A DNA stretch of 64,000 nucleotides from positions 1,543,501 through 1,607,500 of the forward strand of contig NZ_CP016757.1 in NCBI RefSeq assembly GCF_001701045.1, in the 5' to 3' direction. The notes under the pieces were generated by a model. The model ran no database searches. It worked only from the letters and a program-made list of their open reading frames with translations, and had not been told where the DNA came from. The position numbers were made by a program, and so were the translations under genes. Positions 1 through 64,000 of this stretch are shown piece by piece; position 1 is the first letter of the stretch, and each line of letters begins with the position of its first letter. Origin of the DNA: Cloacibacillus porcorum. Its GTDB lineage: Bacteria > Synergistota > Synergistia > Synergistales > Synergistaceae.

Positions 1-101
1 AGGGCGACGGTTTCAAAACACTTGACGAGGGTCAGAAAGTAAGCTTCGAGATTACCCAGGGCAGCAAGGGTCCCCAGGCTTCCGACGTAGAGAAAATCTA
101 A
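1..101 (+). CDS. Cold-shock protein, C-terminal fragment (5' end outside window)
   Basis: The frame from base 3 to the TAA at 99-101 encodes the last 32 residues of a CspA-type cold-shock protein: [23 protein letters not shown] and a DVEKI end. This matches the last two beta-strands of the OB-fold that binds single-stranded RNA or DNA. In this family the full protein is about 65-70 residues, so roughly half lies upstream of the window. An intrinsic terminator follows at 158-192, so the gene ends its own transcription unit. Family assignment is firm; which paralogue it is cannot be told. Confidence 0.85.
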
Positions 102-157
102 CTCCAGCAGTATTTCTTTATATCATATCAATATTTTATATAAGAAATCGAGATTGA

Positions 158-192
158 AAAGAGGACAGCTTTGGTTGTTCTCTTTATTTTTG
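158..192 (+). terminator. Intrinsic terminator after the cold-shock gene
   Basis: AAAGAGGACA (158-167) pairs with TGTTCTCTTT (176-185), with one G-U wobble, around a short loop, and is followed by a T-rich run (ATTTTTT). Confidence 0.8.
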
Positions 193-256
193 TCCGTACC
201 TTTTTATAAATACCGCAAAATTTTTTGCCGTAGAGGCTCGATGAGAAAATTTCCCT

Positions 257-283
257 TTGACTAATATTAACATTTGTTATAGA
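257..283 (+). promoter_or_regulatory. Possible sigma-70 promoter for the lon-like gene
   Basis: TTGACT (257-262) and TATAGA (278-283) are separated by 15 nt, shorter than ideal. It lies about 100 nt upstream of the chosen start of the protease gene in an AT-rich stretch. Confidence 0.35.
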
Positions 284-384
284 TTAGGTATGTTGTGGTG
301 CCTGCGCCGCAGGAGCCTGCCTTTGGCGGGCCGCGGGCGGGCATTTCTTTGAACATAAAACCGAAAACGATCAGGAGGAGCTTA

Positions 385-2934
385 ATGTCTCTCATAAAGG
401 ATAAACAACTTTCCGCCGACAGACTTCGCCGTTCGGCCGACCTGGAGGCCCTTGGCTTTAAAACGACAAAGGGGCTGGATAAGCTCACGGGGCTGATCGG
501 GCAGGAGCGCGCCGTGCGTTCCGTCGGCTTTGGCCTCTCGGTGCAGAGCAAGGGGTATAACATTTTTATGGTCGGCGAGCCGGGATGCGGCCGCACCACC
601 TACGCGCTGGAGGAGCTGAAACGCGCCGCCGCCGATATGCCCGCGCCGGACGACTGGGTGTATGTCTATAATTTCGACGACCCGAGTCTGCCGCTGGCGA
701 TAAATCTGCCCGCCGGCAAGGGGCGCGATCTTGCGAAGGACGCCGAGGACGCGATCGAGGATATCAAGACGGCGCTCGCGAAGGCCTTCGACAACAACGA
801 ATTCGAGGATAACAAGGCGCAGCTGGTGAAGTCCTTCCAGGACGAGGTCAACGCGATTATGGAGGAGCTGCGGAAGTGGGCGGAATCGAAGGATTTCGCG
901 ATCAAGCGCACGCCGCAGGGCTTTGTCAATCTGCCGCTGATAATGGCGCCGCCGCTGCCCTCAAACGAAGAGGGACAGGGCGAAGCCGAGAAAAAGGACG
1001 AAGAGGGAGAAAAACAGCTCGTCCGCCGCGAGATGCAGCAGGAGGAGTTTGAAAAGCTCTCTGAGACGGAGCAGGAGGCGCTGCAGAAGGTCTCCGAGGA
1101 GATTTCGCAGAAGACGCTGGAGAAGCTGCGTCTCATCCGCGAGCGGGAAAAGGAGCTCAAGGAGAAGATCAAGGAGCTGGAGAGCCAGATCTGCCGGGTG
1201 GCGATCGCGCCCATCCTTACGGAGCTGCGCGGCAAGCACATGCCCAACGAGAAGCTCGCGAAGTGGCTCGACGAGCTCACGGAGGATCTTATCGCCAATT
1301 TCAACGTATTCCTCGCCGCCGTGCGCGACGACGCCGCCGAGGTAGACTTCTCCCGCTATGAGGTGAACGCCTTCGTCTCCAATAATCCGAACGACGGCGC
1401 TCCCGTGATCTGCGAGACGAACCCCATTTACTATAACCTCGTAGGCAAGGTGGATTATGAAAACCGGCAGGGGAATCTTTATACGGATTTCCGCCGCATC
1501 ACCCCCGGCGCGATGCACCGCGCGAACGGCGGCTTCCTGCTGCTGGACGCCGACGAGCTGCTGCGCCAGTTTATGTCCTGGGATGTGCTGAAGCGAGTCC
1601 TGCGCTACCGTGAGCTCTCGATAGAGAATCTCGGCGAGCAGCTCGGTTATATACCGGTATCCTCGCTGCGTCCGGAGCCGATACCGATTGATATGAAGGT
1701 GGTGATCGTAGGCACCCCCTACCTTTACTATCTGCTCAATATATATGACCCCGAGTTCCAGAAGGTTTTTAAGATAAAGGCCGAGTTTGACTCGGAGATG
1801 CCGCGCACCGCCGAGAGCGAGTATCAGATCGCGCAGTTTATCGCGGGCTTCGTCGCGCGCGAGGGCCGGCTCAACTTTACCGCGGCCGCCGTCGGCGAGG
1901 TCATCGAATGGGCCTCGCGTCTCGCGGAGGACCGGAACAAGCTTTCGACGCAGCTTAATAAGATCGCCGAGATCCTGGTCGAGTCGACGGCCTGCGCGAA
2001 GGCCGGCGGCAAGAAGCTCGTCGGCGTCGACCATGTGCGCAAGGCCCTTGAGGAGAAGGTCTTCCGCGCCGATATGTGGGAGGACAAGGTTCTTGAGGAG
2101 TACCGCAAGGGCGTCATCCGCATCGACACCGAGGGCGAGGTCGTAGGCCAGATAAACGGCCTCACCGTCTCGCAGCTGATAGACCATTCTTTCGGCTCGC
2201 CGGTTCGCATAACCGCCAACGTATTTATGGGGGCGGAGGGCGTCGTCAACATCGAACGCGAGGTGAGCATGACCGGCCCGATACACAACAAGGGGCTGAT
2301 GATACTCACGAGCTATCTCGGACGGATGTACGCGCGGGAATTCCCGCTCTCCGTCAGCGCCCGTATCGCCTTTGAGCAGACCTACGGCGGGATCGAGGGC
2401 GACAGCGCCTCGTCCACGGAGCTTTACTGCCTGATATCGGCGATCGCCGGTATCCCGCTCAGTCAGGGGATCGCGGTCACCGGCTCCGTCGACCAGATGG
2501 GATTCATTCAGCCGATCGGCGGCGTCAACGAGAAGATAGAGGGCTTTTTCCGCTACTGCAAGGCGCGCGGCCTCACGGGAAAGCAGGGGGTGATCATTCC
2601 CGTGCAGAACGAGCAGCATCTCATGCTGAACCATGAGGTGACGGAGGCGGTGAGGAAAAACAGGTTCCATATATGGAGCATTTCGACCATAGACGAGGGG
2701 ATAGAGATACTTACGGGCATCCCCGCGGGAAAAATGGACGAGAAGGGGCAGTATCCGAAGAAGAGCGTCCACGGGCGCGTGCAGGCGGCCCTTGAGGGCT
2801 GGCTTGAGCGCTCTTTCCGTTACAAGAAGGTCATGACGGACCGTGTCGACCCGCCCAAAAAGCGGGGAAAGAAGAAGACGGAGCCGGCGGAGAGCAAGGA
2901 CAAAGAGGCTCCGGAGGCGAAAGAGGCGGAATAA
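385..2934 (+). CDS. Lon-related ATP-dependent protease (S16, LonB/YcbZ-like)
   Basis: This is an 849-residue AAA+ protease of the LonB-like type (YcbZ/LonC group), expected to degrade misfolded or regulatory proteins in the cytoplasm. A P-loop GEPGCGRTT lies at residues 64-72. A charged coiled-coil insertion sits around residues 170-280. The C-terminal S16 domain has the GDSAS motif with catalytic Ser674 and the partner Lys717 in GGVNEK. The reading frame is open to a GTG-like start at 295, but ATG 385 is preferred because AGGAGG (373-378) precedes it at good spacing. The C-terminal tail is rich in Lys and Glu. The stop TAA overlaps the ATG of nth by one base. Canonical LonA has an N-terminal LAN domain that is absent here. 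Confidence 0.9.
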   Translation: MSLIKDKQLSADRLRRSADLEALGFKTTKGLDKLTGLIGQERAVRSVGFGLSVQSKGYNIFMVGEPGCGRTTYALEELKRAAADMPAPDDWVYVYNFDDPSLPLAINLPAGKGRDLAKDAEDAIEDIKTALAKAFDNNEFEDNKAQLVKSFQDEVNAIMEELRKWAESKDFAIKRTPQGFVNLPLIMAPPLPSNEEGQGEAEKKDEEGEKQLVRREMQQEEFEKLSETEQEALQKVSEEISQKTLEKLRLIREREKELKEKIKELESQICRVAIAPILTELRGKHMPNEKLAKWLDELTEDLIANFNVFLAAVRDDAAEVDFSRYEVNAFVSNNPNDGAPVICETNPIYYNLVGKVDYENRQGNLYTDFRRITPGAMHRANGGFLLLDADELLRQFMSWDVLKRVLRYRELSIENLGEQLGYIPVSSLRPEPIPIDMKVVIVGTPYLYYLLNIYDPEFQKVFKIKAEFDSEMPRTAESEYQIAQFIAGFVAREGRLNFTAAAVGEVIEWASRLAEDRNKLSTQLNKIAEILVESTACAKAGGKKLVGVDHVRKALEEKVFRADMWEDKVLEEYRKGVIRIDTEGEVVGQINGLTVSQLIDHSFGSPVRITANVFMGAEGVVNIEREVSMTGPIHNKGLMILTSYLGRMYAREFPLSVSARIAFEQTYGGIEGDSASSTELYCLISAIAGIPLSQGIAVTGSVDQMGFIQPIGGVNEKIEGFFRYCKARGLTGKQGVIIPVQNEQHLMLNHEVTEAVRKNRFHIWSISTIDEGIEILTGIPAGKMDEKGQYPKKSVHGRVQAALEGWLERSFRYKKVMTDRVDPPKKRGKKKTEPAESKDKEAPEAKEAE

Positions 2935-3626
2935 TGGCTGTCATCCACCATGTACAGGAGATACTCGACGGTTTGGAGGCGCTCTACGGCAACGAGGCGC
3001 GCCCCGCGTCCGACTTCTGGTATGAGGAGCCGCTTGACGACCTGATATTGACGATACTTTCGCAGAATACCAACGATAAGCTGCGCGACAAGGCCTTCGC
3101 GAAGATGAAGGCCACCTATTCCTCCTGGGACGAGGTGGCGCAGGCCGACCTTGAGGAGCTTAAGGAGGTGCTGCGCATCGCGGGGATGAGCAGCACGAAG
3201 CCCGCCCGTATCCAACAGATATTGGCGGCGGTGAAGGAGCGGTTCGGCGGTTATACGCTGAAGGAGCTCCGCAGCTGGCGGCAGCCGGAGGTGCGCGAGT
3301 ACCTGACCTCGCTGCCGGGCGTGGGACCCAAGACCTCGGCGATCGTCGAATGCTTCGACCTCGGGCTGCCGGGATTTCCCGTCGATACGCATATCACGCG
3401 GCTCAGCAAGCGCTTCGGCTGGGCCGACGAGAAGAATCCGCCGGATAAGATACAGGCGCGGCTCGAGGAGGCGCTGCCGCAGGAGCGTTTTCGCGGCGGC
3501 CACCTGAATTTCCTCGAACACGGCCGCGGCATATGCAGCGCGCGAAAGCCAGACTGCGCCCGCTGTACGCTCGCGGCGTGGTGCGATTACGGAAAGAGGG
3601 CGGCGGAGGCCGCCGATGGATTATAG
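2934..3626 (+). CDS. nth: Endonuclease III-type DNA glycosylase
   Basis: The 230-residue protein is a HhH-GPD DNA glycosylase/AP lyase that removes oxidised pyrimidines in base excision repair. Visible are the helix-hairpin-helix LPGVGPKTSA with the catalytic Lys, the catalytic Asp in VDTHI, and a C-terminal [4Fe-4S] ligand set C-x6-C-x2-C-x5-C. Its ATG overlaps the preceding stop (TAATG), and its own 3' end overlaps tilS by 11 nt, so it is translated in a coupled cluster. The closest alternative is an EndoIII-related glycosylase of other specificity (MutY or MIG type); the VDTH motif and length favour EndoIII. Confidence 0.88.
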   Translation: MAVIHHVQEILDGLEALYGNEARPASDFWYEEPLDDLILTILSQNTNDKLRDKAFAKMKATYSSWDEVAQADLEELKEVLRIAGMSSTKPARIQQILAAVKERFGGYTLKELRSWRQPEVREYLTSLPGVGPKTSAIVECFDLGLPGFPVDTHITRLSKRFGWADEKNPPDKIQARLEEALPQERFRGGHLNFLEHGRGICSARKPDCARCTLAAWCDYGKRAAEAADGL

Positions 3627-4647
3627 GCGAAAGTTTCTCGCCGCCGCCTCGCGTCAGGGGTGGGCGGAGGCCTCCGGCATCGTCTGCGCCCTTTCGGGCG
3701 GCGGCGATTCCGTGGCGATGCTTTGGCTGCTGAAAAATTTTTTTAAAGGGCGTCTGGCGGCGGCGCATCTCGATCATTGTACCCGGGATGGCGGCTCGCA
3801 TGAGGACGCCATATTTGTGCGGGAGCTCTGCGAGAGCTGGGGGATAGAGTGCGCCGTCAAGGTCACTGACGTCCACCACTGCCGCGAGAGCGGAGAGTCC
3901 TTTGAAATGGCGGGGCGGCGCGCGCGCTACGAACATTTTTATGAGACGGCGGCGCGGCTTGGACTGCCATATATCGCCGTCGGCCACAACTCCGACGACG
4001 TGGTGGAGACCCAGCTGATGAACCTCGCGCGCGGCAGCGGGCTTGCCGGGCTGCGGGGGATACCGGAGGTGCGCGGCAATATCGTGCGCCCGGTGATAGA
4101 CTTCAGCCGCGAAGAGCTGCGGCGGATACTGCGGGAAAACGGCGTCTCCTGGCGCGACGATTTCACCAACGACGAATCGGATTACACCCGCAACAAGGTG
4201 CGAAACATACTCATCCCCTGGATAAAGGAGAACCTCAACTCCGGTTTTGAGGGCGTGATGCTCGGCCTCGCGAAGCAGGTGAGCGCCGAGGTGGAGGCCA
4301 AGGAGAGCGCGGCGCGCGGGGAGATATCGAAGATCGCCTTTAATCAGCCGCCGGCGCTTGCCGCCTGGCGGACTTGCGGGCTTAAAGAGCTGCCGGAGCT
4401 TACCCTTGCCGAGATGCTCCGCCTTCAGGGAGCGGAGCTTTCGCTGCCCGCGCTCTCACGCGCGCGCACGAACGAGCTCGCGGGACTTGTGAGACGCGGC
4501 GGATGCTGGCGTTTCCAGTGGGCGCGCGATATCGAGGTCTGCTATTCGGAACGCGGTATCGGCTGGCTTCACCGGGCCGATATAAAGGCGGGTAAAATTT
4601 TTAGCAAAAATACCTGCGAAAATAGGCTTCCATGGTGGGCGAGATAA
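3616..4647 (+). CDS. tilS: tRNA(Ile)-lysidine synthase
   Basis: This 343-residue PP-loop ATPase attaches lysine to C34 of the CAU-anticodon tRNA-Ile, switching it from AUG to AUA reading; it is normally essential. The N-terminal PP-loop SGGGDSVAM lies at residues 27-35, and the GHNSDDVVET and LRGIPEVRGNIVRPV motifs typical of TilS follow. The C-terminal part is shorter than in E. coli (about 430 residues). The gene overlaps nth by 11 nt. The tilS-hpt-ftsH order is common in bacteria and supports the call. Confidence 0.9.
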   Translation: MDYRRKFLAAASRQGWAEASGIVCALSGGGDSVAMLWLLKNFFKGRLAAAHLDHCTRDGGSHEDAIFVRELCESWGIECAVKVTDVHHCRESGESFEMAGRRARYEHFYETAARLGLPYIAVGHNSDDVVETQLMNLARGSGLAGLRGIPEVRGNIVRPVIDFSREELRRILRENGVSWRDDFTNDESDYTRNKVRNILIPWIKENLNSGFEGVMLGLAKQVSAEVEAKESAARGEISKIAFNQPPALAAWRTCGLKELPELTLAEMLRLQGAELSLPALSRARTNELAGLVRRGGCWRFQWARDIEVCYSERGIGWLHRADIKAGKIFSKNTCENRLPWWAR

Positions 4648-4716
4648 TACGAAATATGATATTATTCTTAATTGTTTGTAAGCTGCAATTTATTGCCCTA
4701 AAGGGAGTGCTCAATT

Positions 4717-5253
4717 TTGGAGTATAGAATAGGCAGAGTATTGCTTTCGGAAGAGGAGCTCCGCAGGAAGGTAAAGGAGCTCGGGTCAAGGATACGCGAG
4801 GACTATAAGGGAAAGAAGGTCGTCTTCGTCTGTGTTCTCAAAGGGGCCGTGATATTTTTTTCCGACCTTGTACGCGAGATAGGGCCGGACGTCGACGCCC
4901 AGCTTGATTTCCTTGCCATATCATCCTACGGCGTCTCTACCAAGAGCAGCGGCGTGGTCAAGATCCAGAAGGATCTGAGCACGGATATCCACGGCAAGCA
5001 TGTGATAATAGTTGAAGATATACTTGACACGGGACTTTCGCTTTCGTACATCGGCAAGCTTCTGCGCGAGCGCGGACCCGAGTCGCTTGAGATCTGCGTG
5101 CTGCTTGACAAGGCCGAGCGCCGTACACAGCATGTGGATGTCAAATATACCGGCTTTACCATTCCCGATGAGTTTGTCATCGGTTACGGCTTGGACTACG
5201 CGGGACAGTTCCGCCACCTTCCGGCCGTGCATATCGCCGAGCCCCTGGACTGA
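4717..5253 (+). CDS. hpt: Hypoxanthine phosphoribosyltransferase
   Basis: The 178-residue protein converts hypoxanthine or guanine plus PRPP to IMP or GMP in purine salvage. The PRPP-binding signature VEDILDTGLS is at about residues 98-107, and LKGAVIFF and the dimer/base loop DFLAISSYG are present. The start is TTG, with GGGAG of AAAGGGAGTG about 10 nt upstream; no ATG gives a better start. It sits in the conserved tilS-hpt-ftsH order. Length is normal for the family. Confidence 0.92.
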   Translation: MEYRIGRVLLSEEELRRKVKELGSRIREDYKGKKVVFVCVLKGAVIFFSDLVREIGPDVDAQLDFLAISSYGVSTKSSGVVKIQKDLSTDIHGKHVIIVEDILDTGLSLSYIGKLLRERGPESLEICVLLDKAERRTQHVDVKYTGFTIPDEFVIGYGLDYAGQFRHLPAVHIAEPLD

Positions 5254-5325
5254 CGGAGGGCGCGGGCGGTTTTATTTTTGAAAAGAAGAGGAACGCATAG
5301 AAATAGAAAGCGAGGATAATGGATA

Positions 5326-7317
5326 TTGAAGAAAATTTCTAAAAATGTGGGGATGTATATCGTCCTCATTGTATTGGTAGTCAGCCTGGTCAATGTATTC
5401 CTGGGCCCTGACAGCGCTAAAAAAACGACACAGAACGAAGTGATGCCCTACAGCACCTTCCTGAGCGAGGTAAACAGCGGCAACGTGACGAAGGTCAAGA
5501 TCGACCACGAGCAGCTTATCGGCACGCTGAAGTCCGGCAAGCAGTTCACGACCTATATCCTCGACGCGGCGACGCTTCCCTCGATAGTGGCGGAGAAGGG
5601 CGTCGAGGTCGAGGTCGTGCCGCCGCCGAAGAATTCGTGGCTCACGGCGCTTCTGACGTCGCTCCTGCCGACGCTTCTTCTGATCGGCGTCTGGATATAC
5701 TTCATCTATAACATGCAGGGCGGCGGCAGCAAGGTGATGGGCTTTGCGAAGAGCAAGGCCAAGCTGTTCCTTGACAACCGTCCGAAGGTGACCTTCGCCG
5801 ACGTCGCGGGCTGCGACGAGTCGAAGGAGGAGCTTGAAGAGGTCGTACAGTTCCTTAAAGACCCCGCGAAGTTTACAAAGCTCGGCGCCAAGGTGCCGCG
5901 CGGCGTGCTTCTGCTCGGCGCTCCGGGAACGGGAAAGACCCTTCTCTCCCGCGCGGTGGCCGGCGAGGCCGACGTTCCCTTTTTCAGCATCAGCGGCTCG
6001 GACTTTGTGGAGATGTTCGTCGGCGTCGGCGCGGCGCGCGTCCGCGACCTCTTTGAACAGGCCCGCAAGTATCAGCCCTGCATAATATTCATCGACGAAA
6101 TAGACGCCGTCGGACGTCACCGCGGCGCAGGACTCGGTGGAGGCCATGACGAGCGCGAACAGACGCTGAACCAGCTGCTTGTCGAAATGGACGGTTTTGA
6201 GGCCGGATCGGGGATAATCCTCATCGCCGCGACCAACAGGCCCGATATTCTCGACCCCGCGCTGCTGCGTCCGGGACGCTTTGACCGCCAGGTGGTGGTG
6301 GACCGTCCCGACGTCAACGGACGCCGCGATATTCTCAAGGTCCATCTTCGCGATATGAAGATAGAGCACGACGTCGATCTCGACGTCATCGCGCGCCGTA
6401 CGCCGGGCTTTGTCGGCGCCGACCTGGCCAACCTCGTCAACGAGGCGGCGCTGCTCGCGGCGCGGCGCGATAAGGAAATGCTCGGCATGCCGGAATTTGA
6501 AGAGGCTATCGACCGCGTCATGGCGGGGCCGGAGCGCAAGAGCCGCATAATCAGCAAGAAAGAGCGCGAAATAATCGCCTACCACGAGGCGGGACACGCC
6601 CTCGTCGCGGCGAAGATAAAGGGTTCGGACCCGGTACACAAGATCTCGATCATCCCGCGCGGGCATATGGCGCTCGGCTATACGCTCCAGCTTCCCGAGG
6701 AGGACAGGTTCCTCATCTCGCGTCAGGAGCTCGCGGATAAGATCTGCGTCCTGCTCGGCGGACGCGTAGCCGAATCTATCTGCTTCGGCGATGTGACGAC
6801 GGGCGCCTCCAACGACCTCGAGCGCGCCACCCAGATCGCGCGCCAGATGGTGACGCAGTTCGGCATGAGCGACAAGCTGGGGCTGGTGACGCTTGGCCGC
6901 AAGCAGCACGAGGTATTCCTCGGCCATGATATCGTCGACGACCGCAACTACAGCGAAGAGGTCGCCCATACGATAGACCTTGAGATCCGCGCGATTGTCG
7001 ACGGCAGCATGAACAAGGCAAAGGAGATACTCACGGAGAACCGCGAACGGCTGGAAGAGATCACGCGTCTGCTGCTTGAGAAGGAGATACTCGAGGGCGA
7101 CGAGCTTGACGAGCTTCTCGGATATCCGAAAAAGGAACATCCAGGCGAGAGCGCCGCGGAGGATAAACCGCAGGACGGCGGGGATAAGCCGGAAGACAAG
7201 GGAAAGGAAAATGAGGACGGCGATGCTCCGGACGCCGAAGCGGTCATTCATCAGGTGCCCGACATCGAGGAGGCCGATTCGGGGAACTTCAACGCCCCGA
7301 TAGACGAAGAGAGATAA
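5326..7317 (+). CDS. ftsH: ATP-dependent zinc metalloprotease FtsH
   Basis: This 663-residue membrane AAA+ protease degrades unassembled membrane proteins and short-lived regulators. There is a transmembrane helix near residues 7-26 and a second near 105-125, bounding a small extracytoplasmic domain. The Walker A GAPGTGKT is at 198-205, the Walker [12 protein letters not shown], the second-region-of-homology arginines in [17 protein letters not shown], and the zinc motif HEAGH at 420-424. The last 60 residues are an acidic, low-complexity tail. The start is TTG after a GAGG Shine-Dalgarno; an ATG 6 nt upstream is out of frame and soon stops. A strong terminator follows. Confidence 0.95.
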
Positions 7318-7327
7318 GACCGGTCAG

Positions 7328-7357
7328 CGAGCCGCCCGCACGGGCGGCTCGTTTTTT
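7328..7357 (+). terminator. Intrinsic terminator after ftsH
   Basis: An 11-bp GC stem, CGAGCCGCCCG (7328-7338) with CGGGCGGCTCG (7341-7351), and TTTTTT follow the ftsH stop by 10 nt. Confidence 0.93.
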
Positions 7358-7424
7358 ATATGCGCAGACGGCGCGCCTCGCAGCCGCCAGTCCAATATGT
7401 CTTTGTGGAAACAATTATTATTTG

Positions 7425-7454
7425 CTGACATCTATACGTTTGTCCTGCTATAAT
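7425..7454 (+). promoter_or_regulatory. Sigma-70-type promoter upstream of uvrB
   Basis: CTGACA (7425-7430) lies 18 nt from a perfect TATAAT (7449-7454), about 95 nt before uvrB in an AT-rich gap following the ftsH terminator. No LexA-type box was recognised. Confidence 0.55.
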
Positions 7455-7547
7455 AAATTATCTTAAATGGCGTCGAGCGTCTATTTGTGCTAAAATAGAA
7501 CGGTTTTAGATAAAAATATCTAATGTGCAAATTAAGAGAGGAAAAAG

Positions 7548-9605
7548 ATGACAGAGGATAAATTTAAACTGGTCGCGCCCTTCGGACTGTCGGGGGATCA
7601 GCCGCAGGCGGTGGAGAAGCTCGTGCGCGGTTTTCGCGAACGTGACGGGATGCGACAGACGCTTCTCGGCGTCACGGGCAGCGGCAAGACCTTCACAATG
7701 GCGAACGTCATCGCCGAGCTCAACCGCCCCACGCTCGTGATGGCGCACAATAAGACTCTCGCGGCGCAGCTTTACAGCGAGTTCAAGGAGTTCTTTCCCG
7801 AGAATTCCGTAAATTATTTCGTCAGTTACTATGATTATTACCAGCCGGAGGCCTATATCCTCGCCTCCGACGTCTATATAGAAAAGGATTCTTCGGTTAA
7901 CGAGCGTATCGAAAAGCTGCGTCTCGCGACCACCAAGTCGCTGCTTGAGCGGCGCGACGTCATCGTCGTCGCAAGCGTCTCCTGTATCTACGGACTGGGA
8001 AAGAGGAAGAACTACGAGGACGCGATCTTCCGCTTCGCGCAGGGCGAGCGGTGGGAGCGCCGCGCCTTCATGCTGCGCCTCATAGAGAATTATTATGAAC
8101 GCAACGACGTATCGCTTGTGCCGGGGACCTTCCGCAGCCGGGGCGAGACGATGGAGATCTTCCCCGCCTACAGCGACACAGCACTGCGAATTTCCTTCTT
8201 TGACGACGAAATAGAGCGGATTGACGAGATCGATCCAGTATCAGGAAAGAGCCTGCTCAGGAAAGAGAAGGTCGGCATCTTCCCCTCGCAGCATTATGTG
8301 ACGAGCACCGACGCGATTCAGAGGGCGGCGGGCGTCATCGAACAGGAGATGGAGGAGTGCTGCGCGCGCTTTACGAGCGAGGGCAAGTATCTTGAGGCCG
8401 AGCGGCTGAAGATGCGCACAAAGTACGACCTTGAGATGCTGCTTGAGGTCGGCTACTGCTCCGGCATAGAGAACTATTCAAGATATCTTGACGGACGCGA
8501 GGAGGGAGACCCGCCGGGAACGCTGCTGGACTTCTTTCCGCAGGACGCGCTCTTTTTCATTGATGAATCGCATATGACGCTGCCGCAGGTACGCGGCATG
8601 TACAACGGCGACCGCGCCCGCAAGGAGGTCCTCGTGCAGCACGGCTTCCGCCTGCCCTCCTGTCTTGACAACCGGCCGCTGCGCTGGGACGAATATGAAC
8701 CGGCGCTGAAAAACGCCCTCTTTATCTCCGCCACCCCAGGCGACTATGAGTTCGAGCATTCTGACCATGTGGTGGAGCAGCTCATACGACCGACCGGCAT
8801 CCCGGACCCGGAGGTGGAGGTGCATAAGGCGACGGGGCAGGTCGACGACCTGCTCGCGGAGATCCGTCCAATCGTCGACCGCGGCGAGCGCGTGCTGGTG
8901 TCGACGCTGACGAAGCGCTCCGCCGAGGATCTCGCCGAATATATGGCGGAGCTCGGCATCAAGGTCCGCTATATACACTCGGAGCTTGACACCTTCGAGC
9001 GCGCGGAGCTGCTGCGCGACCTGCGTCTAGGCGTCTTTGCCGTGCTTGTGGGGGTAAACCTGCTCCGCGAGGGCATCGACCTGCCGGAGGTCTCGCTGGT
9101 GGCGATCCTTGACGCCGACCGCGAGGGCTATCTGCGCGCGCACCGCTCCCTGATACAGATGATCGGCCGCGCCGCTCGCAACAGTGCGGGAAAAGTGATA
9201 TTATATGCCGATAGGATAACAGACAGTATGGATTTGGCGATGAAAGAAACAGCGCGCCGCCGTGTGGCGCAGTCCGCCTTCAACGAGGAGCATCACATCG
9301 AACCGAAGACGATCATCAAATCCGTGAAAAACCTGCTGCCGGACGAGCTGCTCGACGACAACGAGAACAGCTACGCCGGCATGCGCGCCGCCACCCCAAA
9401 TGAAGAGGCGCGGGAGCAGGATATCCAGGAGCTTGAAAGAAGGATGTGGGAGGCCGTGGAGAAGCTGGACTTTGAAACGGCGGCCCAATTAAGAGACGAT
9501 ATACAGAGACTGAAAGGCGGCAATCCGATTGGAACAGGAAATAAGAATTACCGGGGCAAGGCAGCACAACCTCAAAAACATAAACGCAGATATCCCAAAA
9601 AATAA
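7548..9605 (+). CDS. uvrB: Excinuclease ABC subunit B
   Basis: The 685-residue UvrB verifies damage after hand-over from UvrA and recruits UvrC in nucleotide excision repair. It has the Walker A GVTGSGKT (41-48), the damage-probing beta-hairpin region [10 protein letters not shown], helicase motifs FIDESH and QMIGRAARN, and a C-terminal UVR domain (about 625-660) that binds UvrC. The last 27 residues are a basic tail read through the start of uvrA: the two genes overlap by 77 nt. The ATG follows GAGAGGAAAAAG. Confidence 0.95.
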
Positions 9606-12360
9606 GCTCGTCGTCGTAACGGGCCCATCCGGCTCGGGCAAGTCTTCGCTGGCCTTCGACACGGTCTACGCCGAGGGGCAGCGGCGCTATGTGGAGTCGC
9701 TCTCCTCGTACGCGCGGCAGTTTCTCGGAATGTCTGATAAGCCGGATGTCGACGATATCTCGGGGCTCTCTCCCGCGATATCGATCGAGCAGAAGGGCTC
9801 CAACCACAACCCCCGTTCGACGGTGGGAACGGTCACCGAGATATACGACTATCTGCGCCTGCTCTACGGGCGCGCCGGTACGCCGCACTGCCCAAAGTGC
9901 GGCCGCGAGGTGCACCGTTACAGCGTCGACGAGATAATCGACCTTATCTATCAGGAGTACGACGGCAAACCGCTGGAGATTTTTTCCCCGGTGGTCAAGG
10001 CCAAGAAGGGCGAGTACCGGAACCTGCTGCTCAAGCTGCACCAGCAGGGGTATATGCGCGCGCGCATCGACGGCACGCTCTACTGGCTTGAAGAGGCGGT
10101 GGAGCTGGACAAGAAGAGGCGGCATACCATCGAGTGCCTTATCGACCGCATGCGCGTCAAGGAGGAGAACCGCTCGCGTCTCAGCGAGGCGATAGAGATG
10201 GCGCTCAAGCTCTCGGACGGCTTTATCCTGCTCGCCTCCGAGGGGAGCGCCGACCGGGAGCTGACGGAGAAGTATATCTGTCCCGAGTGCCAGATCAGCC
10301 TTCCCGATATCGAACCGCGCCTTTTTTCGTTCAACGCGCCCTTTGGAGCCTGTCCCGACTGCGGCGGTCTCGGCTTTCACTCGCATTTCTCGGCGGAGCT
10401 CGCGGTCAATCCCGAGCTGCCGCTCGGCGAGGGCGGCTTTATCCCCTGGAAGAGCATGAAGTATATGGTGCATAAGGCGGAGAAGCTCGCGGAGAAAAAG
10501 GGCTGGGATATCGGCAAGCCCTTCAGGGAGCTTCCGGAGGAGGTGCGGCATGAGCTGCTCTACGGTTCCGACGAGGTCCTTGAGCTTACCTTCAGCGATA
10601 AGAAAAATGGCGACTGGGAGTACAACGGCAAGTATATCGGCCTCATTCCCTGGATTGAGAAGCGCTACAACGAGACCGAGTCGGAAAACTATAAAGAGGA
10701 GCTGGGGCGCTATCTCGTGGAGGACGTCTGTTCGACCTGCAGGGGTATGAGGCTCAAGCCCGAGGCGCTGGCCGTCACCCTCGGCGGGTATAATATCGGC
10801 GAGATAACGGAGATGCCGATTGACGAGCTGATAACGAAACTTGACGGGCTTAAGCTCGGCGAGCGTGAGCAGAAGATCGTCGGCATCGCGCTGGTCGAGG
10901 TGCGCAAGAGGCTTTCATTCCTCAACGATGTGGGGGCCGGTTATCTCAGCCTCTCGCGCCGCGCCGACACTCTCTCCGGCGGGGAGAGCCAGCGGATCAG
11001 GCTCGCATCCCAGATAGGTTCGCAGCTGACCGGCGTGCTCTATGTGCTCGACGAGCCGACGATCGGACTTCATCCGCGCGATACGAACCGGCTGCTTGAC
11101 ACGCTGAGGGCGATACGCGACATCGGCAACACCGTGCTCGTCGTCGAGCATGACCGCGACACGATGGCCGCCGCCGACCACATCCTCGAGCTTGGCCCCG
11201 GCGCGGGAGAGCACGGCGGCGAGCTGATCGCCAACGGCAGCGCCGAAGAGGTGATGCGCGGCGGTTCCAGCACGGCGCTTTATCTGCGCGGCGAGGCCGA
11301 CGGCACCTGGCGTCCGCATCCTGAGCGCCGGAAGCCCTCCGGCATGATCAAGGTGCGCGGCGCCAGGGAGAACAACCTTAAGAAGCTTAATATCGATATC
11401 CCGCTTAATGTGTTCGCCGCGCTTTCGGGGGTCTCCGGATCGGGCAAGAGCACCTTCCTCTACGAGGTCCTTTATAAGGGGCTGCGCGGAAAGTTTGACA
11501 AGGACTACCGCGAACGTCCGGGCAGGTTTGAATCGGTGAGCGGCTACGAATCGCTGCGCAATATCGTGCTTGTCGATCAGAGCCCGATCGGGCGTACCCC
11601 GCGTTCCAACCCCGCAACCTATACGGGGGTCTTCACGCCGATACGGGAGTTTTACGCCGAACTGCAGGAGTCGAAGCTGCGCGGCTATCAGCCGGGACGC
11701 TTCAGCTTCAACGTGAAGGGCGGACGCTGCGAGGCCTGCAACGGCGACGGCGTGATCAAGGTCTCGATGCTCTTTCTCCCGGACGTCTATGTAAAGTGCG
11801 ACGTCTGCAAGGGGCAGCGTTATAACCGCGAGACGCTCGAGGTCCGTTACAAGGGGCTTTCGATCGCCGACGTCCTCGATCTGACCGTCGACGAGGCGAT
11901 CGAGCATTTCTCGGGCATTCCGCGAATCGCGAATAAATTGAAGGTGATACAGGAGGCTGGGCTTGGCTATATCAGGCTGGGACAGCCCGCGCCGACGCTC
12001 TCCGGCGGCGAGGCGCAGCGCGTGAAGCTCGCGACGGAGCTCGGCAAGAAGTTCCGCGGCAACACGCTGTATCTGCTTGACGAACCGACGACGGGGCTTC
12101 ACTACACGGACGTCAAGAAATTGCTGAAATTGCTCCATAAACTTGTCGAGCAGGGAAATTCCGTGCTTGTGATCGAGCACAACCTTGACGTGCTGGCCTC
12201 CTCGGACTATATAATGGACCTGGGGCCGGAGGGAGGCCGCGGCGGCGGAAGGCTGATCGCCAAGGGCACGCCGGAAGAGGTGGCGCGCGCGAAGGGGCCG
12301 ACCTCCAAGTATCTGGCGCAGTTTTTTGAGGAGATGAAGAGGGGTCATGACGAACGATAA
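9529..12360 (+). CDS. uvrA: Excinuclease ABC subunit A
   Basis: The 943-residue tandem ABC ATPase scans DNA for bulky lesions and loads UvrB. Walker A GPSGSGKS is at 32-39 and a second, GVSGSGKS, near residue 635; ABC signatures LSGGESQR and LSGGEAQR and zinc-finger Cys pairs (CPxC, CPEC/CPDC, CEAC/CDVC) are present. The start is TTG at 9529, inside the 3' end of uvrB; the next in-frame start would cut into the conserved [14 protein letters not shown] segment. The 3' end overlaps the methyltransferase gene by 14 nt, so uvrB-uvrA-rlmB look translationally coupled. Confidence 0.95.
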
Positions 12361-13165
12361 CAGAAGAAGAGGACACGGCCGCGATGAGAGGGCTGACAAG
12401 AGGCCGGAGGGAGCGCCGGCGGGCGATATCTGCTGGGGACGCAACCCGGTGATCGCGCTGCTGGAGGGAGACCCCGAACGCTGTATGAAGGTGCTCATCG
12501 CGAAGAGCGCCCAGCCGCACATAAAGGCGAAGATCACGGAGCTATGCCGCGCGAACGGGATAATATTCCAGAACGTTGAGAGCGCGGCGCTCGACAGGCT
12601 GACGGACGGAGAAAACCACCAGGGAGTCGCGGCCTACACCGCGCAGATGAAGCTGTGGGAGCCGGAGGAGCTGCTCGCCTCGCTGCCGGCCGCGCCGTCT
12701 CCGGCGCTTATCCTTCTCTGCGACCACCTGCAGGACCCGCACAACCTCGGCGCCGTCATCAGAAGCGCGGAGGCCGCGGGAGCCGCGGCGGTGATGATCC
12801 CGAAACGCGGCGGCTGCCTGCCCACCGGGACGGTGGTGAAGACGAGCGCCGGAGCGGCGCTGCGGCTGCCGGTCGTGAAGGTGGGCAACGTCTCGCAGAC
12901 GATAAAGATGCTGCAGGAGGCGGACTTTTGGGTGACGGGGCTCGCGATGGAGGGGCGCGACACGCTTTTCCGCGAGGACCTGCCGCCGCGCAGCGCCATC
13001 GTCGTCGGCGCTGAGGGCGAAGGTCTGGGTAACGCCGTGGCTAAGGCCTGCGACGATATCCGTTTCATCCCGATGCAGGGTACGACAGGCTCGCTCAACG
13101 CCTCCGTCGCCGCGAGCATCGCGATGTTCGAGTGGACGCGGTCGTTAGGCAAAAATAATAAATAA
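12347..13165 (+). CDS. SpoU/TrmH-family RNA 2'-O-methyltransferase, RlmB-like
   Basis: The 272-residue protein has the SPOUT architecture: an N-terminal substrate-binding domain beginning CWGRNPVIALLEG, and a C-terminal knot domain with LLCDHLQDPHNLGAVIRSAEAAG, VVGAEGEGLG and IPMQGTTGSLNASVAASI, the three TrmH signatures. RlmB methylates G2251 of 23S rRNA; that exact target is inferred from the N-terminal domain and could instead be a tRNA. The first 25 residues are charged and probably disordered. It overlaps uvrA by 14 nt. Confidence 0.87.
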   Translation: MTNDNRRRGHGRDERADKRPEGAPAGDICWGRNPVIALLEGDPERCMKVLIAKSAQPHIKAKITELCRANGIIFQNVESAALDRLTDGENHQGVAAYTAQMKLWEPEELLASLPAAPSPALILLCDHLQDPHNLGAVIRSAEAAGAAAVMIPKRGGCLPTGTVVKTSAGAALRLPVVKVGNVSQTIKMLQEADFWVTGLAMEGRDTLFREDLPPRSAIVVGAEGEGLGNAVAKACDDIRFIPMQGTTGSLNASVAASIAMFEWTRSLGKNNK

Positions 13166-13211
13166 TGCTACAATACGCAGAGTTACATAAATTACATGGA
13201 GGTGTTTGAAC

Positions 13212-14414
13212 ATGAGCAAAGAAAGGTTTCTTATTTCGTCGGAGTCGGTGACGGAGGGACACCCAGACAAACTCGCAGATCAAATATCCGACGCGGTGCT
13301 TGACGCCATTCTCGAAGCCGACCCGATGGGGCGCGTGGCCTGCGAGACGCTGGTCTCGACCGGACTGATAGTGGTCGCGGGAGAGATAAGCACGGTCTGC
13401 TACGTAGATATCCCGAAGATAGCGCGCAAGACGGTGAAGGATGTCGGCTACACGCGCGCGAAGTATGGCTTCGACGGGGACACCTGCTCCGTCATCACCA
13501 CGATAGACGAACAATCTCCCGATATCGCGCTCGGCGTCGACAAGGCGAAAGAGGCGAAGGAGCTTTCAGAGGACGAAATAGACGCCATCGGCGCCGGCGA
13601 CCAGGGGCTGATGGTAGGCTACGCCTGCAACGAAACTGAAGAACTGATGCCGCTGCCCATCTCGCTCGCGCAGAAGCTGACGCGCCGCCTCTCAGAGGTG
13701 CGCAAGAATAAGACGCTGCCCTATCTGCGTCCGGACGGCAAGAGCCAGGTGACGGTGGAATATGTCAACGGCAAGCCGCTGCGTGTCGATACCGTGGTCA
13801 TCAGCACCCAGCATCACCCAGCGATCGACCAGAAGCAGATCGAGGCGGATATCATAGAGCATGTCATTAAGCCCGTCATTCCATCCCAGCTCATCACCAC
13901 AAAGCCGCGCATTCTCGTCAACCCGACGGGGCGCTTTGTGATGGGCGGCCCGCAGGCCGACAGCGGCCTGACGGGGCGCAAGATAATCGTCGATACCTAC
14001 GGCGGCGCGGTGCCTCACGGCGGCGGAGCTTTCTCCGGCAAGGACCCGACGAAGGTGGACCGCTCAGGGGCGTATATGGCGCGCTACGCGGCGAAGAACG
14101 TCGTCGCGGCGGGACTCGCCGACGCCTGCCAGATACAGGTGGCCTACGCGATCGGCGTCGCGAAGCCCGTTTCGATCATGGTCGAGACCTTTGGCACGGG
14201 GAAGATAAAGGACGAGGAGATCACGCAGCTGCTGCGCGAGAACTTCGATTTCCGTCCCGCGGCGATCATCCGCGACCTAGACCTGCGTAAACCGCAGTAC
14301 CGGCGTCTGGCCGCCTACGGCCATATGGGCCGTATCGACCTTGACCCGATGCCCGCCTGGGAGCGCACGGACAAGGCCGAGACGCTCAAACGGGCGGCGG
14401 AGCGCTTCGCGTAA
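13212..14414 (+). CDS. metK: S-adenosylmethionine synthase
   Basis: The 400-residue enzyme makes S-adenosylmethionine from methionine and ATP. It carries the N-terminal [19 protein letters not shown], the GAGDQGLM signature and the P-loop [19 protein letters not shown] 13212 is chosen because GGAGGTG (13199-13205) precedes it at good spacing; a TTG 6 nt upstream is in frame but too close. There is a 46-nt gap from the methyltransferase gene, and no SAM riboswitch was recognised in it. A clear terminator follows. Confidence 0.95.
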
Positions 14415-14433
14415 ATATTTTAAGAGAATGTTC

Positions 14434-14458
14434 GGGCGGCGCTATGCCGCCCCTTTTT
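14434..14458 (+). terminator. Intrinsic terminator after metK
   Basis: GGGCGGC (14434-14440), loop GCTAT, GCCGCCC (14446-14452), then CTTTTT. Confidence 0.9.
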
Positions 14459-14472
14459 AATTTTCAGCCTTT

Positions 14473-15174
14473 ATGCGGCCTATCTTTTCCTACCTCTCGC
14501 ACATAATATTTCCCCAGCACTGTCCGGCCTGCGGACGGCTTGCCGCGCCCTATTGTCCCGGCTGTCTGAGCGGCGCGGCGAGTGAGGCGCTGCCGCCCTT
14601 CTGCGCCGACTGCGGCGGCGCTTACGGGGTCGAATGCTGTTATGACAGCGTGCCCTGTTACGCTGCCGCCATCCATGACGGCGACGCGCGCAGTTTTATT
14701 CTGGCCTTGAAGTATAAGAATATGCGGCCGCTCGGGGAGGCGATCGGACGGGAGATGGGGAGGCTGTTTCCGCTGCAGGAGGCGGAGATGCTGGTACCGC
14801 TGCCGCTCCACGCGGACAGCCGCCGCGCCTTCAATCAGACGGAGCTGATCGCGCGCGGAATATCCTCGCAGTGGGGGACGCCGGTCGCCGCGGGGCTGCT
14901 TAAATGGCGCGCCGGCAGCGGGGCGCAGACGGAGAAGAGGGGCAGGGAGCGCCGGGCGCTGAGCTTCGGTTCTTTCGAAGCCTCGCCGGAGCTTGCGGGG
15001 AGAGGCGTCGTCCTTGTGGACGATGTTTATACGACCGGCGGCACCGTGCGCGCGGCGAAGTTCGCGCTGCAAAGGGCGGGAGCCGAGGTGAGGGCGGTCC
15101 TCGTCTGGACGCGGCGGGTCTCCGCCCCGGAACATCCCGGAGCGTGGCCGGAAGATGGGGAATATTGGTTATGA
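14473..15174 (+). CDS. ComF-family phosphoribosyltransferase-like protein
   Basis: The 233-residue protein has an N-terminal zinc-ribbon-like set of cysteines (CPACGR, CPGC, CADCGG) followed by a type I PRTase fold with LVPLPLH and the PRPP loop VVLVDDVYTTGGT near residues 176-188. ComF proteins act in DNA uptake during transformation in Bacillus and Haemophilus. No other competence gene lies nearby, so the role here is open; many such genes are annotated amidophosphoribosyltransferase without proof. The likely pfkA promoter overlaps its 3' end. Confidence 0.85.
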   Translation: MRPIFSYLSHIIFPQHCPACGRLAAPYCPGCLSGAASEALPPFCADCGGAYGVECCYDSVPCYAAAIHDGDARSFILALKYKNMRPLGEAIGREMGRLFPLQEAEMLVPLPLHADSRRAFNQTELIARGISSQWGTPVAAGLLKWRAGSGAQTEKRGRERRALSFGSFEASPELAGRGVVLVDDVYTTGGTVRAAKFALQRAGAEVRAVLVWTRRVSAPEHPGAWPEDGEYWL

Positions 15175-15191
15175 GCAAAGTTTGTTATAAT
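15165..15191 (+). promoter_or_regulatory. Possible promoter for pfkA
   Basis: TTGGTT (15165-15170) and a perfect TATAAT (15186-15191) with 15-nt spacing lie at the comF stop, about 60 nt before the pfkA start. The spacing is short, so only the -10 is convincing. Confidence 0.35.
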
Positions 15192-15251
15192 AGGGCGTGC
15201 ATAATAGAGGATGAAGAAAAGGCTGAGAGAGCAGGACAAGGGGGACGAAAG

Positions 15252-16214
15252 ATGCTTCGCAGAATCGGGGTTTTGACAAGCGGCGGCGACGCGCCGGGGA
15301 TGAACGCCTCAATACGCGCCGTCACGCGCACGGCTTTATATCATGGACTGCAGGTGGTAGGTATACGCCGCGGGTATGAAGGACTGCTCGAAGGGGACTT
15401 TGTCCCTCTGACGCGCAGTTCTGTCGGCGGGATATTGCTGCACGGCGGGACGATGCTTCGCACCGCGCGCTGTCCGGCCTTTATGAGGCCGGAGGGTATC
15501 AACGCCGGCGTCTCCAAGCTGCGGGAGAACGACATAGACGCGCTGGTGGTGATCGGCGGCGACGGCTCTTTCCGCGGAGCGAAGGAGCTCCATGACCGCG
15601 GTATTCATGTGGTGGGAGTCCCCGGCACGATAGACAACGATATGGCCGGCACCGACTGCACTATCGGATTTGATACGGCCTGCAATACCGCGCTGGAATG
15701 TATCAGCAAGCTGCGTGACACCGCATCGAGCCACGATCGGATGTTTATCGTAGAGGTGATGGGACGGCACGCCGGTTTTCTCGCGCTGGAGACTGGGGTG
15801 GCCTGTGGCGCGGAGTTCGTGCTGATTCCCGAGCTGCCGGTGGACCTGGAGGCGATCGCGAATAAGATCCATTACGCCAAGCAGCGCGGCAAAACGCATT
15901 CGCTGATCGTCCTTGCCGAGGGGGTCATGTCGGCCTCGGAGCTGGCGGAGAAATTGAAGGGGCACTGCGATTATGACCCGCGGATAGTCGTCCTCGGACA
16001 TCTGCAGCGCGGCGGCGCGCCCTCCTGTTTTGACACCGTTCTTGCCTCGCGTCTGGGAGCGGCGGCTGTGGAGGCGCTGATCGACGGCAAGCGCGGCATG
16101 ATGGTGGGGCGGACGAAGGACGAGATAGTGACCGTGCCGCTGGAAACGGCGTGGACGCAGCACCACCCGCTTGACTCGGATATGCTGCGCCTGGTGGAGA
16201 CCCTGAGTATTTAG
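15252..16214 (+). CDS. pfkA: ATP-dependent 6-phosphofructokinase
   Basis: The 320-residue protein commits fructose-6-phosphate to glycolysis. Motifs: GVLTSGGDAPGMNASIR at the N-terminus, VIGGDGSF (Gly at the position that is Asp in pyrophosphate-dependent enzymes, so ATP use is expected), PGTIDNDMAGTD with the catalytic Asp, and VEVMGRHAG. The frame is open far upstream, but ATG 15252 gives the standard start and the usual length of 320 residues; a G-rich AAGGGGGACG lies about 10 nt upstream. Confidence 0.93.
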   Translation: MLRRIGVLTSGGDAPGMNASIRAVTRTALYHGLQVVGIRRGYEGLLEGDFVPLTRSSVGGILLHGGTMLRTARCPAFMRPEGINAGVSKLRENDIDALVVIGGDGSFRGAKELHDRGIHVVGVPGTIDNDMAGTDCTIGFDTACNTALECISKLRDTASSHDRMFIVEVMGRHAGFLALETGVACGAEFVLIPELPVDLEAIANKIHYAKQRGKTHSLIVLAEGVMSASELAEKLKGHCDYDPRIVVLGHLQRGGAPSCFDTVLASRLGAAAVEALIDGKRGMMVGRTKDEIVTVPLETAWTQHHPLDSDMLRLVETLSI

Positions 16215-16302
16215 GTATTATACGACGACCGTCTGCCGTCGGAAATAACGCGGCGGCAGTTCACCGCACCGCATTTGACCGTTATCAAATGGAGGAGATA
16301 CC

Positions 16303-17172
16303 GTGACCGCAGATATGGTTCTACCGGAAGCCTATGCCAAAAAGCTCATATCGCTCGTTTCACGTGACAGAGGAGGGCGCGGAGTCTCCAAGCTTTGCCG
16401 CCCCGAAGACTGGCAGAGGGCGGCTGCGGCTTTTGCTCCCCTAAAAAGGGTGGCGGTCGTCTCGGGATTTTATATCCCCGGGGCCGACGCTCCGGAGACG
16501 GACGGTCCCGGCGGCGCGGTAATGCTCGCGCGCGCCTTTTATCGCGAGGGGCGTGAATCGGAGATATGGACCGATGAGCTCTGTCTTTCTGTGATGCGCG
16601 CCGCCGCGGCCGCCGCGGGGTATCCGCGGCGGCTGGTGAGGACCGCGCCGCCGCGGCTTGCGGACGAGTCTCCTGACGGGCTGATTTTCACCGAACGGCT
16701 GGGGCGCGCGGAGGACGGCGGCTATTACAACTTCCGTAAGATAGATATCTCGGCGTGGACGCCGCCGCTTGACGAGTTGGCCGCGGAGGCGAAGGAACGC
16801 GGCATCCCGACGCTTGGCATCGGCGACGGGGGCAACGAGGTCGGCATGGGAAACTTCCATGAGGAACTAAAAAGACTGCTGCCTGCCTATGCCTCCTGTC
16901 TCTGCACGGTGCGGACGGATTATGCGCTCGCCGTGGACGTCAGCAACTGGGGAGCCTACGCGCTGACCGCGGCGCTGTCTTTTATGTGGGGAAACTGGCG
17001 CGGGCCGGAGGCGGGAGAGGAGCTGGCAATGCTGAAGGCTGTGAAGGAGCGGGGAGCGGTGGACGGTATCAGCCGCCTTCCCGAACTCACCGTCGACGGG
17101 TTCGATATAGCGACGCAGGACAAGATCATATCTTCGCTCAATGAGCTCTGGGAGCTTTATCGTTTCGCTTGA
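16303..17172 (+). CDS. DUF4392 protein, probable D-glutamate cyclase
   Basis: The 289-residue protein matches the glutamate cyclase (DUF4392) family, also found as the C-terminal domain of mammalian DGLUCY, which converts D-glutamate to 5-oxo-D-proline. Features seen are VVSGFYIPGADAPETDGPGGA, FTERLGRAEDGGYYNFRKIDIS and GIGDGGNEVGMGNF. The start is GTG after GGAGGAG. It stands alone between pfkA and a small membrane protein, so context does not refine the role. Family membership is from recalled motifs; activity is inferred. Confidence 0.75.
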   Translation: MTADMVLPEAYAKKLISLVSRDRGGRGVSKLCRPEDWQRAAAAFAPLKRVAVVSGFYIPGADAPETDGPGGAVMLARAFYREGRESEIWTDELCLSVMRAAAAAAGYPRRLVRTAPPRLADESPDGLIFTERLGRAEDGGYYNFRKIDISAWTPPLDELAAEAKERGIPTLGIGDGGNEVGMGNFHEELKRLLPAYASCLCTVRTDYALAVDVSNWGAYALTAALSFMWGNWRGPEAGEELAMLKAVKERGAVDGISRLPELTVDGFDIATQDKIISSLNELWELYRFA

Positions 17173-17291
17173 GGCTGCGGATTTTCATAGGGTATGCTAT
17201 TTTTGTCGAGATTTTTTGTGTTTTACGGGAGAAAATATATATTTTCCTACAAACTCATGATAAAATAACAAATTAGAGACTGGTGGAACAG

Positions 17292-17747
17292 ATGGATCAA
17301 AATTACCAAGATAGTTCCGGTAAAAGGCCGCTGATACTGCTCGGTGTGGCGGTTATAATACTGGTAGCGTTAATTGTAGTAAGTCTCAAGTCAGGTCTCT
17401 TGGGAAGTACCTTCCGCATAGATAAAGCCGTTGTCTGTGTGGAGCTTGACCGCAACAGGCTTCCCCATAAAGTGATGAACACCATTCAATACGGAACACG
17501 TCAGGTCTGCCTGTGGTTTCAATATTCCTCCGCGTCGGAAGGAAATCATCTGGAAGTTTCATGGTATTACGGAAAAGACTTAGTCTTGTCCGAACCTCTG
17601 AAATTGATGACTAAGGACGGAGTCAGAGCGTTCTATCTGCTGCGGGAAGAGGGGACTCCTCTGCCCGTCGGGAAGTACCGCGTAACGATATCATCACCGA
17701 CAAAACGGCTGAGCGAACTGGATTTTGAAATCATACGAAAGAATTAA
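17292..17747 (+). CDS. Membrane-anchored protein of unknown function
   Basis: The 151-residue protein has a short polar N-terminus, one hydrophobic helix (about residues 14-35) and an extracytoplasmic domain of about 110 residues. That domain looks beta-rich (VEVSWYYGKDLV, PLPVGKYRVTISS), like an Ig- or fibronectin-type module. I do not recognise the family. ATG 17292 is used; a GTG three codons earlier (17283) is possible. It precedes rho by 34 nt and may be cotranscribed with it. Confidence 0.6.
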   Translation: MDQNYQDSSGKRPLILLGVAVIILVALIVVSLKSGLLGSTFRIDKAVVCVELDRNRLPHKVMNTIQYGTRQVCLWFQYSSASEGNHLEVSWYYGKDLVLSEPLKLMTKDGVRAFYLLREEGTPLPVGKYRVTISSPTKRLSELDFEIIRKN

Positions 17748-17781
17748 TATTTATTCTTCATATTAAACGGAGGCTAATGAA

Positions 17782-19734
17782 TTGCCAAGGAAAAAGACAG
17801 AACCTACAGATGAACCGAAGGCTGCCGTAAGACGGCGCGCCGCCTCAAAGAGGGGCGAACCCGCTGAAAATGCTGAAAGCGCCGCAGAGATAAAAGGGTC
17901 AGCCGCCGAAGCGCCGGAAGAGACGCCAGTTCGTAAAAAGAGGACTTACGTCAGGAAAAAGGACGAAGAGAATACCGTGACTGAAGCTGCGGAAGTCCAG
18001 GAAGAACAACCTGCGGCTGAGGAGAAAAAGAGCCGCCGCGGCAGAAAGAGGACCGTCGCCGAGGCTACGGGTACGCTCTTCCCTGAAGAGGAGAAAGAGG
18101 CCGCCGAGCAGGAAGATAAAAAGACGGTCAAGAGAACCCGACGCTCTCCGAAAAAAGAGCCGGAGGCCTCCGTCAACGAGACGGCCGAGGCGGCGGAGCC
18201 GCCGCAGGCGGAAGCGCCGTCAGACGAAGCAGCGGAGCCTGCCGGAGCGGATGACGATATAACCCCCGACGCCGCTCAGCTTGCGCAGGCTACTGAGAGC
18301 GAGTCCTGTGCCGATGAAGCTCCGGAAGAAAAAAATGAAGATATCGAGATTGAAAAAGAGATAGAGGCCGCCTCGGAAACAGAGGACGGGGCCGAAGCAT
18401 GTGACGAAGGCACCGTGGAAAACAGAAATCTTCCCGTAGTAGACTCACAGAAGAACGACAGAGGACAGATACGCCACCAGCATCCCAAACTTGGATTCAA
18501 CCAACTCGCGGGACAGACTCTCGCAGAGCTGCGCAAGATTGCGAAAGAGATCGGCGTGACCTCGATAACGACACGCCGCAAGGACGATCTGATCAACGAT
18601 ATCCTGAAGACGCAGGCTGAAGCCCTCGGCTACCGCTTCAACGGCGGCACCCTTGAGTGCATGAGCGAGGGATACGGCTTCCTGCGCCCCTCCGGACTTC
18701 TCCCGAGCAGCAACGATATCTATGTATCGGCCTCGCAGATAAGACGTTTCGGCCTGCGCAACGGCGATGTGGTCTGGGGCATCATCCGCCCGCCAAAGGA
18801 CCAGGAACATTATGAGGCGCTGCTCCGCGTGGAGAACGTCAACTTCACCGACCCAGAGGCGGCGCGCCGCCGTCCGCATTTCGAGGCGCTGACGCCGATA
18901 TTCCCGACCGAGAAGCTTGAGCTGGAGACGGACCGCAAACAGATAGCGACGCGTATCGTCGATATCTTCGCGCCGATTGGCAAAGGACAGCGCGCTCTGA
19001 TCGTTTCCCCGCCGAAGGCCGGAAAGACGACCCTTCTTAAAAATCTCGCGCATTCGATAACGACAAACCATCCCGAAGTGATACTTATGGTGCTGCTCAT
19101 CGACGAACGCCCCGAAGAGGTCACCGATATGGCGCGTTCCGTGGACGGCGAGATCATCGCCTCCACATTCGACCGCCCCGCGGAGGAGCATCTCCGCGTC
19201 GCCGGACTGGCACTTGAAAAGGCTAAGCGCCTCGTGGAGGTCTCGAAGGACGTCGTGCTGCTGCTTGATTCGATCACAAGACTCGCCCGCGCCTCAAACC
19301 TCATCGTCCCTCCGTCGGGACGTACGCTCTCCGGAGGCATGGACCCCGCGGCGCTCTATTTCCCGAAGAAATTCTTCGGCGCCGCGCGCAACATAGAAAA
19401 CGGCGGCAGCCTGACGATCATCGGCACCTCGCTGGTTGAGACCGGCAGCCGTATGGACGATGTGATTTATGAAGAATTCAAGGGAACGGGCAATATGGAG
19501 GTCCATCTCTCGCGGAAGATATCCGAGCAGCGCATCTTCCCTGCCCTTGATATCACGCGTTCAGGAACGCGCAAAGAGGAGCTGATGGTGCCAGAGGGCG
19601 ATCTGCAGCGCATCTGGGGCCTGCGCAGGAAGATCGCAAATATGGACGAGGCGGAAGTTCTAAATCTCATCCTTGATAAATTAAGAAACACGCCCACGAA
19701 TCGTGATTTTCTTGCTACAATAAAGGCTGGCTAG
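17782..19734 (+). CDS. rho: Transcription termination factor Rho with long N-terminal extension
   Basis: The 650-residue hexameric RNA helicase ends transcription of untranslated RNA. The conserved part starts near residue 245 ([16 protein letters not shown], Rho N-domain), followed by the cold-shock-like RNA-binding domain ([15 protein letters not shown]), the Walker [11 protein letters not shown] and the Q/R loops ([32 protein letters not shown]). Residues 1-240 are a low-complexity mix of Lys/Arg blocks and Glu/Ala-rich stretches, absent from the 419-residue E. coli protein; similar insertions are known in Actinobacteria and Bacteroidetes. The start is TTG, 8 nt after CGGAGG. Confidence 0.95.
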
Positions 19735-19777
19735 AAACTGACTTTTTCGAGCGACGACAATCGTAAGAGGTGGATCG

Positions 19778-21187
19778 ATGAAAGCCGGAGATGAGATACG
19801 TAAAACAAAACGACGGAAGACTCTTTGCCTCATCATCTTTTTGATGGCTGCGGTTGGAGGCGCCGTCGTCTTCGCCGCCAAAGCGGCGGAGCATACAGGC
19901 ATGTACTGGATCGGCCTTGACAGCGAATTTGTGACTGAACGCCCCGAAGACAACCGGGGCTTCTTTACTGTGGACGTATCGGACTTCCTCAACAATACTG
20001 GGGTCGCTCCGGCGGATGCCGCCGAGGAAGAGACCGAGGTGGTGCCGCTGGCAATCGGGCCGCTTCCAAGCATCCCGACTCTTACCGATGAGGAGCTTAA
20101 GCTTTACGGCATACTCTCTAAGAACGACGGACGCATCTCCAGCTCCGACCAGAGCGTTCTCGACGAGGACATCCACTGGACCGAGGTCGTACTTGAACCC
20201 GGCGATACATTGAAGTCTATCGCCGATGAGTTCGGTATCAGTGAAGAGGACCTGCGTCAGGCTAACGGTCTGCGGAAAAATGAAAAGCCGAATCCCGCCG
20301 AGGTGCTCTATGTACCGGACAGCCATAACGACGTGACCGCGACGCTGCTCTTCGTCAGGAAGCTTCAGAAAGAGGAGCTGGCTATCGCGAAGAAGGGAAA
20401 GCTGCTTGAGACCTCAGAGTATATTGTCAAAGAGGGAGATACGCTCTGGGGAATATCGGATAAATTCAACCTCGACGTTGATACGCTCGTGGGGTCGAAC
20501 CAGAAGGTTCTCGGCGGAAACATAAATCGCCTTAAGCTGGGAATGACTCTGCGCATACCGAATCAGGACGGTATCTTCGTCAAGGTGGCGAAGAGAGATA
20601 CACTCGCCAAGCTTGCCGATAAGTACGGCTCGACGAAGGAGTCGGTCCTGCTCGCCAACGCGATGAAGAGCGAATCGCTGATCGCCGGCAGCGAGATATT
20701 CCTGCCCGGAGGAAAGCTGGTAGCCGTTACCGAAGTGCGTATCGCGACGAATAAAAACGGACGTGTACGCACCGCCACTGTGAAAATTTCGAGCGGCAGC
20801 GTAAGAGGATTCCGCTGGCCCGTGCTTGGACAGATATCGAGTCCGTTCGGATGGCGCAAGAGCCCGTTCGGCAGACGCCGGGTATTCCATTCTGGGCTTG
20901 ATATACGCGCCCCCCGCGGTACGGAGATCAAGGCCGGAGCCTCCGGCGTGGTAGTTCACTCCGGCTGGATGGGCGGATACGGCAAAGCGGTCGTCATCTC
21001 CCATTCAAAGGGGCTGACTACGCTTTATGGCCACTGCAGCAAGCTTATCGCGCGAAAGGGCATGAGAGTCTCCCAGGGACAGACGATCGCCCTCGTGGGC
21101 AGCACCGGACGTTCTACGGGAAACCATGTGCACTTTGAGGTACGGGTCAACGGCACGCCGCAGAATCCGCTTAGACATCTCAGATAG
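19778..21187 (+). CDS. LysM and M23 murein peptidase (secreted or membrane-anchored)
   Basis: The 469-residue protein has an N-terminal hydrophobic segment (about residues 16-35, after a basic stretch), then LysM-like repeats (VVLEPGDTLKSIADEFGIS, YIVKEGDTLWGISDKFNLD, VKVAKRDTLAKLADKYGST) and a C-terminal M23 domain. The zinc ligands are in HSGLDIRAP and HVHFEVR, with the GHC motif between them, so it should be a catalytically competent endopeptidase acting on cross-links of periplasmic peptidoglycan. EnvC/NlpD-type activator function is less likely because the zinc ligands are kept. It lies 43 nt after rho. Confidence 0.9.
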   Translation: MKAGDEIRKTKRRKTLCLIIFLMAAVGGAVVFAAKAAEHTGMYWIGLDSEFVTERPEDNRGFFTVDVSDFLNNTGVAPADAAEEETEVVPLAIGPLPSIPTLTDEELKLYGILSKNDGRISSSDQSVLDEDIHWTEVVLEPGDTLKSIADEFGISEEDLRQANGLRKNEKPNPAEVLYVPDSHNDVTATLLFVRKLQKEELAIAKKGKLLETSEYIVKEGDTLWGISDKFNLDVDTLVGSNQKVLGGNINRLKLGMTLRIPNQDGIFVKVAKRDTLAKLADKYGSTKESVLLANAMKSESLIAGSEIFLPGGKLVAVTEVRIATNKNGRVRTATVKISSGSVRGFRWPVLGQISSPFGWRKSPFGRRRVFHSGLDIRAPRGTEIKAGASGVVVHSGWMGGYGKAVVISHSKGLTTLYGHCSKLIARKGMRVSQGQTIALVGSTGRSTGNHVHFEVRVNGTPQNPLRHLR

Positions 21188-21232
21188 ACTGGACAGATAT
21201 TGATAAATTTCAGATATGCGTAAAGGGGCGTT

Positions 21233-22861
21233 TTGAATTCTATGACTAAGTATATTTTTGTCACCGGCGGGGTAGTTTCTTCTCTTGGAAAAGGGATCAC
21301 CGCCGCGTCGCTCGGTGTATTGCTGAAGCGCCGCGGTTACAGGGTGAGCATCATAAAGATGGATCCCTATATCAACGTCGATGCGGGGGCGATGAGCCCA
21401 TTCCAGCATGGAGAGGTCTTTGTGACCTGTGACGGCGCGGAGACGGATCTTGACCTCGGGCATTATGAGCGTTTCATAGACGAGGCGATCCTGGGAGAGA
21501 ACAGCTGTACCACCGGCAAGGTTTATTCCTCCGTAATACAGCGCGAACGCGCGGGAGGCTATAACGGCGCAACAGTGCAGGTCATACCGCATATCACGAA
21601 TGAAATACAGGACCGGATCGAGCATGTCGGCGCCGGTAATGATGTCGTCATTGCCGAGATCGGCGGCACGGTAGGCGATATTGAGGGACTTCCATATCTT
21701 GAGGCGATACGTCAGTTTGCGGGGCGTGTCGGCCGGGAGAATATTCTTTACTGCCACGTTACGCTCGTTCCATATATAGCGGCCTCGGGAGAGCTCAAGA
21801 CCAAACCTACTCAGCACAGCGTTAACGAGCTGCGCCGTATCGGCATACAGCCCGACGTCATCGTCTGCCGTTCGCAGTATCCAGTGGGGCCGGATCTCAG
21901 GGAGAAGATCGGCCTCTTTTGCAGCGTCCCTGCCGACGCGGTCTTTGAAGCGATAGATTCCGATTCGATCTACAGAATTCCTATCGTGCTTCATTCACAG
22001 AAGTTTGACAGCCTTGTGCTGAAAAAGCTTGGCATGCCGACGCAGAAGGCCCCAGATATGAAGGACTGGAAAGAATTTCTCCATAAGCACGATACCCTTA
22101 AGGGTGAGCTTGTAGTCGCGCTGGTTGGAAAGTATACGGAGACAAAGGACGCCTATCTCAGCGTTAATGAGGCGGTCTCACATGCCGGTATCGCCAACGG
22201 CGTTAAGGTAAAGATGTTTCCCGTCGAGTCGGGCGACCTTGAAAACGGCAATGTCGAAGAGATATTGGGCGGCGCCGACGCGATACTGGTCCCCGGAGGC
22301 TTTGGCCAGCGCGGAGTCGAGGGCATGATCGCCGCGGCAAAGTACGCCCGCGAAAAAGGCATTCCCTACTTTGGCCTCTGCCTTGGCATGCAGGTCGCAG
22401 TCATCGAATTCGCGCGCAACGTGCTGGGGCTCAAATCGGCTAACAGCCTGGAGATGGACGAGAATACGCCAGACCCCGTCATCTACCTGATGGAAGAGCA
22501 GAAAAATGTCAAGGATATCGGCGGAACCTCAAGACTCGGAGCCTATCCCTGCAATATCAGCGCCGGCTCCAAAGCCGAGAGGATATACGGCACCAACGAA
22601 ATAGAGGAGCGTCACCGCCACCGCTTTGAATTCAACAATAAATATATCAAAGAGTTTGACGACGCCGGAATGAAGGTGGCGGGAATCTGCCCAACCGGCG
22701 GACAGGTAGAGATTATGGAGAACGTCAATCATCCGTGGATGATCGGAGTTCAGTTCCATCCCGAGTTCCTTTCTCGTCCCGTCAAGCCGCATCCGCTCTT
22801 TAAGGATTTTATCGCAGCGGCGCTTGACAGGCAGAAAAAGCTAAAAAAGGAGGCAAAATAA
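21233..22861 (+). CDS. pyrG: CTP synthase
   Basis: The 542-residue enzyme makes CTP from UTP, ATP and glutamine. The N-terminal synthase domain begins [23 protein letters not shown], and the C-terminal class I glutamine amidotransferase domain has the nucleophile in GLCLGMQ (Cys383) and the His-Glu pair in FHPEF. The TTG at 21233 sits 4 nt after AAAGGGG; ATG 21242 (three codons in) is the alternative and gives the usual MTKY N-terminus. The last base of the stop overlaps the next ATG. Confidence 0.95.
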
Positions 22862-24018
22862 TGAAGAAAAAAAGTATGCTGGCCATATCTATGGCTGTGA
22901 GCATCATCCTATCCGCCGCGGCGGCATTCGCGGCGACTGGTACGACCCCGGTGACGGCTCCGGCCGCCACCACGGCGCCGGCCAATACGGCGGCGGCCAC
23001 CGAGCCGTCCGCGGTTCCCGCGGCTGCCCCGGCATCAACTACGCAGGCTCCGGCCACCGTATCTACCGGTACGCAGAATACGATCGTCAAACCGCTTAAC
23101 ACCGCCCCCGCATTTCAGATGCTTGAAAGAATAGAGACGATCGTCTACGGACGGCCCCGCGACGGAGGACTCCTGAACAGGCTCAACGACGTAGAGAAAA
23201 CTGTCTTTGGCAGAGAACTTCCCGGAAGCCTGACAGAACGCCAGACGGCGCTGATTGATTTCCTTGAGAAGGGGACCGGTACCCAGCCCTCGCTGCTCTT
23301 TAAGCTCTCTGTCGCCGAATGGGGCATAGAACAGCAGATACATCCCACTTGGTCGCTCTCCAAGCGCGTCGATTCTATGGAGGGTGTGCTTGAAGGGGCG
23401 ATCCAGGCCGGTCCGCTCGTATCACGTGTGGAGCGTCTTCTGACCAGACTGCTTCCAGACGGTATTGCCGCTGTGCAGTTTGAACTGCCGAAGGAGACCA
23501 TCGTCAAAGGCGCGCTGCTTGATACACTTACGGTACGGAACGTCAAAGTTGACGACATCATCATTCTCGGTCTAAACGAGCAGATCGTCGTTGGGGACGT
23601 ACTTGTCGCGCCAAAGGGCAGCCGCGTATTCGGTCATATTACAAAGGTCAAGCCGCCGCGCAGCTTCGGCCGCTCCTCGGAGATAGAGATGCGCATAGAC
23701 AGCATAGAGGTGCTCGGCCCCTCCGTGGTTCCGGTCAATCTCGGCGAAGCCGCTAAAAAGGCGATGGATGTGGACAGCGGCATCATCGGCGCCGCGGGCG
23801 CGAGCTTCGGCGGCGCGCTGCTGCTGGGACCGGTCGGCCTTGCCGGAGGATTCCTCATCCGCGGCAACGACAAGCAGCTGAAAGAGGGTACCCTCTTCTA
23901 TGTTCAGACCGTAGATAACGTTACGGTTTCCGGATATAAGATACCGCAGCAGATAACGCCGATCACGCAGACGGAGGATTCCGCACCACAGGGGACTCAG
24001 TCCGCGCCTCTTAACTAG
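22861..24018 (+). CDS. Exported protein of unknown function
   Basis: The 385-residue protein has a Sec signal peptide (KKK, a hydrophobic core, AFA near residue 24), followed by an Ala/Pro/Thr-rich linker to about residue 80. A helical region (LERIETIVYGRP, LLNRLNDVEKTVFGRELPGSLTERQ) and a C-terminal domain (about 200-370) with VGDVLVAPKGSRVFGHITKV and a Gly-rich hydrophobic stretch follow. The C-terminal part resembles beta-rich domains seen in periplasmic proteins that hold a small-molecule or envelope role, but I cannot name the family. It sits between pyrG (TAATG overlap) and lptC, 14 nt apart, so an envelope role is inferred. Confidence 0.6.
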   Translation: MKKKSMLAISMAVSIILSAAAAFAATGTTPVTAPAATTAPANTAAATEPSAVPAAAPASTTQAPATVSTGTQNTIVKPLNTAPAFQMLERIETIVYGRPRDGGLLNRLNDVEKTVFGRELPGSLTERQTALIDFLEKGTGTQPSLLFKLSVAEWGIEQQIHPTWSLSKRVDSMEGVLEGAIQAGPLVSRVERLLTRLLPDGIAAVQFELPKETIVKGALLDTLTVRNVKVDDIIILGLNEQIVVGDVLVAPKGSRVFGHITKVKPPRSFGRSSEIEMRIDSIEVLGPSVVPVNLGEAAKKAMDVDSGIIGAAGASFGGALLLGPVGLAGGFLIRGNDKQLKEGTLFYVQTVDNVTVSGYKIPQQITPITQTEDSAPQGTQSAPLN

Positions 24019-24032
24019 AGAAGGGCTAGATT

Positions 24033-24578
24033 GTGCTGAAAGGAAAGATATCCCGCAAGAAATTTACCGTCCTGACGGTGATCCTCGTGATCGCCGTCGG
24101 GGCATTTTATCTTTGGCGTGACCTCCACCTCAGCGCCATAAACAAGATGCCGATCCCAGATCTGGTGGTGGAGAATATAGAAATTGAGCGGATGATCAGC
24201 GGTAAAAAATGGAAGCTGATCTCGCCGCGCGTTGAACACAAAGACGGTATCGTCTACGGAAGCTCCATGGACGTGACGATTACGGACCCCGCCGGCAAGG
24301 TGACGCATATTTACGCCGACAATGGGACCTTCACCCGCGAAAACAACGATCTGTCGCTTACAAGCGCCGACGGCGTAATGAAAGAGGCTGCCAAGGAATA
24401 TAACCTCAAGTCGGGCAATGTTAAATACGAGGCGTCGGCCGAGAGGTGGCATTTCGACGACGGAGTGAGGCTTACCGACGGACGCATGGTGATAAACGGC
24501 AAAAAGGGATACTATGATACAAAAAGCGGCGAGTGCCGGCTTACTGACGGAGGGACTATAACATGGAGCGATCGCTGA
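24033..24578 (+). CDS. lptC: LPS-export protein LptC-like
   Basis: The 181-residue protein has one N-terminal transmembrane helix (about residues 11-29) and a periplasmic beta-jellyroll with the repeated pattern IYADNGTFTRENNDLSLTSADGV and MVINGKKGYYDTKSGECRL, as in LptC (YrbK). LptC passes lipopolysaccharide from the LptB2FG transporter to the periplasmic bridge. The start is GTG. It overlaps the following lptD/ostA-like gene by 16 nt, which strengthens the call. The ABC subunits are not in this window. Confidence 0.8.
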   Translation: MLKGKISRKKFTVLTVILVIAVGAFYLWRDLHLSAINKMPIPDLVVENIEIERMISGKKWKLISPRVEHKDGIVYGSSMDVTITDPAGKVTHIYADNGTFTRENNDLSLTSADGVMKEAAKEYNLKSGNVKYEASAERWHFDDGVRLTDGRMVINGKKGYYDTKSGECRLTDGGTITWSDR

Positions 24579-26299
24579 TGAGGGGCGGAAGGGGATTATT
24601 TGTCGCCCTTTTCTGCGCGGCAATATTTTTTACGCAGGCTGCGCCCTCCTTTGCCGATGATAAGGGCGAACCGGCCCCGATGTACATACCATCCGAGGGT
24701 GCGGACGATACGCCGAAACAGCCGCCCAACGAGGTATTTCTTGACGCGGATGAGATCAGCTACAGTGAAAAGACCGGCCTCGCGACGGCGGAGGGCAACG
24801 TTAAGGTAAGAAACAAAGAGGTGCGCCTCTTTGCCCCCTACGCCGAATACGACGCCGATACAAATATAGTGGACGCCTATTCCGACCACCGTGAGAACGT
24901 CGTTATCATGTCCGGAGGCGATAGGTTTACCGGCAAGCATCTCAAATACAATATGGAGACGCGCCGCGGCATACTTACGCAGGTATCGGGTAAGTCCGAG
25001 GCGATGTACATGCAGGGCGGCACCGTGCGGCTCATGCCGATAGAGGACGCCGTTAAGCTTGGCATCGTACGAGCGCCTAGAAAAAAGAGGAAACAGAGCG
25101 AATCCGAGGATGTCGCCGAATGGCTCGGCGTGACCTCGACCACCTGCGATTTCACAAATCCGCACTACCGTCTCGTCTCGAAAAAGGTGGTCGTATATCC
25201 TGGAAAGCGTACGGTCATCAAAAAGCCAAAATTTTATATCGGCAAGACGCTTATCATGGCCTATCCTTTCGACTATATAGCCAACAGCAAGAGAAACCGC
25301 GACGCCCTGATGCCGATAATCCGTTACAACTCCAATAAGGGCATGGGCTTTGGTATAAAAGGCCCCATCGATATGGGGGATATGGGAGAGCTTGACGTCG
25401 CCGGCCTCTACTGGAGCAAGGGTATTTGGGAGGCACGGTTTAATTACAACTATGAGATAATGGACTCTCTCTCCCTCTTTGCCTCCGTGAAACATCTTTA
25501 CAATGAAGATACTGACGATACCCTCTGGCGTCCGGCTTGGGGACTGCAATATGAGAAAGACGGCTGGCTCGCAAAGCTATGGTGGGCCGAGCGCGACCTT
25601 ATCGGCAACGAAATAATGACGGACGTTTCCGTCGACTACGACGTCTGGCGCAAACCTGAATTTTCCCTGCATACGCCATGGTTCAAAGACGGGGTCTCCG
25701 GCGGGCAGTTCCGGCTCTTTGGTGTTTGGGGAAAGTACAGCGACAACGTATCCAAAGACGGCGAGTGGACGGAGCGTTTTGCCTACGGAGCTGAATACCA
25801 GGGGCAGCCGAAGTGGTCCCTGTGGATATTCAAGCCCTTCTACGGCGCGAGATATACGCGCTATGACTATTATGATAAGGATAGGACGCAGGACGTCACC
25901 AACGCCTGGTTCGGTTTCAGCTATAAGATCGGCGACTTCAGCCTCGCGAGCTCCTACTACCGCCGCTGGGCGGACGGAGGAAGTCCGATGGCGTGGGATT
26001 CCTATTCAAACAGCGAATACTTTACCCAGAGCATCTCTTTCCCTCTGCCGCTTGGCGCTTCGTGGGAGAAGTGGAATTTCGCCGTCAGCGGCAACTACGA
26101 TCTGCTGGAGGAGAAGATATCATCCGTTCGCTACGCCCTCACCTACGATAAGCACTGTATGACGTGGCAGATATGGTACCGCGATAATAAATCGGATAAT
26201 GAGACGCAGTTTGGCCTGACCTTCTTCATCAACGCCTATCCGGAGTATAAGCTTGAGTTTGGTTCGGACAGCAACGAGAGCGTAAAGGAAGATTTTTAA
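24563..26299 (+). CDS. LptD/OstA-like outer-membrane LPS-assembly protein
   Basis: The 578-residue protein has a signal peptide (hydrophobic core, cleavage near SFA-DD), an OstA/LptA-type jellyroll (about 45-150: VFLDADEISYSEKTGLATAEGNVKV) and a long C-terminal beta-barrel-like region rich in alternating aromatic strands, ending EYKLEFGSDSN. LptD with LptE inserts LPS in the outer leaflet. At 578 residues it is shorter than proteobacterial LptD (about 780). GGAGGG precedes the ATG at good distance. Together with lptC it shows a diderm envelope. Confidence 0.8.
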   Translation: MERSLMRGGRGLFVALFCAAIFFTQAAPSFADDKGEPAPMYIPSEGADDTPKQPPNEVFLDADEISYSEKTGLATAEGNVKVRNKEVRLFAPYAEYDADTNIVDAYSDHRENVVIMSGGDRFTGKHLKYNMETRRGILTQVSGKSEAMYMQGGTVRLMPIEDAVKLGIVRAPRKKRKQSESEDVAEWLGVTSTTCDFTNPHYRLVSKKVVVYPGKRTVIKKPKFYIGKTLIMAYPFDYIANSKRNRDALMPIIRYNSNKGMGFGIKGPIDMGDMGELDVAGLYWSKGIWEARFNYNYEIMDSLSLFASVKHLYNEDTDDTLWRPAWGLQYEKDGWLAKLWWAERDLIGNEIMTDVSVDYDVWRKPEFSLHTPWFKDGVSGGQFRLFGVWGKYSDNVSKDGEWTERFAYGAEYQGQPKWSLWIFKPFYGARYTRYDYYDKDRTQDVTNAWFGFSYKIGDFSLASSYYRRWADGGSPMAWDSYSNSEYFTQSISFPLPLGASWEKWNFAVSGNYDLLEEKISSVRYALTYDKHCMTWQIWYRDNKSDNETQFGLTFFINAYPEYKLEFGSDSNESVKEDF

Positions 26300-26329
26300 A
26301 ATTTACAGGGAGAGGAAGCAGCAACGATC

Positions 26330-27268
26330 ATGAAAGCAGTCGTATTGTGCGGCGGCGTGAGCCCGGAGCGCGAGGTTTCGCTGAATTCTGGGGCCGCCGT
26401 TGCCAAAGCGCTTGCGGATTTCGGTTACGAGGCCGAACTCTGCGATATCGCCTCTATAAGCGAATTTATCAAAAGCTGGCCGGAATATCATGCCGAAGGC
26501 GTCTTTATAGCCCTCCACGGAGGCTGGGGCGAGGACGGCAGGATACAGGCGGTCCTGGAGGCTTTCGGCATTCCATATACCGGCTCCGGTCCGGAGGCAT
26601 GCATGCTTTCGATGGATAAGACGGCCGCGAAGCTCATCTTCGCCAACGCCGGCCTGCCGGTGCCCAGCGGCTTCATTGCCACGCGCGGTGAAGAGGGGCG
26701 CGGACGGGCGGAGGAATACCTTCGTAAATACGGGAAGATCATCGTGAAGCCTAACGGCGGCGGAAGTACCGTCGGCGTCACCATCCTCTCCGATATCGCC
26801 GGATACGGCGCGGCGCTGGAGCTTGCCTGGCAGTCGGAGCCGAAGGCGCTCGTAGAAGAGTTCATCGAGGGTGAAGAGGCTACTGTGCCGGTGATGGAGA
26901 GCATCGACGGCGGCATATTCGCGCTGCCGGCGATACATATCAAGCCAAAGAGCGGCTTCTATGACTACAAAAATAAATATACCTCCGGATGCACGGAGTA
27001 TATATGTCCCTCCGACCTCCCGGCAGAGACCAACGACAGGCTGGCGGCACTCGCCGTTATGGCGCACCGGTCGCTCGGCTGCCGTTCGTACAGCCGCGTT
27101 GATTTCCGCGTCACACCGGAGGGTGGCCTCTATGTTCTTGAGGTCAATACCGCGCCCGGAATGACCGCCACAAGCCTCGTGCCGAAGTCGGCTAAAGCCT
27201 ATGGCCTGTCCTTCGGCGAGTTTCTCGACGAAGTGGCCAGATTTTCGTTTGCCATCGACCGCGGATAG
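26330..27268 (+). CDS. ddl: D-alanine--D-alanine ligase
   Basis: The 312-residue ATP-grasp enzyme makes the D-Ala-D-Ala dipeptide for peptidoglycan. It shows the N-terminal LCGGVSPEREVSLNSG, ALHGGWGEDG, KPNGGGSTVGV, the substrate-side EEFIEGEE and the metal-binding LEVNTAPGMT. The VSPER and GWGEDG variants are within the family range. It is 30 nt after the lptD-like gene and convergent with greA, with a shared terminator between. Confidence 0.92.
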   Translation: MKAVVLCGGVSPEREVSLNSGAAVAKALADFGYEAELCDIASISEFIKSWPEYHAEGVFIALHGGWGEDGRIQAVLEAFGIPYTGSGPEACMLSMDKTAAKLIFANAGLPVPSGFIATRGEEGRGRAEEYLRKYGKIIVKPNGGGSTVGVTILSDIAGYGAALELAWQSEPKALVEEFIEGEEATVPVMESIDGGIFALPAIHIKPKSGFYDYKNKYTSGCTEYICPSDLPAETNDRLAALAVMAHRSLGCRSYSRVDFRVTPEGGLYVLEVNTAPGMTATSLVPKSAKAYGLSFGEFLDEVARFSFAIDRG

Positions 27269-27299
27269 GGACAAATAAAAAATATTCTTGAAACAAGAA

Positions 27300-27332
27300 A
27301 AGAGCCTGCGCGATGATTTTGCGCAGGCTCTT
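27300..27332 (-). terminator. Intrinsic terminator between ddl and greA (mainly for greA)
   Basis: A 12-bp stem, AAGAGCCTGCGC (27300-27311) with GCGCAGGCTCTT (27321-27332). On the minus strand it continues into T-rich TTTCTTGTTTC, so it serves greA; on the plus strand the tail is weaker (TTGATCTTTC). Confidence 0.8.
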
Positions 27333-27352
27333 GATCTTTCTCTTCCGCGGTT

Positions 27353-27841
27353 CTACTTCAGCTGGATCTTGACGACCTTGAGATGGCGGATGCCGCGGGG
27401 GGTCCTCACCATAACCTCGTCGTCGGCGCGTTTGCCCATCACGGCCTTGCCGACCGGGCTCGCCGCTGAGATGCGGTTATCCTTGATATCGGCCTCTTCC
27501 GTGCCTACGAGCGTATATACGAAGGTCTTTTTGAGGTCGAGGTCCGCAAGCGTCACCGTAGTGCCAAGGCTGACGACGCTGGTGTCGATATCCTCGGTCT
27601 CTACTATCTGCGCCTTACTGAGCTGATACTCCAGCTGGAGTACGCGGTTCTCAAGTTTTTCCTGCTCTTCTTTTGCCGCGTGGTATTCCGCGTTTTCGCT
27701 GAGGTCGCCGAAGGCGCGCGCCTCTTCGAGCTTTGCGGCTATCTCCGCACGTCCGTCACCGCGGAGGGAAACGAGTTCCGCTTTCAGCTTTTCATAGCCG
27801 TCCCGAGTCATTACCACTTTATCGTCTGCCGCTTTAGCCAT
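27353..27841 (-). CDS. greA: Transcription elongation factor GreA
   Basis: The 162-residue protein has the N-terminal coiled coil with the acidic tip that enters the RNA polymerase secondary channel (ARAFGDLSENAEYHAAKEEQ) and the C-terminal FKBP-like domain (SPVGKAVMGKRADDEVMV). It rescues backtracked polymerase by stimulating transcript cleavage. GGTGGG lies just upstream of the ATG. A promoter is visible at 27884-27912, back to back with that of the thr operon. Confidence 0.95.
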   Translation of the reverse strand: MAKAADDKVVMTRDGYEKLKAELVSLRGDGRAEIAAKLEEARAFGDLSENAEYHAAKEEQEKLENRVLQLEYQLSKAQIVETEDIDTSVVSLGTTVTLADLDLKKTFVYTLVGTEEADIKDNRISAASPVGKAVMGKRADDEVMVRTPRGIRHLKVVKIQLK

Positions 27842-27883
27842 TGATATCCCACCTAAATAAGAAGTGTCTCTAAATTCTTGTGA

Positions 27884-27912
27884 ATTCTAACAGAAAGCGG
27901 GAAAAATATCAA
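27884..27912 (-). promoter_or_regulatory. Promoter of greA
   Basis: On the minus strand TTGATA (27912-27907) and TAGAAT (27889-27884) are 17 nt apart, about 45 nt upstream of greA. Confidence 0.6.
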
Positions 27913-27926
27913 ACATAAAAATATGC

Positions 27927-27955
27927 TTGACAATTTGCTTAATGAGTAGTATAAA
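27927..27955 (+). promoter_or_regulatory. Promoter of the thrC operon
   Basis: Perfect TTGACA (27927-27932) and TATAAA (27950-27955), 17 nt apart, place the transcript start near 27962, just before the T-box leader. It is divergent from the greA promoter. Confidence 0.8.
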
Positions 27956-27977
27956 TTCCACCAACGAACTTAATAAT

Positions 27978-28232
27978 CACGATGCGATGACGGGGATAGT
28001 AAAGTTCATCACCTCCACAGAGAGAAGATCGAATTGCTGAAAGATCTTTGCCGGTATGGATTCGAAGACCACCCCTGAGCGGATGCCGAAGCGGTGCCAG
28101 TGCCGATAAGGCGTCAGGGTGCGCCCTGTACAGCGCAGACGAGGGCCGTCCTTGCGCGGCCGAATGGAGTGGAACCGCGACGCCGTTTATTATGCCGCCT
28201 CCTGTACTGCCGGTACGGAGGCGGCAATTTTT
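27978..28232 (+). promoter_or_regulatory. T-box riboswitch leader, threonine type
   Basis: The leader has the features of a tRNA-sensing T-box. It opens with GCGATGACGGGGATAGTAA, carrying the AGTA specifier-loop motif. A candidate specifier codon ACC (Thr, 28068-28070), followed by A, is opposite it: the CCCC after it pairs with the GGGG before ATAGTA. The T-box sequence AGTGGAACCGCG is at 28168-28179, with TGGA ready to pair with an uncharged tRNA 3' end. The terminator stem GCCGCCTCC (28194-28202) with GGAGGCGGC (28217-28225) and TTTTT follow. Low charged tRNA-Thr should favour readthrough into thrC-thrB-lysC-asd. T-box identity is solid; threonine specificity rests on the specifier and the genes downstream. 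Confidence 0.88.
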
Positions 28233-28267
28233 ATACTTGCGCGAAGTGCATAAAAGGAGGAAACATC

Positions 28268-29308
28268 ATGGGAGTAATTGAAAGATATTCGGAGCTGCTG
28301 CCGGTGACTGAAAAGACGCCGAAGCTGACGCTGGGCGAAGGTTCGACGCCGCTTGTTCGTCTTGACAATATCAGCAAACTGCTTGGTATAGAGCTTTGGG
28401 CAAAACTTGAGGGCTGTAACCCCTCCGGTTCATTCAAAGACCGAGGTATGGTCATGGCCGTTGCGAAGGCCCTTGAGGGCGGCGCGAAGGCCCTTGTATG
28501 CGCCTCCACGGGAAACACCTCCGCCTCCGCCGCGGCCTATGCCGCCGCCGCGAATGTGCCATGCTTCGTCCTGCTTCCGGCGGGAAAGGTCGCGCTCGGA
28601 AAGCTCGCGCAGGCCCTAATGTACGGGGCCACGGTTATCGCCGTCAACGGCAACTTTGACCGCGCGCTGGAGATGGCGCGCGAGGCCGCCGAAAAGGAGG
28701 GCTACGCGATCGTCAACTCTGTGAACCCCTATCGTCTCTGGGGCCAGCGAAGCGGAGCCTGGGAGATCTGCGAATCGCTCGGCAGGGCCCCCGACTGGCA
28801 CGCGATCCCCGTCGGCAACGCGGGAAATATCAGCGCCTACTGGGCCGGTTACCGACAGTATCAGGAATTGGGAAAGATAGATAAACTGCCGCGCATGATG
28901 GGCTTCCAGGCGGCGGGGGCGGCGCCGCTCGTGACGGGCGAACCCTGCCCGAATCCCGAGACGGTGGCGACGGCGATCCGTATCGGCAACCCCGTCAGCG
29001 CCAACCTCGCGAAGGAGGCTGTCGCGCAGTCGGCGGGCGAATTCAACTCCGTCACCGATGAAGAGATACTTGCAGCCCAGCTGCTGCTCTCTTCAAGGGG
29101 CGGCGTCTTCGCCGAACCGGCCTCCTGCGCCCCGCTTGCGGGACTTGTGAAGCTTAAGAAAGAGGGGCGGCTGCCGCAGGGCATTACCGTGGTGATGATT
29201 CTCACCGGCAACGGCCTCAAAGATCCAGACACCGCGATGTCGCAGGTTGGACGTCCGATAGAGATAGGCGACAGCCTTGAAGAACTTCTGGAGGTGATGA
29301 AGAGGTGA
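28268..29308 (+). CDS. thrC: Threonine synthase
   Basis: The 346-residue PLP enzyme converts O-phosphohomoserine to threonine. The PLP lysine is K57 in NPSGSFKDRG, and the STGNTSASAAAYAA loop binds the cofactor phosphate. ATG 28268 follows AAAAGGAGG at 7 nt; the frame is open through part of the leader, but that upstream part is the T-box. The TGA overlaps the GTG of thrB by 4 nt. First gene of the T-box operon. Confidence 0.93.
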   Translation: MGVIERYSELLPVTEKTPKLTLGEGSTPLVRLDNISKLLGIELWAKLEGCNPSGSFKDRGMVMAVAKALEGGAKALVCASTGNTSASAAAYAAAANVPCFVLLPAGKVALGKLAQALMYGATVIAVNGNFDRALEMAREAAEKEGYAIVNSVNPYRLWGQRSGAWEICESLGRAPDWHAIPVGNAGNISAYWAGYRQYQELGKIDKLPRMMGFQAAGAAPLVTGEPCPNPETVATAIRIGNPVSANLAKEAVAQSAGEFNSVTDEEILAAQLLLSSRGGVFAEPASCAPLAGLVKLKKEGRLPQGITVVMILTGNGLKDPDTAMSQVGRPIEIGDSLEELLEVMKR

Positions 29309-30333
29309 ACCATCTCATAACACTACGGGTGCCCGCCACCAGCGCGAACCTCGGTTCCGGCTTCGACGCGATCGGGATGGCGGTCTCCCTCTACAATATA
29401 TTCAAGGTCATAGAGCTGCGCCCCGCGGGTGAATACGAGGTCGAGGCGCATGGCGAGGGCAGCCGCGAGCTGTCTTCGCCGAAGGCGAACCTCGTCGTCA
29501 AAGCCTATGAGGATACATGCGAACGCTGGAAGGTGAAGGGGCCGGGCTTCTCTCTCTGGTGCCACAACATCATCCCGCTCTGCCGCGGCTTAGGAAGTTC
29601 GGCGGGCGCTGTCGTCGCGGGCGTGCTCATCGCCAAATACCTCACCGGCTACGAGGCCGACGAGGACGAGCTGCTGCGCGCGATGACCGTCGTCGAGGGC
29701 CATCCCGACAACGTCGCCCCCTGCTATCTCGGCGGCATGGTCGTGAGCTGCTGGGACGGACAGGATCTGCGCTACGTCAACCTGCCGGCGCTGCCGCCGG
29801 AGGTGTTATGCGTCGTCGCAGTTCCCGACGAACGCGTCAAAACCTCGGACGCGCGCAAGGCGCTGCCCAAAGAGGTCCCCTTCGGAGATGCCGTCTTCAA
29901 CGTCGGGCGTGCGGCGCTGCTCACGGCGGCCTGGGCCACCGGCAAGTGGGACTATCTTAAATGGGGGATGGACGACAAGCTCCATCAGCCCTACCGCAGC
30001 AAACTTTTCTCGGGCGGCGAGGTTATCTTCTCGCGCGTCGAGGCGCTGCCCGAATGCCTCAGCGTTGCGATCAGCGGCTCCGGCCCCAGCGTCATCGCGC
30101 TCGTCAAGGGAACGACCCAGCGCGTCGCGGAGGCGATGTGCCGCACCTTCACCGAGTACGGCGTGCGCTCGCAGTTCTTCGTCCTTGACGGAAGTGCCCA
30201 GGGCGCGCGCGTCGACGTCAGCATGGAGCTTGCGGAGGCTCTGGCAGCCGCCGCAGGTTTGTCCCCTAAAGGAAATACCGACGTTTGCTCATGTGAACCG
30301 GGTACCGCGGACAAAGCCGGGGGGTGCAGATAA
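29305..30333 (+). CDS. thrB: Homoserine kinase
   Basis: The 342-residue GHMP kinase phosphorylates homoserine. The start motif RVPATSANLGSGFDAIGMA and the nucleotide loop PLCRGLGSSAGAVVAG are present, with GSGPSVIALV in the C-terminal half. A short Cys-containing tail (CSCEPG) is unusual. GTG start inside the thrC stop (GTGA); its stop overlaps the ATG of lysC (TAATG). Confidence 0.92.
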   Translation: MNHLITLRVPATSANLGSGFDAIGMAVSLYNIFKVIELRPAGEYEVEAHGEGSRELSSPKANLVVKAYEDTCERWKVKGPGFSLWCHNIIPLCRGLGSSAGAVVAGVLIAKYLTGYEADEDELLRAMTVVEGHPDNVAPCYLGGMVVSCWDGQDLRYVNLPALPPEVLCVVAVPDERVKTSDARKALPKEVPFGDAVFNVGRAALLTAAWATGKWDYLKWGMDDKLHQPYRSKLFSGGEVIFSRVEALPECLSVAISGSGPSVIALVKGTTQRVAEAMCRTFTEYGVRSQFFVLDGSAQGARVDVSMELAEALAAAAGLSPKGNTDVCSCEPGTADKAGGCR

Positions 30334-31565
30334 TGGAATGGGAAAAATTACCGCTCACAGTGCTTAAATTCGGCGGTTCGTCGGTCGCCGATTCCGATAG
30401 GATGAGGCATGTCGCGCAGATCGTAAAAAAGATCCGCGATAAGGGTTTCCGCGTCGCCGTCGTCGTCTCGGCGATGGGAAACATGACTGATGAGCTGCTG
30501 GCGCTCGCGAGCGACGTCGCGACGGAAAAAGACGGCCGCGAGATGGACCAGCTGCTCGCCACCGGCGAACAGCAGAGCGTGGCGCTGCTGGCGCTCGCGC
30601 TGAAACAGTACGGAATCCCCGCGCAGTCGTTTACCGCCCTCCAGGCCGGCATCAGGGCTAAGGGCTTCCCGATGGAGGGGCGTATCTACCGTATAGAGCC
30701 CGACGCCGTCGAAAAGACGCTAAACGAGGGCTCCGTCGCCGTCATCACCGGCTTTCAGGCGATCACCGACAACGGCGACGTCATCACGCTCGGGCGCGGA
30801 GGCTCCGACCTTTCGGCGGTCGCGCTCGCGGCTTCGCTCGGCGCGGACTCCTGCCAGCTGCTCAAGGACGTCACCGGGATCATGACTGGCGATCCCCGCA
30901 TCGTGAAGAATCCCAAGAAGCTGTCGCAGCTGGGCTTTGACGAGTGCATGGAGATGGCGGTGCAGGGCGCGAAGGTGCTCCAGGCACGCAGCGTCGAGAT
31001 GGCGGCGCGCTATGAAATACCGCTTTATGTCGGTTCAAGCTTTGTGGAAGAGGAGGGTACATGGGTAATGAGCAATCCGGTAACAGAGGGACTTATTATA
31101 AAGGCAGTCATACAGGATATGAAGGTGGCGAAGGTGGTGCTTCTCGGGGTGCCCGATATTCCCGGCATCGCGGCGCGTCTCTTCGCGAACCTCGCGGAGA
31201 GGGGCGTCGGCGCGGAGATGATCATCCAGAACTATATGCGCGGCGGCGTCAACGATATCGGCTTCCTCGTCAAAAAGACGAGTCTCGAGGTCGCGAGCCA
31301 GGTCTGCCGCGAACTCTGCCGCGAGATAGACGCGCAGGGCGTCTCCTTTGATACGGAGATCGCGCGTGTCTCCATCGTCGGCGCGGGCATCGCGAACCAC
31401 CCCGAGATTCCCTCGAAGATGTTTAACATCCTCGCCGAGGCGGGAATAAATATTGAGATGATCGCCTCCACGGCGCTGGCTATCACCTGCGTCGTCGGCA
31501 GTTCACGCGCCGACGACGCGGTACGCGAACTGCACGACCATTTCATCGACGAGGTGGCCTTCTAA
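30333..31565 (+). CDS. lysC: Aspartate kinase (lysine/threonine pathway)
   Basis: The 410-residue enzyme phosphorylates aspartate, the first step toward threonine, methionine, lysine and diaminopimelate. N-terminal VLKFGGSSVAD and TLGRGGSDLSA bind substrate and ATP; two C-terminal ACT domains (about 265-400) suggest allosteric feedback, ligand unknown. ATG 30333 is 8 nt after a G6 run; GTG 30324 is a weaker alternative that overlaps the run. The TAATG junctions on both sides imply coupled translation. Confidence 0.92.
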   Translation: MEWEKLPLTVLKFGGSSVADSDRMRHVAQIVKKIRDKGFRVAVVVSAMGNMTDELLALASDVATEKDGREMDQLLATGEQQSVALLALALKQYGIPAQSFTALQAGIRAKGFPMEGRIYRIEPDAVEKTLNEGSVAVITGFQAITDNGDVITLGRGGSDLSAVALAASLGADSCQLLKDVTGIMTGDPRIVKNPKKLSQLGFDECMEMAVQGAKVLQARSVEMAARYEIPLYVGSSFVEEEGTWVMSNPVTEGLIIKAVIQDMKVAKVVLLGVPDIPGIAARLFANLAERGVGAEMIIQNYMRGGVNDIGFLVKKTSLEVASQVCRELCREIDAQGVSFDTEIARVSIVGAGIANHPEIPSKMFNILAEAGINIEMIASTALAITCVVGSSRADDAVRELHDHFIDEVAF

Positions 31566-32569
31566 TGAGCGGCAGGAGAGTGGCGGTGCTCGGAGCGACG
31601 GGGCTCGTCGGGCGCGAAATGCTCTACACGCTGGAACAGCGTAATTTCCCCGTCTCCGAGCTTATCCCGCTCGCCTCGCCTCGCTCCGCGGGCAAAAAGG
31701 TCGTCTTCAACGGTGAAGAGATAACGGTGCAGGCGGTCGGTGAAGATTCGTTCAAGGGCGTAGACATCGCGCTCTTTTCGGCGGGAGGCAAGACCTCCAA
31801 GCAGTGGGCCCCCGTCGCCGCGGCAAGCGGCGCGGTCGTCATCGACAACAGCTCCGCCTGGCGCATGGACCCCGAAGTGCCGCTCATCGTTCCCGAGATA
31901 AACGCCGCCGACGTCTCAATGGCGAAGAACAAGGGGATCATCGCTAACCCTAACTGTTCGACGATACAGGCGGTCGTCGTCCTCTATCCGCTCCACCAGG
32001 CGGCGGGGCTTAAATACATCAACATCAGCACCTATCAGTCGGTCGCCGGTACCGGCAAAGCGGCGATCGAGTCGCTACGCGACGGCGCGAAGGCGGCGAT
32101 CAAAGGCGAGGAATATAAGGACGACGTCTATCCGCACAGCATCGCCTTCAACCTCCTGCCGCATATCGGGGCGTTCGACGACGAAGGCATCTCCGAGGAG
32201 GAGTGGAAGATGGTCAACGAATCGCGTAAGATCATGCACATACCCGATCTGCGTGTCAGCGGCATCACTGTGCGCGTTCCCATCTTCCGCTGCCACGGCG
32301 AAAGCGTAACGGCGCAGTTTGAGCGTCCTCTCAGCCCCGCGGAGGCGCGCGAGATACTGAGCAGAGCCCCCGGCGTCGTTGTGCGCGACGATCCGAAAAA
32401 CGCTGAATACCCGCTGCCAGTCGATACGGCGGGCAAAGACGACGTCTGCGTCGGCCGCATCAGACGCGACACCGGCCTCGACAACGCGCTCGCGATGTGG
32501 GTCGTCGGCGACAACCTGAGAAAGGGCGCGGCGCTCAACGCGGTGCAGATCGCGGAAAAGCTGGCTTAA
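31565..32569 (+). CDS. asd: Aspartate-semialdehyde dehydrogenase
   Basis: The 334-residue NADPH enzyme reduces aspartyl phosphate to the semialdehyde. GATGLVGREML binds NADP, and the catalytic Cys is in IANPNCST (Cys at about residue 130), with the later GVTVRVP-like GITVRVPIF and substrate HGES. It is the last gene of the thrC-thrB-lysC-asd operon. Homoserine dehydrogenase, the missing step between asd and thrB, is not in the window. A terminator follows at 32607. Confidence 0.94.
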   Translation: MSGRRVAVLGATGLVGREMLYTLEQRNFPVSELIPLASPRSAGKKVVFNGEEITVQAVGEDSFKGVDIALFSAGGKTSKQWAPVAAASGAVVIDNSSAWRMDPEVPLIVPEINAADVSMAKNKGIIANPNCSTIQAVVVLYPLHQAAGLKYINISTYQSVAGTGKAAIESLRDGAKAAIKGEEYKDDVYPHSIAFNLLPHIGAFDDEGISEEEWKMVNESRKIMHIPDLRVSGITVRVPIFRCHGESVTAQFERPLSPAEAREILSRAPGVVVRDDPKNAEYPLPVDTAGKDDVCVGRIRRDTGLDNALAMWVVGDNLRKGAALNAVQIAEKLA

Positions 32570-32606
32570 AATTACACGCCGCAGAATTCAGCCATAGTAA
32601 ACAGAG

Positions 32607-32641
32607 AGTTCGGAGAGGGGATTTTTTCTCTCCGAACTTTT
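32607..32641 (+). terminator. Intrinsic terminator after asd
   Basis: AGTTCGGAGAG (32607-32617) pairs with CTCTCCGAACT (32628-32638), then TTTT. Confidence 0.85.
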
Positions 32642-32721
32642 ACTTTAAAAAAGAACATGGCTGACAAAGAACGGCGAGAGGTTCGGCGGACACTGACATT
32701 AGGTTAAACGTACAACAATGG

Positions 32722-32959
32722 ACAGATAAAGATAAATAGCGATTTAGCTTTCAGCCTGTCGTGGCTAAAGCCGCTGTGTGTCCCTGCCTTGTCGCACCGG
32801 CCTCCGAGCCGGTGCCCAGCGGCTTGCCTTGCTTTTATGCCTTGCCAGACGAGCATAAAACCCCACGACACTAGATTCCGGGTCAAGCCCGGAATGACTG
32901 AATAAAACAAAACTACAATTTATCTCTTTTCCCCTCTCGAAGATAAATCGGCGTTTATA
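32722..32959. repeat. Composite hairpin-rich intergenic element, copy 1
   Basis: The 499-nt gap between asd and the Nif3-like gene holds no gene. From 32722 to 32750 lies an inverted partial copy of a dispersed end-repeat. Next comes a nested structure: TGTCGTGG (32757-32764) pairs with CCACGACA (32863-32870), enclosing one arm AAGCCGCTG/CAGCGGCTT (32768-32776, 32817-32825) capped by CACCGGC/GCCGGTG (32795-32801, 32808-32814), and a second arm TTTTATGC/GCATAAAA (32833-32840, 32853-32860). A palindrome ATTCCGGG-TCAAG-CCCGGAAT follows (32875-32895), then a direct-orientation end-repeat at 32916-32959. It resembles a non-autonomous repeat element; transcription is unknown. The remaining bases 32960-33068 show nothing clear. 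Confidence 0.7.
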
Positions 32960-33068
32960 CGCACGTCCAGCTTTCGCTGATGCGTCTGCCCTGCTCCGGT
33001 GCATTTTGCTTTGACGTTACCCCTCGGCTGTTATACAATTATTCGATGTAACGAAACGGGGTGCTGGA

Positions 33069-33854
33069 ATGAAACTTTCTGAGATAATAGCCAGAATAGA
33101 AAAGAGAATACCGAAGAGCTGGGCGGAATCGTGGGATAATCCTGGCCTTGCCGTGGGCGACCCACGAGCGGAGATAGACGGTATCGCCCTCTCGCTTGAC
33201 GCGACCGCGGATACGGCATCCGCCGCCTCCGCGCTGGGCTGCGGCCTGCTCGTGACGCACCATCCGCTTATATTTCATCCGCTGAAATCGGTGGTGAACG
33301 ACAGCTACGTCGGACGGACGGTCTTCTCCGCGATCCGCGGCGGTGTCGCGATATACTCTGCGCATACCAACTGGGATTCGTCGCCCGAGGGCGTGAACTT
33401 TGTCCTCGCCTTGCTGCTGGGGCTTGAGAATATTGCGCCGCTGTCGCCCTCTGAGTCGGGCGCGTGGGGGATGGGGGCTATCGGAGAGCTTACCGTTCCC
33501 ATTAGGCTCGGTGAACTTTCGGATATCCTGCGCGAGCGGTGGCGTCTCGCCAATTTTACCGTTTACGGCGACGTGGAACGGCTGCTGGGAAGGATCGCGC
33601 TCGGCGGCGGCGCCTGTCAGGAATTCTGGCCCGAGGCGCTCTCCCTGGGAGCGGACTGTTTCATCACCTCCGATATCGCCTACCACCACCGCCAGGAGGC
33701 GCTCGACGCGGGACTGTCTCTCGTGAGCACCGACCACGGCGAGATGGAACGGGCCTCTTTGCCGGCGCTGCGGACCGTCATCGAATGCGAGACGGGACTT
33801 CCCGTCCGGCTGATAGAGGAAAAGAACGCTCCCTTTACGCACGGGCGCGTATAG
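33069..33854 (+). CDS. Nif3-like dinuclear metal-centre protein
   Basis: The 261-residue protein belongs to the Nif3/YbgI (GTP cyclohydrolase 1 type 2-like) family. Metal ligands are seen in THHPLIFHP, SAHTNWD and STDHGEME, with the ESWDNPGLAVGD N-terminal signature. Function across the family is unsettled; proposals include GTP cyclohydrolase and metal-dependent hydrolase or chaperone roles. It is 61 nt upstream of trpS and may be cotranscribed. Confidence 0.88.
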   Translation: MKLSEIIARIEKRIPKSWAESWDNPGLAVGDPRAEIDGIALSLDATADTASAASALGCGLLVTHHPLIFHPLKSVVNDSYVGRTVFSAIRGGVAIYSAHTNWDSSPEGVNFVLALLLGLENIAPLSPSESGAWGMGAIGELTVPIRLGELSDILRERWRLANFTVYGDVERLLGRIALGGGACQEFWPEALSLGADCFITSDIAYHHRQEALDAGLSLVSTDHGEMERASLPALRTVIECETGLPVRLIEEKNAPFTHGRV

Positions 33855-33914
33855 CGGAAAATAATCCGGCGACGGCCGGAAAGTCGTATGTAAATAGAAA
33901 GGATGTTTTGTGAG

Positions 33915-34910
33915 ATGGATGACAGAAAGAGGATCTTCAGCGGCATGAGGCCCACGGGGCGGCTCCATTACGGCCATATGGCGGGGGCGCTCATCAACTG
34001 GGTGAAGCTGCAGAACGAATATAACTGCTTCTGGGGCATCGTCGACTGGCACGCGATGATGTCCGACTACGCCGATCCGAGCAAGGTGAAGGAAAATTGC
34101 TATGAGATCCTGCTCGATTGGCTTGCGGTCGGCGTCGACCCCGAAAAGTCTTCGATCTTCATCCAGTCGCACGTCAAGCAGCACGCGGAGATCCACCTAG
34201 CGCTTTCGATGATCACGCCGCTTGGATGGCTTCAGCGCTGCCCGACATATAAGGAACAGATACTCAACCTCCAGAACAAAGATCTTTCGACCTATGCCTT
34301 CCTGGGCTATCCAGTGCTGATGGCGGGAGACATCCTGCTCTACAAGTCGTGGGGCGTGCCGGTGGGCGAGGATCAGAGCGCCCATCTTGAGTTGACGCGC
34401 GAGGTCGCGCGCCGCTTCAACAGCTTCTACGGCGATGTATTCCCCGAGCCGGAAACGCTGCTGACCCCCGCCGCGAAGATGCCCGGTACCGACGGCCGCA
34501 AGATGAGCAAATCGTACGGCAACTCTCTGCAGATCGCCGAGGATATGGAGACGATCTGGGGCAAGGTGCGCACGATGAAGACCGACCCGGCGCGCGAACG
34601 CCGGACCGACAAAGGGACGCCGGAAAAATGCCCCGTCTGGGACGTGCATAAGTTCTTCAACAGGGATGCGCAGGAGCTCGCGGAGCTCCACGAGGGCTGT
34701 CTGAGCGCCGGCATCGGCTGTGTCGACTGCAAAAAGAAGCTGATGGTGCATCTCGCTGAGATGATGGACCCCATCCAGAAGCGCCGCGCGGAGCTCGCGA
34801 AGCGTCCCGACGACCTCAAACAGATACTTGAGGCGGGAGCGGCGCGTGCGCGCAGGGTTGCCGAGGGTACGATGGAAGACGTCTATTCGGCGATGAACCT
34901 CATACATTAA
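33915..34910 (+). CDS. trpS: Tryptophan--tRNA ligase
   Basis: The 331-residue class I aminoacyl-tRNA synthetase has the HIGH-equivalent GRLHYGHMAGAL near the N-terminus, GEDQSAHLELTR in the middle and the KMSKS loop as RKMSKSYGN. ATG 33915 is preferred to 33903 because AAAGGA abuts the earlier ATG too closely to serve it. The length is typical. No T-box was seen in the short upstream gap. Confidence 0.93.
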   Translation: MDDRKRIFSGMRPTGRLHYGHMAGALINWVKLQNEYNCFWGIVDWHAMMSDYADPSKVKENCYEILLDWLAVGVDPEKSSIFIQSHVKQHAEIHLALSMITPLGWLQRCPTYKEQILNLQNKDLSTYAFLGYPVLMAGDILLYKSWGVPVGEDQSAHLELTREVARRFNSFYGDVFPEPETLLTPAAKMPGTDGRKMSKSYGNSLQIAEDMETIWGKVRTMKTDPARERRTDKGTPEKCPVWDVHKFFNRDAQELAELHEGCLSAGIGCVDCKKKLMVHLAEMMDPIQKRRAELAKRPDDLKQILEAGAARARRVAEGTMEDVYSAMNLIH

Positions 34911-34919
34911 GGAAGTCCG

Positions 34920-35708
34920 GTGGAAGAGGAAAAGATTTTAGAAAATAACGGAGAAAACAGAGCGGCTGGATTTGAGGTCCGTTTGGGCAGCTTTTCCGGG
35001 CCGCTTGATCTGCTCTGCCATCTTGTGGAGTCGCGCGAGATGGACGCGCTGAAGCTCAATCTAACGGAGCTGGTCACACAGTATATAAACTTTCTCGTGC
35101 AGGCTAAGGGGGCCACCCTCAACGAAATGGCGGAATTTTTCTCCTTTGCGAGCCGCCTGCTGCTGCGTAAGGTACACTCGCTCTTTCCCGGGCAGGAGCC
35201 GGAGGAGCCAGATGACTCACTCCTTGGCGATTATATCGAGACGGAGGAAGAGCTGGAGGCGATTATCCGCAGATACCGGCCCTTCCGCGCCGCGGCGCGC
35301 TGGCTGGCCGCCGCGAAGGAGCGGCGTGAGCGCTGTTTCCTGCGCGTGACGGACGAAGAGGATAACTACTATTACGATATCGGCGACCTTGAGACGCTTG
35401 CCTCGAAATGGTGGGAGATACTGGCCCTCTACGAGGAGCGGACACGCGCCGCCGAGTACGACGAAGATACCATGCTTTGGGATGAGATACCAGACGCGGT
35501 CCCTGAGGAGCGGCAGATAGAGGAGCGCATGGACGAGCTGCTGCGGATCGTGCGCGGGCGCAGGCTGTCCCTGCGGGAGCTGCTCTCCGACCGCAACCCT
35601 AAAACGCTGATCGTCACCCTGCTGGCGCTGCTGGAGATGTCGCGTCTCGGTATGGTGCATATAATCCAGACTGAGACACTTGGAGGTGTTGAGATTGCCG
35701 CTGACTGA
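34920..35708 (+). CDS. scpA: Segregation and condensation protein A
   Basis: The 262-residue kleisin subunit binds SMC and ScpB to form the chromosome condensin. It shows the N-terminal FEVRLGSFSGPLDLLCHLVE and EMAEFFSFASRLLLRKV motifs, an acidic middle, and a C-terminal winged helix ending VTLLALLEMSRLGMV. The start is GTG after AAGGAAG, 9 nt from the trpS stop. It overlaps scpB by 14 nt. Confidence 0.93.
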   Translation: MEEEKILENNGENRAAGFEVRLGSFSGPLDLLCHLVESREMDALKLNLTELVTQYINFLVQAKGATLNEMAEFFSFASRLLLRKVHSLFPGQEPEEPDDSLLGDYIETEEELEAIIRRYRPFRAAARWLAAAKERRERCFLRVTDEEDNYYYDIGDLETLASKWWEILALYEERTRAAEYDEDTMLWDEIPDAVPEERQIEERMDELLRIVRGRRLSLRELLSDRNPKTLIVTLLALLEMSRLGMVHIIQTETLGGVEIAAD

Positions 35709-36315
35709 AGAAAACGAAAATATGGGGCTTCTTGAACGGCAGATAGAGGCGCTGCTCTTCGTCTCGCCGCAGCCCGTCTCGGCGGCGACGATGGCCGATC
35801 ACCTGGGCGTCTCTTTAGAGCGTGTGGAGCGCGCCGTCGCCGCGATAAAAAACAGTTACGCGAAGGGGCGGGGGCTGACGCTGCTGAATCTCGCGGGGGG
35901 CTGGCAGATGGCGACCGCCCCCGACCTCGCCGACACGGTGGAGAGCTTTTCGGCCTACCTCTCAATGCAGCGTATCAGGCTCTCCCGCGCGGCGCTTGAG
36001 ACGCTTTCGGTGATCGCCTACAACCAGCCGATCACGATGGCGGAGATCGAGGAGATACGTTCCGTGCGCTGCGACCGTGTCGTCGAGACGCTGCTGAAGA
36101 ACGGCCTCATCGACAGGCCGCGCCGCGAGAATAAGAGAAAATCCCTGCGGCGTTACCGCACGACCAATAAATTCCTGGAAATATTCGGCCTTTCGAGCAT
36201 CAGCGCCCTGCCGACGCTCGAGGAGCTGCGCGAGGACTACGAAGACGACGAGGAACTTCCCTCAGTGGAGGAGGTCCCGACGGAAGAGGGAGAGATGGAG
36301 CAGAGTGATGAGTGA
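35695..36315 (+). CDS. scpB: Segregation and condensation protein B
   Basis: The 206-residue double winged-helix protein pairs with ScpA. Motifs: QIEALLFVSPQPVSAATMADHLG, GGWQMATAPDLA, RLSRAALETLSVIAYNQPITMAEIEEIR. TTG 35695 is chosen because GGAGGT (35682-35687) lies 7 nt before it; an in-frame TTG at 35680 would lack a site. The last 30 residues are highly acidic. It overlaps the next gene by 8 nt. Confidence 0.92.
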   Translation: MPLTEENENMGLLERQIEALLFVSPQPVSAATMADHLGVSLERVERAVAAIKNSYAKGRGLTLLNLAGGWQMATAPDLADTVESFSAYLSMQRIRLSRAALETLSVIAYNQPITMAEIEEIRSVRCDRVVETLLKNGLIDRPRRENKRKSLRRYRTTNKFLEIFGLSSISALPTLEELREDYEDDEELPSVEEVPTEEGEMEQSDE

Positions 36316-37039
36316 CGAAAGCGTACGCCTAAACAGATATCTGGCGATGTGCGGCGCGGGGGCGCGCCGTAAGGTCGAAGAATATATAACTGCGGGACGG
36401 GTAAAGATAAACGGCGTCACAGTAAACGAGCCGGGGCGGCAGGTGTCTCCAAATGACCGCGTGGAGCTTGACGGCGCGGCCGTTGCGCCGGTGGAGCAGC
36501 GTTATCTTATCTTCCATAAGCCCAAGGGGGTGCTCTGCGCCGTCGAGGACTCGCGCGAGCGCACCGTGATCGACATCCTGCCGCCTGAGATGGACCGCTT
36601 CAGGCTCTTTCCCGTCGGACGGCTCGACCGTGACAGCGAAGGGCTCATCATCCTTACAAACGACGGTATATTCTCACAGGAGTTGATCCACCCGCGTAAC
36701 GGTTTTACAAAAACTTACGAGGTCGAGCTGCGCAAACCGTTGGATGAGGAGCGCCTCATTCGCTGGAGCAGGGGAGTGCAGGCCGAGGAACATTTCCTTA
36801 AACCGATATCGGTGCGCCGTCTGGCACGCGCGCCGCTCCAATGCTGGTTCGAGGTTGTGCTGGGCGAAGGGATCAAGCGTGAGATACGCCTGATGGCAAG
36901 GGCGCTCGACAACGACGTCCGCCGCCTCTTCCGCCGCAAAATCGGCAAACTCGTTTTGAAGGAGCTTGCCGTGGGCGAGTTCATCTCCGTAGAGCGTGAA
37001 GTCCTCTGGGATTATATTAAAAACGGTAAAACCGTATAG
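36308..37039 (+). CDS. rRNA pseudouridine synthase, RluB/RsuA family
   Basis: The 243-residue protein has an N-terminal S4 RNA-binding domain (VRLNRYLAMCGAGARRKVEEYI) and a RsuA/RluB-type catalytic domain with PVGRLDRDSEGLIILTNDG, where the Asp after LDR is the catalytic aspartate. In this family the target is a 23S or 16S rRNA uridine; which one cannot be told here, though the scpA-scpB neighbourhood is typical of RluB. ATG 36308 is used; GTG one codon earlier is equivalent. Confidence 0.9.
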   Translation: MSDESVRLNRYLAMCGAGARRKVEEYITAGRVKINGVTVNEPGRQVSPNDRVELDGAAVAPVEQRYLIFHKPKGVLCAVEDSRERTVIDILPPEMDRFRLFPVGRLDRDSEGLIILTNDGIFSQELIHPRNGFTKTYEVELRKPLDEERLIRWSRGVQAEEHFLKPISVRRLARAPLQCWFEVVLGEGIKREIRLMARALDNDVRRLFRRKIGKLVLKELAVGEFISVEREVLWDYIKNGKTV

Positions 37040-37088
37040 TTAAACAAAACGGCATCTTTGCCGTCTCTATCGGTACCGCTTTCCAGAA

Positions 37089-37847
37089 TCATTCGTTAAG
37101 CATCCCTGCGGGCCAGCTCTCGTTTTCTTTTAGGTGTCTCAGCGCGTGCACGATATTGCTCTTAAGCTCCGGCATCTCTCTTTCGAGCGCGGCGACGATC
37201 TCCTTTGTGCTCTTACGCTTCGATTTATCGCCGTAGGGGCAGCAGGAGCTGATCACCGGCAGCGAGAGCCGCTCCGCCTCCAGCCTTATCTGCCGCTCCT
37301 CAATGTAGACGAAGGGGCGGATGACGCGCATCCGCGTACGGCTCATATAAAGGTGCGGATGAAAACATTTAAAGCGGCCGCCGTAAAAGAGGTTCATCAG
37401 CACCGTCTCCGCCGCGTCGTCCTTGTGGTGGCCGAGGGCGATGACGCCGCAGGCGAGCTCCTTCGCCTGATTCGCGAGGATGCCGCGCCTCATGTTCGCG
37501 CAGAGGCTGCAGGGAGAGCGCTCTTCGCGCTCCTTCATGATCTGATATGTGGGGTGTTTTACGATCGTCAGCGGTATGCCGAGGGCAGCCATATATTCGG
37601 CGAGCCGTTCCGGCTCCATCGCTCCGTTCGACTGGTCTATGAGGCAGGCCCGCAGCGAAAAACGCACGGGGCTGCGTTTTTTCAATATTGCCAGCGCCAG
37701 CGCCAGTAAAAGGCTGTCTTTTCCCCCTGAAAGCCCGATCAATATGCTGTCATCCGGGCGTATCATGTTATAATCCCTTATGGCTTCCCCCGTGAAGCGT
37801 GATAACTTCTTTGATAAGGGATAGAGTTCCTCAAAATCCTGTTTCAG
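37089..37847 (-). CDS. TtcA-like tRNA 2-thiolation ATPase
   Basis: The PP-loop protein has SGGKDSLLLALALA, the C-x-x-C pair in SPCSLCANMRRG, GHHKDDAAETVLMNLFYGG and a C-terminal SSCCPYGD, as in TtcA, which makes 2-thiocytidine at tRNA position 32 with an iron-sulfur cluster. An ATG at 37766 removes the conserved N-terminal helix. Reading upstream, the frame stays open with SRFTGEAIRDYNMIRPDD as in TtcA, back to a CTG at 37847, eight bases after AAGGAGG. I therefore start at CTG (252 residues). The CTG start is inferred. Confidence 0.82.
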   Translation of the reverse strand: MKQDFEELYPLSKKLSRFTGEAIRDYNMIRPDDSILIGLSGGKDSLLLALALAILKKRSPVRFSLRACLIDQSNGAMEPERLAEYMAALGIPLTIVKHPTYQIMKEREERSPCSLCANMRRGILANQAKELACGVIALGHHKDDAAETVLMNLFYGGRFKCFHPHLYMSRTRMRVIRPFVYIEERQIRLEAERLSLPVISSCCPYGDKSKRKSTKEIVAALEREMPELKSNIVHALRHLKENESWPAGMLNE

Positions 37848-37931
37848 GGAAAATACCTCCTTTTAGGCTGGTATAATATAATTTATAATCCTATCACAGA
37901 TTGCCTCATAATGAGCGGAAAGGATGGCGGC

Positions 37932-38618
37932 ATGAAAAAAAGTAGGATAATTCTCGCTGATACAAACTCACTCTTTACCGACGCGCTTCGCTTTGTGCTT
38001 GGACAGGAAGTCGATTTTGAGATTGAGACGAGAGACGAGACCGATGCCGACTCCATTCGCAGCATACTCGCAGCCAAACCGGACGTGATGGTCATCCACC
38101 AGCTGCGCCCGGACTCCGGCGTGGTGCAGATACTGCGCGAGGTGAAGCGCCGCCTGAAGGACATACACATCCTCTTTATCGTGAAAGAGACAACCGCCGA
38201 GCTCTTCTCCCTTGCGAGCGAGAGCTCCAGCGTGGGCATCATGCCTGAGGGCACCAACCTCGCGGAGTTTATGGAGGCGCTTCGCGCCGTTGCGCGAGGC
38301 GAACGCTATATAAGTAAAGAGATACTCTCCGCGGCCCTGCCGCAGGACGATGACGAGTTCTACGACGACCCGCTGGGCGAGATAACGCCGCGTGAGCGCG
38401 AAGTGCTTTACTGGCTCTCCCACGGCCTGACGAACAGGGAGATCGCCCAGAGGATGATACTATCGGAGAAGACCGTGAAAAATCATGTCAGCCATATGCT
38501 GAAAAAACTTGATTTGACAGACCGTACGAAGGCGGCCGCGCTTGCATGGAGAGAGGGGCTGCCGCAGATAGCGGAAGAATTTTTCTCGCTTCCCGCGGTG
38601 CAGCCTATGTTAAAATAG
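37932..38618 (+). CDS. LuxR-family response-regulator-like protein with degenerate receiver
   Basis: The 228-residue protein has a NarL-like layout: a receiver-like domain (1-125) and a C-terminal LuxR helix-turn-helix (about 155-215, ITPREREVLYWLSHGLTNREIAQRM). The normal phospho-acceptor Asp in the LLD-x-x-MP motif is replaced: the segment reads PDVMVIHQLRPDSG, with His56 in its place, and the usual late Lys is missing (VGIMPEG). Phosphorylation control is therefore unlikely. ATG 37932 follows AAAGGA at 7 nt. It is divergent from ttcA. Confidence 0.85.
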   Translation: MKKSRIILADTNSLFTDALRFVLGQEVDFEIETRDETDADSIRSILAAKPDVMVIHQLRPDSGVVQILREVKRRLKDIHILFIVKETTAELFSLASESSSVGIMPEGTNLAEFMEALRAVARGERYISKEILSAALPQDDDEFYDDPLGEITPREREVLYWLSHGLTNREIAQRMILSEKTVKNHVSHMLKKLDLTDRTKAAALAWREGLPQIAEEFFSLPAVQPMLK

Positions 38619-38666
38619 TCCGCATATGGTAGTATAGATGCTGTTGTTTACCGGGGAGGGCAGATT

Positions 38667-39740
38667 TTGACCGTCCAAAAAAGTTTCTCAATATTTGTAA
38701 TAATAGTTATATTGTCAATAACGGGAGTATTGTTCTGGAGTATAGACGCCTCTACATTCGCAATGCTAAAAAACGCGGACCCGAAGCTTTTGCTCTGTGC
38801 AGCGGCTCTTGTCGCTCTAGGCTGGACGCTTGACGCCTGTAAATTTATGACGCTCGCGCGTGCCGCCGGAGAAAAACTTTCCTTTAAATCCACGCTTGCC
38901 GTCGTCTGGATAAATTACTTCGGCTGCGCCATCACGCCGATGCAGAGCGGCGGCGGCCCGTTTCAGATATACCTGCTCTATAGAGACGGCGTCTCAGTTG
39001 GAAAATCCGTGGCGATAACGCTGGTACGTACCCTGCAGATACTATTTCTGCTCGCTCTCGTGGTTCCCTTCTCACTTTTGGCCGACCCGGAAATGCTGCG
39101 TAAATATGTATACATGCGCTGGTATGTCTGTTACGTCGTAATCTTCATCATATTCTGCGCCTTCCTGCTTACCGTCAGCGTGATCCGTCCCCAATGGATA
39201 AAGCACTGGGTCAACGCCATCCTTGTCTGGATTAAGCGTGTCGGCATCCTGAAATCCAAATACCTGCTTCACGCCGTACGCTGGGTGAGCCGGGAGATCG
39301 ACGCCTATAACACAAACATCAAGCTCTTTACCTCCACCGGCAAGTGGTGGCTCATGCTCTCCATTTTCCTCGCCGTAGTACATCTGATCGTGTATATGTC
39401 CATTATGCCCTGCCTCATCAAGGCAGCCGGTTTCAATGTAAATTACATCCAATGCCTGCTCGCGGAATCCCTGCTGCTCTTCATGCTCTACTTTGTGCCG
39501 ACGCCCGGCGCGAGCGGGGCGGCCGAGGGCGGAGCCGTCGCGGTATTCGGGCTCTTTGTCCCCTGGAGCGTGGCCGGCGTCATGGCCGTCACCTGGCGTC
39601 TGCTCTCCGAATATACCGGCGTCGCGCTTGGGACCTTTATCGTGGTACGGATGCTGGGCTGGTGCGGGGCAAATAAGGTTTTGATCGCGGAACATGAGGC
39701 GATAGAAAATACAGAGGAGTCGGAAAATGAAGATAAATAA
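38667..39740 (+). CDS. UPF0104/LPG-synthase-type flippase-like membrane protein
   Basis: The 357-residue polytopic protein has about eight hydrophobic segments and the family signature regions DACKFMTLA, NYFGCAITPMQSGGGPFQIYLLYR and TPGASGAAEGG near residue 280. It matches the lysylphosphatidylglycerol synthase transmembrane (UPF0104) family, which in MprF flips lipids. The aminoacyl-transferase half is absent, so a lipid flippase role is the best inference, substrate unknown. Start TTG after GGGGAGGG. Confidence 0.8.
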   Translation: MTVQKSFSIFVIIVILSITGVLFWSIDASTFAMLKNADPKLLLCAAALVALGWTLDACKFMTLARAAGEKLSFKSTLAVVWINYFGCAITPMQSGGGPFQIYLLYRDGVSVGKSVAITLVRTLQILFLLALVVPFSLLADPEMLRKYVYMRWYVCYVVIFIIFCAFLLTVSVIRPQWIKHWVNAILVWIKRVGILKSKYLLHAVRWVSREIDAYNTNIKLFTSTGKWWLMLSIFLAVVHLIVYMSIMPCLIKAAGFNVNYIQCLLAESLLLFMLYFVPTPGASGAAEGGAVAVFGLFVPWSVAGVMAVTWRLLSEYTGVALGTFIVVRMLGWCGANKVLIAEHEAIENTEESENEDK

Positions 39741-40311
39741 AAAGATAAGCTCACTTGCATTCAAAGGAAGGGGACTTTTCTGGGGACTCTTTGCCGCCGG
39801 GATATTGATATTTCCGGGAGAGTTTAACGCCGTAAGATTCACCGTCGGACTGTTGCTTGTGGTCGCGGGGCAGATGCTGCGTTTTTGGGCGGCCGGTTTT
39901 ATTCCCAAATATCGTACTGAGGTGATAGGCGCTCCCATATTGATTACCTGGGGGCCTTACAGCTGGGTCAGAAATCCCCTCTATGCCGGAAACGCCGTGA
40001 TGGGGCTCGGATGGTCGCTCATGGTAAGCTGGGGTTGGGTTGGTGCCTTTGTCATCGCCTTCATGCTGCTTTATTCGCTGGTAGTGATACCGGCGGAGGA
40101 AGAATTTCTTGAGGATAAATTCGGCTCCGAATATATCGCCTATAAAAAGACCGTCCCGGCGCTCTTTCCGTGGCCGAGGAGGGGATTTCCCGCCGCTTCG
40201 CGCAATGAAAAGCCCTTTGACGCCAAAAGGGCGCGCGAAGAAGAGATATACTCCATCCGTGTGAACATCGTAGTCACGCTGGTGATCGTAGCGAGGCTCT
40301 TTTTTCTCTAA
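39727..40311 (+). CDS. ICMT/PEMT-family membrane methyltransferase
   Basis: The 194-residue protein has four hydrophobic segments and the C-terminal signature GPYSWVRNPLYAGN, then EEEFLEDKFGSEYIAYKKTVPALFPWP. These are the SAM-binding and catalytic features of the isoprenylcysteine methyltransferase/phospholipid methyltransferase group. The substrate is unknown. It overlaps the preceding lipid-flippase-like gene by 14 nt, which suggests that both act on membrane lipids. Confidence 0.8.
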   Translation: MKINKKISSLAFKGRGLFWGLFAAGILIFPGEFNAVRFTVGLLLVVAGQMLRFWAAGFIPKYRTEVIGAPILITWGPYSWVRNPLYAGNAVMGLGWSLMVSWGWVGAFVIAFMLLYSLVVIPAEEEFLEDKFGSEYIAYKKTVPALFPWPRRGFPAASRNEKPFDAKRAREEEIYSIRVNIVVTLVIVARLFFL

Positions 40312-40366
40312 GGAATTTTCGTATCATGTTATCGCCGCATGCTGATTTTTTTTTATTGCCCGAAGG

Positions 40367-40398
40367 CCGCCGGCGCTTTGCCGGAGGCGGGCCGGCGG
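40367..40398. repeat. GC-rich hairpin between the methyltransferase gene and the tRNA array
   Basis: CCGCCGGC (40367-40374) pairs with GCCGGCGG (40391-40398). There is no T-run after it on the plus strand, so it is not a clear terminator. The rest of this 213-nt gap holds only the tRNA promoter. Confidence 0.5.
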
Positions 40399-40454
40399 GC
40401 ATATTCAGTTTTTGGGGAGCTCCGCCGTACCGGCAAAAAAGTATCACTGACAGG

Positions 40455-40482
40455 TTGACATCTCGGAAAAAATCCGTATAAT
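40455..40482 (+). promoter_or_regulatory. Strong promoter of the tRNA cluster
   Basis: Consensus TTGACA (40455-40460) and TATAAT (40477-40482) with 16-nt spacing, 42 nt before the first tRNA. Confidence 0.85.
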
Positions 40483-40524
40483 ATTCAACGTTGTCGCTGA
40501 TGCGGTACGATACCAGAAAATGTT

Positions 40525-40599
40525 GGGCGGGTAGCTCAGCGGGAGAGCATCTGCCTTACACGCAGAGGGTCGTAGGTTCGAAACCTATCCCGCCCACCA
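40525..40599 (+). tRNA. tRNA-Val (anticodon TAC)
   Basis: Cloverleaf with acceptor GGGCGGG/CCCGCCC, anticodon loop CTTACAC, normal T-loop TTCGAAA and encoded CCA. Confidence 0.96.
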
Positions 40600-40613
40600 T
40601 ATGACAACAAAGT

Positions 40614-40690
<77 letters not shown>

Positions 40691-40715
40691 CTTTAAATAT
40701 TTTCGCCACTGAGAT

Positions 40716-40791
<76 letters not shown>

Positions 40792-40809
40792 TAAGTAACG
40801 AGAGTAGAG

Positions 40810-40884
40810 GCGGAAGTAGCTCAGGGGTAGAGCACAACCTTGCCAAGGTTGGGGTCGCGGGTCCGAATCCCGTCTTCCGCTCCA
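40810..40884 (+). tRNA. tRNA-Gly (anticodon GCC), copy 1, with C at T-loop position 55
   Basis: Acceptor GCGGAAG/CTTCCGC, anticodon loop TTGCCAA, encoded CCA. The T-loop reads TCCGAAT (40862-40868) instead of TTCGAAT in the second copy, so the near-universal U55 is C. It may be a weakened or decaying copy. Confidence 0.9.
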
Positions 40885-40923
40885 AATTATGTCAGCAGGC
40901 ATGACGCATCAGAGCAGCAAAGT

Positions 40924-41000
<77 letters not shown>

Positions 41001-41023
41001 CTTTAAAGATTCGCCGCTGAGAT

Positions 41024-41099
<76 letters not shown>

Positions 41100-41125
41100 C
41101 TAAAAAATAAATATTGAGTAACAAT

Positions 41126-41200
41126 GCGGAAGTAGCTCAGGGGTAGAGCACAACCTTGCCAAGGTTGGGGTCGCGGGTTCGAATCCCGTCTTCCGCTCCA
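41126..41200 (+). tRNA. tRNA-Gly (anticodon GCC), copy 2
   Basis: Normal T-loop TTCGAAT and encoded CCA; followed at once by TTTTTTT, which may end transcription of the array. Confidence 0.96.
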
Positions 41201-41430
41201 TTTTTTTATCTTCACGCCTACAACCTCTTGACGGTTTACCTATGATCATTGTACGGGATATTTTTCATATAGACACAGATGCCACTCAGGCGGAACTTTT
41301 GTCATACTCCTGCTTTTTACGCTTTGCCGCATAACGGCTTGCCGTGATATTATATAGCACTATAAAATATATAGACGGAGGGGCGCTGGCCGCAGCTGCC
41401 TCTCTTAACAAAATTGAAAGGGAGATTTTT

Positions 41431-42153
41431 ATGAAACGTACGAGATACATCGTTGTGGTAATGCTGCTTATGCTGTCTGTATTCGCCGTCTCCGCGAGCG
41501 CGTCGGCGGCGGAGGAGCGCGACTCCATCGCCGTGACCGGAACCGCCTCCGTTGAGGCTGAACCTGATATGGCATCTGTGACGCTCTCCATGACCGAATA
41601 TGGAAAGAGCGCTGCCTCGACCCGCGCCGCGCTCGCGGAGAGGATAGAGAGGCTGAGTAAATACATTGCCTCTATTCGCGTGGATTCAAAGGATTTCAAA
41701 ACGACGGGCTATGAGCTTGCGCCGAATTATGTGACGGAGCGCGAGAAGCGCGTCCAGAAGGGCTACGCGGCGACCGTATCGTTTGCCGTTACGGTGCGGA
41801 ACCTTGCCGACCTTGGCGCCGTTATCGACGGCAGCGCGGAAAAATGTTCCGCCTCCGTGAATAACGTCAGCTTTGGACTGCAAAAGCGTGAGGAGATCGA
41901 GCGCGGCCTTCTGAAGTCCGCGGTCGAGGACGCCAGAGCGCGCGCCTCTTTAGTCGCCTCAACGGGCGGACGCAGCCTCGGCAGGCTGGTCAACGCGAAC
42001 ATCGGCACCGCCGGCGCCGTGCCACTGGCGCGAAAAAACACCGCAATGAGCTATTCAATGATGGCGGACGCGGCGATGCCCGCCGCCACGCAGCTTGCCT
42101 CCGGAGTGATAAACGTCAGCGTCTCCGTCTCGCTGGTATTTGAGCTGAAATGA
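41431..42153 (+). CDS. SIMPL (DUF541/YggE-like) periplasmic protein
   Basis: The 240-residue protein has a signal peptide (about residues 1-25, ending SASASA-AE) and a SIMPL domain beginning ITVTGTASVEAEPD-like IAVTGTASVEAEPDMASVTL. It has the family's repeated beta-alpha units and ends in VINVSVSVSLVFELK. SIMPL proteins are linked to oxidative-stress and envelope functions without a clear activity. ATG 41431 follows AAAGGGAG; an in-frame upstream extension is not credible because it lacks a ribosome site and hides the signal peptide. Confidence 0.88.
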   Translation: MKRTRYIVVVMLLMLSVFAVSASASAAEERDSIAVTGTASVEAEPDMASVTLSMTEYGKSAASTRAALAERIERLSKYIASIRVDSKDFKTTGYELAPNYVTEREKRVQKGYAATVSFAVTVRNLADLGAVIDGSAEKCSASVNNVSFGLQKREEIERGLLKSAVEDARARASLVASTGGRSLGRLVNANIGTAGAVPLARKNTAMSYSMMADAAMPAATQLASGVINVSVSVSLVFELK

Positions 42154-42260
42154 GGGCGCTTTAAGCGGTTAAGTTCCCGTAACAGGCTGGAGTTTCGCGG
42201 AAATCACCACTGCCGATAAATGGGAAGTATGCGATAGAACAGATAAGCAGGTAACAAAAT

Positions 42261-42301
42261 GGCGGCGGAGATGTATAAAATCCGACAGCAGCTCCGCCGC
42301 C
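42261..42301 (+). repeat. Long inverted repeat after the SIMPL gene
   Basis: GGCGGCGGAG (42261-42270) pairs with CTCCGCCGCC (42292-42301) around a 21-nt loop, without a T-run. The true terminator follows at 42325. Confidence 0.55.
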
Positions 42302-42324
42302 AATCTATTCAATAGACAGGTTTT

Positions 42325-42354
42325 GAGAGTATCCAGCCGGGTACTCTCTTTTTT
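42325..42354 (+). terminator. Intrinsic terminator after the SIMPL gene
   Basis: GAGAGTA (42325-42331), ten-base loop, TACTCTC (42342-42348), then TTTTTT. Confidence 0.85.
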
Positions 42355-42356
42355 AT

Positions 42357-42746
42357 TTAATGAATGCCAATTTGAAGGCTTTTTTGCGCCGCCTCTTCCT
42401 GCATAGCCTGTCTTAGAAGCCGTAAAAAAGTATGATGTGTCAAGAATTCTATTGCGCAGGCGGCAAGCACGGCAAGGAAAACCGATGTGAGAAAAAATGC
42501 TTGAGGTTTTTTAAAAATCGAACTTGTCCAATAGTCCGGTTCCTTTTTATTCATAAGCCGCGATCCATGTATTAAGATTAAACAGATCAGAAAAGTACAA
42601 AATTGAGCTAGATAATATAGTGGCCTGTTATGGAGATAAAGAGAGACGAATAATTTATCCATTTTAAGTTCAGAATAGGAAAAATATGAATTTATAGTCT
42701 CCCATAAAGATAGCAAAAACGACAAACAAACCACATCCCTTATCAT
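42357..42746 (-). CDS. Small membrane protein of unknown function (intact copy)
   Basis: The 129-residue protein has two or three hydrophobic helices (LAQFCTFLICLILIHG, FFLTSVFLAVLAACAIEFL and a weaker N-terminal one) around a polar NKKEPDYWTSSIFKKPQ loop. I do not recognise a family. The gene is clearly more AT-rich than its surroundings, and a frameshifted relative lies just upstream on the same strand, so the pair looks like a recent arrival that duplicated. Its function is unknown. Confidence 0.6.
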   Translation of the reverse strand: MIRDVVCLSFLLSLWETINSYFSYSELKMDKLFVSLYLHNRPLYYLAQFCTFLICLILIHGSRLMNKKEPDYWTSSIFKKPQAFFLTSVFLAVLAACAIEFLTHHTFLRLLRQAMQEEAAQKSLQIGIH

Positions 42747-42814
42747 AATAAGATTACTGCGAGATAAAAAAGCGGTACTCTTAAATACATGTTAATTTAG
42801 TGTCAGGCAAATAT

Positions 42815-43146
42815 TTATTTCATAATACTGCGTTGAAGAATAAAATAAAATGTGTGATACGTTGACATATAGATTATACAATAGGCAATAAATGCAAATA
42901 TAAATGAGGTTAACATAAATATTACTGGCTTATTAAAAAATGGGCTTGTCCAATAGTCTGGTTTCTTTCTGTGGGCAAGGCGATAACAATGTATTACAAC
43001 AAAGCAAGAAACAAAGATCCCAAAGTGTGCTAAATAATATAAAGTCTATTATGGAGATAAAGATAAACCATATTAGTATCCATTTTACGAGGCGAATACG
43101 TAAAAATATCTTTTAATATTCTTCCAAGTACTGACAAATTAATCAC
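42815..43146 (-). pseudogene. Frameshifted paralogue of the small membrane protein
   Basis: From a GTG at 43146 on the minus strand, the frame reads LGRILKDIFTY, then MVYLYLHNR, and stops. Shifting frame at AATAGACTTTAT restores homology with the intact copy: LYYLAHF, RKKPDYWTSPFF, ending at TAA 42817-42815. Compared with the intact gene (LHNRPLYYLAQF), one base of the Pro codon appears lost. So this is a decayed or sequencing-frameshifted tandem copy. The region is AT-rich like its neighbour. Confidence 0.75.
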
Positions 43147-43320
43147 CCCCTAATCGGCCAATTGAGACAGCCGTAACTGACAAAAACGCCTGCATATGAA
43201 AACGTAATGTAGAAAACGGGAAACCGGATCAACTGCTTTATTATATTGACCATATTAATGGATGTAAAGCCGAAGCCGGATTTTGCGCCGTATGAGCTGG
43301 CGCGGCCTTGCCATAAGATA

Positions 43321-43353
43321 AAAATGGCGGAGAGATCAGCTCTCCGCCATTTT
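43321..43353 (-). terminator. Intrinsic terminator of the YgiQ gene
   Basis: A perfect 14-bp stem, AAAATGGCGGAGAG (43321-43334) with CTCTCCGCCATTTT (43340-43353). On the minus strand it ends in TTTTTAT. Confidence 0.9.
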
Positions 43354-43385
43354 CGTAGTTTTTATAGAGACCGCGGTATTTTCTC

Positions 43386-45263
43386 TCAGTAAACCAGCGC
43401 CTTCGGGCCGCGGCCGATGAGGTCCTTTCTTCCCGCCTTTATCAGCGCCTTGCGTACATATTCCCTGTTTTCCGGCATCCAGTACTGCAGGAGCGCCCGC
43501 TGCATCTTTCGCTCCTCGTGATCCTTCGGGACATAGACCTTCCGCATCGTGAGCGGGTCTATGCCGGTATAATAAATACAGGTGGAGAGCGAACCGGGCG
43601 TCGGGGTGAAGTCCTGCACCTGCTCGGGGCGCAGGCCGCTGTCGCGGATAAACTCCGCGAGTTCCACCGCCTCTTTCAGCGTCGAGCCGGGATGGGCCGA
43701 CATGAAATAGGGGACGAGGAACTGCTTCATGCCGAGCCTGGCGTTCATCTCCGCGTATCTTTTCAAAAATTCTTCGGTCACGGCGCGCGGCGGCTTGCGC
43801 ATATACTGCAGCACCTCCGCGCTCACATGTTCTGGGGCCACCTTCAGCTGTCCGCTGATGTGCCAGCGGCAGAGTTCCTCGAGAAATTCGCCCTTTTTAT
43901 CCGCGATGATGTAGTCGTAACGAAGCCCCGAGCGGATGAATACCTTTTTGATGCGCGGCAGAGCGCGTACCTTGCGCAGCAGCGCGATGTAATCGTCGTG
44001 GTCCGCGCGCAGCTTTTTGCAGGGCTGCGGATAGAGGCAGGACTTTCCCTTGCAGGAGCCGCGCTTGATTGACTCCTGACAGGAGGGGACGGTAAAATTC
44101 GCCGTCGGGCCGCCGATATCGTGGATGTAGCCCTTGAAGCCGGGCATCTTCGTGAGAAGCTCGGCCTCCTTGATGATCGATTCGTCGCTTCTTCTCTGGA
44201 TGATGCGTCCCTGGTGGGAGGATATCGCGCAGAAGCCGCATTCCCCGAAGCAGCCCCGGTGGCTTGTGATGCTGAACTTTACCTCGTCGAAGGCGGGTAC
44301 GCCGCCCGCGGCGTCGTAGTCGGGATGCCAGGCGCGCGCGTAGGGCAGGGCGTATATCCTGTCCATCTCCGCCGTCGAGAGCGGGCGTGCGGGGCGGTTC
44401 TGCACGACGTGCCAGGCCCCCTGGTCCTGAATGAGCCGCTTGCCGCGTATGCCGTCGTTCTCGTCGTAGAAGAGCTTGAAGGAGGCGGCGAACTTTGCCT
44501 TGTCGGCGCTGACCTCCGCAAAGGAGCCGAGCGCCACGGCGTCGTTGGCCGCCGCCAAATCGTGCGTCTTCCAGCAGGTGCCCGCGATATCCCTGAGCGA
44601 GGCGGCCTCTTCACCGTCGGCGAGGCGGCGCGCGATCTCCAGCGAGGCGCTCTCGCCCATGCCATATACGAGAAGGTCTGCGCGGCTGTCCGTCAGGATT
44701 GAGCGGCGCACGCTGTCGCTCCAGTAGTCGTAGTGCGCGAAGCGGCGCAGGCTGGCTTCGATGCCGCCGATCACTAGGGGGATGTCGCCCCAGAGCTCGC
44801 GCACCCTGTTGGCGTATACGACGGTGGCCCGGTCCGGCCTGTGTCCCGCCGCGCCGCCCGGAGTATAGTCGTCGCGGCGGCGTTTTTTGCCGGAGGCCGT
44901 GTAGTGGTTCAGCATTGAGTCGAGGTTCCCCGCCGAGAGCATGACGCAGAGGCGCGGACGGCCGAGCTCCGCGAAATCCTCCGTGCCGCGCCAGTCCGGC
45001 TGGGAGACGATGCCGACGCGGAAGCCGTGAGCTTCGAGCCAGCGCGCGATTATCGCGTGGCCGAAGCTGGGGTGGTCGACGTAGGCGTCTCCCGTGATGA
45101 CGAGGACGTCGAGTTCATCCCAGCCGCGCGCCTCCATGTCGGCCCGGCTCACGGGAAGGAAGGCGCTCCTCGGCGGGGAGGCCGGAGCCTTTGGCGGCTG
45201 CTTCGCGCGGAATTTATTTTTATTTTCAAGACGGCGTATCGCGCCGTTTTTTTCAGCGGTCAT
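43386..45263 (-). CDS. YgiQ-family radical SAM protein
   Basis: The 625-residue protein has an N-terminal B12-binding-like domain (DVLVITGDAYVDHPSFG), a radical SAM core with SHRGCFGECGFCAISSHQGR (three Cys of the CxxxCxxC cluster) and the C-terminal DUF3362-like end. YgiQ is widespread and its reaction is unknown. ATG 45263 is chosen because GGAGA lies 9 nt before it; a TTG at 45299 extends the frame through an AT-rich leader without a site. Confidence 0.9.
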   Translation of the reverse strand: MTAEKNGAIRRLENKNKFRAKQPPKAPASPPRSAFLPVSRADMEARGWDELDVLVITGDAYVDHPSFGHAIIARWLEAHGFRVGIVSQPDWRGTEDFAELGRPRLCVMLSAGNLDSMLNHYTASGKKRRRDDYTPGGAAGHRPDRATVVYANRVRELWGDIPLVIGGIEASLRRFAHYDYWSDSVRRSILTDSRADLLVYGMGESASLEIARRLADGEEAASLRDIAGTCWKTHDLAAANDAVALGSFAEVSADKAKFAASFKLFYDENDGIRGKRLIQDQGAWHVVQNRPARPLSTAEMDRIYALPYARAWHPDYDAAGGVPAFDEVKFSITSHRGCFGECGFCAISSHQGRIIQRRSDESIIKEAELLTKMPGFKGYIHDIGGPTANFTVPSCQESIKRGSCKGKSCLYPQPCKKLRADHDDYIALLRKVRALPRIKKVFIRSGLRYDYIIADKKGEFLEELCRWHISGQLKVAPEHVSAEVLQYMRKPPRAVTEEFLKRYAEMNARLGMKQFLVPYFMSAHPGSTLKEAVELAEFIRDSGLRPEQVQDFTPTPGSLSTCIYYTGIDPLTMRKVYVPKDHEERKMQRALLQYWMPENREYVRKALIKAGRKDLIGRGPKALVY

Positions 45264-45355
45264 CTCTTTTATCTCCGTTTTTTTTATTTTTGCGCACAAA
45301 AAGAGAGCGGCGCAGCGCCTTATAATTTTACCATCATTGATATATTATAGGTGTC

Positions 45356-46054
45356 ATGATAAACGATTATATTGCCGTAGAGGGGATCAGATACGAGATA
45401 AGAAGAAACGCGCGAAGAAAGCGGGTCGCTATCGGGCTGGACGGCGACAATAACTTTTTTATCGCCGCGCCCGTCCATACGGCGCGCGGGGAGCTCGAGC
45501 GCATCCTGCGGGAACATTCCGCCTCGTTTGTCGATAAGATCGCGAAAAAAAGGCCGCATTCGCTGGCCGTGGAGCACAAATATGAGGACGGCGAACTCTT
45601 CTTTTTTCGTGGGGAACAGTATCCTTTGCGGATAGAACCCGGCTTTGCCGGCGGCCTGCGGTTTGCCGGAGGGGAATTTTTGAGTGGTTCATTCACTGAC
45701 AGCGAAATAATTCGCCATAATTTCGAGGTTTGGTATGCCCATAGGCTCAGAGAAATGATACAGGCGGAGTTTCCTGCATGGTGCAAACGTATCGGCGTCG
45801 GCCCGAAGAAGGTAGAGCTGAAAAACGTCAGGACGCTGTGGGGCAGCTGCTCTTCGTCTAAGAGCATCACCTTCAGCATCCGCCTCGCGCTAGTACCGCC
45901 CCCCCTGATGGAATATGTGATGATACACGAGCTCTGTCACCTGCTGGAGATGAACCATTCCGCGAAATTCTGGGGCCATGTCGGACGCTTTTGCGGCGGC
46001 TACGAGCAGCGGCGGGCCGAGCTCAAACGCGACGGAGGCAAATATAGATGGTGA
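45356..46054 (+). CDS. YgjP/DUF45-type zinc metallopeptidase-like protein
   Basis: The 232-residue protein has RRNARRKRVAIGLDGDNNFFIAAP at the start, LWGSCSSSKSITFSIRLALVPP in the middle and the zinc-binding HELCHLLEMNHSAKFW, typical of the M48-like DUF45 (YgjP) family. The HExxH-like motif here reads HELCH, as usual in the family. Role unknown, possibly cytoplasmic proteolysis. It is divergent from the YgiQ gene and precedes the MBL gene by 10 nt. Confidence 0.88.
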   Translation: MINDYIAVEGIRYEIRRNARRKRVAIGLDGDNNFFIAAPVHTARGELERILREHSASFVDKIAKKRPHSLAVEHKYEDGELFFFRGEQYPLRIEPGFAGGLRFAGGEFLSGSFTDSEIIRHNFEVWYAHRLREMIQAEFPAWCKRIGVGPKKVELKNVRTLWGSCSSSKSITFSIRLALVPPPLMEYVMIHELCHLLEMNHSAKFWGHVGRFCGGYEQRRAELKRDGGKYRW

Positions 46055-46064
46055 GGCGTATATA

Positions 46065-46922
46065 TTGACTAAAATCGAGAATTTTTCCTATCCTGAGAAC
46101 TTTATAAAATACCTTGGCACAAGCGGCGGACGTTTCTCGATGATACGTCAGGTGCGCAGCACTGGCGGCCTCTGGTTCCGCTACGGCGGGATTCAGGGGG
46201 TCATAGATCCCGGCCCCGGAAGCCTCGCGCATATCTGCGCCGCGCGGCCGGAGCTGGCCGCCGACGAGGCTGATTTTGTACTGCTCACGCACAAGCACCT
46301 CGACCACAGCACCGACGCGAACGTGCTGATCGAGTGCATGACACACGGAGGTTTTGACGAGCGGGGGCTGCTCGTTGCGCCGCGGGACGCGCTCGCGGGC
46401 GACGACCCTGTGATCCTGAAATATTCGCAGAAGCGTGTGCCGCGGATAGTGAGCCCCGCCGATGGGCAGCCGGTCGGCCTTGGACGCGGCGTGACCGCGG
46501 AGCCGGTGGCGCACGTCCACCACGGCGTTGAATGTTTCGGCTATATCTTCCGCCGCGAGGGGCTGAATGATTGGGGGATCATCAGCGACAGCCGTCTGAT
46601 GCCATATTTTGCAGAGAGGTATCAAAGCTGCCGCTTCCTCTCGCTGAACGCCACCTTTCCCAACGCCAAGAGCCGCCTGGACCACATGTCGATCGAGGAG
46701 GCGCGGCAGCTGCTGACGGAGCTGCATCCCCAGGCTGCCGTCCTGACGCATCTGGGAGCGATGCTCACCTCGCCCGAGGGGGAACACTTTCTGACGGGGC
46801 TCGATACGAAAGAGACTCACATCGTCGCGGCGGAGGACGGCATGGTCGTAGACCTCGATTCTCTGGCGATATACCGCGAGCGGCGCGGAGAGCCGGCCGC
46901 CGTCAGGTATGAAAAAGAGTGA
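46065..46922 (+). CDS. MBL-fold metallo-hydrolase
   Basis: The 285-residue protein has the metallo-beta-lactamase metal motif in LLTHKHLDHSTD, a further His pair in AHVHHGVE, Asp in IISDSR and a late His in VLTHLGAM. The substrate is unknown. TTG 46065 is used because GAGG lies 8 nt before it and the conserved part begins ENFSYPENFIKYLGTSGG; the longer frame overlapping the metallopeptidase gene is rejected. Confidence 0.85.
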   Translation: MTKIENFSYPENFIKYLGTSGGRFSMIRQVRSTGGLWFRYGGIQGVIDPGPGSLAHICAARPELAADEADFVLLTHKHLDHSTDANVLIECMTHGGFDERGLLVAPRDALAGDDPVILKYSQKRVPRIVSPADGQPVGLGRGVTAEPVAHVHHGVECFGYIFRREGLNDWGIISDSRLMPYFAERYQSCRFLSLNATFPNAKSRLDHMSIEEARQLLTELHPQAAVLTHLGAMLTSPEGEHFLTGLDTKETHIVAAEDGMVVDLDSLAIYRERRGEPAAVRYEKE

Positions 46923-46961
46923 TTAACATAAAACGCAGATTTTTGCATTTTGATTCTATGT

Positions 46962-47003
46962 TATAAACGCTGATTTCCTTCGGGTGGGGGAAGAGATAAA
47001 TTG
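46962..47003 (-). repeat. Dispersed end-repeat, copy B (left end of the element split by the IS)
   Basis: Read on the minus strand it gives CAATTTATCTCTTCCCC, then ACCCGAAGGAAATCAGCG and TTTATA, matching copies at 32916 and 48697. It lies 31 nt from the IS3 right end and is inverted relative to the copy at 48697. Confidence 0.8.
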
Positions 47004-47090
47004 CGATTTACCAAAGATTTTGGCGCCCTCTTTTGAACAGAGTCCCGCAAACCGGACAACGCTATAAAAGCTCCCAAGGGTATCAAAAAT

Positions 47091-47963
47091 TTATTCAATA
47101 AAGAGACTTCGATATTGCATCGGAGCCTTTTTCAATTTTATCTGTATCCTGTCGTTATTATAATACCTTATATATTCGTCTATGGCATCTTTGGCCTCCT
47201 CGTAGTTCTCCCATTTTACTCGGTTGACGAGTTCTGATTTAATGTGACTAAAGAAGTTTTCTGCACATGCATTATCCAAACAATTTCCTTTCCTTGACAT
47301 TGAGACCTTGAGTCCGTATCTTTGTGTCAGGTTGAAATATGCATGGCTTGTATATTGAAACCCCTGGTCGCTGTGGAGGATTGGTCCATCAGCGACCACC
47401 TTATTATTATTTTCAAATGCTTTCTTCAATGTATCGGTTACTAACTTAATATTATTATTACGACTGATTTGATATCCCTGTATGGAATTATCAAAGAGAT
47501 CTTTTATCATGGAGAGGAATATATTACCCTTTTTTGTTCGTATATATGTGATATCAGTAACCAGTTTCTGGTTTGGTCTGTCGGAACGAAATTCTCTGTT
47601 CAGGATATTCTCATAGCTGTGGATATTTCCTGACATCACTTTAAACTTTTTCTTTTTTCTTATTTCCGCTTGAAGTCCCGCTTTTTTCATAACACGCCTT
47701 ACCCTCTTATTGTTTACATGAATGCCAATGAAGTTGTTGAGCCACAGAGTCATTCGCCTGTACCCATAAGTGTTTTTGTTGATATTCTGTCCCGTTCTTA
47801 TTGCTTCTATGAGAGGACCGTCTTTATCTTTCATTCCACGCCGCTTTAGCCAACTGTAGTATGCGGAGCGTGATACGGACAAAAATCTACACATTCCACA
47901 GACAGAATGTTTTGTTGAAAATTCAAAAATGATCCTGTATTTAATATTTCTTTCTATCACCAC
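47091..47963 (-). CDS. IS3-family transposase OrfB (DDE integrase domain)
   Basis: The 290-residue protein has a helical HTH_21-like N-terminus and an rve integrase core. Catalytic Asp residues are in VTDITY and HSDQGFQYT and the Glu in CAENFFSHIKSE, in the IS3 DDE arrangement. It is normally made as an OrfAB fusion by -1 frameshifting in the overlap; on its own the start would be GTG. Confidence 0.93.
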   Translation of the reverse strand: MVIERNIKYRIIFEFSTKHSVCGMCRFLSVSRSAYYSWLKRRGMKDKDGPLIEAIRTGQNINKNTYGYRRMTLWLNNFIGIHVNNKRVRRVMKKAGLQAEIRKKKKFKVMSGNIHSYENILNREFRSDRPNQKLVTDITYIRTKKGNIFLSMIKDLFDNSIQGYQISRNNNIKLVTDTLKKAFENNNKVVADGPILHSDQGFQYTSHAYFNLTQRYGLKVSMSRKGNCLDNACAENFFSHIKSELVNRVKWENYEEAKDAIDEYIRYYNNDRIQIKLKKAPMQYRSLFIE

Positions 47964-48400
47964 CTTTGCAGCTCTAAGGCTTTTTTTAATACGTCGACCT
48001 GCATTTCCAGCTCTTTAATCTTTTCTATGCTATTTGTAACTTCCAATTTCTTATCTGGACAGTCTTGTTTTGAACTAGAAATATCCCCTTGTTCGATAAA
48101 TTCCTTACACCATCGTCTTAAAAGAGAGGGACTTGAAATGTTAAAAGATGAGGTAACATCTACCATAGTACGTCCCTCTTCTAAATGAGCCGAAACAGCT
48201 TCAAGTTTTACAGCCTTGCTGTAGGTTCTTTTTTTCCTTGTATCATCCAGTAAGTCCTTCTGTCCGCTCTTATATAAAGATATCCATGTTTTAACAGAAT
48301 CAGGACTAACACCAAGTTCTTCAGCAATCCGCCTTCGTGGAATTCCCTGTTTGTGCATCTCAATTGCTCTTATTCTTTCTTCTGTTTTACGTTTACGCAT
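47957..48400 (-). CDS. IS3-family transposase OrfA (DNA-binding)
   Basis: The 147-residue protein has two helix-turn-helix units (IPRRRIAEELGVSPDSVKTWI and TMVDVTSSFNISSPSLLRRW) and a C-terminal leucine-zipper-like segment (IEKIKELEMQVDVLKKALEL). Near the end the codons TTA AAA AAA (A7 at 47981-47987) make an A-AAA-AAA slippery site; a -1 slip joins the frame of OrfB, giving the active OrfAB transposase. Slippage is inferred from family behaviour. The ATG follows AGGGGGATC. Confidence 0.9.
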   Translation of the reverse strand: MRKRKTEERIRAIEMHKQGIPRRRIAEELGVSPDSVKTWISLYKSGQKDLLDDTRKKRTYSKAVKLEAVSAHLEEGRTMVDVTSSFNISSPSLLRRWCKEFIEQGDISSSKQDCPDKKLEVTNSIEKIKELEMQVDVLKKALELQRW

Positions 48401-48482
48401 AGAAGATCCCCCTTTATATGTATTTAGTTTTATTATAATCCAGGGGCTTTATTTGGCTGTCCGATTTTCGGGATGCTGTTCA

Positions 48483-48862
48483 TTTGAGGGAGCTCCCCGC
48501 GAAGCGGGGTGAGGGAGAGTTGACCTTAGGTTCTCCCGTGGCCTTTGCCGCGGGCTCTGTATGGCGCGGGAACCGCGCCATACAGAGCAACACTCCTTCC
48601 GTCTCGCCGCAAAAGCGGCGGCGATCCACCTTCCTCATAGAGGAAGGCTTTAAGAAAAAACTTCCGTTTATCATCGATAGGGTAAAAGCTAAACAGCAAT
48701 TTATCTGTTTTCCCACCCGAAGGAAATCGGCGTTTAGAAGTGCGAGTTGCTAAATAAAATGGTGGTTCCGATACCGGAGCCGTATTAGCATACGGCGAGG
48801 ATTCGGAACCACCGTTTTATGACGCAAATCGTGCTTATAAACGCCGATTTAGCTTTTGACCC
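48483..48862. repeat. Composite hairpin-rich intergenic element, copy 2 (right part)
   Basis: The gap holds no gene; an 89-codon frame here is a product of the repeats. Perfect hairpins follow one another: CCCCGC-GAA-GCGGGG (48495-48509), a 15-bp stem GCTCTGTATGGCGCG/CGCGCCATACAGAGC (48554-48588), CCTTCCTC-ATA-GAGGAAGG (48629-48647), and GGTGGTTCCGA/TCGGAACCACC (48761-48813) with an inner GCCGTAT/ATACGGC. An end-repeat is at 48697-48736 and a shortened inverted one at about 48836-48862. With copy B at 46962 it looks like one element interrupted by the IS. Confidence 0.7.
48697..48736 (+). repeat. Dispersed end-repeat, copy C
   Basis: CAATTTATCTGTTTTCCCA, then CCCGAAGGAAATCGGCG and TTTA. Preceded by GGTAAAAGCTAAACAG, which recurs inverted near 48845. 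Confidence 0.8.
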
Positions 48863-48880
48863 GCGTATGCCATATCAGAC

Positions 48881-48909
48881 TTGCGCCGCTGATATTTCTG
48901 TGATATCAT
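48881..48909 (+). promoter_or_regulatory. Candidate promoter of the trp leader, with a palindrome
   Basis: TTGCGC (48881-48886) and TATCAT (48904-48909) are 17 nt apart. TGATAT-7 nt-ATATCA overlaps the -10 and could be an operator, though attenuation alone would explain control. Confidence 0.45.
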
Positions 48910-48946
48910 CCCTTCACGAAGGACAGAGAGATTAAGGAGAATGTTT

Positions 48947-49009
48947 ATGCCCATTTGCCGTTTTTACAGCATAAATACGAATATAAAGGGATGGTGGCGC
49001 GGCTTTTAG
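48947..49009 (+). CDS. trp operon leader peptide
   Basis: A 20-codon frame from ATG 48947 to TAG 49007-49009 follows AAGGAG at 7 nt. Codons 16 and 17 are tandem TGG (Trp-Trp; 48992-48997), then Arg-Gly-Phe-stop. The Trp codons lie at the 5' side of a hairpin GTGG-c-GCGGCT / AGCTGC-t-CCAC (48994-49018), which covers the end of the frame. This is the arrangement of a ribosome-stalling leader: scarce Trp-tRNA would stall the ribosome on the TGG pair and break this hairpin. Downstream lie terminators and trpB. Confidence 0.85.
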   Translation: MPICRFYSINTNIKGWWRGF

Positions 49010-49048
49010 CTGCTCCACGGTTGCTTCGTGTAAATTCGAGGGACCTGG

Positions 49049-49076
49049 AGAGACATCCGGGTCTCTTTTGTTTTTT
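49049..49076 (+). terminator. Attenuator terminator of the trp leader
   Basis: AGAGAC (49049-49054), loop ATCCGG, GTCTCT (49061-49066), then TTTGTTTTTT. The TGGAG just before it (49046-49050) can pair instead with CTCCA (49013-49017, region 2), which would be freed if the leader ribosome stalls at the Trp codons; this is the antiterminator candidate. Confidence 0.78.
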
Positions 49077-49080
49077 GAAG

Positions 49081-49119
49081 AAAACGAAAGAGGTTGGAAG
49101 AGAGCCTCTTTCGTTTTTT
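49081..49119 (+). terminator. Second strong terminator in the trp leader
   Basis: A 13-bp perfect stem, AAAACGAAAGAGG (49081-49093) with CCTCTTTCGTTTT (49105-49117), plus T's. It lies between the attenuator and trpB; no antiterminator for it was seen. Confidence 0.85.
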
Positions 49120-49165
49120 ATAGAGAAGAGAAATCAGATAAGAGAAGATCAGGAGGAGTTTTATC

Positions 49166-50365
49166 ATGAGAGAAGAGATAATGGCGGGTTTTCCCAACGG
49201 CGCGATGTATGGAAGTTTCGGCGGCTCTTATATTCCCAGGGAGCTGGAGCCGGTGATGGCGGAGATCGCGCGCGAATATGAGCGATGCCGCGCGGACGGC
49301 ACCTTCAAAGAGGAGTACCTGCGTCTGCTGAAGGAATATGTCGGCCGTCCCTCGGCGCTCACCGAATGCCTCAACCTCTCGAAAGAGACGGGAGGCGTGC
49401 GTATCTTTCTCAAACGCGAGGACTTGAATCACACGGGAGCGCATAAGATAAATAACTGCATCGGACAGGCGCTGCTTGCCAGACGTATGGGCAAGAAGAG
49501 GCTCATCGCGGAGACGGGGGCGGGGATGCACGGCGTCGCCACGGCGACGGTCGCCGCCCTTATGGGCATGGAATGCGACATCTATATGGGAGCGGTGGAT
49601 ATCGCGCGCCAGGCGCCGAATGTGCTGCGTATGAAGGCGCTCGGCGCGAACGTGGTGTCGGTGGAGGATGGCCAAAAGACGCTTAAGGAGGCGGTAGACG
49701 CCGCGCTTGCCGCGCTCTGCGCCGACACCTCGCTCTTTTATCTCATCGGCTCGGCGGTCGGGCCCCACCCTTACCCGACGATGGTGCAGGATTTTCAGCG
49801 CATAATCGGCGACGAGGCCCGCGCGCAGATGCTTGAGCGCGAAGGCCGCCTGCCGGACGCCGTCGTCGCCTGTGTCGGCGGCGGCAGCAACGCTATCGGC
49901 GCCTTCACGGCCTTTATCGGCGATAAGGATGTGCGCCTTATAGGAGTGGAACCCGCGGGACGCGGCCTCACGTACGGCGGCCACGCGGCGACCCTCACGA
50001 TGGGTGAGCCCGGCGTTCTCCACGGGTTCAGAAGTTATCTGCTCACCGACGGAGCGGGCGAGCCCGCCGAGGTCTATTCGATCGCGGCGGGGCTGGATTA
50101 TCCCTCGGTTGGGCCGGCGCACGCCGACCTCAAGGTGAGCGGCCGCGGGGAGTATATCTGCGCCGGCGACGAAGAGGCGCTCGAGGCCTTCAAACTGCTC
50201 TGCCGCACTGAGGGGATCATCCCCGCGCTGGAGAGCTCTCACGCCCTTGCCGGCGCGATGAGGACGGCGAAGGAGATGAAGCCCGGCGATATCGTGATCG
50301 TGAACCTTTCCGGGCGCGGCGACAAGGATATGGAGACGATCGCGAAGCTCGGCATTATCGAATGA
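49166..50365 (+). CDS. trpB: Tryptophan synthase beta chain
   Basis: The 399-residue PLP enzyme joins indole and serine to tryptophan. Signature motifs: [17 protein letters not shown] at the start, the PLP Lys94 in [37 protein letters not shown] and the C-terminal SSHALAGAM. It is the classical TrpB1 type by length. AGGAGGAG sits 7 nt before the ATG. There is no trpA or other trp gene nearby, so it could salvage indole. A terminator follows. Confidence 0.95.
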
Positions 50366-50386
50366 CGGGCAAATAGAAATAGAGGG

Positions 50387-50431
50387 AAACGATGCGGAGT
50401 GGTTATCTCTTATACCTCCGCATCGTTTATA
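50387..50431 (+). terminator. Hairpin terminator after trpB
   Basis: AAACGATGCGGAG (50387-50399) pairs with CTCCGCATCGTTT (50416-50428), a 13-bp stem; the T-run is short (TTTAT). Confidence 0.75.
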
Positions 50432-50536
50432 GCTCCGCAGCGTGCCTGCCGGGTACAGTACGGCGGAAGCCGCAGAAAGCCAGAGGCCTCTGCGTGAAGA
50501 GCCGTACCAAGAACCGCGGCGGAACGATGAGGGGGC

Positions 50537-51970
50537 TTACATCCTGCACATTTCGAGGGAGTCTTTCACTCCGAGCTGGGCGAGATGTTTTTGCAGCCAG
50601 GGGAAGTCCTGAGATAATTTTTTATGGAAGATGTCGGCGAATTCACCGAATCTTCCGCTCCGCAGCAGGTTGAGGCTCTCTTTTGAGAGGTATTTTGACC
50701 TCTCTCCGCCTCCTAGGTCATGCGAATGTGAGAGCAGCGGGAAGGTCCAGGCGGACAATTCATATAAATTGGCGTAGACCGTCCTGACATACGCGAGGCG
50801 GCTTTTTTCGCTGATGAAATTTAGACATGCAGGGAGGATGTTGGAGGGTCTTTTGTTCTCCAATAACCCCTCCAGCCTTTGTATAAAGGCGTACCTGTCG
50901 GCGGGTTCTGCGTTTGCCAGGGTATCGCGCATCACTTCACCGCATGTCAGGCAGACGAGATGCAGCCCCTGCAAAGAGAGCGACATGTTACGCATTATTT
51001 CGGGAGATAACTTTTCCCCTTTCAGCGGCTCTTCATTCATTGCTGAGACCTGCGTCCCCCTGCCGTTATAAGTTTTGGTGACGGAGATCTCGTTAAGCAG
51101 CCTTATCGTGCGGCGCATCGTCATCACCGATACGCCGTAATTTTGCGCCAGCGCCGACGCGGAGGGCAGGAAGGAGCCCTCCGGATATATCCCCTCGTTG
51201 ATTTTTTGTATCAGACTGGCGGCGGCGGTATAACATTTCTGTGTTCTGATCCGCCAGATCTCCCACTGAAAGGGGATCTGCGGCGGCAGACCGGCGGCTT
51301 CGCCAAGTGAATACGCCTCTGCGTTTGAAGCTAAAATGATCCGGCTGTAGCATTCATAAAATATTACCGCTATGTTACGGGTATCTCCGCTCTTTATGCA
51401 GGAGATTATCCGCAAGAGGCCGGCTCTGAGAAAATCTGAGTCAGACGTCACCCTGGACCCGCTGCCCCAGAGATATGGAAAACGTATATAGCGTACAGTG
51501 TCCCAGAACAGGTTGAGGAGCAGGTCGTTTTTTATCGGACGGAGTATCGTCCAGAAGGAGACGGTGAGCAGCCATAATGGGTCAGCCTCTTTTCTTGATA
51601 CGCAGTCCTCTAAAAAGACGATATCGTCTTTGCCCATCATCCTGATCCCGGCGTTCATAAACCTCTGCCAGATAAACTCAACGGAGCCGTAAAGGTCTGA
51701 AAATCCCGCCTTTCTCGCGAGGAGATAATCCTTCAAGAGTGGGTTTTTCTTATGACCGGCGTCATAGATTACCTTTGCCCTGCGTCCGGGAGAGAGCGAA
51801 ATATAGCCTTCGTTGCGTATTTTCAGAAGCGCTTTACGGACGGTCTGCGGCGAGCAGGCAAACTGCCGTCCGGTAGTACCTGCCGAAGGCAAAGATTCAT
51901 ATAGGTTATAGCAGCCAAAGGTTATCCTTGACTTGAAGTATTCATAAATAAGATAGCCTCGGCTTTGCAT
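50537..51970 (-). CDS. GntR-type regulator with two winged-helix domains
   Basis: The 477-residue protein has a GntR-like winged helix at about residues 1-70 (LPSAGTTGRQFACSPQTVRKALLKIRNEGYISLSPGRRAKV) and a second at about 240-310 (GSFLPSASALAQNYGVSVMTMRRTIRLLNEI), each followed by an alpha-helical region of about 165 residues. It looks like an internal duplication of a one-domain regulator. Ligand and targets are unknown. It is divergent from the hybrid kinase gene, with an AT-rich gap of 250 nt containing a perfect palindrome at 52091-52104. Confidence 0.75.
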   Translation of the reverse strand: MQSRGYLIYEYFKSRITFGCYNLYESLPSAGTTGRQFACSPQTVRKALLKIRNEGYISLSPGRRAKVIYDAGHKKNPLLKDYLLARKAGFSDLYGSVEFIWQRFMNAGIRMMGKDDIVFLEDCVSRKEADPLWLLTVSFWTILRPIKNDLLLNLFWDTVRYIRFPYLWGSGSRVTSDSDFLRAGLLRIISCIKSGDTRNIAVIFYECYSRIILASNAEAYSLGEAAGLPPQIPFQWEIWRIRTQKCYTAAASLIQKINEGIYPEGSFLPSASALAQNYGVSVMTMRRTIRLLNEISVTKTYNGRGTQVSAMNEEPLKGEKLSPEIMRNMSLSLQGLHLVCLTCGEVMRDTLANAEPADRYAFIQRLEGLLENKRPSNILPACLNFISEKSRLAYVRTVYANLYELSAWTFPLLSHSHDLGGGERSKYLSKESLNLLRSGRFGEFADIFHKKLSQDFPWLQKHLAQLGVKDSLEMCRM

Positions 51971-52090
51971 CGAAGGCCAGCCTCCCGTCTTCGTATCTAC
52001 ATCATAATGATATTATTTTTTATTCGTAAATTCTACATAAATTGTTGCTTTTCTATAATTTTTTGGTATATTTATAACATATATATACAT

Positions 52091-52104
52091 GAACAAGGTT
52101 GTTC
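52091..52104. promoter_or_regulatory. Palindrome, possible operator between regulator and kinase genes
   Basis: GAACAA-GG-TTGTTC is a perfect 6+6 inverted repeat in the AT-rich divergent gap, the only clear dyad seen there. Assignment to the GntR protein is a guess. The surrounding gap 51971-52219 shows otherwise only AT-rich sequence. Confidence 0.4.
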
Positions 52105-52219
52105 CTTTGATGTCCCAAGATGAACTTAGCCCGTACCGTTGAAGCATGCTGCAATTGGCGGAGATTGTCTGGAATATCTATATTTAAGTTTCCGTATTTT
52201 TCGGGAAAGAGGGCTTCTT

Positions 52220-54868
52220 ATGAAATTGGGCAGTAATATGGCTGGCCGCACAGGCATATGGATGAGTGTGATATGTCTGCTGTCGGTCGTTCTTGTCGCG
52301 GTAAGCGTCTCTTCGATGTACGGCATCAAAGAGCGGACGACCATCATCTATAAACATTCCTACGTGGTTTCCAATACCGCGAAAGATATGCTCTCCCGTC
52401 TCTCAGGGGTACAGAATTACTCAAAGAAGCTGCTGACCGAAAGGTTTAAGAGCAGGGACGACGCCGAGCGCTACCTGCTCTCAAATGCTGAGATAAGCCG
52501 CAGGCAGGTGCAGGTGATTGCCGAGCGTTACCTCGGAGCTAAAGCGGACACAAAAAAACTCGCCTCCGACTATGAAAAGTTGGTTGCGGCGCGTTTGAAG
52601 ACAGTAGATTTTGCCCTTGATCATAACGACGGTGATACAGTAAGGTACCTAGAAGAGAACATAGATTTTCTGTATGATGAGGTCTTTAAGGATCTCGACA
52701 CTATTCTGGCCTTTGCCGACAATAATGTGAGACGGCTGGAGCATGAGTCGACGGTTACCTTCAACGCGGCGACGCTGATGCTTGCTTTGCTTATCCTGAT
52801 ATTGGTGTGTTTTTCATTTTTCAGCTACCGGCTTCAGCGGAAACGCGGCATGGAGGTGGCCTACAGGCAGAGGCTATTTGATCTGATCTCTCTGAGCGTG
52901 GACGACGTCTTTCTCATCTGCGAGAGGGATAAGATGGAGTATGTCAGCGAAAACTGTGAGCGGGTGCTGGGTTTTCCTTCGGAGGCCCTCTCAGTCACCG
53001 GAGGCGCCTTCTTTTCTATGTCCGGCGCGGACGATGGTACGAAAGACGATGAATTGGAGTCTCTTCTGCGTGAGATCAGGGAGGGGACTCTGACGAAGGC
53101 GGCGGAGCATGACTTCATTCTCGGCGGGCGGGATTCCATGCAGAAAAGATATATAAACATTAAGGTGCTTCCTACCATGGGAAACGACGGGGTCTCGCGC
53201 TACGTCGCCGTCATCTCCGATGAGACGAGGGAGAGAGCGGCGCAGCAGACGCTGAGGGACGCTCTTGTCGGCGCGCAGCGGGCCAACGCGGCGAAGCGTG
53301 ATTTCCTTTCACGGATGAGCCATGAGATCCGTACGCCGATGAACGCGATAATCGGTATGGCGACGATCGCCGCGGCGCATATCTCGGAACGTGACCGCGT
53401 GGAGGATTGTCTCAGGAAGATCGGCTTTTCGTCGAAGCATCTTTTGTCGCTTATCAACGATGTGCTGGATATCTCAAAGATTGAGGACGGCAAGCTGACG
53501 ATAACTAAGGAGCCATTTGAACTGCGGCAGCTTACGGACTCTGTCTCCTCTATAATATGCCAGCAGGCGCGCGACAAAGGTATCGGCTTTGAGGTGCGGC
53601 TGAATGGCGTCGATGAAGAGATGGTCGTCGGCGACTGCATGAGGCTCAATCAGATATTGCTGAACCTGCTTTCCAACGCCGTAAAATTTACCCCCAGCGG
53701 CGGCCGCATCAGCCTTGACATAAAACAGATACCGCAGAAAAACGGCGGCGTGCGCATGGATTTTACCGTCAGCGATACGGGGATCGGGATGAGCGAGGAA
53801 TTTTTGAAGAGGCTCTACCTGCCCTTTGAACAGGCCGACAGTACGATATCGCAAAAATATGGCGGCACGGGGCTGGGTATGTCGATCACGAAAAACCTCG
53901 TCTCGCTGATGGACGGCACGATTCAGGTCAGGAGCGAGATCGGCAAGGGCACCTCCTTTACCGTCGAACTTCCGCTGGCGCTGCCCGGCGGCTGCTCATC
54001 TCTGTTAAGGCCGCCAGCATCCGTCGAATCGCTAAACGTCCTCATTGTGGATGATGACCTGAATACATGTGAACACGCGAAGATACTTCTGGAACGGATG
54101 AAAATTGCCGCTAAGTGGGTGCAGAGCGGGGAAGATGCCGTAAAGACGGTTCGGTCTGCACATGAGACGGGAGAGGATTTCGACGTCTGTTTTATAGATT
54201 GGCAGATGCCAGAAATGGACGGTATCGAAACTACAAGAAATATCAGGCGGATCGTCGGGCCCGATACCCTCATAATTATAATAACCGCCTATGACTGGAG
54301 CTGCATAGAGCAGGAGGCCAGAGAGGCTGGAGCGGACGCCTTCTTAGCCAAGCCATTCTTTCAGTCTTCCATGTATAACACCCTGATGGCTGTCCGCGGG
54401 CACCGGCACGGAAAGATTGATGAGAGCACGGCGGCTGGGCGGCAGAAATTTGACGGCGTGCACATACTGCTTGCCGAGGATAACGAACTCAACTGCGAAA
54501 TCGCCGTAGAGATGTTCAAACTTATCGGCGTCACGGTGGACTGCGCCGGAGACGGCCAGAGGTGCGTGGAATCTTTCATGGCCGAAAAGAGCGGCACCTA
54601 CGACGCCATCTTCATGGATATCCAGATGCCGGTGATGGATGGCTACAGCGCCGCGAAGACGATAAGGGGCTCAATGCACCCGGAGGCGAAGACGATGCCG
54701 ATAATCGCGATGACCGCCAACGCCTTCAGCGAAGACGTCTCCGCCGCGCTTGCGGCCGGCATGAACGGCCATATCGCCAAACCTATCGATCTGGATATCC
54801 TGGTCATGATGCTAAATAAGTATGTGAAAAAAATGGATGACGACCGCCCTGACAAAAACGAAGCATAA
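52220..54868 (+). CDS. Membrane hybrid sensor histidine kinase with two receivers
   Basis: The 882-residue protein has an N-terminal transmembrane helix (about 12-32), a helical extracytoplasmic sensor (about 33-180), a second helix (about 185-208), a PAS-like region (about 225-345) and a HisKA domain with His368 in SHEIRTPMN. An HATPase domain (NLLSNAVKF, DTGIGM, GGTGLGM) and two receivers follow, with Asp660 (FIDWQMPEMDG) and Asp800 (IFMDIQMPVMDG). No Hpt domain is fused. ATG 52220 follows AAAGAGGG; the frame extends upstream without a site. The sensed signal is unknown. Confidence 0.92.
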   Translation: MKLGSNMAGRTGIWMSVICLLSVVLVAVSVSSMYGIKERTTIIYKHSYVVSNTAKDMLSRLSGVQNYSKKLLTERFKSRDDAERYLLSNAEISRRQVQVIAERYLGAKADTKKLASDYEKLVAARLKTVDFALDHNDGDTVRYLEENIDFLYDEVFKDLDTILAFADNNVRRLEHESTVTFNAATLMLALLILILVCFSFFSYRLQRKRGMEVAYRQRLFDLISLSVDDVFLICERDKMEYVSENCERVLGFPSEALSVTGGAFFSMSGADDGTKDDELESLLREIREGTLTKAAEHDFILGGRDSMQKRYINIKVLPTMGNDGVSRYVAVISDETRERAAQQTLRDALVGAQRANAAKRDFLSRMSHEIRTPMNAIIGMATIAAAHISERDRVEDCLRKIGFSSKHLLSLINDVLDISKIEDGKLTITKEPFELRQLTDSVSSIICQQARDKGIGFEVRLNGVDEEMVVGDCMRLNQILLNLLSNAVKFTPSGGRISLDIKQIPQKNGGVRMDFTVSDTGIGMSEEFLKRLYLPFEQADSTISQKYGGTGLGMSITKNLVSLMDGTIQVRSEIGKGTSFTVELPLALPGGCSSLLRPPASVESLNVLIVDDDLNTCEHAKILLERMKIAAKWVQSGEDAVKTVRSAHETGEDFDVCFIDWQMPEMDGIETTRNIRRIVGPDTLIIIITAYDWSCIEQEAREAGADAFLAKPFFQSSMYNTLMAVRGHRHGKIDESTAAGRQKFDGVHILLAEDNELNCEIAVEMFKLIGVTVDCAGDGQRCVESFMAEKSGTYDAIFMDIQMPVMDGYSAAKTIRGSMHPEAKTMPIIAMTANAFSEDVSAALAAGMNGHIAKPIDLDILVMMLNKYVKKMDDDRPDKNEA

Positions 54869-54893
54869 TAGATAACGGCGTAGTTTTTTCTTT

Positions 54894-54922
54894 GGGCGGT
54901 CCTGTGGGGCCGTCCATTTTTT
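54894..54922 (+). terminator. Intrinsic terminator after the hybrid kinase gene
   Basis: GGGCGG (54894-54899) pairs with CCGTCC (54910-54915, one wobble), then ATTTTTT. Confidence 0.7.
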
Positions 54923-55026
54923 GTGTGGACCGCTGATGCCGGCAGGCTTTGCTGTGTGTATAATAAATAGGCTTAGATATGTAATTTAATTAAGCTGTTT
55001 AAAATTATTAAAAAGGGGATGTCTCA

Positions 55027-56742
55027 TTGAAAAAGATATTGATTTTAACTCTCTTTTGCCTGCTCGCCGCGTTGCCCTCATACGCCGGTCCGCGGTATGT
55101 CGAGGGAGAGGCGATCGCGGCGATAAAGATGGCGCCAGCCGGAAACGTGGCCGCGGGCGTCATGTCGGCAAAAAACTCCGCCGCGGCGTCTGCCTCATCG
55201 GCCGCCGTGGAGTCCGGAGCCGAGCTTATCCAGGTATTCAGCCCGATAGCCGCCGGAGAGGTACAGGCCGCCGCATCCGCAAAGAGGGCATCCTCCTCAG
55301 GATCGGAGCTGCTTGCCTTGGCCCATTTCAGGGGCGCGGCAGGGGAGACGACGGCGCAGCTGATCGCAAGGCTGAAGGAAAATCCCAACGTCGTCTCGGC
55401 GATGCCGAATTATATGATGCCCGTCAGCTCCGTAAAACCCAACGACCCGATGTGGAAAGAGCAGTGGGGTTCTGAAAGGATAAAACTGCCCGAGGTGTGG
55501 GAGCATGGGGTCGGTTCCCAAGAGGTCGTCGCCGTCGTCTTTGACACAGGCGTCATCTACGACCATGAGGACCTTAAAGACAATATGTTCGTCTTCGATG
55601 AGAAACTGCTGAACGGTATAAAAAATAACGGCGTTTCGCTGGATGTCGGTGAATTTAAAGGCAGCCACGGGGTCTGGTGCCACAGCAGAGGCCTATATGC
55701 AGATAAAGAGGGGCTGATCCATGACGACGGCTTCTTCCCTGCGGTCCCCGTCGGCCCCGGCGGCACGGAGGGAGCCGCCTCCGCGGACATAGACTGCGGC
55801 GACGTTGGCAGAATGCGCATCGTCGGCGACGTTAACGGCCACGGCACGCATGTCGCGGGGATCGTCGGCGCCGTCGGCGGCAACGGTATCGGCGTCGCCG
55901 GCACCAACTGGCATGTTAAGCTGATGGCCGCCAACGTGTTTTCCATGTATCGCGATGGGGATGATAATTATGGGGTGACGGCGCTGGTCAGCGACCAGAT
56001 GCGGGCTATCGACTTCATCGTCGCCGCGAAGAGGGCGGGCGCGAACATCCGCGTCGCAAACATGTCGATCGGCATGTGGGCGGGGCCGGAGGAAGAGGAG
56101 CTCTCCCCCTACGGGGCAAAGGTAAAGCAGCTGAGCGACGCGGGGATAATCATCTGCGCGGCGGCGGGCAACGAGGGGCAGAATATCGACGATCCGCAGG
56201 ATACCAAAGACTTTGATTACCGGGGAAAACTCTCTTACCCGGCCTGTTTCAAAGTGGAAAACATGATCTCCGTCGGGGCCTCTACGAGCGGCGACGGATG
56301 CGCCGTTTACTCAAACTACAGCTCCTCCGGCAAGTGGGTGGACATATTCGCTCCCGGCGACAATATACTGAGCACCTGCCGCAGGAGCTGGATCGTCAAT
56401 CCAAGCAGCGATGTAGACACCTTCGATCCCAGCGGTTATGTCTCCATCAGCGGCACCTCGATGGCCTCGCCGTATGTGGCGGGCGCGGCGGCGCTGCTCT
56501 GTTCGTTATATCCCGATAAGAGCGCGGCGGAGATCAGGTCGATGCTGCTGAACGGCGCGGAGCACGGTCTGCTTGCGGAGGGGTATTCAAAATATGGTAT
56601 GCTGAACGTCCTCGGCGCCTATAACTACGGACAGCCGTCAAGCGGCGGTTCCAGCGGTGGCGGCTGCGCCGCCGGCTTTGGAGCGTTGGCTCTGATTGGC
56701 GCGGCTCTGCTGCCATTTATCCGCCGCGCGGGAAGGAAATAA
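55027..56742 (+). CDS. Secreted subtilase (S8) with Synerg-CTERM-like sorting signal
   Basis: The 571-residue serine protease has a signal peptide (cleavage near SYA-GP), a propeptide-like region (to about 140: LIARLKENPNVVSAMPNYMMP) and an S8 catalytic domain with Asp173 (FDTG), His272 (NGHGTHVAG) and Ser478 (SGTSMASPYVAG). The end has GGSSGGGC, then a hydrophobic stretch (AGFGALALIGAALLPF) and a basic tail. That is the pattern of the Synerg-CTERM sorting domain known from Synergistota, in which proteins are probably processed and retained at the surface. The start is TTG. The next gene follows 3 nt later. Confidence 0.9.
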   Translation: MKKILILTLFCLLAALPSYAGPRYVEGEAIAAIKMAPAGNVAAGVMSAKNSAAASASSAAVESGAELIQVFSPIAAGEVQAAASAKRASSSGSELLALAHFRGAAGETTAQLIARLKENPNVVSAMPNYMMPVSSVKPNDPMWKEQWGSERIKLPEVWEHGVGSQEVVAVVFDTGVIYDHEDLKDNMFVFDEKLLNGIKNNGVSLDVGEFKGSHGVWCHSRGLYADKEGLIHDDGFFPAVPVGPGGTEGAASADIDCGDVGRMRIVGDVNGHGTHVAGIVGAVGGNGIGVAGTNWHVKLMAANVFSMYRDGDDNYGVTALVSDQMRAIDFIVAAKRAGANIRVANMSIGMWAGPEEEELSPYGAKVKQLSDAGIIICAAAGNEGQNIDDPQDTKDFDYRGKLSYPACFKVENMISVGASTSGDGCAVYSNYSSSGKWVDIFAPGDNILSTCRRSWIVNPSSDVDTFDPSGYVSISGTSMASPYVAGAAALLCSLYPDKSAAEIRSMLLNGAEHGLLAEGYSKYGMLNVLGAYNYGQPSSGGSSGGGCAAGFGALALIGAALLPFIRRAGRK

Positions 56743-56745
56743 AGG

Positions 56746-57156
56746 ATGGTGAACGGTTTGCCGAAGATGATGTCGCTGATTATAATGTCGGCGCTGCTGC
56801 TCGGCGCGGCCTCCGCTGCCTGCGCCTGCGCGCCGCAGATTCAGAAGGGTACCGAAAAAGGGGCCACAGCCGTCAAGGGAGACGCTCTGGTGCTTGTGCG
56901 CCTTCCGGATGAGGTACGCGCCTCCAGCGATAGGAACGTCTTATTTGCCGCGCTCTGCGGCGAGATAGCGAAGGCCGCCGGAGCCGAGGTGGTCTACGTT
57001 TCTCCGATTTACGAGGACTCACTGAGCGGCACGGCACATTTTAAGTCTTCGCTGGAAACGGCGGAGATTATCGAACGGCTGAAAAAGGACAAGCGCGTCA
57101 TCGGCGTCTCGCCGAATCACATCATCCGAATATCGTCCCAGTCAAAGGTGCGGTGA
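56746..57156 (+). CDS. Small exported protein resembling a subtilase propeptide (I9-like)
   Basis: The 136-residue protein has an N-terminal hydrophobic export signal (about residues 8-27) and a domain of about 95 residues. That domain parallels the protease's own propeptide: DALVLVRLPDEV against EAIAAIKMAP, GAEVVYVSPI against GAELIQVFSPI, and the end ETAEIIERLKKDKRVIGVSPNHI against ETTAQLIARLKENPNVVSAMPNY. A separate inhibitor or folding chaperone for the subtilase is therefore likely. This is inferred from sequence; no database search was possible. It is 3 nt after the protease gene. Confidence 0.65.
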   Translation: MVNGLPKMMSLIIMSALLLGAASAACACAPQIQKGTEKGATAVKGDALVLVRLPDEVRASSDRNVLFAALCGEIAKAAGAEVVYVSPIYEDSLSGTAHFKSSLETAEIIERLKKDKRVIGVSPNHIIRISSQSKVR

Positions 57157-57170
57157 TCCATAGAGCGATA

Positions 57171-57206
57171 AAAAAAGGAGAGCTTTGCCGTCCGGCGAAG
57201 CTCTCC
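57171..57206 (-). terminator. Intrinsic terminator of the HdeD-like gene (convergent with the I9-like gene)
   Basis: GGAGAGCTT (57177-57185) pairs with AAGCTCTCC (57198-57206), with an inner GCCG/CGGC. Only the minus strand has a T-run (from AAAAAA at 57171-57176). Confidence 0.8.
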
Positions 57207-57241
57207 TCTGTCTGTAACCTATCTGTAAAAGGTCTTTTGGA

Positions 57242-57802
57242 TTACATCTTCTTTGACATGTCGGAGCAGCCGCGGCCAAGCATGATAAGACTCATGCCGC
57301 TGAAGATCAGGTTTATGCCGAGGATGATCCCGATCACCGCCGCGCCTGTGAAAACGTTCTGCCACATCATGAAGGCGAGGATGATTCCGAGAATGCCGGA
57401 AAGCATGATCCACAACGAACCGCCGATAGACTTTACGCGGAAGTATTCGACGATCTTCGTCACCCCGTCTATCAGGAAATAGGCCGCGAGCAGTATGCTG
57501 AGGGTCATCACCCCCGCGACCGGATGGATGAGGAAGATGACGCCCGCGGCGATAGAGATAAAGGCCATAAATGCCTGCTGCCAGGGGCTGTCTCCGATAC
57601 GGAGGGCCGAGTAGGCGCCGAAGGCGTTGCCGAAGCCGACCGCCAGCAGGAAGAAGCCCACCATCGTCTCTATCGCGAAAGAGGCGAGCATCGGCATCGC
57701 GAGCGAGAGAAAACCGATGACGAGCATGATACCGCCGACCCAATAGAACCTCTTTTTACTCTTAGCGAGATCATCTTTTGAAAAATTACCTGTAAATAAC
57801 AT
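57242..57802 (-). CDS. HdeD-family integral membrane protein
   Basis: The 186-residue protein has six hydrophobic helices in three similar pairs (ending in GLY-rich turns such as GGIMLVIGFLSLAMP and GVIFLIHPVAGVM), as in HdeD/DUF308 proteins. In E. coli HdeD aids acid resistance at high cell density. ATG 57802 is used because GGGAGG lies 8 nt upstream; the longer frame is rejected. Confidence 0.82.
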   Translation of the reverse strand: MLFTGNFSKDDLAKSKKRFYWVGGIMLVIGFLSLAMPMLASFAIETMVGFFLLAVGFGNAFGAYSALRIGDSPWQQAFMAFISIAAGVIFLIHPVAGVMTLSILLAAYFLIDGVTKIVEYFRVKSIGGSLWIMLSGILGIILAFMMWQNVFTGAAVIGIILGINLIFSGMSLIMLGRGCSDMSKKM

Positions 57803-57966
57803 AACTTGAACCTCCCTGTTTTTTAACGGACCCACGGCGGTGATAAACCGCCCTTATTTTGTGATATACAGTATAACATAATGGTTGAAAGGGTAACGTA
57901 TAAGCGCTTAAAAAGCGGTTTTGTGATATTCTTTTAGAAAATATATTATGAAGGAGCGGACGACCG

Positions 57967-58443
57967 ATGGGAGATAAATCTGTGCGGCTGCTTGTGAGTG
58001 CCTGCCTTCTGGGGATGAACTGCCGCTATTGCGGCGGCGGCTGCGAGGATGGGCGCGTCGTTGCTTTGCTGGAAGAGTGCTGGCTGGTACCGGTCTGTCC
58101 CGAACAGCTCGGCGGGCTGCCGACGCCGCGTGCGCCCAACGAGATACTGAACGGGCGCGTGGTCGAGTCTGACGGGCGGGACAATACTGAGGCCTTTGAG
58201 AGGGGAGCGCAGGAGGCGCTGCGCGCGGCGAAGCTCCTCGGCTGTGATTTCGCCCTGCTCAAAGAGCGCAGCCCCTCCTGCGGCTCGAATATGATATACG
58301 ACGGCAGTTTTACCGGCAGGCAGGTACACGGCGCGGGCGTCACGGCGCGGCTGCTTGCCGCGCATGGAATAAGGGTGTTCAGCGAGGAACATATCGAAGA
58401 CTTGAGGGGGGCGTTGAATTGGTACAGGCGGGTATTCTGGTAG
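57967..58443 (+). CDS. DUF523 protein
   Basis: The 158-residue protein has the DUF523 signature VSACLLGMNCRYCGG at the start, PVCPEQLGGLPTPR in the middle and KERSPSCGSNMIYDG after it. Conserved Cys residues suggest metal or iron-sulfur binding, but function is unknown in the family. GAAGGAG precedes the ATG. Its 3' end overlaps hutD by 25 nt. Confidence 0.88.
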   Translation: MGDKSVRLLVSACLLGMNCRYCGGGCEDGRVVALLEECWLVPVCPEQLGGLPTPRAPNEILNGRVVESDGRDNTEAFERGAQEALRAAKLLGCDFALLKERSPSCGSNMIYDGSFTGRQVHGAGVTARLLAAHGIRVFSEEHIEDLRGALNWYRRVFW

Positions 58444-59039
58444 TACGTAAAGACGAGCTGGAACATAAACGGTGGAGCGGCGGAATCACAACCCAGCTGG
58501 CGATATGGCCCGAGGGAGCGGATTACGGCGCGAGAAAATTTGACTGGCGCATCAGCTCGGCGGTCGTTGAGGATGAGGAATCGGTATTTACGCCGCTTCC
58601 CGGGATACACCGGCACCTGATGCTGCTTGAGGGCGGCATCGAGCTTACGCACGAGGGGATCGGCAGCCGCGTGATGATACCGCTCGCCGATACGGAGGAA
58701 TTCGAGGGCGAATGGAAGACGAAATCTTCCGGCAGGTGTGTTGACTTCAATCTTATGACGGTCAAAGGTTACGGCGGAAAGATGGAATCTGTCGCCGCTA
58801 ATAAAAAGATAAAACTGCCCATGCCACAGGAGCTGCGCTGCTGGTACGGCCTATACGCGATCGCGGACGGCGTCGCCGCCGAGGTGGAAAAGGATGGCCG
58901 TTTCGCGCGGGTGACGCTCGAGCGGGGAGACTTTATTCTCATCACGTATCTTCCCGCGCCCGGCGAGGAGATCTCGCTGACGCTGGGCTCCGACGCGGCG
59001 GTTCCCGCCGTGAGCGCCGCCGTCTGGCAGGAGAGCTGA
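58419..59039 (+). CDS. hutD: HutD/Ves-family cupin protein
   Basis: The 206-residue protein has the HutD pattern: RWSGGITTQLAIWPEGADY, FDWRISSAVVEDEESVFTPLPGIHRHLMLLEGGI and DFNLMTVKG. HutD is linked to histidine use, possibly setting a limit on formiminoglutamate breakdown; its activity is not established. Start TTG inside the DUF523 gene. The proximity to the formimidoylglutamase-like gene (hutG, convergent, 650 nt on) supports a Hut context. Confidence 0.85.
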   Translation: MVQAGILVVRKDELEHKRWSGGITTQLAIWPEGADYGARKFDWRISSAVVEDEESVFTPLPGIHRHLMLLEGGIELTHEGIGSRVMIPLADTEEFEGEWKTKSSGRCVDFNLMTVKGYGGKMESVAANKKIKLPMPQELRCWYGLYAIADGVAAEVEKDGRFARVTLERGDFILITYLPAPGEEISLTLGSDAAVPAVSAAVWQES

Positions 59040-59672
59040 TTGCTGCCGCCGGAGGTCGGCCTCTGCCGCATAGAAAAACTCCAGTTCGCGCCGGAATCAC
59101 GCTGGGAGGAGGCCGTCGTCGTCGAGCCCGGCGGCTTAATGACGGAACTTTCGGCGTGGCTGGACTCTCTTCGCGGCGGGCGGCTGGGCTTTGAGGCCTT
59201 CTTCGGTATGCCGTATGACGGCGGCCGTCTTTCGGCCTTTATCGGTATGCGGCTGGAAATTTCGGATGAAATCAGGTCACTGATCGCTGATGCGGCGAAG
59301 TTCTTTCCTGCGTGGCGGCCGGTATCCGTCGGCGGCCTCCTGGCCGAAACGGAACGAAGGCTGGGGCTGCGCCTCTTTGCCGGGGAACCGGCCTTTATGG
59401 AGCTGGGGCTGATAAACCGCTGGAAATCCTTCGGCGGGCTTACCTTCTGGCGTAGGGGCGAAGGATATCCCTCCGGGAAGTTCACGGAGGCGCTCGCCGC
59501 CGCGCCGCGTTATCTTGGAAATTTGCCCGCGCCGCCCGCGATAGAGACGGCATATTCCGCGCCCGTTCCCCACTGGTTTGGAGTCTCTGTCGCCTCCCCG
59601 TCCGCGGAGGGCGGCTATCTTCTCGATATGAAGGCGGCGGCCGCCTATCTTGAGGCCGCCGCGCTCATTTAA
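59040..59672 (+). CDS. Conserved protein of unknown function
   Basis: The 210-residue protein directly abuts hutD (TGATTG, TTG start). It has no signal peptide, transmembrane helix or motif I can name. Segments such as GGLLAETERRLGLRLFAGEPAFMELGLINRWKSF and GEGYPSGKFTEAL suggest a compact alpha/beta fold. The tight coupling to hutD suggests a linked role in histidine or glutamate metabolism, but this is inference. Confidence 0.6.
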   Translation: MLPPEVGLCRIEKLQFAPESRWEEAVVVEPGGLMTELSAWLDSLRGGRLGFEAFFGMPYDGGRLSAFIGMRLEISDEIRSLIADAAKFFPAWRPVSVGGLLAETERRLGLRLFAGEPAFMELGLINRWKSFGGLTFWRRGEGYPSGKFTEALAAAPRYLGNLPAPPAIETAYSAPVPHWFGVSVASPSAEGGYLLDMKAAAAYLEAAALI

Positions 59673-59685
59673 CGGTAATTCTTTA

Positions 59686-60657
59686 TTACCTCTCGCAGAG
59701 TCCCCGGAAAAAGGAGAAGAGCGCCGAGGCGGCCAGCGCCGCCGTGCGGTGGTCTTCGTCGAGAAGCGGCGAGACCTCCATAATGTCGAGGTACTTTACC
59801 TTAACGCTGCGCCCGGCGAGATAGGCGATCTTATCCAGCTCCGGGGCCTTGAGGCCGCTGGGGTTGCTCGCCGAGGCTCCGGGAGCCTCGGTGCTGCGCA
59901 CCGCGTCGATGTCGAGAGATACGGCGATCGCCCGGTTATTTTTCCCGGCGGCGTTCAGCGCCTGGAGGAAAAATTCCATCACCCTCTCCGAGACCTCGCG
60001 CAGGGTTATCACATGGCCGCCCTGCTCAAGCACCCAGTTGTAGTAATAGGGCGAGTTATACTGCTCCTGGATGCCGAATTCTACGAAGGCCTCGCCGCAG
60101 AGCGCCCTGTCCGGCAGCTGTGTCAGCGCGCGGTAAAATGAGGTGCCGCTGTTGATGCCATTTTCGTCGCTGCGCACGTCAAGGTGGGCGTCGACGTTTA
60201 TCAGCCCCATGCCGTCGCGTCCGATCTTCGCGCCCTTTACGAGCCCCGCCACTCCGGGATATGTGAGGTCGTGGCCGCCGCCCAGAACTATCGGCAGGCC
60301 GCCGCGCGCGACGATCTCCGCGACCGCCTCGGTCTCCGCCGCGTGGACCTCCGCGAGCGTCAGCTCTTTCGTGCTGACGTTGCCGACGTCGACGATCCGC
60401 AGGCGGTGAAAGTCGCCGCTGAAACCCGGCGTCAGACGGTAGAGCCGCCGCCTGATATCGTCCGGCCCTCCGGCCGCCCCAGCGCGTCCCTTGTTCGCCG
60501 TTATGCCGCGGTCTTCGGGGACGCCGATGATTGCGACAGTCCCCTCCGTTACGTCCTCTATCTTTTCGCGGGTGATGAGCTCGCCCAAGCGGCGGTCCTT
60601 AGGATCGTTCCTGCTGTAAAAAAGGCCTCTGTCCGCCGCGTCTATTTTATATTTCAT
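59686..60657 (-). CDS. hutG: Arginase-family hydrolase, probable formimidoylglutamase
   Basis: The 323-residue ureohydrolase has the manganese ligands in LGGGHDLTYPG, VDAHLDVRSD and SLDIDAVRSTEAPG, all intact. In this family formimidoylglutamase (HutG) hydrolyses formimino-glutamate to glutamate and formamide, the last step of histidine breakdown. The HutD neighbour favours this over agmatinase. It is convergent with the unknown gene, with only 13 nt between stops. Confidence 0.82.
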   Translation of the reverse strand: MKYKIDAADRGLFYSRNDPKDRRLGELITREKIEDVTEGTVAIIGVPEDRGITANKGRAGAAGGPDDIRRRLYRLTPGFSGDFHRLRIVDVGNVSTKELTLAEVHAAETEAVAEIVARGGLPIVLGGGHDLTYPGVAGLVKGAKIGRDGMGLINVDAHLDVRSDENGINSGTSFYRALTQLPDRALCGEAFVEFGIQEQYNSPYYYNWVLEQGGHVITLREVSERVMEFFLQALNAAGKNNRAIAVSLDIDAVRSTEAPGASASNPSGLKAPELDKIAYLAGRSVKVKYLDIMEVSPLLDEDHRTAALAASALFSFFRGLCER

Positions 60658-60863
60658 AATTAAACTGCCTCCTTAGAGTGGCCTAACGCCCAGATAATTT
60701 TATCCTCCGTCGCTCAAGTACACAAGCCGCCGCGTTATAATAACGTCAAACCAAAGTTTCAGTTAACGTAAAATAACGCAGCGGCGGCCTTGATTCAGGC
60801 AAGAGACCGAAATAAAACGGCTCTCATGCGTGGGGCGTTCAGGGAAATTTTATTATCGGTCTT

Positions 60864-61919
60864 TCAGCGCGGCCCGCCGCCGATCCTTTCAAGCGCCCAG
60901 GCGGCGGCTTCGCGGACTATCGGTTCACCGCGCTCTATCGCGGTCTTCAGCGCCGGTATATAACCGGCGTCGTTCGTGTTGCCGATGGCGATGGCGGCGT
61001 TGCGGCGAAAGACCTCGGGTTTGCGGATATAGTTATACATTATCGGCCTTACGACCCTTTCGTAGTAGGCGTCGTCCATGAACAATATCTTTTCAAGGTC
61101 GAACTCCCTTTTCAGCAGCTCCAAAAACGGGTCTTTCTCCGCCGCCCCCCTCATGACCGGTATGTTGCGCGGGCAGGCGGTCTGGCAGCGGTCGCAGCCA
61201 TGGATGAGGGTGCCGTTTGCCTCCATGATGTCGGCGGGCACGGCGCTGTCCCGCATGTGGCTGTAGAGCAGGCACCTCTGAGGGGCCAGCTTGCCTGGCG
61301 CGTAGAGCGCGCCGGTAGGGCAGGCCTCCACACACTTACGGCAGCCAGACGGACAGTCGCACCTTACGGTAGGGGCGTCGTATTCCAGCTCGGCCTCGGT
61401 CAGGTATGTGTAGAGGATTACAAAAGAACCGCAGTCCTCGGCGTAGGCGAAGTTGTTGCGCCCGTAGGTGGTGACGCCGGCCCGCGCGCAGCAGAGCCGC
61501 TGCGGCAGCTCTTTGTCGCCGTCGTACACGCGGCATCCCAGCGAGGTGAGATAGTCGTGCAGCGCTCGCGCGCGCAGCCCGCAGATGGAGTCCGGCAGGG
61601 GGACATAGGCGCGGCTGAGATAGGCGCGGGCGACACTTGCCGTCAGCTCCTCCGGATAGGCTAACCTTGAATAGTCGTAAACGGCGCATACAATGGATTT
61701 AGCTCCGGGCATGATGCCGCGCGGACGTACTCCTTCGATGAGATAGGATCTCTCCGGGTCTTCGCTGCGGTCTGGATTGATCCATGGACGATATCCAGGG
61801 CGGTCATGAAGCTCGGCCTCGTATTCTGGAAAGTCGTCGGCTGTCGTTATTCCCACCTTTGCGAAACCAAGTTCCAGCGCGCGGCGTTTGATCTTTGAAG
61901 TTAAAAGTTTTTTATCCAT
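60864..61919 (-). CDS. QueG-like iron-sulfur/cobalamin reductase
   Basis: The 351-residue protein has DUF1730-like N-terminal KRRALELGFAKVGITTADDF, two [4Fe-4S] ligand sets (CDCPSGCRKCVEACPTGAL and GCDRCQTACPRN) and a C-terminal HEAT-like end (NAAIAIGNTNDAGYIPALK), as in QueG, the cobalamin-dependent epoxyqueuosine reductase. The match is closer to QueG than to other Fe-S oxidoreductases, but no queuosine gene is adjacent. GGAGG on the minus strand precedes the ATG. Confidence 0.85.
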   Translation of the reverse strand: MDKKLLTSKIKRRALELGFAKVGITTADDFPEYEAELHDRPGYRPWINPDRSEDPERSYLIEGVRPRGIMPGAKSIVCAVYDYSRLAYPEELTASVARAYLSRAYVPLPDSICGLRARALHDYLTSLGCRVYDGDKELPQRLCCARAGVTTYGRNNFAYAEDCGSFVILYTYLTEAELEYDAPTVRCDCPSGCRKCVEACPTGALYAPGKLAPQRCLLYSHMRDSAVPADIMEANGTLIHGCDRCQTACPRNIPVMRGAAEKDPFLELLKREFDLEKILFMDDAYYERVVRPIMYNYIRKPEVFRRNAAIAIGNTNDAGYIPALKTAIERGEPIVREAAAWALERIGGGPR

Positions 61920-62222
61920 GCTGGCTCCTCCTGATAAGACCGGTATTTTTATTTTTTAGCATCCAACGGCGTCATGCGCACCCGGCCCTTCTATACTAAC
62001 AGTGTTGATAACAGGAATCAAATTGAACGATTTGAATTGTTAATTCAAAAATATTGAATTACTAAGACATGGCGAAGGCGGCGCAAGGCGCAGAAGATAT
62101 ATTCAAGCCCCAAGACTGGCGGTGAGGTCCGACTGCGATTTTGCCCTCACCGCTTTCAGAGTAGGGGGACGGGCGCTATAATATCGTCAGAGACAATGAC
62201 TATCGAGAGAAGAGTGATCTGA
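61920..62222. other. Intergenic region upstream of the Sec-thioredoxin gene, with dyads
   Basis: No gene was found in these 303 nt. TTTGAATT-GTT-AATTCAAA (62031-62049) is a perfect 8+8 dyad that could be an operator. A 9-bp inverted repeat GCGGTGAGG/CCTCACCGC (62119-62127, 62145-62153) has no T-run and may be a leader hairpin. No clear promoter was identified. Confidence 0.5.
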
Positions 62223-62558
62223 TTGAAGTCCATCAACGCGGCGGACTTTGAGCCGGAGGTCCGCAATGCCTCCGCCGTGAAGCCGGTGATACTTGATATA
62301 TGGGACCCGGGCTGACCTCCCTGTCTGGCGCTCGCGCCTAAATTCGCGGCGCTGGGCGAAAGATACGGGGACCGTATCATATTTCTCAAGATGAACAGGG
62401 CGGAGAACCGGGAGATAATGAAGACGCTGGCTCTGCGCGGCGTTCCGACAATCATCTTTATGAGCGGAGGCACTGAAATATGCGGCCGCCTCACGGGCGA
62501 CGCCGAAGCCACCGCGGAGAATATCGAGGCGGCGATAACGAAGATCCTGGCCGTTTAG
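62223..62558 (+). CDS. Thioredoxin with in-frame UGA, probable selenoprotein
   Basis: Read through TGA 62313-62315, this frame gives a 111-residue thioredoxin from TTG 62223. VILDIWDPG precedes the UGA (codon 31) and PPCLALAPKF follows, so the active site reads U-P-P-C where thioredoxins have C-G-P-C, with Cys34 retained. Downstream, RIIFLKMN, the cis-Pro GVPTIIFMSGG and GRLTGD match the family, and the frame ends at TAG. The UGA falls exactly on the nucleophilic Cys. A hairpin suited to a bacterial SECIS lies just after it (62326-62354). DUF3798 follows at 33 nt. A nonsense mutation is the alternative; selenocysteine incorporation is inferred. Confidence 0.82.
62316..62370 (+). promoter_or_regulatory. 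Candidate SECIS-like hairpin after the UGA
   Basis: TGGCGC-t-CGCG (62326-62336) pairs with CGCGGCGCTG (62345-62354), with two wobbles and one bulge, leaving the loop CCTAAATT about 22 nt after the UGA. A further CCCTGT (62319-62324) can pair with ACGGGG (62365-62370). The position is right for a bacterial SECIS, but the loop lacks the usual early G, and GGC/GCC alternatives compete. Confidence 0.5.
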
Positions 62559-62590
62559 ACTATGAGGACTAAAGAGATATGGAGGTTTGA

Positions 62591-63769
62591 ATGATGAGGA
62601 AATTGATTGTTTTAGCGGCGCTGTTTCTGCTTTACGCCCTCCCCGCATCCGCCGCCGCGCCGTTTCATATCGGCGTCGTTACGGGAACGGTCTCGCAGGG
62701 AGAGGATAATGTCCGCGGTGCGGAAAAGCTCATCTCGATGTACGGCGACGCCTCCAAGGGCGGCATGATAAAGCATGTCACCTACCCGGACAACTTCGGC
62801 GCGGAGATGGAGACCGTCATCAGCCAGATAGCCGGACTCGCGGACGACCCAAAGATGAGGGTCGTGGCGGTTATGGAGGGCGTTCCCGGTACGGCCGAGG
62901 CCTTTCGCCGGATAAAGGAGAAGCGCGGCGACATCCTTTGTCTCACGGGGCAGCCGCAGGAGGACCCGAACGTTATCGGCGAGGTCGCGGACCTGGTCGT
63001 GAACTCCGACAACCTCGCGATGGGCTACATCATGCCCGCGGCGGCTAAAAAGCTCGGCGCCAAGACCTACGTGCACATATCCTTCCCGCGCCATATGAGC
63101 TACGAGCTGCTCTCGCGCCGCCGCAAGATAATGGAGGCGGCCTGTAAAGACCTCGGCCTGCGCTTTGTCTTTGAGACGGCCCCCGACCCGACGAGCGACG
63201 TCGGCGTTGCCGGAGCGCAGCAGTACGTTCTGGAAAAGACCGCCGCCTGGCTCAGGAAATATGGAAAAAACACCGCCTTCTTCAGCACCAACGACGCGCA
63301 GGTCGAGCCGCTGCTGAAGAAGATAACGGAGCTCGGCGGTTACTATGTGCAGACCGATTCGCCGCTGCAGGGCTACGCGGGCGCGCTGGGCATCGACCTA
63401 AGCAAGGAGAAAGGCGACTGGAAGGCGATCCTTGCCAAGATAGAGAAGGCCGTCGTCGCTAAAGGCGGCAAGGGGCGCCTCGCCACCTGGGCCTATCCCT
63501 CTGGCTACTGCATCACCGCCGCCCTCGGCGAAATTGGCAAACGCGTAGTGGAGAAGAGGGCGAAGCTGAACCGCCAGGCCGATGTGATGAAGGCCTTCGC
63601 GGTTTTTTCTCCCGGGATGACCTGGAACAGCAGCGCCTATACCGACGCCGCCACTGGAGTGAAGATGAAAAACTTCCTGCTCATCTACCAGGATACCTAC
63701 GTCTTTGGCAGAGGACCTCTCGGAATGGACAAGATAAAGGTCCCCGAGAAATACTATCGGATGAGGTGA
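62591..63769 (+). CDS. DUF3798 exported protein (periplasmic-binding fold)
   Basis: The 392-residue protein has a signal peptide (about 1-22, PASA-AA) and resembles the DUF3798 family, which has a basic-membrane-protein/ribose-binding type fold: IGVVTGTVSQGEDNVRGAEKL, KHVTYPDNFGAEMETVISQI and FFSTNDAQVEPLLKKI. Such proteins are abundant in Synergistota and are thought to bind nutrients for import. No permease genes are adjacent. GGAGG precedes the tandem ATGs. The thioredoxin gene ends 32 nt upstream and may be cotranscribed. Confidence 0.82.
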   Translation: MMRKLIVLAALFLLYALPASAAAPFHIGVVTGTVSQGEDNVRGAEKLISMYGDASKGGMIKHVTYPDNFGAEMETVISQIAGLADDPKMRVVAVMEGVPGTAEAFRRIKEKRGDILCLTGQPQEDPNVIGEVADLVVNSDNLAMGYIMPAAAKKLGAKTYVHISFPRHMSYELLSRRRKIMEAACKDLGLRFVFETAPDPTSDVGVAGAQQYVLEKTAAWLRKYGKNTAFFSTNDAQVEPLLKKITELGGYYVQTDSPLQGYAGALGIDLSKEKGDWKAILAKIEKAVVAKGGKGRLATWAYPSGYCITAALGEIGKRVVEKRAKLNRQADVMKAFAVFSPGMTWNSSAYTDAATGVKMKNFLLIYQDTYVFGRGPLGMDKIKVPEKYYRMR

Positions 63770-63881
63770 ACCGTTGTTATGGACAAAACCAAAGATGCGC
63801 CCACAGCTCGAAAGGCGTCATTACATCTCGAAAATGGTCTGTATGCCCCTCTTGCGTGGCGTGAATGACGACGACGGCAGC

Positions 63882-63925
63882 GGCTTTCGTCGGGATACGC
63901 GTCGCGTCGAAGGCCTTTTCTTTTT
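63882..63925 (+). terminator. Likely terminator after the DUF3798 gene
   Basis: GGCTTTCG (63882-63889) pairs with CGAAGGCC (63908-63915, one wobble), then TTTTCTTTTT. Confidence 0.7.
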
Positions 63926-63970
63926 CAGCAGGGGATATTCTTATTTTAAAATTTGCGTTATAATAGTAGC

Positions 63971-64000
63971 ATGGTTAACAATAAAGAGCAAAAATTAAAA
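63971..64000 (+). CDS. Possible start of a gene running off the window
   Basis: ATG 63971 opens a frame that stays open to the end (ten codons, Lys/Asn-rich: VNNKEQKLK). TATAAT lies 7 nt before it, so this would be a leaderless start or simply part of a promoter. It could be the promoter of a gene further on. Weak evidence only. Confidence 0.25.
   Translation, partial: MVNNKEQKLK

Follow-up and report, generated by a model that had tools for sequence, protein, structure and literature searches.

The window, a stretch of 64,000 nucleotides, corresponds to positions 1543501-1607500 of C1, the single contig that makes up the 3.585-Mb genome of Cloacibacillus porcorum (G000); the sister species used for comparison is designated G001. 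The feature under study, 238 bp long, is intergenic and lies between a gene that we take to be asd and another that is presumably Nif3-like. The nearest named relatives of this asd are from Synergistaceae, the top match being a Synergistes metagenome-assembled genome (MAG) at 88%. A terminator-like hairpin follows asd and a promoter-like site, the sole match where 0.6 are expected in shuffles, lies beyond the element, so that the gap that contains the element need not be transcribed. The features of the region are as follows.

31565-32569, + strand: upstream neighbor, presumed asd
32598-32617 and 32628-32647: arms of the terminator-like hairpin after asd
32700-32716, + strand: candidate left terminal repeat, very degenerate, 10/17 to CAGGGCAAACGCRTCAA; 66.7% of shuffled stretches do equally well
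32722-32959: feature under study
32733-32746, no strand: END unit 1, TAAATAGCGATTTA, a dispersed 14-bp near-palindrome (END = TAAATNGCNATTTA)
32766-32790, no strand: left flank of the REP pair, 33 bp after END 1, including one strand of the first arm
32791-32819, + strand: REP 1, B type, GTCG-CACCGGC-CTCCGA-GCCGGTG-CCCAG
32820-32870, no strand: inter-REP spacer, including the nonconserved second arm
32871-32898, - strand: REP 2, C type, reverse strand GTCATTCCGGGCTTGACCCGGAATCTAG
32909-32922, no strand: END unit 3, degenerate, AAAACTACAATTTA, 4 mismatches to TAAATCGCAATTTA
32944-32964, + strand: left end of a D element, TAAATCGGCGTTTATACGCAC; the remainder of the 126-bp hairpin element is gone
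32977-32993, - strand: right terminal repeat, ISAs1-MITE type, CTGATGCGTCTGCCCTG, 15/17
33011-33039: promoter-like site TTGACG-17-TACAAT, downstream of the element and before the Nif3-like gene
33069-33854, + strand: downstream neighbor, presumed Nif3-like gene

The initial annotation described a nested, cloverleaf-like fold, and all of its parts are present in the sequence: an outer 8-bp stem TGTCGTGG/CCACGACA (32757-32764 with 32863-32870), a first arm AAGCCGCTG/CAGCGGCTT around the inner hairpin CACCGG..CCGGTG, a second arm TTTTATGC/GCATAAAA, and a palindrome, ATTCCGGGTCAAGCCCGGAAT. The minimum free energy fold is also more stable than that of shuffled sequence (z = -4.2 and -4.0 on the two strands), none of 200 shuffles being as stable. 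Conservation of the cloverleaf is another matter. In an alignment (A2) of the eight C. porcorum copies with a readable left flank (omitting L006, L009, L010, L014, L021, and L139, and with L004 represented by REP 1 alone), the proportion of paired cells is 35.9% for the outer stem (36.4% in shuffles), 39.3% for the second arm (40.0%), and 64.7% for the first arm (63.6%). None of these is clearly above the shuffles, and the cloverleaf is thus peculiar to the window copy; a fold predicted from a single repeat copy may look elaborate yet lack conservation.

A Covarying Pair of REP Hairpins

Two hairpins within the element are conserved. In an alignment (A1) of 23 of the 27 neighbor pairs found in the two species (ten from C. 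porcorum and 13 from G001; the second L005 pair, L006, and two further L112 pairs were omitted), 97.3% of hairpin cells are paired, and the 20 compensatory cells compare with 3.9 in shuffles. The covariation check proposed with the initial annotation therefore comes out in favor of these two hairpins and against the cloverleaf stems. The two units are inverted relative to each other and each folds; the tail-to-tail stem that would join them is paired in 70.3% of cells and shows no covariation. Twenty-three of the 27 neighbor pairs, in both species, are arranged head to head as a B/C heterodimer with one REP of each type.

Each REP consists of a tag with GTC(A/G), a stem of 7-9 bp, a short loop (of the CTCCGA or CTTGA type), and a CCAG-like tail. 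With its tag, REP 1 reads TGTCG-CACCGG..CCGGTG-CCCAG; REP 2, on the reverse strand, reads AGTCATTCCGGG..CCCGGAATCTAG and has the tag AGTC in the window copy and TGTC or CGTC in most others. CGTC-type REPs are defined in PMC3733652 as short palindromes with a CGTC (often TGTC or CCTC) tag at one end and a CCA-like tail. Both hairpins are CGTC-type REPs, agreeing with this class in tag and tail, in copy number, and in head-to-head arrangement.

Dispersed copies, which the initial annotation had suggested counting, do exist: BLAST finds 52 matches across the C. porcorum genome. A covariance model of the pair gives, at 38 bits or more, at least 17 entries in C. porcorum (16 sites, because entries 1321280 and 1321372 overlap) and at least 33 in G001, counts that are lower bounds with strands merged, the scoring having covered 150 first-look candidates in each genome, out of 1648 and 1770, respectively. 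The window copy, at 98.4 bits, ranks seventh in its genome among the entries scored. The same model places REP pairs in at least 15 of 80 genomes, or at least 15 of the 48 from the family (five genera), and in none of the 32 from other families of the order, among 46 first-look candidates scored per genome. The copies read in G044 and G014 have stems with CGCG, not CCGG, on both sides, and the two loop types are kept. A search of plasmids with REP 2 returned one weak match.

A stable fold on both strands and covarying hairpins might also be expected of a structured RNA, which the initial annotation had offered as an alternative, or of a terminator or attenuator serving asd or the Nif3-like gene. 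Against such a role, covariation is confined to the REP hairpins and the cloverleaf stems are not conserved, there is no Rfam match at the locus, the element sits between the terminator-like hairpin and the promoter-like site, and the REP-pair unit recurs at dozens of other loci. We regard an RNA function as very improbable.

The REP pair could instead be mobile in its own right, as a REPIN whose RAYT has since been lost, and reside in END-rich landing sites. The inverted arrangement with preserved hairpins, the fixation of the B+C heterodimer in both species, and the occurrence of REP pairs in four further genera of the family would all fit this model, but no RAYT (NF047646) scores above the cut-off in G000 or G001, and the lone Y1_Tnp gene, of IS200 type, lies away from the REPs. 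Five genomes with REP pairs (G000, G001, G007, G014, and G015) have no RAYT above the cut-off. G008, the only genome of the RAYT set with both a RAYT above the cut-off and REP pairs, has two RAYT loci without a nearby CGTC REP (best match at least 11 mismatches). Neither the RAYT searches nor the G008 loci thus support a RAYT as the mover, and we consider an autonomous REPIN history of this kind unlikely.

END Palindromes, ISAs1-Type Ends, and D Elements

The REP pair is set within other dispersed repeats. The END pattern TAAATHGCNRTTTA has 42+51 strand matches in C. porcorum and 43+34 in G001, with none in the control; a perfect palindrome scores on both strands. END units are often 33 bp apart (e.g., 2446627/2446660 and 1991496/1991529), and the left flank at 32766-32790 is possibly a worn END unit. 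Flanks were surveyed for the 28 of 50 model entries that score 65 bits or more ("strong" pairs). In 27 of these 28 an END lies within approximately 70 bp of the pair on one or both sides, 20 having one on both; the chance expectation is about 0.9% per side. An ISAs1-type end (the terminal 17-mer with at most four mismatches, in the right direction) lies within 250 bp of 11 of the strong pairs (chance 1.4% per side), 17 having no recognizable end of this type within that distance, and a D end (at most one mismatch) likewise lies within 250 bp of 11, with 0 of 3000 in a control that allowed up to two mismatches.

The "inverted copies of a dispersed end-repeat" of the initial annotation therefore survive as dispersed END copies on either side of the REP pair, whereas the word "inverted" says little, END itself being near-palindromic. 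The boundaries need revision, since the right limit at 32959 falls within the D fragment and leaves out the terminal repeat (32977-32993). Frames made of END and ISAs1-type MITE ends also exist without a REP pair. Conversely, REP pairs occur in four other genera in which no END frame was seen by eye in the few flanks read, which indicates that the REPs have an additional, separate history. A CodY box was considered for the AT-rich palindrome and rejected, because the Synergistes/Cloacibacillus consensus published in PMC9318921 differs.

At the window copy, the right ISAs1-type end matches at 15/17, and the left candidate, whose best match is 10/17, is at chance level. The shuffles used for this comparison preserve base composition alone. 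No target duplication was found around the window copy (best 6/10).

The D element is a 126-bp dispersed hairpin with ends TAAATCGGCGTTTA / TAAACGCCGATTTA, seen in the window as a copy at 48724-48850 and as the remnant at 32944-32964. Its ends have 64+64 matches in the C. porcorum genome, and 46 distinct copies are present among the loci read in that genome and G001. Thirty-four are exactly 126 bp long, and in these a set of 44 pairs reaches 97.6% paired cells, 24 pairs showing compensatory change; the stems fall into several sequence types and the ends are constant. In an uncontrolled tally, 21 of 92 D ends fall within -9 to +2 of the stop codon that closes an open frame at least 150 codons long, and the TAA of the element can itself serve as a stop. 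At L182 (2668700-2670500 of C. porcorum), D elements are interrupted by one more palindromic module (ATGTCCCCGCC...). Elsewhere in the window, two minus-strand ORFs (47091-48400) that we take to be an IS3-type transposase are flanked by END/D repeats (46964-47010 and 48690-48851), and seven tRNA genes are clustered at 40525-41197, where two pairs score identically and may be duplicates.

Proposed Movement and Turnover of the Composite

A search of 60 genomes with the terminal 17-mer found pairs of ends approximately 1.3 kb apart in G001. These elements encode a 375-amino-acid ISAs1-family transposase (NF033564, E = 3.8e-126; Pfam DDE_Tnp_1, E = 3e-25); in L268 it occupies 152-1279 on the - strand. 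G001 has seven transposase matches, of which several are pieces of one broken copy and two are full-length and identical; the C. porcorum genome has none at 1e-20. Four insertion sequence copies in G001 have these ends, three of 1295-1297 bp and one of 1240 bp, and are flanked by 10-bp target duplications (10/10 at L267, L268, and L272; 9/10 at L269). Duplications of 10/10 also flank the G001 composites L270 and L271, and among C. porcorum elements they are found at L141 (10/10), at L009, L313, and L317 (9/10), and at L145 (8/10). A duplication of 8/10 or better has a chance of 6e-4 per pair and was seen for five of 41 candidate end pairs in C. porcorum, six of 62 in G001, and none of six in G043, many of these candidates being overlapping or due to chance. 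G043, from another genus of the same family, has 21 terminal-17-mer matches (L273-L275), including short paired elements without 10-bp duplications.

L009 carries a REP pair, with a worn REP 1, between both ISAs1-type ends and within a 9/10 duplication. It is the sole REP-bearing composite of this kind, and it suggests that frame and REP core probably travelled together in at least one case. In L270, L271, and L313 the core is palindromic but of another kind. Another composite with ISAs1-type ends, L277 (G001:C1:450400-453300), has a palindromic core containing intron-like sequence, which to us resembles the start of a group II intron.

We consider it probable that the window feature is a decayed, non-autonomous MITE frame of ISAs1 type with a CGTC REP pair as its core, acting as DNA. 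In this model, ISAs1-type ends (CAGGGCAAACGCRTCAA) would bound the outer frame, a MITE, with END palindromes lying inside them, and the head-to-head CGTC-type REP palindromes would form the core of an element that works, or once worked, at the DNA level. An ISAs1-family transposase supplied in trans would recognize the ends and move frame and core together, each move generating a 10-bp target duplication, and the REP hairpins would be retained as stem-loops. The window copy appears to have arrived by such transposition and to be immobile now. The unit recurs at no fewer than 16 C. porcorum sites and 33 or more G001 entries, and once at the same gene in both species.

The proposal in the initial annotation of a non-autonomous mobile element is accordingly supported for the family, by its many copies, its genus-specific framing, its ISAs1-type ends, the duplications around siblings, and the autonomous element in the sister species. 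For the window copy it fares less well: the suggested look for target duplications found none, the boundaries were misplaced, and the cloverleaf is not the conserved part. Because the left end of this copy is unrecognizable and it has no target duplication, its reading rests on its relatives; these two points, and the dependence on L009 as the one composite that has both a REP pair and a near-perfect duplication, are the weakest links in the argument.

The same Nif3-like gene is also preceded by a REP pair in G001 (L126/L221). Each end of that copy is worn, at 5 mismatches apiece, and asd lies approximately 12 kb away in that genome. The shared site and worn ends indicate that the insertion probably predates the split between the two species. 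The REP-pair spacers at this locus differ between the species, the G001 copy having a G001-type spacer, and the core has probably diverged or been replaced since the split.

These different spacers would also fit a model in which the frames (END, D, and ISAs1-type ends) are resident in intergenic regions and cores are exchanged among them by homologous recombination or gene conversion. Between the same convergent gene pair, L116 (G001) and L029 (G000) have a D-END-core-END-D cassette that carries a REP pair in one genome and another palindromic module in the other, with the D stem types swapped left to right; the two loci look as if the cassette had been inverted or exchanged. Cores also differ at L118/L160 and L123/L151. 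Such exchange accounts for turnover but not for first arrival, and the composites with perfect 10-bp duplications point to transposition of whole units, so that we think it quite unlikely as the full explanation. Core exchange by recombination is likely to be a later process, compatible with transposition of a MITE frame carrying a REP core.

We tentatively suggest, as one possible course of events, that CGTC-type REPs, for which no transposase is known, spread in the genus as passengers or exchangeable cores of ISAs1-type MITE frames, an ISAs1 transposase taking them in trans to new locations. END and D palindromes would later be the points at which resident frames exchange them for other palindromic cores, orthologous intergenic sites keeping the frame and changing the core. 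A genus whose MITE frames hold REP pairs, and in which one species has the matching transposase and the other lacks it, would offer a testable route of hitchhiking and core exchange.

Relation to Known Elements

The kinds of components described here are known; what is new is their combination and its bearing on the spread of CGTC REPs. Our literature search found no paper joining "miniature inverted-repeat transposable" with "Synergistetes," which is not proof of absence from print. Like an ISAs1-family MITE, the composite is short and has ISAs1 ends, with 10-bp duplications in sibling copies and a transposase (NF033564) in the sister species; it differs in having nested palindromic repeats as its core and, in the window copy, in being worn to the point that the left end is unrecognizable. 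BIMEs and TIMEs are likewise mosaic, non-coding mobile units, but their ends and transposase families differ from those of the composite.

REPINs, as presented by Bertels and Rainey 2011 (PMC3116915), resemble the core described here in consisting of two inverted REPs that form hairpins. Here, however, the tag is GTC(A/G) rather than GTAG, and no RAYT scores above the cut-off in C. porcorum or its sister.

There is also a close likeness to the CGTC REPs and their head-to-head dimers (Di Nocera et al. 2013; PMC3733652), a widespread class that includes dRS3 of Neisseria and RPE-4 and RPE-6 of Rickettsia; neither Synergistetes nor Cloacibacillus occurs in the main text of that paper. That paper left their mode of movement open, having found no transposase gene with such REPs on its flanks. 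As here, those REPs have a GTC tag, a 7-9 bp stem, a short loop, and a CCA-like tail, and form intergenic head-to-head heterodimers with a 20-100 bp spacer and no dedicated transposase. The CGTC-1 dimers of H. neapolitanus likewise lie inside palindromes; the dimers described here differ from the published REPs in sitting within both END palindromes and ISAs1-type MITE frames.

Follow-up and report, generated by a model that had tools for sequence, protein, structure and literature searches.

The described systems closest to the leader analyzed in the present study, which precedes a lone trpB gene in Cloacibacillus porcorum (Synergistota), are the trp and his attenuators of E. coli and its relatives. 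In the his leader, only the EF hairpin is a terminator, and the CD hairpin has no U-tract. The stems AB, CD and EF and the alternative DE of the his operon leader of E. coli/Salmonella (PMC10989985) find their likeness here in a six-segment ladder, whose relayed pairings would allow a stalled ribosome to disarm the last hairpin (EF in his). However, the Synergistota equivalents of CD and EF both carry U-tracts, and the codons are those for Trp. Thus, the last hairpin is not the sole terminator candidate, as 3:4 (herein T1) has a U-tract and terminator shape in addition to 5:6 (T2), while the his-type alternation of 1:2, 3:4 and 5:6 with 2:3 and 4:5 is found, clear excess pairing being confined to adjacent segments. 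With E. coli trpL (RF00513), the leader shares a short peptide that has its tandem Trp codons close to the end, and the pairings 1:2, 2:3 and 3:4, whereas 5:6 and 4:5 belong to the Synergistota leader, and a lone trpB rather than the trp operon would be controlled. By analogy, the logic would be of the trp type at T1 and of the his type at T2. No leader is known to us whose ladder has terminators at both hairpins, and none was found in the literature searched.

Outside Proteobacteria, classical trp attenuators with double or triple UGG codons are reported in the Actinobacteria Corynebacterium and Streptomyces; unlike the present leader, these lie upstream of trp operons or trpS, and the parts of that report describing them mention no second terminator (PMC1262725). 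An earlier note on this DNA had held such control to be well known in Proteobacteria and little described in this phylum. No earlier report of trp attenuation in Synergistota was found in the literature searched, and the main text of a structured-RNA survey that included one Synergistetes genome, Thermovirga lienii, makes no mention of trp (PMC6429828); use outside Proteobacteria as such is already known from the Actinobacteria. Two terminators in series have also been described, in the gammaproteobacterial rimP leader (PMC2965389), which has no Trp leader peptide, and in the B. clausii metE leader (as described in PMC3641672), where tandem riboswitches act as two independent sensors, in contrast to the one ribosome proposed here. 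The "trpB motif" is described as a riboswitch candidate of other phyla, namely Firmicutes and Fusobacteria (PMC11109978). The present leader would carry trp attenuation of the classical kind into a deep phylum and place it on a lone trpB instead of an operon.

Anatomy of the trpB leader

The window, that is, the whole stretch of 64,000 nt that was analyzed, comprises positions 1,543,501-1,607,500 of the 3.585 Mb single-contig genome. The following features were assigned (energies in kcal/mol, standard 37 C parameters; coevolution as assessed across 23 genera, see below):

48881-48909 (+): predicted sigma-70-like promoter, TTGCGC-17 bp-TATCAT, from sequence and same-place matches in relatives
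48934-48939 (+): Shine-Dalgarno AAGGAG of the leader peptide, 7 nt 5' of ATG 48947
48947-49009 (+): leader peptide gene, encoding MPICRFYSINTNIKGWWRGF and a stop, from sequence and relatives
48994-49018 (+): 1:2 pause hairpin covering the Trp and stop codons, from folding and coevolution
49013-49050 (+): 2:3 antiterminator, CTCCA 49013-49017 with TGGAG 49046-49050 plus inner pairs, -18.3 kcal/mol, and coevolution
49038-49075 (+): T1 (3:4), predicted terminator hairpin 49038-49067 with a U-rich tract to 49075, from folding and coevolution
49062-49093 (+): proposed 4:5 relay helix, 49062-49075 (3' arm of T1 with its U-tract) paired to 49080-49093 (5' arm of T2), from complementarity and coevolution
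49080-49119 (+): T2 (5:6), second predicted terminator with a U-tract to 49119, from folding and coevolution
49166-50365 (+): trpB, stand-alone tryptophan synthase beta subunit, 399 aa, TIGR00263, 568 bits (cut-off 392)

The peptide has 20 codons, two of which are the tandem TGG at 48992-48997, and ends at TAG 49007-49009. An alternative in-frame ATG at 48941 is just 1 nt from the Shine-Dalgarno sequence, and in the nearest relative (L002) the leader begins at the ATG corresponding to 48947. The predicted promoter ahead of the leader is conserved, since a promoter-like site (at least 8 of 12 matches) stands at the equivalent place in 35 of 42 relatives against a shuffle expectation of 2.1. When the same genome was scanned by pattern for other leaders that have Trp codons and end in TAG, five matches were obtained, with the right anatomy at the trpB locus only.

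The stretch 48930-49130 folds at -78 kcal/mol, compared with -49.9 +/- 4.1 for dinucleotide shuffles (z -6.9). The T1 hairpin has 12 bp (-20.0 kcal/mol, shuffle z -3.7), and bases 49046-49050 are common to T1 and 2:3, making the two mutually exclusive. T2 has a perfect 13-bp core in a 17-bp stem within 49080-49118 (-22.1 kcal/mol, shuffle z -6.7). The 4:5 helix has 14 bp in the window genome, three of which are G-U. The leader peptide with tandem Trp codons, the hairpin overlapping them, the competing CTCCA/TGGAG pairing, the terminator closing an E. coli-type attenuator and the very strong second terminator before trpB that the earlier note had described are all present at these positions. 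Its "two-stage block" was right as far as it went and missed the link between T1 and T2 through a further alternative pairing; likewise, trpB does lie downstream, and its stand-alone nature, distinct from a trpDCFBA operon, had gone unseen.

Conservation and coevolution across Synergistota

Among 188 Synergistota genomes, some of whose assemblies are incomplete, 45 genes were orthologous to the window trpB (E <= 1e-150). A leader that ends in two to four Trp codons in tandem, a short way ahead of the stop, precedes 44 of these, including one (L056) whose leader frame has no early stop in the assembly and which was entered by hand. The sole gene without a leader (L071) is an operon trpB adjoining trpA, a position found for none of the 44 leader-bearing genes. 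Judged by sequence, T1 with its U-tract is present in all 44 leaders, and T2 is present in 39. The earlier note had named as evidence against an attenuator the disappearance, in close relatives, of the paired TGG codons or of the competing helix; when the relatives were examined for it, the arrangement proved to be retained at 44/45 orthologous loci, a recurrence beyond chance. The conservation of the peptide, the pause hairpin, the antiterminator and T1 across the phylum strongly supports that note's reading of a ribosome-mediated trp attenuator. A scan of genome contigs yielded mostly ordinary trpB genes that came from other phyla and were 55-61% identical; relatives fit for the comparison were few. 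The five leaders without T2 (L006 and L008 to L011) belong to three genera of one family, that of the window; these T1-only relatives provide a natural absence of the second terminator that is useful for comparison.

MAFFT aligned the divergent leaders poorly, and the comparison was therefore made segment by segment. For all 15 segment pairs in 23 genera, native pairs were compared with pairs swapped between genera, a null that retains the terminator layout and asks whether 4:5 exceeds what two serial terminators give. Clear excess pairing was observed in adjacent segments only (1:2, z -8.4; 2:3, -3.1; 3:4, -11.0; 4:5, -4.9; 5:6, -13.2), and the ten non-adjacent pairs had |z| of no more than about 2, the highest being 3:6 (z -2.0); the genera are not fully independent samples, and one folding program served both to delimit the regions and to score them. 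At the level of sequence, the anatomy is evident, and so are its conservation and the coevolution of all five neighbouring pairings.

The native 4:5 pairing was -14.7 kcal/mol against -12.3 when swapped, a gap of 2.4, and the 4:5 excess held under permutation inside GC strata (p 5e-5). The excess was -0.7 kcal/mol (p 0.22) for the stems alone and -2.4 (p 3.5e-4) when the tails outside the terminator stems were included; because it comes mainly through the tails, 4:5 is more than T2 resembling T1. The 3:6 control gave an excess of -1.0 (p 0.07), and the paired difference between 4:5 and 3:6 had p 0.04. In genus g37, the stem lengths shift together, with CCC/GGG in L052 and CCCC/GGGG in L059. 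With eight family representatives, 4:5 was weaker (z -2.6, p 0.014) and 2:3 was not significant (p 0.09), and several genera (L003, L005, L068, L070) had no 4:5 excess. In other words, the comparative support for the relay is good, if not overwhelming.

A proposed relay and its rivals

Herein, we propose, with a probability of roughly two in three, that a ribosome-mediated attenuator senses charged tRNA-Trp and governs the stand-alone trpB through two coupled predicted terminators, a reading based on folding and comparative evidence. We infer that T1 and T2 terminate transcription, that ribosome stalling is in control and that 4:5 disarms T2 in time. When Trp is ample, the ribosome would reach the stop codon and cover segment 2, so that T1 forms and RNA polymerase stops, and polymerase leaking past T1 would be halted at T2. 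When Trp is short, the ribosome would come to a halt at the Trp codons and occupy segment 1, leaving 2:3 to form in place of T1; the freed segment 4, comprising the T1 3' arm and U-tract, would then capture segment 5 before segment 6 is made, T2 would be disarmed too, and trpB would be transcribed. TrpB would then make Trp from serine and indole, the latter probably scavenged in species without trpA. The leader is thus read as a six-segment ladder in which the stalling of one ribosome acts directly on T1 and, by relay, on T2, disarming both. That this is a phylum-wide double lock, with one stalled ribosome opening two serial terminators to guard an indole-salvage TrpB, we consider somewhat more probable than its opposite; if true, it would combine a very low leak with a single cooperative release. 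If the 4:5 relay works, these leaders would be natural serial terminators under one sensor, in which the leak is lowered and inducibility is kept.

The timing of these steps was modelled as equilibrium pairing at increasing transcript lengths. With a ribosome placed at the Trp codons of L001, the occupancies of 2:3 and 4:5 were 0.63 and 0.90 when segment 5 was out and 0.88 and 0.93 when half of segment 6 was out, 4:5 being favoured from the emergence of segment 5 up to completion of the T2 3' arm. Once T2 was complete, the starved state collapsed back to T1 and T2, and the relay therefore depends on 4:5 forming first; in the model, the open state is a kinetic one. At the T1 U-tract, the equilibrium prefers T1 over 2:3 in every species modelled, and therefore 2:3, too, must take effect through its earlier formation, which is likewise held for the antiterminator of the E. 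coli trp leader. In the Trp-replete state of L001, the 4:5 occupancy was also high before T2 was complete, so the calculation separates the two states poorly, and in L012, L023 and L060, 4:5 was hardly favoured under starvation. What the timing model supports is the feasibility of the relay, and only that.

A rival explanation is that the attenuator acts at T1 only, with T2 an independent back-up that 4:5 does not release. T1 with 1:2 and 2:3 is already a complete classical attenuator, five species manage without T2, and T2 exceeds 4:5 in stability throughout the species modelled; a separate T2 might reduce the leak or end transcripts that come from upstream or are not translated, and would pay for this with weaker expression on induction. 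However, a terminator of about -15 to -34 kcal/mol standing unconditionally between promoter and trpB would shut the gene off under Trp shortage as well, and the 4:5 complementarity exceeds both the segment swaps and the 3:6 control, so that we regard this explanation as unlikely, if a real contender. An overlapping explanation is that 4:5 is a by-product of two typical serial terminators, each with A-rich sequence before, a GC stem and a U-tract after, or that T2 was copied from T1. The high between-genus background (-12.3 kcal/mol) and the slight 3:6 excess are as expected from it, and yet the native 4:5 remains ahead of a null that keeps the terminator layout, mainly through tails and not stems, and the stem lengths in g37 change in pairs. 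A mere copy of T1 was rejected as insufficient by the stems-only and 3:6 controls, and the by-product account as a whole appears improbable to us.

A sensor other than the translating ribosome, whether a T-box, a metabolite riboswitch or an RNA-binding protein, might be suggested by the T-box that precedes the trpDCFBA operon of the same genome and by the "trpB motif" candidate described above. Against it, a search of the window with Rfam gave tRNAs only at gathering, with neither Trp_leader (RF00513) nor T-box (RF00230) at the trpB leader, and no relevant family matched the leader at E up to 10; moreover, conservation centres on the translated peptide ending in Trp codons and the pause hairpin over them. 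The T-box and protein-binding readings were rejected because of this absence of a match and the conservation in the peptide, and any such sensor would be very improbable.

Two trpB paralogues and the surrounding DNA

The window genome has a second trpB, 54% identical to the first, which adjoins the genome's only trpA away from the leader-bearing gene, within an operon trpDCFBA whose genes were named from translations and the trpA/trpB matches. Before this operon lies a full-length T-box (RF00230; L040 7834-8073, minus strand; E 2e-16), which scores 74.4 bits against an Rfam gathering score of 93 and whose specifier we read as UGG. Like the trpB leader, this T-box would read the charging of tRNA-Trp, whereas it binds uncharged tRNA directly, has no leader peptide and controls the other trpB paralogue. 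Thus, the same signal might be read in one cell by a T-box and by a ribosome-read leader, making a direct comparison possible.

Leader-bearing trpB and trpA are at separate places in every genome having both, and in eleven genomes of at least 95% completeness (G005, G008, G020, G021, G026, G078, G079, G080, G084, G093 and G154) the leader-bearing trpB is present while trpA and trpD are both absent. Because none of the 44 leader-bearing genes lies beside trpA and these near-complete genomes have neither trpA nor trpD, the leader-bearing trpB probably salvages indole; indole salvage has been reported in gut Bifidobacterium (PMC11085991). The window genome has the full trpDCFBA, and the leader-bearing trpB would therefore be supplementary there. 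Where trpA is missing, the presence of a Trp-starvation switch ahead of trpB suggests that the cell depends on indole made by neighbouring microbes. A further genome has trpA fragments only (G033:C12:137119-137386), an apparent decay of the trp pathway in which the leader-bearing trpB is retained.

Several other elements surround the locus. Directly upstream of the trpB leader region is an IS3-family transposase pair (47091-48400, minus strand). A large palindromic repeat with 48-nt arms, 83% complementary, occupies 48720-48857 just 5' of the promoter; this MITE- or REP-like element recurs as about 50 partial copies in other parts of the genome. Facing trpB, the gene at 50537-51970 (minus strand) encodes a protein with two GntR-type DNA-binding stretches, at about residues 13-69 and 249-310. 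In addition, a tRNA array at 40525-41200 contains an Asp-Phe-Gly set twice in a row.
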